From positions 1 through 22,213 of the IMG/VR virus record IMGVR_UViG_3300046373_000065: DNA of 22,213 nucleotides. One strand, 5' to 3'. Below the pieces are notes generated by a model. The model was not told the origin of the DNA. It made no database searches and worked only from the letters and a program-made list of their open reading frames with translations. Made by a program: the position numbers and the translations under genes. Positions 1 to 22,213 of the stretch are shown here, piece by piece (the stretch's first letter is position 1; each line of letters starts with the position of its first letter). This DNA comes from a virus.

Positions 1-136
1 TTCCTGGCGTCGGGTAATAGGTGGTCGGGAACTCTTCGTCCTGCGGGTTCTTCTCGGCAAACAGATTGGTGCACCGCTGAGCCGAAGCAATGATGCTCCG
101 GGCTTGGTAAGCGCCAGTGAGCAAAGGAATCTTCAT
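1..136 (-). CDS. P22 gp10-like packaged-DNA stabilisation / tail hub protein, N-terminal part
   Basis: Partial gene: 45 codons are in the window, reading leftward off its left edge. The start ATG (134-136) overlaps the TGA of the upstream gp4-like gene (ATGA). The visible N-terminus contains NLFAEKNPQDEEF followed by a TYYPTPG segment. Such an N/R-L-Y/F-x-E ... YPTPG start is typical of P22 gp10-type head-closure proteins, which plug the portal channel after DNA packaging. Position after coat and the gp4-like gene matches P22 gene order. The family call rests on a short N-terminal segment plus synteny, so it is moderate. Confidence 0.6.
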   Translation of the reverse strand, partial: MKIPLLTGAYQARSIIASAQRCTNLFAEKNPQDEEFPTTYYPTPG

Positions 137-849
137 CGCGTGCTATCCGTGTAGATGTTGTAGACGCCGCCATTACCGGCCAGGTTGTCCGGCATATAAA
201 GCTTGCCAATCTGCATGTTTGCAGCGCGCAGGGTTGCCATCGTGGCCGCGGCGAGCTGCGGAAGGCCTTGCGGCATCGGGATCTGGTAGAAAATGCACAG
301 GCGCCCGGCAAGGTTGTACATGATCGCCTCATCGTACTCAGCCGGGAGCAGGATATTGTCAAATGCCGTTGCCGTTGCCGGAAGATCGGACAGGCACTGG
401 ATATGGATTTCGTAGGAGCTGTCAGGCACAGGCCAGACGTGCAAAACCCCCAGCGGGAACTGAGGGTCGTAATAGACAAGGCTTGGCAGCGAACTCATCG
501 CCTTCGGTGTGACTCTTCCCCAATCCGTCTGGGACATCAAAAGCTCAAGAGGGAAGTCAACTTGCAGCCCCGGGTTGTTCAGCTGGCGGCAGTAAGCACC
601 AATCAGCTTTGACGGACGAGGCGTGTTGAAATTCCCACCAACCCCAACCGTGTATGTCTGGGCGCCTGTGCCAACGCAGGGCACGTCAAGCAGCTGGAAC
701 ACGATGTTCCGCATCCGCGACCACTGCGCCAACATCATGTTGTAGAGCTTGAAGCAGTCGGCCAGGTCTTCGGCCGTGGCCGTTTGGCCAACTCCGAGAA
801 CGCCCGCCTGCTTCAGCGCTAAGTTGATCAGTTCGACGGGCGTTGTCAT
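133..849 (-). CDS. P22 gp4-like head-completion (tail accessory) protein
   Basis: 238 aa. The N-terminus is helical (ELINLALKQAGVLG, then LADCFKLYNMMLAQW), the pattern seen in phage head-completion proteins of the P22 gp4 / head-tail connector type that bind below the portal ring. The middle is beta-rich (TYTVGVGGNFNTPRPSKL), and a C-terminal helical part (LPAEYDEAIMYNLAGRL) resembles the conserved end of gp4 (HNLACRIAP-like). It is longer than P22 gp4 (about 166 aa), so it may be a relative with an extra beta domain. Its stop overlaps the start of the gp10-like gene. The role is inferred from position and weak motif similarity. Confidence 0.6.
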   Translation of the reverse strand: MTTPVELINLALKQAGVLGVGQTATAEDLADCFKLYNMMLAQWSRMRNIVFQLLDVPCVGTGAQTYTVGVGGNFNTPRPSKLIGAYCRQLNNPGLQVDFPLELLMSQTDWGRVTPKAMSSLPSLVYYDPQFPLGVLHVWPVPDSSYEIHIQCLSDLPATATAFDNILLPAEYDEAIMYNLAGRLCIFYQIPMPQGLPQLAAATMATLRAANMQIGKLYMPDNLAGNGGVYNIYTDSTR

Positions 850-854
850 CCCGG

Positions 855-1184
855 TTACTCCATGGCTGCGTTACTCGGTTTGTTTTCAGCGGCCTTACGG
901 TCACGCTCTTCCTGAATCATCGTCAATAGCTTGTCTGCGCCAAGGCGATGATGAGGGTTCAGGCCCATTGAGCGTGCCAGCTCAAGCAGGCCAAGACGTT
1001 CTTCTTCGGTGATCCCGTCACCGCCTTCACTGGCCGATGGCTTGTCTTTTTTGTCACCAGCTCGCTCTTTGGCCTCGGACGGCGTGTCGTACCAATCATC
1101 GCCGAGCATGTCCTCGTCTTCCTGACTGTCAACTACCTGCGATGGCAGGGTTGCGTGATATTTCCACTTTGGATGCGTATGCAT
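855..1184 (-). CDS. Hypothetical 109-aa protein between coat and gp4-like gene
   Basis: The ATG at 1184 is preferred because CGGAGCAAGACC directly precedes it; a longer reading to 1217 has no such site. It starts MHTHPKWKYHA, then has an acidic stretch (SQEDEDMLGDDW), a low-complexity charged linker (residues about 40-65) and a helical C-terminal part (EEERLGLLELARSMGL). Small charged proteins in this slot of P22-like head modules are probably head-associated or assembly proteins, but no family is recognised. It lies 5 nt upstream of the gp4-like gene and after a hairpin that follows the coat gene. Confidence 0.6.
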   Translation of the reverse strand: MHTHPKWKYHATLPSQVVDSQEDEDMLGDDWYDTPSEAKERAGDKKDKPSASEGGDGITEEERLGLLELARSMGLNPHHRLGADKLLTMIQEERDRKAAENKPSNAAME

Positions 1185-1208
1185 GGTCTTGCTCCGGGAG
1201 AAAGAGTT

Positions 1209-1228
1209 AGGCCCCATTGCTGGGGCCT
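1209..1228 (-). terminator. GC-rich hairpin after the coat gene
   Basis: Perfect 7-bp stem AGGCCCC / GGGGCCT with a 6-nt loop, sitting in the gap between the coat stop and the next start. There is no T-tract on the minus strand, so it is more likely a partial terminator or an mRNA-stabilising 3' structure that keeps coat expression above that of the downstream genes. Confidence 0.4.
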
Positions 1229-1235
1229 TGAAGGG

Positions 1236-2459
1236 TTACACGACGTCAGCGACAGCACAGCCCCATTCAGGGCGAGGCTCGGTGTAGCCGTAGAGGATAT
1301 CCAGCCGGCTGATAAACACGTCGTTGGTGATGTCGAAGCCGCGCAGGAAACGCATGGAAATACCGTCGTAGGTTTCACGACCGGCCATGTCCATGTTTTT
1401 CGGCAGCGGCAAGTCGGCAGTTGCCAGGGTGGTGGCCATCGGATCCATGATGAAGTTCTTGCGGAACGTCACGCCTGCACCGCCCACAACCGTGATCAGC
1501 GCACCGTTGGCAGGAGACACAGTGGTGGTGCCATACGCGATGTTGCCCGGAGTGATGGCCGGGTAGATCGGGATGGTGGTAGCACCGTTCGCCACGTTTG
1601 CAGTCACAGCGAATTGACGCAGTTCGCCAGTGGATTGCTTGGTGACAGGGTTCACACCGAAAACTCCAGCAATGACGATCACGTCGCCCTTGTTGAGTGT
1701 GCCGGTGATCGCGGTAACGGTGAGGCTGGATCCGGTTTGGTTCGCGCCGTTCACTGCGCCAGCGCTATACGTGCCGTTGGTGTGCTTGAGAACGGTCTGA
1801 TCCATGCCCCAATCGAGGCCCAGGGTGTCCATCCCCATCTCACCAGACTTGTACTGATCGCCGATCTTCTGGGTGTTGTTGAACAGGCCAGCCAAAGAAC
1901 CGACAGTGCGTGCCTGGGTGCGCGGGTCGAGAATCGCCTTGCGCATACCCTTGGCGTTAACACGTGGGGTGCTGGTCATGTCCAGAACGGCGCCAGCATC
2001 GAGCCACGCACCAGCATCAGGGGTGGCAATCGTGCCGGTGCTGTCAGCAGTGTTGCGGCCCTTGAAGGTCAGGTTCGGGAAGGATTCAACCGAGGACATG
2101 ACGTCAACTGCAACACCGCCCGCCAGTGCGTTTACTGCCGGCAGAATGTAGCGATTGCTGAAGTCATCCATCGAAAGCGCCAGCTCGGCCGAGTTGAAGC
2201 CCAGATCCACACCCTTTTGCGACGAAACCGTCAGGTTCACTTGACGCTCGTTGGTGTCCTGCGGAGTGGCTACGCGCCCGGATCGAACAACGTAGTCATT
2301 CGGTAGGCGGATACGCAGAGTATCACCGATTTTCGCGCCTTCACGGGCGAACTGGCTGTCGTACTGCGTATCGATGGTGCGCAGGTAGAGGTTGGTGTTT
2401 TTGAACAAGCGCAGAGCTTCGCGCAAGATCATCGAGGTTGTTAAGAATGCGTTTGCCAT
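1236..2459 (-). CDS. Major capsid (coat) protein, P22 gp5-like
   Basis: 407 aa, close to P22 coat (430 aa). The N-terminus is helical (MANAFLTTSMILREALRLF). Then follow LRIRLPNDYVVRSG, the VNLTVSSQKGVDLGFNSAEL segment and SNRYILPAVNALAGGVA, typical of the HK97-fold P22-like coat family (N-arm, beta strands of the E-loop, spine helix). A glycine/valine-rich insertion (about residues 215-320) would correspond to the extra Ig-like or I-domain of these coats. The C-terminal part (SMRFLRGFDITNDVFISRLDILYG) matches the conserved family end. The start is supported by GGAT 8 nt upstream. It lies directly after the scaffold gene (14 nt gap), as in P22. Confidence 0.9.
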   Translation of the reverse strand: MANAFLTTSMILREALRLFKNTNLYLRTIDTQYDSQFAREGAKIGDTLRIRLPNDYVVRSGRVATPQDTNERQVNLTVSSQKGVDLGFNSAELALSMDDFSNRYILPAVNALAGGVAVDVMSSVESFPNLTFKGRNTADSTGTIATPDAGAWLDAGAVLDMTSTPRVNAKGMRKAILDPRTQARTVGSLAGLFNNTQKIGDQYKSGEMGMDTLGLDWGMDQTVLKHTNGTYSAGAVNGANQTGSSLTVTAITGTLNKGDVIVIAGVFGVNPVTKQSTGELRQFAVTANVANGATTIPIYPAITPGNIAYGTTTVSPANGALITVVGGAGVTFRKNFIMDPMATTLATADLPLPKNMDMAGRETYDGISMRFLRGFDITNDVFISRLDILYGYTEPRPEWGCAVADVV

Positions 2460-2473
2460 GATGTTTTATCCAT

Positions 2474-3247
2474 TCAGAAACGAGTTTTGGCGTTCTTTTC
2501 TCGCCATTTCACCCATTCTTCCATCGAGAGCTTGCTCGGATCGACTTCCGCCGAAACGTTGCTATCGACTGGCGTAATGGGCGCCGGTGCTTTTGACACA
2601 GCCTTTGCTGCTGGCTGGGCAGCTTTGAGCGCTAGACGCTCCAGCTCCCGGCCTTGTTGTACCGCTGGCAGAGACAGAATGCGCGCCGCTTCTTCCGGGT
2701 TCTTGCCCAGGCTGTAAATCACCTTATGGGCGTCATCCATGCCGAGAATGGCGGAAACCTGATCATTGCTGATCCCCAGCGCATCGAGAGTTTGCACGGC
2801 TGCGCCCCAATCCGGGTATTCCGTTTCCCCGACCGTTGCGACGGACTTTCCACGCGCCTGGATTTGCTCCTGTTGTGCCTTCTGCGTGGCCCGCTGCTCA
2901 ACCAATGCTTCGATGTCCTGAGGATCTTGAGAAAGCGCCTGCTGCTGCGCCGGCTCAATACCAGATTCCTTCCGCATCTGCTCTACCAATGCGCGATAGC
3001 GTGCGGCTTCTCCTGATGCCTCGTTCGCTTTGCGTTCCGCATCGTGTTTCTGGCGGGTGATTTCACGGATTCGCTTGAGCGCCCAGCCGTTAGGATCCTT
3101 CCCTTCCTGCTGTTGACTGGTCTGTTCTTGCGATTCAGCTTCTTCCCCGCTTTCGCCGGCGGACGATTCCTGCGATTCGTTAACGTCCAGCTGCGTCTCT
3201 TCGCCATCTGCCTGGCTGGTGGACTGCACCGCTGTTTCTTCGGTCAT
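2474..3247 (-). CDS. Capsid scaffolding protein (P22 gp8-like position)
   Basis: About 257 aa from the ATG at 3247; a TTG at 3262 would add five residues. It is very polar. The N-terminus is acidic and rich in Ser, Glu and Gln (about residues 5-55). A long charged coiled-coil follows (RIREITRQKHDAERKANEA; ALSQDPQDIEALVEQRATQ; about residues 60-130), and it ends with a short basic motif SMEEWVKWREKNAKTRF. Scaffolds of this kind direct coat assembly through a basic helix-loop-helix C-terminus and are absent from the mature virion. Its position immediately before coat supports the call. Confidence 0.85.
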   Translation of the reverse strand: MTEETAVQSTSQADGEETQLDVNESQESSAGESGEEAESQEQTSQQQEGKDPNGWALKRIREITRQKHDAERKANEASGEAARYRALVEQMRKESGIEPAQQQALSQDPQDIEALVEQRATQKAQQEQIQARGKSVATVGETEYPDWGAAVQTLDALGISNDQVSAILGMDDAHKVIYSLGKNPEEAARILSLPAVQQGRELERLALKAAQPAAKAVSKAPAPITPVDSNVSAEVDPSKLSMEEWVKWREKNAKTRF

Positions 3248-3343
3248 GGCCTTGTATTCCAAGTGAGAGCATCAGGAAGCCGCCTGAAGTCGGTTGTTGC
3301 GCTGATTCTGTACCAATTGGCAGGAAAAACCAATTTTATGCAA

Positions 3344-3682
3344 TCAACGGTTTAATTGTATCTGATAAACACCGGCGGCCGGCACAAGTGCGCCGGCGGT
3401 TGGATTGATGAAGGTTATGGCCAGGGTATTGGCGGCGCTGACGCGCGCGCAGGTAGGAGCAACACCTGCAGTGATGCCGGGAGGGGTGATATCCACAAAG
3501 TCGCCGACCAGAAGGCCGGGCACTGTAAACGTCTGCTCCGCGCAGGTCGTTGCCGCCACTGAAACAGGGGTCAGCGATTGACTGATTCGGCCGATCGCCG
3601 TCAGCGTTGTGGATGTAGTCCCTGAGCCAACCTGAAGCGACTGAAGAACCGGGTTGTCTGTTGCTACGCCTGTGTAGGCCAT
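3344..3682 (-). CDS. Putative head decoration / minor structural protein
   Basis: 112 aa, small residues dominate (Ala, Thr, Val, Gly), with almost no charged residues and no predicted membrane span. It is beta-rich: TFTVPGLLVGDFVDITPPG and TLAITFINPTAGALVPAAG suggest a compact beta sandwich like phage decoration or fibre-base domains. The ATG is preceded by a strong AAGGAGAAACACC. P22 has no gene at this place between portal and scaffold, so this is an inserted structural gene. Function is inferred from composition and position only. Confidence 0.65.
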   Translation of the reverse strand: MAYTGVATDNPVLQSLQVGSGTTSTTLTAIGRISQSLTPVSVAATTCAEQTFTVPGLLVGDFVDITPPGITAGVAPTCARVSAANTLAITFINPTAGALVPAAGVYQIQLNR

Positions 3683-3693
3683 GGTGTTTCTCC

Positions 3694-5835
3694 TTACTGG
3701 ATCGGCAGTGTGCCGGGTGGTTGCATGCCTTGTGACATGTCTGGCGGTGGAAGCATGGCCGTATCATTGGCCGGCTGTGCGTCAATTGGCGTCGGTTGAC
3801 CGGCTGCTGCCATCATGGTCTGAGCCTCGATGATGCCGATATCTGGGAGTGCGCCAGTGTTCTCTATGTGGGTCAACAGCTTGTCGAGACGGTCTGTCAT
3901 GGCCTGGTAGGACTTGATTTCTGTCTGTTTCGCCTTGTCGTCAGCTTCCTTCTCCTTGCTGGCGGACAAGTCCATGGCAGATGCAAGCTGTGCTTGCAGG
4001 TTCTTGATGGTGTCGGTGGCCTGCTGAAGTTCTGGCGACGGGCCTTCTCCCAAGATGTTCGCAGGAATGGAGCGCTTGAAGCGCTCTGCCAACTCGTCGG
4101 CGAGCGGGAAGTCTGCGGAAAGCATGTACAGATCGCCGGCCAGACCAAGAAACGATGGGTTCTGCGCAGCCAGGTCTGACATTGCGGCAAATGCTTCTTC
4201 ACGCTTGGTGGCATAAGAAGGGCCAGTGTCTGCCACAACTTCATATTTGCCAGCGCCTGGGTTGAAGATGCGCTCAACACCCTCGCCGCCCGGTTTCTCC
4301 TGTTCGACCATTGGCCCATTCTGCTGCGGGTCAATCTTCACGGTGTCATCGCTGCCGTCTTCAGCCAGTATGCGTACCACGCGAGGCGTGTCGTACACCT
4401 TCGGGATGATGTCGATCAGGATCTTACCGGTGTAGCGGATGCCCGTGGCCAGACCGTCACGGAAGTGGGAGGTCGAGGTTTCGCCCTGCTTGGCACGGCG
4501 TTTGATTGCTACGCCTGCGATCTCATTTGATGGCGCCCCCATCAACGCATCATTCTGGCCGCTGGCCATTTTCATTTCTTCGGCCGCAATCTGCATGCCT
4601 TGCATGTAGCCGGCGCTCATTACCGGCGCCTCGGCGCGCTGTGGCGGCGGAATAGGGTTGCCATTCTGATCAGCCGACTTGTAAGGCAGCACCGCGTGGT
4701 TTTCGGTGTTCGCCGTCTCCCAGATGGTTTCATAGCCTTCGATCGATCGGTCATCGGCGATGTAGGGGGTCTTGGTTTGGAGCGCTACATGTTCGGTCGC
4801 CGAGCTAGACCAGTAGTTGTACATGCGCTGCGGGTCTTTGATGTTGCGCACGTGGCCTTTGCGGTCGAGCTTGCCATCGATAACGCACTCTTCGCCAACG
4901 ATGCGCACAATCGGAATGGTCGTCCCAACCCAGTCGCTCCGCTCGACGATGGCGTCGCCGGCGATTTTGCACCACTTGATAGACGGGGTTTCGATTGGCC
5001 GGCGCTGAATGCCCTTGTCGGCCAGAACCATCTTGCCAAGATCAGGATTTTGCTCCATCAGTACCGACTTACGGATTGTGGTGATCTGCACACCACCGAC
5101 GCCGTCAGGCACAGGCATTGCGATCAGCTCATCAGTGACGTATTCGGTGTAGTAATACTCGGCGACCCTCACGGTGTCCAAGTTGCACCACTCATCAGAG
5201 CCGCTAATCGTCCCGCTTCCTACTTTGTCCTTATATTTCGGATACTTACGATTGAATTCCTTGCGCGGAACATCGTCATGGACGAAGCCCCACTTGGCGT
5301 CAGAACCGTCTACTTCCTTGATATTCGGGTCAAGAGTGACGCTTTGAGGGTTGCGAATCCTGCGGATGAAAATCTCTTGATCGAACGAGTCCTCATCGGC
5401 GTATTCGGTTACGACGCGCCAGTAGCCGATGCCCGTCCAGACTTGAAACTCGGTAGCTGTCTTGTAGGCGTCGGACGCGTTTGACTGGTACTGAATGTGA
5501 CGGGCCATTCCCTCGTAGACCTGGGCACTGTCGTAGGACGCCTCTCCGCCCACGGCACGGATCTTGATCGCGGGCAGACTTTCCTTGATGTCGTTGATGA
5601 TCATCAGGCACTGCTGGCGCGTCTTGTTGATGGTCAGGCATGGCTTGCGGTCGCTCTGCCGCGAGTTGCGCAGCGTATCCGGCCACTGATAACCGTTGTC
5701 AGGGTCGGCTCGCACGAACTTCAAATCGTCCGTGAACAGGTTGTTGAACTCCCCTTCCCACTCCCTGGCCATCTTGAAGCGTTCTTTGGCTTCACGGATC
5801 AGCTCTTCGTCTTTTGTCAGGCTCGTACTCGACAT
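3694..5835 (-). CDS. Portal protein, P22 gp1-like
   Basis: 713 aa, about the length of P22 gp1 (725 aa), the dodecameric ring through which DNA enters. The N-terminal stretch (EAKERFKMAREWEGEFNNLF ... DLKFVRADPDNGYQWPD) and the RKPCLTINKTRQQCLMIIND segment are the recognised P22-portal features. A wing/stem region follows, then a helical crown with a Gln/Ala-rich coiled coil (about residues 605-650) and a Pro/Gln-rich tail. P22 gp1 likewise has a long C-terminal helical barrel. It begins 1 nt after the terminase stop, with a GGA-type ribosome site inside the terminase end. Confidence 0.92.
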   Translation of the reverse strand: MSSTSLTKDEELIREAKERFKMAREWEGEFNNLFTDDLKFVRADPDNGYQWPDTLRNSRQSDRKPCLTINKTRQQCLMIINDIKESLPAIKIRAVGGEASYDSAQVYEGMARHIQYQSNASDAYKTATEFQVWTGIGYWRVVTEYADEDSFDQEIFIRRIRNPQSVTLDPNIKEVDGSDAKWGFVHDDVPRKEFNRKYPKYKDKVGSGTISGSDEWCNLDTVRVAEYYYTEYVTDELIAMPVPDGVGGVQITTIRKSVLMEQNPDLGKMVLADKGIQRRPIETPSIKWCKIAGDAIVERSDWVGTTIPIVRIVGEECVIDGKLDRKGHVRNIKDPQRMYNYWSSSATEHVALQTKTPYIADDRSIEGYETIWETANTENHAVLPYKSADQNGNPIPPPQRAEAPVMSAGYMQGMQIAAEEMKMASGQNDALMGAPSNEIAGVAIKRRAKQGETSTSHFRDGLATGIRYTGKILIDIIPKVYDTPRVVRILAEDGSDDTVKIDPQQNGPMVEQEKPGGEGVERIFNPGAGKYEVVADTGPSYATKREEAFAAMSDLAAQNPSFLGLAGDLYMLSADFPLADELAERFKRSIPANILGEGPSPELQQATDTIKNLQAQLASAMDLSASKEKEADDKAKQTEIKSYQAMTDRLDKLLTHIENTGALPDIGIIEAQTMMAAAGQPTPIDAQPANDTAMLPPPDMSQGMQPPGTLPIQ

Positions 5836-5836
5836 T

Positions 5837-7312
5837 TCAGTTCATCCAAGAAGTTGGGCCGGCTTGGCGGCGTGGCATGGCTTTTGGTGCAGCCTTCTTC
5901 TGGCCCACCTTGATTTTCTGGATCGCGAAGCGCCGCATCATCAGGGCATAGCGCACGGCGGCAAGTATGTCATCTTTTACCTTGACAATTTTTCCGTTTT
6001 CGTCGCGGTGATAGTTCATTTTCTCTTCAAAGAAGTCCGAAAGGTGGCTGAATACCTTCAATTTCCCCTTTTCGAAGAGAGAATACATCTCGACCAGTCC
6101 GGCTTCCACGCCGTTGCCGCCCGCCTGCCAAGTAGCTTGGTCGGCAAGCATTGACCACCCGGCGCGCTGGTATGACGCCCTCTGCTCTTCGCCACTGCCT
6201 TTCTCATGCTGAAGTCCGTCATGCGGCCATGCCGTTGGCACTCCTTCGGCCCAGCTGCGAACGGCAGCCCACGCGACCTCTGGCAGGGTGCGCGACTTCT
6301 TCCATGCGTGCGTCAGGTAGATACAGTCGTCGTCCTTGTCCCATGCGATTTGCACATGCGCCTGCGGGTGATCCCAGCCGAAGTCCATGCCGTTGATGAC
6401 GAACCAGTGATCCGGGATGTCGAAGGCCTGACACTTGATCTCGTTGTCGCCGATGTCGAAGATCAGGCCGGCGCCGAGCAGCGGCATACCCTTAGAGCGC
6501 ATGTCTCGCTGCCATTCTGGATAGAGGGCGAGCAGGTCGCGCTTGGTGCTGGCTGACAGGTGCGGAGCTTCGTCCCAGGTCGCGCGCTGCATGTACTGTG
6601 CTTCGCTCTCTGGCTGATCCATGAATTGCACCACCAGATCAGTTCTCCCGTTCTCCGGGGTAAAGGTAAGGATGCCGCGACCGCCTCGGCCCATGTCGCC
6701 GTTTGCCGTACGGGTCATGACCTGCGGGAAAATCGCCTTATCCTTCGGCTCTTCGTCGATATGGAACCAGTCCACAACGTCGCCCATGATCGCGTGCTGG
6801 CCCTGGCTGTAAGACCAGAATTGGCAGATGGCAGTACCGCCGGACTTGTGAGCAACGCGAACCTCTCGCATTGCCTCAGATGTCCCGCCGGCAGCGATGT
6901 GACCGAGGATTCGATCAGCAGGCACCAGGCCTCCGGTGAACTTGCCCCCCACCAAGTTACCGAACAGAACCTTCTGCAGCAGGTCTCGGGTCTTCTCCAT
7001 CGAGAACCCGAGTAGCCACACCATCGGCGGCACTTCGAACTTGTGCCCTGGCCAGATATCGGGGTAATCGCCAGTGAGGTGGAATGCGTCGATTGTCAGC
7101 CCTGTACGGGTTTTCCCGACTTGGTTGGCCGCCATGAGCATGCAGGCTTTGTGGTTCGCCGTGGCGCGGATGAATCTGGTCTGCCAGGCGTAGAGACTTT
7201 CGAATTGGACAAAGCAAAGCCGGCTGAGGCGCCGGCGTTCTTTCTCTTGGAGCAGCAGGAACAGCTTTTCCTTATCCGCCCTTTGTTCGTTCGGCAAGGC
7301 GCGCGATTTCAC
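5837..7312 (-). CDS. terL: Terminase large subunit (P22 gp2-like)
   Basis: About 491 aa. ATPase: Walker A AANQVGKT at residues 61-68 (Lys67), FHLTGDYPDIWPG at about 77-89 (family signature), Walker B with catalytic acid VDWFHIDEE at about 180-188. Nuclease: an RNase-H-like acidic site begins at GMDFGWDHP (about 307-315), and VKDDILAAVRYALMM near the C-terminus would supply the last acidic residues. It cuts and pumps concatemeric DNA into procapsids with the small subunit. The start is uncertain: GTG at 7312 has no clear ribosome site and overlaps terS by 41 nt, and there is no early ATG. Confidence 0.93.
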   Translation of the reverse strand: MKSRALPNEQRADKEKLFLLLQEKERRRLSRLCFVQFESLYAWQTRFIRATANHKACMLMAANQVGKTRTGLTIDAFHLTGDYPDIWPGHKFEVPPMVWLLGFSMEKTRDLLQKVLFGNLVGGKFTGGLVPADRILGHIAAGGTSEAMREVRVAHKSGGTAICQFWSYSQGQHAIMGDVVDWFHIDEEPKDKAIFPQVMTRTANGDMGRGGRGILTFTPENGRTDLVVQFMDQPESEAQYMQRATWDEAPHLSASTKRDLLALYPEWQRDMRSKGMPLLGAGLIFDIGDNEIKCQAFDIPDHWFVINGMDFGWDHPQAHVQIAWDKDDDCIYLTHAWKKSRTLPEVAWAAVRSWAEGVPTAWPHDGLQHEKGSGEEQRASYQRAGWSMLADQATWQAGGNGVEAGLVEMYSLFEKGKLKVFSHLSDFFEEKMNYHRDENGKIVKVKDDILAAVRYALMMRRFAIQKIKVGQKKAAPKAMPRRQAGPTSWMN

Positions 7313-7736
7313 GGTCGAGTTCTTCCGGTGTGAGTTGCGTGTAGTTCATGTGGCCGGAATGGTCGATTTCCTGCCGGTCACGCCAGTTTGCTTTGTCGCG
7401 GTTTTTCAGGAAAAAGATGCAGGCTGTAGTGTCGGGAGCGTAGTGCTTGACGATCTCGGTCTTGACGATCTCGCCTTTGACCACGCGAATGTCGATCTCT
7501 GGATGGGAGTAGCCAGTGGCTCTCTTGTACAGGCTTTCGGCGACGGTTGCGTTGGCGAGCATCTTGCCAAGGCGCATCGCCTCACGCACTTCAGGGTACT
7601 TGCGCACCCATTTTTCATAGGTCGAGTTCGCCACACCGAAGAAGTCAGCCAGCTCAACATTGGTCGCGCCCAGCAGGCAGAGCTTTCGAATCTGCTCAGG
7701 GTATTCGGGCTTGTAGAGTGTCGGTGCGCCGGCCAT
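7272..7736 (-). CDS. terS: Terminase small subunit
   Basis: 154 aa. The N-terminal half has a helix-turn-helix (ATNVELADFFGVANSTYEKW, about residues 24-43) that would bind the pac or cos site. The middle region YKRATGYSHPEI and the motif HYAPDTTACIFFLKNRDKANW are hallmarks of this small-terminase family. The C-terminus (TPEELDREIARLAER) would contact the large subunit. It lies directly upstream of and overlaps the large subunit gene. Confidence 0.9.
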   Translation of the reverse strand: MAGAPTLYKPEYPEQIRKLCLLGATNVELADFFGVANSTYEKWVRKYPEVREAMRLGKMLANATVAESLYKRATGYSHPEIDIRVVKGEIVKTEIVKHYAPDTTACIFFLKNRDKANWRDRQEIDHSGHMNYTQLTPEELDREIARLAERTKGG

Positions 7737-7738
7737 GG

Positions 7739-8125
7739 TCAGACTCCAAGCAGCTTTTTCAGTGCTTCACCAGCCAGCGGGGCCAGCGATACCAAGGTGA
7801 CAAGGCCGCCGCCAACCCAAACTACGCCACGGATGAATGATTGGTTCTTGGCCTGATCCATCTGCAGCTTGTCGATCTCGGCCGACAGCGACCGCTCAAG
7901 GCCGTTGATCCCGGAATCAAGCTTTGTGCCGATACCTCGGGCTATTTCCTTGACGGCAACAACTTCGCCCTGAATCTGGGCGACATTAAACTCAAGTGTG
8001 CTCACTCGGTGAGGGAGCCTCTCCTCCTCCAGTCGCTGCAATCTGTATTCGATGTTGCTTCCAATCGACATGGAATCCATTTGATTTTGCCTCGCTTGTT
8101 CAGGGGTATCGGTCTGGTCATTCAT
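7739..8125 (-). CDS. XhlA-like membrane protein with coiled coil (possible holin-related)
   Basis: 128 aa from the ATG at 8125, chosen because GGAGGGAGCGTG precedes it. A coiled-coil body (EYRLQRLEEERLPHRVSTLE; SGINGLERSLSAEIDKLQ) is followed by one C-terminal membrane span (FIRGVVWVGGGLVTLVSLAP, about residues 95-115) and a short cytoplasmic end. This architecture is that of haemolysin XhlA-type phage proteins, often found near lysis genes. No holin/endolysin pair lies next to it here, so a lysis role is only suggestive. It ends 2 nt before terS. Confidence 0.6.
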   Translation of the reverse strand: MNDQTDTPEQARQNQMDSMSIGSNIEYRLQRLEEERLPHRVSTLEFNVAQIQGEVVAVKEIARGIGTKLDSGINGLERSLSAEIDKLQMDQAKNQSFIRGVVWVGGGLVTLVSLAPLAGEALKKLLGV

Positions 8126-8276
8126 CACGCTCCCTCCGCACAGCTTGCGATGAATCATCAAGTCCTGGTTGGCCCAAGCCTACGCCTTGCGCTGAGCCGT
8201 GGTCGAGATCTTCGCCATAGCGGCTGTCCTCGGCGGCCCACAATTCGATTTCCTGAATGGCGTCTGAAATTCCCAT
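8118..8276 (-). CDS. Small acidic hypothetical protein (52 aa)
   Basis: ATG at 8276, stop at 8118, overlapping the start of the XhlA-like gene by 8 nt. Starts MGISDAIQEIELWAAEDSRY and is acidic with a Gly/Gln linker. It is the first gene after the tandem terminators, so it would be the first late gene of the leftward unit. Family not recognised; coding status rests on the close coupling and the good ribosome site for the next gene that lies within it. Confidence 0.5.
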   Translation of the reverse strand: MGISDAIQEIELWAAEDSRYGEDLDHGSAQGVGLGQPGLDDSSQAVRRERDE

Positions 8277-8299
8277 CGCTAATCCTGTGTGCTGGTCGT

Positions 8300-8325
8300 A
8301 AAAAAGCCCGGTACGTTGCCGGGCT
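8300..8325 (-). terminator. Rho-independent terminator, minus strand (downstream copy)
   Basis: Stem AGCCCGG / CCGGGCT with a 7-nt loop. Read on the minus strand it is followed by six T residues (8300-8305 are A on the plus strand). Nearly the same stem is used in the terminator 50 nt upstream. Confidence 0.85.
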
Positions 8326-8369
8326 ATGGTGCTGGCGATCTGATTATGCCTGATGGTAGTCCAGAAATT

Positions 8370-8401
8370 AAAAAGCCCGGCGCTGGGGAACGACCGGGCT
8401 T
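8370..8401 (-). terminator. Rho-independent terminator, minus strand (upstream copy)
   Basis: Stem AAGCCCGG / CCGGGCTT with a 13-nt loop, followed on the minus strand by a T-tract (A at 8370-8374 on the plus strand). With the terminator at 8300-8325 it ends early transcription after RusA, before the late genes. Confidence 0.85.
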
Positions 8402-8431
8402 GCCGTCTTTCCGGCTGTCATTTGGCGTTGG

Positions 8432-8563
8432 TTATCCAGGCGGCCCCATTTCGCCGGGGCCAGGCGGCAGGTCGGACGGCGACCAACCGCGTGCAGACCT
8501 TTGCACGACCTGCGAGCGGATGGTAATCCAATCAAGGCCAATCAAACAAGCTGGCCGGTGCAT
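8432..8563 (-). CDS. Candidate 43-aa ORF overlapping the end of rusA
   Basis: ATG at 8563 inside the last codons of rusA, preceded by AAGGAAGAAG; stop TAA at 8432. The peptide has a hydrophobic start (ACLIGLDWITI) and a Pro/Gly-rich end (SPSDLPPGPGEMGPPG). No family is recognised. It fills most of the gap between rusA and the terminators, which fits a real small gene, but other frames there are also open for a while. Confidence 0.3.
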   Translation of the reverse strand: MHRPACLIGLDWITIRSQVVQRSARGWSPSDLPPGPGEMGPPG

Positions 8564-9041
8564 CTTCTTCCTTGGCCAAATCCTCTTGCAGCCCCTGCAG
8601 ATCCTCCAGTGCAGTCACCTGCACCATCACACAAGGGTTGTCGCCGAAGCGCTTGGTCACATGGCAATCAACAACCTGGGTGTCATCGATCCAGACAACG
8701 CCGTTGAAGGCGTCACAGATGGCCTTGAGGATATTGTCCAAGTCGGGCTTCTTGGTTGGCACCAGCTTGCCCAGCCTGGCCGCCGCCTTCTTGGCCTTTG
8801 TGTAGCTGGCAGGGATAGGCATGAAGATCTGCAGCTTCATCTCAACTGGGCCGGCGAATAGCTCGGCGCCCCGCATCGACATCGCTGCTTCATGCGCCAC
8901 GCGCTGTTCGTACTCCACAGTCTCCTTCGGCGTGTAGAGCATCGGCACCGGCTTCTTGCCAGCGCCTCCCATCATGCGGACGCGTGGGCGGCCTTTGCCA
9001 ACCGGGTCCCCCGGCACGCACACGAACAGGGTTTCGGTCAT
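8532..9041 (-). CDS. rusA: RusA-like Holliday junction resolvase
   Basis: 169 aa. N-terminal VPGDPVGKGRPRVR (residues 9-22) is the family's entry strand and basic patch. The catalytic block is TKKPDLDNILKAICDAFNG followed by VVWIDDTQV (residues 96-123). Asp100, Asp102 and Asp119/120 match the metal-binding aspartates of E. coli RusA, and Lys106 the essential lysine. It would cut four-way junctions made during phage recombination and replication so that DNA can be packaged. The C-terminal tail (ALEDLQGLQEDLAKEEDA) is a phage-type extension. It lies at the end of the minus-strand early unit, as rusA/nin-type genes do in lambdoid phages. Confidence 0.93.
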   Translation of the reverse strand: MTETLFVCVPGDPVGKGRPRVRMMGGAGKKPVPMLYTPKETVEYEQRVAHEAAMSMRGAELFAGPVEMKLQIFMPIPASYTKAKKAAARLGKLVPTKKPDLDNILKAICDAFNGVVWIDDTQVVDCHVTKRFGDNPCVMVQVTALEDLQGLQEDLAKEEDAPASLFDWP

Positions 9042-9044
9042 TGG

Positions 9045-9164
9045 TCACCACCATTTAATGATCGAATTAAGCACTTTTCTTTGCATGGAAGCGTTGTCAT
9101 CTACATTCCATTCGCCTGGCGTTGCAGCCTCAGCCAGCCGCTTCAGTTCGCTGTAGTCGGTCAT
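9045..9164 (-). CDS. Very short Ea22-like protein (39 aa)
   Basis: ATG at 9164 overlaps the TGA of the upstream gene; stop TGA at 9045, 3 nt before rusA. It begins MTDYSELKRLAEAATPGEW. The LxxLAEAATPGxW start is the hallmark N-terminus of phage Ea22/Ead-type proteins, which normally continue for 100 residues or more. Here it ends after 39 residues, so it is a mini-version or a remnant cut back to its N-terminus. Confidence 0.55.
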   Translation of the reverse strand: MTDYSELKRLAEAATPGEWNVDDNASMQRKVLNSIIKWW

Positions 9165-9460
9165 TTGAAGATCCCCAGCAACCAGGTCATGGCGCGCGCA
9201 AGACGCGATGGCTTCGGCTCGAAGGTGAGGACTGCATCAAGAATTTCTAGAGGGACAAATTCACCGGTTGGCATCAACACATAATTGCGCTCTGTAAAAT
9301 ATCTGCGCCAATCTTCTTCTGCTCTGGCATTTTTAGGGTCGTGCATCCCCTTCGCCATCCGCAACAAGTCCTCGGGACTCATATCGTAGGTCTGCATGCG
9401 CTCGCAATTGCGCACCAGCTGGGCAAGGTCTTCCTGGGTTGGCTCGTAGCTGTCGTTCAT
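9161..9460 (-). CDS. Hypothetical protein (99 aa)
   Basis: The second Met (9460) is chosen as start because CGGAGAAAGATC sits just upstream; the first possible ATG (9490) lacks a site. Soluble and acidic, with a helical N-terminus (QEDLAQLVRNCERM), a central W-R-R-Y-F motif, and a C-terminal AMTWLLGIFK that could touch the membrane. It overlaps the Ea22-like gene by 4 nt. No family recognised. Confidence 0.6.
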   Translation of the reverse strand: MNDSYEPTQEDLAQLVRNCERMQTYDMSPEDLLRMAKGMHDPKNARAEEDWRRYFTERNYVLMPTGEFVPLEILDAVLTFEPKPSRLARAMTWLLGIFK

Positions 9461-9494
9461 GATCTTTCTCCGGTGTTGGTCTGCGGTCATTGTA

Positions 9495-9587
9495 TCAGTG
9501 CGTGGTCACGTACATGAACCATGTCACGGCCATGAAGCACGAAACGACGAACCAGTGGTAGAGGGCGATGCAAATCTTGCGGATCAT
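9495..9587 (-). CDS. Small membrane peptide (30 aa)
   Basis: ATG at 9587 overlaps the stop of the upstream gene (ATGA). The peptide MIRKICIALYHWFVVSCFMA... is one hydrophobic, aromatic-rich span with basic residues at the N-terminus, so it would insert with N-in topology. Such single-span peptides are common in phage early regions; function unknown. Confidence 0.5.
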   Translation of the reverse strand: MIRKICIALYHWFVVSCFMAVTWFMYVTTH

Positions 9588-9844
9588 GACTTCACCTTCA
9601 GGCCGGCGGCCTCGATGGCTTCGCGAACGTCGCGGCTCTCCATCATGTGTTCGTTGTCATAGCCAGCGAAGTAACCGCCCTGCGGCAACTCAATCACCAG
9701 CGATTCGCGGGAGGCCTGCCAAGCCAACCAACAGTGCTGGACGGTGAATCCCTGATATTCACCGTCGTTGAACTGGCTTAGCGACTGTGCTGGCCACTCC
9801 CGTTTTACCCAAGCCTCAAACTCTTCCCGCATCTTGTCGCTCAT
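9584..9844 (-). CDS. Hypothetical phage protein with WLAWQASR motif (86 aa)
   Basis: Starts MSDKMREEFEAWVKREWP and contains GFTVQHCWLAWQASRESL. The phrase 'FEAWV... W.AWQAS' recurs in many small accessory proteins of enterobacterial and Pseudomonas phages, usually of unknown function. The start overlaps the preceding stop (ATGA at 9841-9844) and its end overlaps the 30-aa membrane peptide, so it is part of a coupled chain. Confidence 0.7.
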   Translation of the reverse strand: MSDKMREEFEAWVKREWPAQSLSQFNDGEYQGFTVQHCWLAWQASRESLVIELPQGGYFAGYDNEHMMESRDVREAIEAAGLKVKS

Positions 9845-10044
9845 ACCGAAACCTCCACCATTGAATTGTCTTTGGCGCGCCTGCGCCCCCTGAGCTGCAA
9901 AGCCGCACAGAACGTCCTGTAGTGCGAAGCCATGCCTGGCAGCCGATACCCATCCTTCGTCGCATGCCGATACTGAGCAAGCGTTTCCACCGGAAGGTCA
10001 TGAACATCTGCCCAATGCGTTTCAAACATCTCCATCGTCTTCAT
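9841..10044 (-). CDS. Hypothetical protein (67 aa)
   Basis: ATG at 10044 has GAGGGT 6 nt upstream. Sequence MKTMEMFETHWADVHDLPVE then a basic C-terminal part (LQLRGRRRAKDN). A second frame is also open here (9816-10025), but this one has the ribosome site and the ATGA coupling to the next gene. No family recognised. Confidence 0.55.
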   Translation of the reverse strand: MKTMEMFETHWADVHDLPVETLAQYRHATKDGYRLPGMASHYRTFCAALQLRGRRRAKDNSMVEVSV

Positions 10045-10071
10045 GCTGAACCCTCGATTCTTTTTCGGCCC

Positions 10072-10536
10072 TTACGATTTGTTATGTTGTTTCATTCTTC
10101 GCCAAATTGTATCGCAACCTTTGCAAACAAAGAGATCCCCAGACAGAAATATCCAGCGGTGGGAGCATTGAGATTGCCCATCACCGTCTCCGCTCTTAGC
10201 GCCTACGACACTTTCTCGCTTACTTTGACCCGATGTACTGCCTTTGCTTTTGCGCGCCTTACGCGACGTGTAGAGCGTCTTGATAAATTGGCGCTGCCGG
10301 CGGATGGTTTCCTGCTGTTCGAGGATCAGCTTGTTCTCGCTGCGCTGCTGCTCGTTGTAGGCGTGGTCGATGGCCTGCAGACGCAGCTGGATGTCGTCGC
10401 GCTCGGCACGAAGATCGGCGGAGCGCATTGCCTGCTTGGCAGATTCGAATTTTAGGTTGCTCAGCTCAAGGAAAAGATCGGCGTTTTTGCACTGAAGAGC
10501 AGCGATTTCGTTATACAGTTTCATTATTTCGAACAT
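10072..10536 (-). CDS. Coiled-coil protein with C-terminal zinc site (154 aa)
   Basis: ATG at 10536 is preceded by CGGAGAAAGACC. The first 95 residues form a long coiled coil (YNEIAALQCKNADLFLELSN; ADLRAERDDIQLRLQAIDHA). A basic Ser/Lys-rich linker (RKARKSKGSTSGQSKRES) follows, then a small zinc-binding end, CSHRW...CKGCDTIW (Cys-x-His ... Cys-x-x-Cys). The layout suggests a dimeric nucleic-acid- or protein-binding adaptor. Not assigned to a known family. Confidence 0.65.
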   Translation of the reverse strand: MFEIMKLYNEIAALQCKNADLFLELSNLKFESAKQAMRSADLRAERDDIQLRLQAIDHAYNEQQRSENKLILEQQETIRRQRQFIKTLYTSRKARKSKGSTSGQSKRESVVGAKSGDGDGQSQCSHRWIFLSGDLFVCKGCDTIWRRMKQHNKS

Positions 10537-10700
10537 GGTCTTTCTCCGCTGTGGTGGTGCCCGCGCTTCTGCGAGCCGTCTTTGAAAATCACGCGCTTGT
10601 CGGCTCCACGGGTGACGCGAACGATTTCGTCGGCCTCGACGATGACCTCAAATCCGGCGCGGCGCAGCGGTTCGACTATGGCGGCTTGGGCGGGGGTCAT
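10524..10700 (-). CDS. Hypothetical protein (58 aa)
   Basis: The ATG at 10700 is chosen over one further upstream because AAGGTGATGCC precedes it and it overlaps the preceding stop (ATGA). The N-terminal MTPAQAAIVEPLRRAGFEV followed by a beta hairpin (VIVEADEIVRVTRGADKRVIF) looks like a small alpha-beta fold. The His/Lys-rich tail (KRGHHHSGERPCSK) overlaps the next gene's start. Function unknown. Confidence 0.55.
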   Translation of the reverse strand: MTPAQAAIVEPLRRAGFEVIVEADEIVRVTRGADKRVIFKDGSQKRGHHHSGERPCSK

Positions 10701-11083
10701 GGCATCACCTTGAGCGCCAGCGCGCCAAGCGAAAGGATTGCAATCACAGCCCACACAAAGCTTTCAGAACGCAGCCTTGAGATCTGCTGCTCCTTGATCG
10801 TGAACCACTGCTCGCGTGTAGCTATGAATCCCTGATCATCTGGCGTTGCAAGCCGATAGGTTCCGTCATGGAGCGAACTACCAAGTCCGATGCATGGCCG
10901 CTCCGGGTTTGGGTTGTTGCTATGCAAACCAACGCCGCCGACAATCCCGCTCATCTTCGGATTGTTCACCATGATTAGATCGCCAATCCATTGGGACTGC
11001 TTACCCTCGGCGCCCCGGTGCGTGTAATGCGCAATTGCTGTAGCGACGATCTGGTCGCCGGCTTTCAATTTTTCCTTGATCAT
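10697..11083 (-). CDS. Membrane-anchored hypothetical protein (128 aa)
   Basis: Soluble beta-rich N-terminal part (GDQIVATAIAHYTH; DGTYRLATPDDQGFIATREQ) and one C-terminal membrane helix (SFVWAVIAILSLGALALKVM, about residues 107-126), giving a tail-anchored layout. It overlaps the P-like gene by 4 nt (ATGA at 11080-11083), so it is translated with the replication genes. No family recognised. Confidence 0.6.
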   Translation of the reverse strand: MIKEKLKAGDQIVATAIAHYTHRGAEGKQSQWIGDLIMVNNPKMSGIVGGVGLHSNNPNPERPCIGLGSSLHDGTYRLATPDDQGFIATREQWFTIKEQQISRLRSESFVWAVIAILSLGALALKVMP

Positions 11084-11919
11084 CGCTTAATCCCCAGCTT
11101 GGCGAGAAGATCGGCCCGTAGCTGCTCCGACGTTTTCTCGTGCAGGCCTTGACCCTTGATCCGCTGCTTGACTGCCAAATCGTTCAGCTTGTCGCTGATC
11201 TCAAGCGCGCCGGCCTGAACTTCCTGCGTCAGCAGAAGCTGACCATCGACCAGCGATTCGCCGCGTTGCAGCTTGGCGGCCAAATCCGCATATCGCTTGT
11301 TGAACCGGTTCTGCACGGTCTCGGCTTTCGGAATGCCATGACGGATGCTGTACCAGTCGGTCAGCTTTGCGGCTTCTTGAACAATCGGGTGGCTGAATTT
11401 CCAGTTGATCACGTCGCTAGATGCCTCAACGGCCTCACGCCAGGCCGCAGCGACGTCAGGGATGCCCAGGGTCGACTGGCTGGCCAAGCACATGTCACGG
11501 AACTCCGGCGCCGACGGTGGCCACGCCGCTTGCTCGCCGGTGCGCTGGGTGCACAGCTTCATGCCGTACGCGATCTGCTGACCACTGATCCCGGCCAACG
11601 CCTTCCCCCAGATCCCAGAGTCAGGCCGTGCATTCCCCGCATCATCCAGCTTGATATCACTCGTCCCGTAGGATGAGACCCACTTGTGTCCGTACAGCCC
11701 CGCCATCATGACCCACAATTTTTCCATCAGCGTCGCAGATGCTGGCGAGCTCTCGCTCCCAGTCTCCGTCGAGTGGCGGGGATTCTTGTAGATGTCCAGT
11801 GACCTCAGCTGCTGGTCGCGCAGCTCGGCGCCTTGCTTCTGCGGCGTCGTTCTCAGCGCGGACTTGGTCAACTGCGCTAAGGCGGCCTGCCCCACTTCCC
11901 GATCTGTTGGCTTGTCCAT
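11080..11919 (-). CDS. Lambda P-like replicative helicase loader
   Basis: 279 aa. The conserved core starts at about residue 65 (LMEKLWVMMAGLYGHKWVSS) and includes GIWGKALAGISGQQIAYGM and AAWPPSAPEFRDMC (about 131-143), the family signature of phage replication P proteins. These load the host DnaB helicase onto the origin opened by O. The ATG at 11919 has AGGA 8 nt upstream. The first ~64 residues are polar and lie entirely over the O reading frame. A shorter start at 11727 or 11709 would fit the core but has no ribosome site. The C-terminal half is helical. Confidence 0.85.
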   Translation of the reverse strand: MDKPTDREVGQAALAQLTKSALRTTPQKQGAELRDQQLRSLDIYKNPRHSTETGSESSPASATLMEKLWVMMAGLYGHKWVSSYGTSDIKLDDAGNARPDSGIWGKALAGISGQQIAYGMKLCTQRTGEQAAWPPSAPEFRDMCLASQSTLGIPDVAAAWREAVEASSDVINWKFSHPIVQEAAKLTDWYSIRHGIPKAETVQNRFNKRYADLAAKLQRGESLVDGQLLLTQEVQAGALEISDKLNDLAVKQRIKGQGLHEKTSEQLRADLLAKLGIKR

Positions 11920-12613
11920 TGGAATAATCCTGTTTTATGGCAAAAAGCCCTTGCCATGAGTTGAAAGTTGATTGGTTCAACACGTCATCGGCCTGGTGAC
12001 CTTGTGCCTTGAGTTTTTCCAGCGCCTTTACCGCGAGCGTCATTGCATTCCCAGACATCGGTTTTTTTATCTTCACTCGCATCTCGACAAAAGCTGACCA
12101 GGCCACTGGATCTATCCAGTCAGGCAGATCGAAATCAGAATTTGCCGATTTCGCAGATTTTGTTTTTTTTGCCGAGAGCTTTTGATCTTTATCTTCTTCT
12201 CTTCTCTTCTCTTCTCTAGTCAACATTTTGTCCGGTTTTTTTGCGGACAGATTGCGGACATCTTCAGGACTTTTTCTGGACTCCCTTTTCCGCTTTTGGT
12301 CTTCTGCCCGACGCTTTCCAGACTTGCCGTTGTGTTCCTCAAACTCAGGCATTACAAGGCCTTCATCGGATTCTTGAAGCCAGCCAACGCCGAGCAATGC
12401 AGCGGAAAAACCATCCCATCCAATCACGTGATCTAGCGCATACGGAGAATATCCGTTCAAAACTCCGTCTTCAGAGTGGGTGTCAAAAATCGACCAAACC
12501 GCATGCAGTCCGCCAACTACCCGAAATTTGTCCGACTTTGTTGCGGACAAAATGCGGACAATTTTCGGATGCGATAACAGGTCGATCCGCATCTTGATCC
12601 AGTCCCCGGCCAT
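11657..12613 (-). CDS. Lambda O-like replication initiator
   Basis: 318 aa. The N-terminal winged-helix domain (MAGDWIKMRIDLLSHPKIVR ... VVGGLHAVWSIFDTHSEDGV ... GWLQESDEGLVMPEFEEHNG, residues 1-95) is typical of O-type initiators of Pseudomonas and related phages. A highly charged Lys/Glu linker (about 95-160) holds peptide repeats and a short-tandem DNA repeat. A second domain (DWIDPVAWSAFVEMRVKIKK ... ALEKLKAQGHQADDVLNQS, about 165-220) matches the initiator C-terminal domain that contacts P. A disordered tail ends PPLDGDWE... . GGAGGTGAATAA precedes the ATG. It binds iterons; candidate iterons lie inside this gene. Confidence 0.88.
   Translation of the reverse strand: MAGDWIKMRIDLLSHPKIVRILSATKSDKFRVVGGLHAVWSIFDTHSEDGVLNGYSPYALDHVIGWDGFSAALLGVGWLQESDEGLVMPEFEEHNGKSGKRRAEDQKRKRESRKSPEDVRNLSAKKPDKMLTREEKRREEDKDQKLSAKKTKSAKSANSDFDLPDWIDPVAWSAFVEMRVKIKKPMSGNAMTLAVKALEKLKAQGHQADDVLNQSTFNSWQGLFAIKQDYSNGQANRSGSGAGRLSAVDQVRAENDAAEARRRAARPAAEVTGHLQESPPLDGDWERELASICDADGKIVGHDGGAVRTQVGLILRDE
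12197..12216. repeat. Pentanucleotide tandem repeat (TTCTC)x4 in the O-like gene
   Basis: Four perfect TTCTC units (GAGAA on the coding strand) encode the Glu/Lys/Arg-rich linker. The unit length is not a multiple of three, so gain or loss of one unit would shift the O frame. Confidence 0.8.
12227..12264. repeat. Iteron-like module A
   Basis: Contains TTTGTCCG, then TTGCGGACA at 12241-12249 and 12252-12260. The TGTCCG part is inverted relative to the two CGGACA copies. Encodes VRNLSAKKPDK in O. Confidence 0.6.
12527..12564. repeat. Iteron-like module B
   Basis: Same arrangement as module A: TTTGTCCG, TTGCGGACA at 12541-12549 and ATGCGGACA at 12552-12560. Encodes VRILSATKSDK in the O N-terminal domain. 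Confidence 0.6.
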
Positions 12614-12661
12614 TTATTCACCTCCAATAATGGAGATGCTGGCATTTGTGTTGGCAGACAT
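12614..12661 (-). CDS. 15-codon mini-ORF between regulator and O-like gene
   Basis: ATG at 12659-12661 with a strong GGGGAGGA site 8 nt upstream, located in the last codons of the regulator. Peptide MSANTNASISIIGGE; the TAA abuts the O start codon, and the ORF's last codons contain the GGAGGTGA site used by O. It may be translated to couple O to the regulator, or the peptide itself may act. No family. Confidence 0.35.
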   Translation of the reverse strand: MSANTNASISIIGGE

Positions 12662-12666
12662 AAGCT

Positions 12667-12867
12667 TCAATCCTCCCCGAGCTTTACCAGCTCGCTGACC
12701 TTCATACCAAGTGCATCGGCAACCTTCTGCAAGCTGTCGCAATTCCAGTTCGGCCGGTTGGCCATCCCACTGATTGTCGATTGGCTCAAGCCAAGCAGAA
12801 CGCCAAGCTGCTCCTGGCTAACCCCCTTCTTGATCATCGCGATCTTCATACATTTTGCGGCATCCAT
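12667..12867 (-). CDS. XRE-family (Cro-like) transcriptional regulator
   Basis: 66 aa, essentially one helix-turn-helix domain: QEQLGVLLGLSQSTISGMAN (about residues 18-37), followed by DSLQKVADALGMKVSELVKL, the usual helices 4-5 of XRE repressors. No C-terminal dimerisation or cleavage domain. AAGGAGG lies 5 nt upstream of the ATG. It is the first gene of the replication transcript, the place of Cro in lambdoid phages. It would bind operators in the divergent control region and tune both early promoters. No partner CI is visible, so it could also be the sole switch protein. Confidence 0.85.
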   Translation of the reverse strand: MDAAKCMKIAMIKKGVSQEQLGVLLGLSQSTISGMANRPNWNCDSLQKVADALGMKVSELVKLGED

Positions 12868-12891
12868 AAGCGCCTCCTTTGTCTGGTTGTG

Positions 12892-12906
12892 GATCTACTA
12901 TAGATC
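12892..12906. promoter_or_regulatory. Candidate operator palindrome
   Basis: GATCTA-CTA-TAGATC, a perfect 6-bp inverted repeat with a 3-nt centre. It covers the minus-strand -10 box, so a bound regulator would block that promoter. A second dyad GCGA-AATA-TCGC lies at 12948-12959, just before the plus-strand -35 box. Confidence 0.5.
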
Positions 12907-12925
12907 AATAGATAATCCGCTTCAA
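12897..12925 (-). promoter_or_regulatory. Leftward early promoter (regulator and replication genes)
   Basis: On the minus strand: -35 TTGAAG (12920-12925), 17-nt spacer, -10 TATAGT (12897-12902). Spacing is ideal, and the start would lie about 22 nt ahead of the regulator ATG. Confidence 0.7.
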
Positions 12926-12968
12926 TGGCCATGCGTCCTTTTATTTGGCGAAATATCGCTTTTAGTGG

Positions 12969-12997
12969 TTGACATCACATCGCAGCCACTCTACAGT
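12969..12997 (+). promoter_or_regulatory. Rightward early promoter (accessory and recombination genes)
   Basis: -35 TTGACA (12969-12974, perfect), 17-nt spacer, -10 TACAGT (12992-12997). It would drive the unit beginning at 13039. Confidence 0.7.
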
Positions 12998-13038
12998 TCA
13001 TCTCACCAAGCAGCACAAACGAAATACGGAGAACGACC

Positions 13039-13128
13039 ATGACCGAAGAAGAGATCAAGCAAGCGTTGAAAGACCTTGAAGAAATTGAGGCAAGAAAGGC
13101 GGCCAATAAAGCACGAGCAAAACGCTGA
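13039..13128 (+). CDS. Small charged helical protein (29 aa)
   Basis: ATG preceded by CGGAGAACGACC. The peptide starts MTEEEIKQALKDLEEIEARK and ends with a basic stretch (NKARAKR): one amphipathic, highly charged helix. First gene of the rightward early unit, about 35 nt after the predicted transcription start. Function unknown. Confidence 0.6.
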   Translation: MTEEEIKQALKDLEEIEARKAANKARAKR

Positions 13129-13155
13129 TCAAAACGAAAAACGGAGCAATACGAG

Positions 13156-13380
13156 ATGTTCAACTTTATCGTAACCCCCTCGACCGACGGTGTTAATAGC
13201 ATCAGCGCCCGTATCATCGACGGCGACGTAACCGGAGTCTTCTGCTTCTTCAACACCGATAGTGGCCTTGATACCTGCGGCGGCATCTTGGTAGCAGGTG
13301 AAGCAGTACGCACCAATTTCACGCAGCATTATTCGGGAAAAATCAATCACCCTTTCGATACCGACAGCAACCGCATCTAA
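13156..13380 (+). CDS. Hypothetical protein (74 aa)
   Basis: ATG with CGGAGCAATACGAG upstream. Beta-rich sequence MFNFIVTPSTDGVNSISARI, then DGDVTGVFCFFNTDSGLDTC with two cysteines, and a polar end. No membrane span or known motif. It is followed by a 205-nt stretch rich in hairpins. Confidence 0.6.
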   Translation: MFNFIVTPSTDGVNSISARIIDGDVTGVFCFFNTDSGLDTCGGILVAGEAVRTNFTQHYSGKINHPFDTDSNRI

Positions 13381-13585
13381 CCAACCCCCGCCCACCTCAA
13401 GCCCCTTAACTGGGGCTGAGTCAGTGCAAAGACAGCACTTTTACTGCGCCGAAAGCCACATTGGGCAAGTAGGTTTCACTCTCAGAGGATACGACCATGC
13501 GCTCGACCGGTTAAAACCGGCACCCAAGCTGACCGCAAGCCCGCCATGTGCGGGCTTTGCCAGTACCAACACTCGGAGAACGACC
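13381..13585 (+). promoter_or_regulatory. Hairpin-rich leader with a 5-codon ORF
   Basis: No convincing long gene. It holds four inverted repeats: AGCCCC/GGGGCT (13400-13417); AGTGC/GCACT followed by four T (13423-13442); CCGGTT/AACCGG (13507-13520); AAGCCCGC/GCGGGCTT (13537-13557) followed by T. An ATG at 13497 with AGAGGA upstream opens MRSTG and stops inside the third hairpin. The arrangement could be a transcription or translation attenuator before the next genes, or simply RNA-processing structures. Confidence 0.4.
13537..13558 (+). terminator. Strong hairpin, possible weak terminator
   Basis: AAGCCCGC / GCGGGCTT with a 5-nt loop, followed by one more T and then G. The stem is strong but the T-tract short, so readthrough is expected. 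Confidence 0.4.
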
Positions 13586-13729
13586 ATGCAAAACCGCCGA
13601 CTGACCAACGGCCTCACGACAGCCGATTTCTCGATGCCCTACCTGCGAATGGTTGAGCCATGCTATGTGGTGAAGCCCTGGCACATGCTCGGCGATCACG
13701 GCCCTTTCTGCCCGGTCATGTTCCGCTAA
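13586..13729 (+). CDS. Hypothetical protein (47 aa)
   Basis: ATG chosen because the leader CGGAGAACGACC precedes it, identical to that of the gene at 13039; the frame is open much further upstream but without a site. Peptide MQNRRLTNGLTTADFSMPYL with a C-terminal PWHMLGDHGPFCPVMFR rich in Pro, His and aromatic residues. No family recognised. Confidence 0.5.
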   Translation: MQNRRLTNGLTTADFSMPYLRMVEPCYVVKPWHMLGDHGPFCPVMFR

Positions 13730-13754
13730 CTACGCAACGCACTGGAGAATCGAG

Positions 13755-14084
13755 ATGCTCACTCAGCACTTAGAGTTGTTCGCGCCAAGCACGCATTACC
13801 AAGAGGCATTGACGGCTGAAGTTCGAAGGATGCCGCCGCCTGTTGAGGGTGAACCGATGTCGCCTGACACGCGCAACCATCTGGAGGCGATTCTGCTGCA
13901 AGCCTCGAAAGAGACAGAGCTGAAGCCGTGCAATCTCCTGCTGCAGTACGCCTCGGGGTTCATCGGCCACGCCGTCTTCACGAAGGACTGCACAATCGCT
14001 GAGCGGAAGCACTATTGGGGTGAGATCGACAAAATCCGGCAACGCGTTGCTGACCGCAGCTACTCGACGAGGGGCGCCAAATGA
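13755..14084 (+). CDS. Hypothetical protein (109 aa)
   Basis: ATG with TGGAGAATCGAG upstream. The N-terminal part MLTQHLELFAPSTHYQEALT is followed by a helical region (DTRNHLEAILLQASKETELK) and a C-terminal basic end (WGEIDKIRQRVADRSY). The stop overlaps the next start (ATGA), marking tight coupling. Function unknown; soluble. Confidence 0.65.
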   Translation: MLTQHLELFAPSTHYQEALTAEVRRMPPPVEGEPMSPDTRNHLEAILLQASKETELKPCNLLLQYASGFIGHAVFTKDCTIAERKHYWGEIDKIRQRVADRSYSTRGAK

Positions 14085-14257
14085 AACGCCAAGCCACGAA
14101 AGACAACCAGGCGCAGGTTGAGCTGCACATCGAACGCCAGCGCGCGTTGGGCGAACGCATGATCGGTGACAACGATCAGCCATCGCGCTGGGATCTACTT
14201 GCAACTCTGGCCATTATCGTTCTGGTGGCCTTCGGGACGATTCGGGGGTGGTGGTGA
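14081..14257 (+). CDS. Small single-span membrane protein (58 aa)
   Basis: ATGA overlap with the preceding gene. A charged N-terminal helix (NQAQVELHIERQRALGERMI) and one C-terminal membrane span (LLATLAIIVLVAFGTIRGWW). The next ATG overlaps its TGA by one base. Function unknown. Confidence 0.6.
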   Translation: MKRQATKDNQAQVELHIERQRALGERMIGDNDQPSRWDLLATLAIIVLVAFGTIRGWW

Positions 14258-14790
14258 TGAGCAACCGTTTCGGGCGTAACCAGAAGCGCGCAATGCGTGA
14301 GCAGATTGAATTTCACGCTAAGACGGCAAGCAATCTTTCTGATGCCCTGTTGATGCAGCAGGGGCTGACAGCATACCAACGTCAAAAGATTGAAACTATG
14401 GAAGGTGCATTGGACGATGTGGCAAAAGAGCTTGGCCAGTATTTTTATGGACTGCCACCGGTGAAATTACGTGTCGATGAATATCGGGACCGATTCCGCT
14501 TGCCAGCTCCTATTCCAGCATCAGAACTGATGTTCAGGGACAGCGATCAGATAAGCCATCTGGTTTCACAGGCAGCTCATGAGCTTTCATTTGTCCGCGC
14601 CGGGATTGAGCGTGATCGATTCACGGGATCGGTTCATGTTCAGCTTGAGACGCCAGATGGAAAGCGTTTCTACGCTATTTCCGCCTCGGCATGGGAAAAC
14701 ATGCGAAAAGATCGGCAACGCCTTAATCAGCAAATACTCCCGATGATTGCAAGGGAGATGGCCGAATTTATTGCCGGTGGCGAGCGATGA
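14257..14790 (+). CDS. Hypothetical protein (177 aa)
   Basis: ATG at 14257 is favoured (TGATG overlap); an in-frame GTG at 14248 is a less likely start. Basic N-terminus (SNRFGRNQKRAMREQ), a helical first half (ALLMQQGLTAYQRQKIETME), then a mixed second half containing a beta strand FTGSVHVQLETPDGKRFYAI and a closing helix (RLNQQILPMIAREMAEFIAG). Family not recognised. It is the largest gene of this accessory cluster. Confidence 0.7.
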   Translation: MSNRFGRNQKRAMREQIEFHAKTASNLSDALLMQQGLTAYQRQKIETMEGALDDVAKELGQYFYGLPPVKLRVDEYRDRFRLPAPIPASELMFRDSDQISHLVSQAAHELSFVRAGIERDRFTGSVHVQLETPDGKRFYAISASAWENMRKDRQRLNQQILPMIAREMAEFIAGGER

Positions 14791-14966
14791 AGCAGCTCAA
14801 CGCAATTTACGTCGGCGGGCCGCAACTGGACCCGCCGGACGAAATTCCACTGATCCACTGCAAGTTCTGCAAGAAGAAATCACCGCGCACCGAATGGGTA
14901 CGCAACCGCTGGCACTGCCCCGGCTGTAACGAAGAAGACGCGGCCGGGATTACTGAAGAGGATTGA
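14787..14966 (+). CDS. Zinc-ribbon protein (59 aa)
   Basis: ATGA overlap with the preceding gene. Two Cys-x-x-Cys knuckles, HCKFCKKK and WHCPGCNEED, 19 residues apart, form a classic zinc ribbon; WVRNRW lies between them. Such small phage ribbons usually bind nucleic acid or a host transcription protein. No specific family is recognised. Confidence 0.7.
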   Translation: MKQLNAIYVGGPQLDPPDEIPLIHCKFCKKKSPRTEWVRNRWHCPGCNEEDAAGITEED

Positions 14967-14968
14967 GT

Positions 14969-15256
14969 ATGTTTCACGTAATCGACAAAACCACAGGAAA
15001 GCTCGCTATTGCCCAAGGATTCTGGGCAATCGGTGAGAATGGTCGGCTCTACGATGTGATTGATGGATGGGGCTGCGAAGGTGGCGGCGGATCGAGCATC
15101 GCCCCAGGAAACCTGGTTGCCGTTTTCGGCGATCCTGAACCCGAGGCTTCGCCAGAACCTGAGAAATTCAACTGCGATATCTGCGACCGAGTTTTCACTA
15201 CGAAACAGGGGCGAGACAACCATCGGAGCATGAAGCATTTCGGCGTCGCGCCATGA
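14969..15256 (+). CDS. Protein with a C-terminal C2H2 zinc finger (95 aa)
   Basis: ATG at 14969, directly after the preceding stop. An N-terminal domain (residues 1-54) has FHVIDKTTGKLAIAQGFWAI and a GGGGSS turn. An acidic Pro/Glu linker (DPEPEASPEPE) follows, then a finger: Cys69-x2-Cys72-x12-His85-x4-His90 with Phe76 at the conserved core position. Arg82 replaces the usual core Leu. C2H2 fingers are mainly eukaryotic but do occur in phages and a few bacterial regulators. Probably DNA or RNA binding. Confidence 0.65.
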   Translation: MFHVIDKTTGKLAIAQGFWAIGENGRLYDVIDGWGCEGGGGSSIAPGNLVAVFGDPEPEASPEPEKFNCDICDRVFTTKQGRDNHRSMKHFGVAP

Positions 15257-15393
15257 TCGCCCTCTACGCCGCCTTAACCTGCCTGGCAATCATAACCATC
15301 GCCGTGATCGGCATCAGCCTTTACGGCACCCACTTGGCCAAGCTTCGCGATCAGCGGGCGAAGGACGGGGTTAATTGGAGTATCGAAGCGTGA
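15253..15393 (+). CDS. Small membrane protein (46 aa)
   Basis: ATGA overlap with the finger protein. One long hydrophobic span (ALYAALTCLAIITIAVIGIS) at the N-terminus followed by a basic tail (LAKLRDQRAKDG). Its end overlaps the next start (GTGA). Function unknown. Confidence 0.55.
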   Translation: MIALYAALTCLAIITIAVIGISLYGTHLAKLRDQRAKDGVNWSIEA

Positions 15394-15596
15394 AGATAAA
15401 ACGTGAACGAGTCACCGCCGCCGGCAAGCCCGAAGTGGTTGTAGAGCTTGAGGTTGGCGAGGAGCTAATCGCGATTGAAAAACGCGGACACTACAGACTA
15501 GGCGGCCAGATTGATGATGTTGTCGAATGGCACGTACTGACCGACAGTCACAAAGTCCACTGGTGCCACTTTGAACAAAAATGGACTACGCCATGA
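15390..15596 (+). CDS. Hypothetical beta-rich protein (68 aa)
   Basis: GTG at 15390 overlaps the preceding stop, with GGAG 9 nt upstream. The sequence is beta-rich and charged: KIKRERVTAAGKPEVVVELE and EELIAIEKRGHYRLGGQIDD, ending HVLTDSHKVHWCHFEQKW. No family recognised; the stop overlaps the next ATG. Confidence 0.6.
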   Translation: MKIKRERVTAAGKPEVVVELEVGEELIAIEKRGHYRLGGQIDDVVEWHVLTDSHKVHWCHFEQKWTTP

Positions 15597-15688
15597 TCCC
15601 CCAAACTCTCGTCGCAATCTTCCTTGGCCTGGCCTGCCACGGCCTTCCGCAATTTATTCAATGGGGTATTGAAAAATGGATGATGTGA
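15593..15688 (+). CDS. Tiny hydrophobic peptide (31 aa)
   Basis: ATGA overlap. MIPQTLVAIFLGLACHGLPQ, then FIQWGIEKWMM. One short membrane-like stretch, ending in the ribosome-site region of the following gene, which it overlaps by 13 nt. Could be a true membrane peptide or a coupling ORF. Confidence 0.4.
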   Translation: MIPQTLVAIFLGLACHGLPQFIQWGIEKWMM

Positions 15689-16137
15689 AACCGGTTCACC
15701 GCTACAAAGCGCAAACGATGTTTTCGTTCGGCGGCGCAAAGATAGAGTATTTCCCGCATGGGCCAGAGGTTGTACTTGCTACCGAATTCGACGCCCAACG
15801 CCTGCGCGCCGTCACAGCACAAGAGCAGCAAGAACGTCACAGGGGAGCATGGTTTTCGATGAAAACAGAGCGTGATGTCGAACGCCTGCGCGCGGATACG
15901 GCTGAGGCTGAAGCGCAGACTCAGTATGCAAAGAGGGTCGCCGTAGTGGAGGAACTCGCCGCCGCCGAGCAGCGCATTGCGGAACAGCTCGAACTATTGC
16001 GCGAGGTTGTCGTAGCGCTTAGCGGAAGGCCTGAATTAGGCGTTGCGGTCCCCGCCTACACTGCCGATCGTCTGCGTCGGCGCATATACGCCGCCCTCAA
16101 CTCCAAAACCGAGGCAGGAAATCATGAGAAACATTGA
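15676..16137 (+). CDS. Coiled-coil hypothetical protein (153 aa)
   Basis: N-terminal globular part (KPVHRYKAQTMFSFGGAKIE; PEVVLATEFDAQRLRAV) then a long Glu/Ala/Arg coiled coil (about residues 60-115: ERLRADTAEAEAQTQYAK; AAEQRIAEQLELLREVV). DAQRLRA-type starts followed by coiled coils are common in small phage early proteins. No known function. Confidence 0.65.
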   Translation: MDDVKPVHRYKAQTMFSFGGAKIEYFPHGPEVVLATEFDAQRLRAVTAQEQQERHRGAWFSMKTERDVERLRADTAEAEAQTQYAKRVAVVEELAAAEQRIAEQLELLREVVVALSGRPELGVAVPAYTADRLRRRIYAALNSKTEAGNHEKH

Positions 16138-16357
16138 AACGCGTGAAGGTTATGACCTCTGGGACAAAGCGAACAAATTGCCCCGCTTCAACTTCTGGCG
16201 CGGCGGTGACGATGAAAAAGGCTCGGTGATCCGGGTTCCTGATAAATCCGGCAACTGGGTTGAACATCATGAGGTGCAGAAACTCGCTGACGAATATCAG
16301 GACGAAATCAACAGTCTGCGCGATCGTCTCGCAAGACTTGAACCGAAGGCAGTATGA
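16124..16357 (+). CDS. Hypothetical protein (77 aa)
   Basis: ATG with AGGA 5 nt upstream, overlapping the previous gene by 14 nt. MRNIETREGYDLWDKANKLP, then NFWRGGDDEKGSVIRVPDKS, and a C-terminal helix (QDEINSLRDRLARLEPK). Soluble; unknown function. The end overlaps the next ATG (ATGA). Confidence 0.6.
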   Translation: MRNIETREGYDLWDKANKLPRFNFWRGGDDEKGSVIRVPDKSGNWVEHHEVQKLADEYQDEINSLRDRLARLEPKAV

Positions 16358-16776
16358 CCATGACCAATAACCCAACGATTGACGGCGTGTCGCGGGAGTT
16401 GCTGACGGATCTATTGAAGATCGCTTCACGCAACACAAAGTCCGCATGGAGTGGTGGCATATGTGAAAAGGCACGCGCCCTGCTGGACGCCCCTGTCGTC
16501 GAGCGCCAGCCGGCGGCCGATTCGGTTGCATTGATGGTTACCGAATGGGTAGAGACTGGCATAGAGATGAACACTGATTGGCGTAACGGTCTGTCGGGGA
16601 TCATACAGAAGCGCCTTGAGCGGCTTCACGCCGCCCCGCCGGTCGCGGTAGTGCTGCCTGATCGCAAGCCAAATATCAACCGTTCGTTCGAAGGCACAGA
16701 TGCAGAGTGGTACGGAAACATCGCATGGAACGCCTGCCTCGACGCCACCGCTGCGCTGAATGGTGGGCAGAAATGA
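16354..16776 (+). CDS. Hypothetical protein (140 aa)
   Basis: ATGA overlap with the preceding gene. N-terminal DGVSRELLTDLLKIASRNTK and EKARALLDAP match a pattern shared by many Pseudomonas phage accessory proteins: a short helical start, then RQPAADS, and a C-terminal part ending EWYGNIAWNACLDATAALNG. Function unknown. Confidence 0.65.
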   Translation: MTMTNNPTIDGVSRELLTDLLKIASRNTKSAWSGGICEKARALLDAPVVERQPAADSVALMVTEWVETGIEMNTDWRNGLSGIIQKRLERLHAAPPVAVVLPDRKPNINRSFEGTDAEWYGNIAWNACLDATAALNGGQK

Positions 16777-16814
16777 TCGCCATCACTTGGTTCTACTTAG
16801 TCTATATACGCTGA
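16773..16814 (+). CDS. 13-codon ORF, possibly a coupling peptide
   Basis: ATGA overlap at 16773-16776; hydrophobic peptide MIAITWFYLVYIR. The stop falls inside the GAGG site of the next gene (ATG at 16822). Probably only keeps ribosomes moving across the gap; evidence is weak. Confidence 0.2.
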   Translation: MIAITWFYLVYIR

Positions 16815-16821
16815 GGTCAAT

Positions 16822-17148
16822 ATGAACAAAACAGTCATGTTTTTACAGGCTGATATGCACCGAGCCATCAACTCCGGGCGCACAAACATCGAGGTTTCAA
16901 TTCTTGATTTGAAGGAGCTGATCGGCGAGGTGATGCGCGCCGAGGCGAAGGAGACATTGCAGCGCACAGGGCAAGTCCTTGGATTTATCCGACCCGAGCA
17001 ATGCATGGCCATGGCGTCCGGCAAAGCGCTCTATGTCACGATCCGCCGGAAGAAGGACAAGGCTGGCGAATACTGCCAGCCGATTTATCGCGATATTCTC
17101 GACAAATCAGTTGAAGTGATATCAGAAAGCAGTCAGGATAGCGCCTGA
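16822..17148 (+). CDS. Hypothetical protein (108 aa)
   Basis: ATG with GAGG 6 nt upstream. Helical N-terminal half (MNKTVMFLQADMHRAINSGR; EVSILDLKELIGEVMRAEAK), then a beta/basic part (RPEQCMAMASGKALYVTIRR). Last gene before the structured RNA region and the recombination genes. No family recognised. Confidence 0.65.
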   Translation: MNKTVMFLQADMHRAINSGRTNIEVSILDLKELIGEVMRAEAKETLQRTGQVLGFIRPEQCMAMASGKALYVTIRRKKDKAGEYCQPIYRDILDKSVEVISESSQDSA

Positions 17149-17159
17149 AACAAAACGAC

Positions 17160-17261
17160 TTGGCGGTCGGATCAACTGGTAGGGATTCACGAAGACTGTG
17201 CAGGAACCAGTTCCTGTCCGCCAACGCCAGAAATGGTGACAGTCTTCCTGAATCCCTTTTT
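17160..17261 (+). ncRNA. Structured RNA with competing folds (switch- or attenuator-like) before the exonuclease gene
   Basis: Fold 1 (terminator): AGGGATTCACGAAGACTGT (17181-17199) pairs with 17239-17257 over 19 positions with one mismatch, followed by five T. Its loop holds a hairpin CAGGAA-CCAG-TTCCTG (17201-17216). Fold 2: TTGGCGG (17160-17166) pairs with CCGCCAA (17218-17224), and AACTGGT (17174-17180) with ACCAGTT (17206-17212). This nests the left arm of the terminator in a loop and cannot form together with fold 1's inner hairpin. It ends 19 nt before the exonuclease ATG. A tRNA-like outline is also present but lacks key tRNA bases. Confidence 0.5.
17181..17261 (+). terminator. Long-stem intrinsic terminator upstream of the exonuclease
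   Basis: 19-position stem with one C-C mismatch (17190 with 17248) and a T5 tract at 17257-17261. Only the plus strand has the T-tract. It would cut transcription between the accessory genes and the recombination genes unless bypassed. Confidence 0.65.
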
Positions 17262-17279
17262 CGTTTCTGGAGATACGAA

Positions 17280-18185
17280 ATGTTGGCACAACAACCTGTG
17301 GGAGAGCTGGACAGATCCAGTTACTTCGGATCAAGCGACATCGCCGCAATCCTCGGCATCAGCCCATGGCGTACAAAACTTGATGTCTTCCTCGACAAGA
17401 CCAAAGGCCGCGAAGAGATCACCCTCGAGAAGGCTGCAATCTTCAAGCGAGGCAAACGCCTGGAACCCTACATACTCGACATGTACGCGGAAGACACTGG
17501 TGAAAGCCTGATCCATCGTGGCGAACGCTACATCGATCTGGAATACCCATTCCTGGCCGCAGAGATAGACGCCGAAACCGAAAGCGGGAAGAACGTAGAA
17601 GCCAAGTCCGCCCGCGCGGACTGGAACAAGGTCTGGGGATCCGAGATGACCGACGAGATCCCGGTCTACTACAACGCTCAGGCCATGTTCGGCATGGGCA
17701 TAAACGGCGCCGAGTCGGCAGAGTTCCCGGTGCTGATCGGCATCGACGACTTCCGTATTTACCGTGTCGAGCGCGACCAGCAGATCATCGCCAATCTAAA
17801 AAAGGCGGCGGTCGAATTCTGGAATGACCACATCGTCACCGGTGTTGCGCCGGAGCCAACAACAGTCGACGACATTGAGCGGCTGTTCCCTTGGGACGCC
17901 GGCAGCGTTATCCAGGCAACTGATCAGATCCGCGATGCCTATTTGGATCTGAAAGACCTGAAGAAGCGCATCAAATTGCTTGAAGATGACGCAGAAGAGG
18001 CGGCCAAGCGAATTAAGTTGTTTATGGGCGAGCATCAGATATTGAAGTTCGGTGCCGAGCAACTGCTGAGCTGGAAATCGCAAAAAGCCAGGCTGTTCGA
18101 TGCAAAAGCGTTCACCGCAAAACACCCAACCATTGCGGAGAAATTCCGCTACGACAGAGCCAGTCGCGTCATGAGGATCAAATAA
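17280..18185 (+). CDS. YqaJ/lambda-Exo-type 5'-3' alkaline exonuclease
   Basis: 301 aa. ATG at 17280 is chosen (GGAG 9 nt upstream); the frame is open further upstream, but only over the terminator. N-terminal GSSDIAAILGISPW (residues 17-30) is the YqaJ signature. Then GKRLEPYIL with Glu62. The PD-(D/E)xK centre is Asp97 and Glu107-Ala-Lys109, the same Asp-x9-Glu-x-Lys spacing as in lambda Exo. The C-terminal part is helical (YLDLKDLKKRIKLLEDDAEE). It resects duplex ends to give 3' single strands for RecT. The stop overlaps the RecT start by one base, so the two are co-translated. Confidence 0.93.
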   Translation: MLAQQPVGELDRSSYFGSSDIAAILGISPWRTKLDVFLDKTKGREEITLEKAAIFKRGKRLEPYILDMYAEDTGESLIHRGERYIDLEYPFLAAEIDAETESGKNVEAKSARADWNKVWGSEMTDEIPVYYNAQAMFGMGINGAESAEFPVLIGIDDFRIYRVERDQQIIANLKKAAVEFWNDHIVTGVAPEPTTVDDIERLFPWDAGSVIQATDQIRDAYLDLKDLKKRIKLLEDDAEEAAKRIKLFMGEHQILKFGAEQLLSWKSQKARLFDAKAFTAKHPTIAEKFRYDRASRVMRIK

Positions 18186-19117
18186 TGAGCACCAACCAAT
18201 TGCGCCAGGCAGCCAGCGGGCAAGCGCCTGCGGCTCAAGCTACAGACCCGAAATCAATCATGGGGCTGATGAACAGCGATAGCGTCAAAAAGCAAATGGC
18301 GCTGGCCATGCCGAAGCATCTTACGGCTGATCGGATGATGCGTATCGCTATGACAGAAGTTCGCAAAGTCCCGGCTTTGGGAAAGTGCAACGTCCAGTCA
18401 TTCATGGGCGCCATCATGCAATGCGCGCAGCTCGGCCTTGAACCTGGCGCCGCGCTCGGCCACGCCTACCTGCTTCCTTTCGGAAATGGCAAGGCATCTG
18501 ACGGGCTGGCCAACTGTCAGCTAATCATTGGCTATCGCGGGATGATTGATCTGGCTCGGCGTTCAGGGCAGATCATCAGTCTCAATGCGCGAGCTGTATA
18601 CAGCAACGACCAGTTTTCCTACACCTACGGCCTTGATGAAACACTGGAGCATGTCCCGGCCACAGGCGAGCGCGGAGAATTCACGCATGTTTATGCCGTG
18701 GCCAAGTTGAAAGGCGGCGGGATCCAGTTCGAAGTCATGTCTAAGGCCGACGTGATGAGAGTCAAGGCAAGCAGCAAAGCCGGGAACAACGGCCCATGGG
18801 TCAGCCATTTTGACGAGATGGCAAAGAAGACTGTGATCCGGCGCCTGTTCAAGTACCTGCCGGTTTCCATCGAGGTCACTCAAGCGGTGATCCTCGACGA
18901 GAAGGCGGACGCCGGCATCGATCAGGATAACGCCTCGGCCATCACAGGCGAATTCAGCGTATTCGAGGAGCCGCAACAGCTCGGTGTTGATGAAGCGTTG
19001 GACAAAGAAACTGGTGAGATCACCGAGCCGAAGAAACGCCAGGAAAAACAGCAGGATCCTGAGCCAGAAGTCGAAAATGACGATAAAGGCTCCGAACCAG
19101 AATTCTCCATGGAATAA
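18185..19117 (+). CDS. recT: RecT-family single-strand annealing protein
   Basis: 310 aa. Core (residues about 25-235) has the RecT landmarks: SVKKQMALAMPKHLTADRMM, VRKVPALGKCNVQSFMGAIM, CAQLGLEPGAALGHAYLLPF, then LIIGYRGMIDLARRSGQI and the EMAKKTVIRRLFKYLP motif. The N-terminal 20 residues are Gln/Ala-rich, and the tail (after about 240) is acidic, as in many annealases that bind SSB or nuclease. It anneals the 3' strands made by the exonuclease encoded just upstream (TAATG overlap). Confidence 0.95.
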   Translation: MSTNQLRQAASGQAPAAQATDPKSIMGLMNSDSVKKQMALAMPKHLTADRMMRIAMTEVRKVPALGKCNVQSFMGAIMQCAQLGLEPGAALGHAYLLPFGNGKASDGLANCQLIIGYRGMIDLARRSGQIISLNARAVYSNDQFSYTYGLDETLEHVPATGERGEFTHVYAVAKLKGGGIQFEVMSKADVMRVKASSKAGNNGPWVSHFDEMAKKTVIRRLFKYLPVSIEVTQAVILDEKADAGIDQDNASAITGEFSVFEEPQQLGVDEALDKETGEITEPKKRQEKQQDPEPEVENDDKGSEPEFSME

Positions 19118-19123
19118 CGCCCG

Positions 19124-19139
19124 GCGGCACGGATGCCGC
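19124..19139 (+). other. Small hairpin after recT
   Basis: GCGGCA-CGGA-TGCCGC, a 6-bp stem with a 4-nt loop between the RecT stop and the next gene. No T-tract follows, so it is more likely an mRNA-stability element than a terminator. Confidence 0.35.
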
Positions 19140-19170
19140 ACCAAACCCTCAATAGACCAAAGGAAATACC

Positions 19171-20133
19171 ATGAACGCTCAGCAAAAAGCAGTGATCGAC
19201 AAAGCAGCAAAAGAGGGCAAACTCCCATCCGAAATTACTGGTGAATTTCTTCTGCATGATCTGGTGCAGGCCTGCATCGGCCAGCTCAGCAAGCACGAAG
19301 TAGGCTTCCGCAAGCTGACCGAAAAACAGCAGGACGCGGCTATCGCCGAGTTGACCGACAATCTCAAGGAAAGCGCATTGCTGGCAGCGCGCATCATCGC
19401 CAGCGCCGGAACTCCGACCGTAAGCGGAACCCTGAAGAAAATCGCCATCGATGCAAAATCCGTCCTGACCGTCAGCGTCGACGGCGGCGAGAAATACTTC
19501 AACGAGCTGATCAGCAAGACCCAGGACAAGTCTGATGTCCTGATCGTTCTGTACGAGCGCGATTATTTCGATGCCCTGGACAACATCCAGTCCGAGAAGG
19601 ACCAGAAATCTTTGCCGCTGGACGGTGATAAGCCGGCCAAGAAAGCCCCAGCCAAGGGCAAGACCAAGGCCGCCGCCGATGTCGCCGCGTCCATCGCCCT
19701 GGAACCGGCCATGATGGAGAAGGCCAGCAAGTTCATCACGGACGTGCGTACACCGACCATCGCCGGCATCCAGAACGTGCTGGGAATTGGCTTCCAGAAG
19801 GCTGAAGCGGTTTTGGCCGAGCTGGCGCGCAAGGGCGAGATCGTTGCCGAGGAAGATGGCAGCTACAGCATGCCGAAGGCCATAAAGACCTTAGTCGATC
19901 CCGTAGACGATCAGGACGGCCCAGCGATTCACGCAGAGCTGACCGAAGACCTCTATCAGTCGATCAAGGCCGGGGTGATCGAGAAGCAAAGCGTGGCGAA
20001 GATCGCAATCACCATCAAGCATGGCGTGACCGATGAAGTCGCTGACGACGCAATCGACCGCCTGGAAATGGAAGGCGTCATTTCTGCGGAAGACGAGATG
20101 GGCGGCCGCGAAGTTCTTGAGCGGGTCGCTTGA
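19171..20133 (+). CDS. Protein with two FtsK-gamma-like winged helices
   Basis: 320 aa, AAGGAAATACC upstream of ATG. Residues 1-145 form an unrecognised helical domain (FLLHDLVQACIGQLSKHEVG; LTEKQQDAAIAELTDNLKES). A Lys/Ala-rich linker (about 150-175) follows. Residues about 178-232 (ASKFITDVRTPTIAGIQNVL, GFQKAEAVLAELARKGEIV) resemble the FtsK gamma domain, which reads KOPS DNA. Residues about 253-317 (IDRLEMEGVISAEDEMGGRE) look like a second, weaker copy. There is no motor ATPase domain, so it is not a DNA pump. Likely a DNA-binding partner of the exonuclease-RecT system. Confidence 0.7.
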   Translation: MNAQQKAVIDKAAKEGKLPSEITGEFLLHDLVQACIGQLSKHEVGFRKLTEKQQDAAIAELTDNLKESALLAARIIASAGTPTVSGTLKKIAIDAKSVLTVSVDGGEKYFNELISKTQDKSDVLIVLYERDYFDALDNIQSEKDQKSLPLDGDKPAKKAPAKGKTKAAADVAASIALEPAMMEKASKFITDVRTPTIAGIQNVLGIGFQKAEAVLAELARKGEIVAEEDGSYSMPKAIKTLVDPVDDQDGPAIHAELTEDLYQSIKAGVIEKQSVAKIAITIKHGVTDEVADDAIDRLEMEGVISAEDEMGGREVLERVA

Positions 20134-20158
20134 CTGCGCGATGACATCTGACTAGTAT
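20130..20158 (+). promoter_or_regulatory. Candidate promoter before the ATPase gene
   Basis: TTGACT (20130-20135), 17-nt spacer, TAGTAT (20153-20158). The predicted start falls inside the following hairpin, which would leave a structured 5' end. Moderate match only. Confidence 0.4.
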
Positions 20159-20161
20159 CAT

Positions 20162-20187
20162 AACGGCGCCACATAAGGCGCCGTTTT
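20162..20187 (+). terminator. Terminator between the FtsK-gamma-like and ATPase genes
   Basis: Perfect 9-bp stem AACGGCGCC / GGCGCCGTT with a 6-nt loop; the last two T of the stem run into TT. Strong stem, short T-tract. Confidence 0.6.
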
Positions 20188-20206
20188 CACAACCGGAGAA
20201 AGACCA

Positions 20207-21949
20207 ATGAAGCTCCAATCCATCGCGATTTCTGAAGTGCTTGGCCTGTCAAGGGCGGACATCAATTTTGGTGGCGTAACCCTCGTGGCCGGCGATAACG
20301 CTGTAGGAAAATCCACACTGGCCGACTGCATCAGCATGGCGCTGCTCGGCACGCCATCTCGCGTTTCGGCAAAGAAGGATCTTGCGCAGCTCCTGCGCGA
20401 CAATGCCGCAAAAGGCCGAATCACCATCAGCTACGAAGATGGCGAAGGCACAGCAGAGTTTCGCCTTCCAAAGGGCGAGCATCATGCCAGTGAGTTCCCA
20501 GGGATGCAGTTTCTTCCCTTTGTCCTGCGGCCTTCGAAGTTTGCCGAGCTGGATGCTGATCAGCGCCGCACGCTACTTTTCCAGCTGACCAACTGCAAGG
20601 CCTCCAGCAAGATCATCATCCAGAAACTGGTTGAGCGGGGCATCGACGAGTCGCTGGCGACAGACTTCGCGATCAACTGGAAGACTGGATTCCCGGCGGC
20701 GGCAAAAGAGGCTTATGCGCGCGGCACAACCGCCAAGGGTGCGTGGGGGCAGATCACTGGGCAGAAGTGGGGATCGATTGTTGCTGAAGACTGGAAAGCA
20801 CCTACGCCAGAAGGCAAGTGCCCGACCGAGGCCGAGTTGCAAGCAATCATGGCCGAGCATGAAAAGGTTGCTGCCGAAGTCGAGAAGGGCCAGCAATACG
20901 TCGGCGGCCTAGAGGCAAAGCGCGAGGCATCTGCCAGCTATGTGCAGCGCAAGCAGGCCGTCGAAGAACTGGCCGGCCAACTGGAGCGACGCCAGGCGAA
21001 GAAGGCTGCCACCGAAAAGGATCTGTCAGAGCGCGAGGCTGAACTGCCGGCGATGGTCGAAGAGCTGGCCACTCTTCAGGCCGGAGCCATCCCGGTCGCT
21101 TGCCCTTGCTGCGGCGAGCAGCTGCGCATCAACGGCGGCACGCTGGATAAGTTCCAGGGCCTGAAGGCAGATACCAAGCTGGTTACCGACTTAGCGCTGC
21201 GCGTGCGCAACATGAAGGATGCCATCGAGCTGCTGAAGCGCACACTATCCAACGATATAGCGTCGGTCGCCGAGGCCGTTTCTGCGGGCAAGCAGCTTGA
21301 ATCGATTTTGGCTGAGCAGATTGAGGTGATCGACGAAGCCAAAATCCAACAGGGCAAAGATGCTCTCGCAGGGCAGAAGGCCAAGGCCAATACGCTGCGT
21401 GCCGAGTTCAATGCAAAACAGCAGGCCCGCATCGACTTCTCCAAGGTTGCCGAGAAGACCGAGCAGGCTGCCAAAGCACATGCAGAGGTCAAGACCTGGC
21501 TGGCCGTCGGTGATGCGCTTTCGCCGGACGGGATCCCGGCTGATCTTCTGGCTGATGCGATCGCGCCGTTCAACCAGTCGCTGGCTGCCCACGCCAGCCT
21601 CTGCGGGTGGAAATCTCCAGAAGTTCAGGCTGACATGACTCTCACTTACGGCGGACGCCTGTACGGGCTTTGCAGCGCATCCGAGAAATGGCGCGCCGAT
21701 GCTTTGTTTGCGCTGGCCATTGCGCAGATCAGCCAGTTGAAGCTTGTGGTGCTGGACGGTTTCGACATTCTGCACGCCGCCGCGAGACAGGAACTGCTTG
21801 GCATGTGCTGTCAGCTGGAGCAAATGAAATCGATGGAAACCATCATTCTTTGCGGAACGATGAAAGAGCTGCCACCAGCTTCGGCGCTGGCAAAACGAGG
21901 CGTAACCGGCGTATGGATTGCCAAAGGAATCGCGGAGAACCAATCATGA
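20207..21949 (+). CDS. Rad50/SbcC-like ATPase with zinc-hook motif
   Basis: 580 aa, GGAGAAAGACCA upstream of ATG. N-lobe: Walker A GDNAVGKST (residues 29-37). Then coiled-coil arms (about 220-285 and 320-430) around a hook-like ACPCCGEQL with Cys299 and Cys302, the CxxC of Rad50/SbcC hooks. C-lobe: ABC signature-like CSASEKW (489-495) and Walker B LVVLDGFD (Asp517, Asp520). Gly518 stands where the catalytic Glu usually follows the Walker B Asp, so hydrolysis may be weak or use Asp520. It is shorter than SbcC (about 1000 aa). No SbcD-like nuclease is adjacent; the Exo-RecT genes may be its partners. Confidence 0.85.
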   Translation: MKLQSIAISEVLGLSRADINFGGVTLVAGDNAVGKSTLADCISMALLGTPSRVSAKKDLAQLLRDNAAKGRITISYEDGEGTAEFRLPKGEHHASEFPGMQFLPFVLRPSKFAELDADQRRTLLFQLTNCKASSKIIIQKLVERGIDESLATDFAINWKTGFPAAAKEAYARGTTAKGAWGQITGQKWGSIVAEDWKAPTPEGKCPTEAELQAIMAEHEKVAAEVEKGQQYVGGLEAKREASASYVQRKQAVEELAGQLERRQAKKAATEKDLSEREAELPAMVEELATLQAGAIPVACPCCGEQLRINGGTLDKFQGLKADTKLVTDLALRVRNMKDAIELLKRTLSNDIASVAEAVSAGKQLESILAEQIEVIDEAKIQQGKDALAGQKAKANTLRAEFNAKQQARIDFSKVAEKTEQAAKAHAEVKTWLAVGDALSPDGIPADLLADAIAPFNQSLAAHASLCGWKSPEVQADMTLTYGGRLYGLCSASEKWRADALFALAIAQISQLKLVVLDGFDILHAAARQELLGMCCQLEQMKSMETIILCGTMKELPPASALAKRGVTGVWIAKGIAENQS

Positions 21950-22128
21950 GTACCAAGCCCAAGACCATTACTACCACCTTGCGGATCCCTGAAGACATGC
22001 ACGGGCGCGCCGCAATTGCATCCGACGAGCTTCACATCCCGCTCAACTCGTTTGTGCTTCAGGCGATCAGCGAAAAACTGAAGCGCGGAGACTGGCTGGA
22101 TCAGCGGGAGACAGACGATGGCAAATGA
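21946..22128 (+). CDS. Ribbon-helix-helix (Arc-like) DNA-binding protein (60 aa)
   Basis: ATG overlaps the ATPase stop (ATGA). N-terminal basic beta strand (TITTTLRIPEDMHGRAAI) followed by two helices (IASDELHIPLNSFVLQAISE), the Arc/MetJ pattern in which the strand pair contacts DNA. It would work as a dimer, likely a repressor of a nearby promoter or a small nucleoid-type protein. The end overlaps the next ATG by 11 nt. Confidence 0.75.
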   Translation: MSTKPKTITTTLRIPEDMHGRAAIASDELHIPLNSFVLQAISEKLKRGDWLDQRETDDGK

Positions 22129-22213
22129 TCGCTACCAGTTCATGCAGGGCAAGCGCTACGCATGCGACATGCTGGAGACGCTGCGCAATCTGGCGAACGA
22201 CCCAAAGTTTGCG
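22118..22213 (+). CDS. Truncated ORF at the window edge
   Basis: ATG at 22118 starts MANDRYQFMQGKRYACDMLE; 32 codons are visible before the window ends. A helical start is all that can be seen, and an alternative ATG at 22125 in another frame is less likely from composition. Function unknown. Confidence 0.5.
   Translation, partial: MANDRYQFMQGKRYACDMLETLRNLANDPKFA

Follow-up and report, generated by a model that had tools for sequence, protein, structure and literature searches.

A probable transcription attenuator with two competing RNA folds precedes the yqaJ-recT recombination genes of a phage

The control of early genes in phages is commonly attributed to repressors and protein antiterminators. 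In the window analysed here (a 22,213-nt stretch of viral DNA, IMG/VR record IMGVR_UViG_3300046373_000065), from a phage that carries a P22-like portal protein, a 131-nt gap (17149-17279) separates the stop codon of an upstream ORF from the ATG of a YqaJ-type exonuclease gene, raising the question of whether an RNA encoded there could govern the transcription of the recombination genes. A preliminary description had proposed that this gap holds a long terminator stem ending in T5, together with two upstream segments complementary to the terminator loop, a layout of competing terminator and antiterminator. The gap, the stem, the T-run and both complementarities were verified on the sequence at the positions claimed (Table 1): the stem has 18 base pairs and one C·C mismatch and is followed by TTTTT, while TTGGCGG and AACTGGT are complementary to CCGCCAA and ACCAGTT, respectively, within the terminator loop. 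The element region folded at -52.5 kcal/mol, as compared with -36.9 +/- 3.7 for shuffled sequences (z -4.2; none of 200 as stable), and the pairing of the 5' segment with the loop, i.e., the antiterminator, reached -25.3 kcal/mol against -13.0 +/- 2.9 (z -4.3; 0/500), both being beyond chance. A tRNA-like outline had also been suggested for the upper part of the structure; this was rejected, as ARAGORN detected no tRNA anywhere in the window, and AACTGGTAGG consists of the P2 strand and the first part of the terminator arm and covaries with its partners in relatives. Neither the de novo detector nor the covariance model found a second copy of the element in the window.

Table 1. Features of the element and of the genes downstream of it in the window.
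Feature	Position	Strand	Remarks
Predicted sigma70 promoter	17111-17139	+	TTGAAG (17111-17116), 17-nt spacer, CAGGAT (17134-17139); start expected near 17146
P0, 5' hairpin CGAC-UUGGCG-GUCG	17156-17169	+	Loop presented for P1; many distinct stems in the family
P1, 5' strand TTGGCGG	17160-17166	+	Partner 17218-17224 (antiterminator); other paired sequences in L551 and in the second copy of L453
P2, 5' strand AACTGGT	17174-17180	+	Partner 17206-17212; abuts terminator left arm
Terminator left arm	17181-17199	+	Sits in antiterminator loop
P3 hairpin GCAGGAA-CCAG-UUCCUGU	17200-17217	+	Contains P2 3' strand (17206-17212)
P1, 3' strand CCGCCAA	17218-17224	+	Junction
P4 hairpin CGCCA-GAAA-UGGUG	17225-17238	+	GNRA loop in the window; loop variable elsewhere
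Terminator right arm and U-run	17239-17261	+	Arm 17239-17257, 18 pairs and one mismatch; U-run 17257-17261
Probable ribosome-binding site GGAG	17269-17272	+	From sequence; 3' of terminator
yqaJ-type exonuclease (gated gene)	17280-18185	+	Pfam YqaJ E 1e-17; PHROG RecE-like exonuclease E 4e-78
recT-type annealing protein	18185-19117	+	Pfam RecT E 1e-54; co-directional, adjacent to yqaJ

The same structure, with paired changes, was found in two close YqaJ relatives (L001 and L002). To collect further members, a pattern search was performed in which only the P1 strands were fixed, with a gap between them; it returned at least 120 stretches, and a terminator filter left at least 56 distinct real elements, 55 of which were aligned (alignment A7). 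The order of parts in these elements, here called type A, is promoter (recognisable in most members), P0 with the usual loop UUGGCG, P2, terminator left arm, P3, P1 junction strand, P4, right arm and U-run. Among the 55 distinct sequences, 96.4% of the cells were paired, as opposed to 74.1% after shuffling; 32 of 41 pairs showed double changes, and the covariation score was 0.574 versus 0.158 +/- 0.008. Compensatory changes were present in all 18 terminator pairs, in four of the five pairs of the P0 stem and in the five pairs of P4, and P3 changed in pairs as well. On the coding strand, G·U cells in the helices numbered 161 and A·C cells 15, an excess that points to selection on the coding-strand RNA. 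DNA patterns placed such elements, of type A or of the type B described below, in front of YqaJ, RecT, ERF, DUF1376, HNH, GIY-YIG, FtsK-gamma-like and other genes. The type A elements constitute a large RNA family located before replication and recombination genes in dozens of phages.

The two antiterminator pairings were considered separately. P2 is absent from the alignment model and was therefore tested within each sequence: 34 of 36 distinct P3 loops could pair over at least 5 bp with their own 5' strand, while 1000 permutations gave a mean of 11.9 and a maximum of 18. P1 was at an early stage viewed as invariant in sequence, a view that was dropped because the search pattern itself demanded P1, its invariance in that set being partly an artefact, and because two members differ. 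In L551, from a genome of the order Burkholderiales, P1 is replaced by UUGGUCG/CGACCAA, and in the second copy of L453 by CUGCAA/UUGCAG; both came from covariance models in which P1 pairing carries no score, and their different but paired sequences indicate that P1 pairs too. The L453 contig carries two type A elements (2207-2320 and 4021-4140), 1.8 kb apart, whose P1 sequences differ. The preliminary description had named relatives lacking paired changes as the outcome that would count against it; instead, the terminator (18/18 pairs), P0, P3, P4, P2 and, in two members, P1 were all seen to change in pairs, and this comparison across relatives supports the proposed terminator/antiterminator layout before phage recombination genes.

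Four YqaJ relatives with 59-63% identity (L003, L004, L005 and L008) carried a second form, type B, which has the same strand order in an unrelated sequence and precedes YqaJ, ERF and other genes. Types A and B are alike in strand order and setting. Pseudomonas phage AH02 harbours both: its leftward arm has a type B element, and its rightward arm, after ninB, a type A element in which P2 is wholly exchanged for another paired sequence (TCAGCA/TGCTGA). The element was lacking in all the YqaJ relatives read below about 59% identity, indicating that it does not travel with yqaJ. The de novo detector used first let 256 of 275 control terminators pass and was too permissive; a stricter one returned 18 terminators, versus 4 in two shuffles, and 16 of the 18 were type A or B. 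A leader peptide in type B was rejected, since indels and stops interrupt the frame, also in AH02_28; this annotated hypothetical protein, inside the type B RNA at 6011-6139 of L383, is probably not a gene, as its frame is not conserved.

The known hosts are Pseudomonas koreensis for AH02 and, at the level of order only, Burkholderiales for L551. Surveys of prophages, with 7-10 candidates scored per genome, gave no positive among 399 Pseudomonas genomes with R1 and with R2, and none among 369 genomes of its class and one among 349 Burkholderiales genomes with R3; at that number of candidates an absence from prophages is weakly supported. A BLAST search of the element against phages and plasmids gave few matches.

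The position of the element relative to promoter and gene was then compared across members. The promoter match in the window is individually weak (rank p 0.15), as it is in several other members, and the evidence for it comes from its placement. Of 18 type A and B members, 17 have a readable -35 box starting with TTG at a spacing of 17-18 nt, with the -10 box ending 16-20 nt upstream of the antiterminator arm, a nearly fixed distance; across type A, a TTG -35 at 16-18 nt was found in 25 of 56 members, versus 2.2 in shuffles. A promoter conserved in place is thus predicted, and from the -10 distance and the excess of TTG boxes the RNA is expected to start at P0 or shortly before it. At the other end, the yqaJ start codon lies 18 nt past the U-run in the window, and throughout the family the start codon mostly follows it by 8-18 nt, always in a co-directional reading frame. 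This gap is too short for a second promoter, indicating that the gene needs readthrough of the terminator. Relatives without the element (Pseudomonas phage PfAn1, L552, near 27575-27640, and L276-L281) have a sigma70-like promoter, e.g., TTGACT-N17-CAAGAA, directly 5' of the YqaJ-like nuclease; promoter-like sequence at this same spot fits a module situated between promoter and gene.

The order in which the two folds appear was computed for the growing RNA of 18 type A and B members. In all of them the probability of P1 stood at 0.86-1.0 just ahead of the synthesis of the terminator's right arm. In type A the antiterminator collapsed once the right arm appeared, and the terminator was lower in energy in every member, whereas in type B the antiterminator often persisted close to or through the U-run, the two folds lying within about 10 kcal/mol of each other, by nested-fold energies that do not capture the full pseudoknot. 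No linker separates the P2 strand from the left arm, and the partner of this strand is at the other end of the 18-bp stem, so that, on geometric grounds, P2 and the full terminator should exclude each other. We propose that the dedicated promoter would start an RNA whose first nucleotides fold as P0; as elongation proceeds, P1 would form between the P0 loop and the junction strand, and P2 between the strand that follows P0 and the P3 loop region; in the resulting compact, pseudoknot-like fold the future left arm of the terminator would be held in the connecting loop. If this fold persisted, through a bound factor or fast passage of the polymerase, transcription would read through into yqaJ-recT; if it yielded, the two arms would zip over 18 pairs and transcription would end within the U-run, some 18 nt short of the start codon.

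An intrinsic terminator between promoter and start codon, and a competing upstream fold backed by paired changes in P2 and P1, are what an attenuator would have, and we consider that the element is quite probably a promoter-proximal transcription attenuator acting in cis on the phage recombination cassette, a reading that draws on sequence comparison and folding models. Under an attenuator, both folds would be populated in the cell, their balance would be regulated in the proposed ON/OFF direction, and readthrough at the element would be a controlled event; for type A, where the modelled terminator wins at equilibrium, plain termination with some leak is possible. With regard to a riboswitch, which would have a conserved ligand-binding core, few nucleotides outside the pairs were conserved, and the conservation of P1 is biased by the search pattern. 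No conserved leader ORF was found in the type A sequences read, which speaks against a peptide-leader attenuator.

The main rival of an attenuator is a phage small RNA gene, possibly with a dual role, whose promoter-to-terminator transcript of about 115 nt would act in trans on nascent copies, an mRNA or a protein, the downstream gene being served by leak or by upstream transcription. A promoter, a compact conserved fold and a strong terminator are what such a gene looks like, the exposed P0 loop could pair in trans, and IsrK of prophage Gifsy-1 provides a precedent (PMC4825925); a dual role like that of IsrK would add attenuation to the trans activity. However, the element mostly stands 8-18 nt before the start codon of many different genes, as a free small RNA need not, and P2 finds its match inside each molecule, a constraint that a trans target would not impose; we regard a small RNA gene as the less likely explanation, at perhaps a minor share of the probability. 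An even smaller share falls to a constitutive terminator or insulator between the upstream operon and the recombination genes, with the loop complementarity having no role. The 18-bp stem with its U-run and the terminator fold that the models favour at equilibrium in type A would suit it, but P0, P1, P2, P3 and P4 covary, none of which a plain terminator needs, and the element is preceded by a promoter, only promoter-like sequence being present at that place in the element-less PfAn1 and L276-L281. A long inverted repeat beside exonuclease and annealing genes might also suggest a feature of the DNA, such as a cruciform, a recombination or replication site or a palindromic operator; this is the least credible of the readings, given that G·U cells outnumber A·C cells (161 to 15) on the coding strand, and that T-run and promoter share one orientation with the co-directional reading frame always 3'.

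None of the 4227 families of Rfam 15 matched the element at the gathering cut-off, with relaxed scans yielding weak, implausible matches only, and no paper describing it was found in the open-access literature, a scope that leaves out most subscription journals. As in classical attenuators and transcriptional riboswitches, two leader folds compete and the later one is an intrinsic terminator before the start codon; unlike in those, the antiterminator helices enclose the left arm of the terminator in a loop rather than contain it, and the enclosing pairings are of a hairpin loop with a junction (P1) and of a strand with a hairpin loop (P2). Short RNAs control the premature termination of replication-gene leaders in the CI RNA immunity of satellite phage P4 and in the attenuation of plasmids pT181 and pIP501, but there a separate trans-acting RNA is involved, and none was found for the element. 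The put RNA of HK022, of about 70 nt, is an early-operon phage RNA with two stem-loops that binds the zinc-binding domain of the polymerase and promotes readthrough of terminators, with one copy per early operon (PMC9378689). The modelled antiterminator state of the element likewise has two adjacent stem-loops, and AH02 has one type A and one type B element in its two arms; put, compared here by its description, has no built-in competing terminator. The short and readthrough isoforms of IsrK share a promoter and a terminator and adopt alternative structures (PMC4825925), resembling the element as a phage promoter-terminator RNA; IsrK acts through trans pairing to control the translation of an ORF, whereas no such ORF or target was identified for the element.

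A broader reading, which we hold only tentatively and judge rather doubtful, is that the element represents a widespread new class of phage pseudoknot RNA that would sense a host or infection signal (a metabolite, a protein or the state of the polymerase) and decide cotranscriptionally whether replication and recombination cassettes are switched on. The class would comprise two or more architectures, A and B being alike in strand order, unrelated in sequence and used together in one phage. In any case, a self-contained cassette of predicted promoter plus RNA, outside Rfam, stands before genes that commit the phage to replication and recombination. If confirmed, it would be a new kind of switch in phages, one whose mechanism can be tested directly; it would also supply compact RNA control parts for the annealing-protein genes employed in recombineering, and serve as a marker in the annotation of viral dark matter.

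The neighbouring genes of the window were also inspected. The small protein upstream of the element (16822-17148) had no Pfam or PHROG match; its homologues occur in phages AH02, Jeremy, Dolphis and PfAn1, and in AH02 the homologue also lies just upstream of the type B element. An FtsK-gamma-like protein (19171-20133, PHROG 6576) is encoded 3' of recT; in L224 and L233, the first gene to follow the type B element encodes a protein that looks similar. An SbcC-like AAA ATPase (20207-21949, PHROG 77) marks the end of the recombination cassette.
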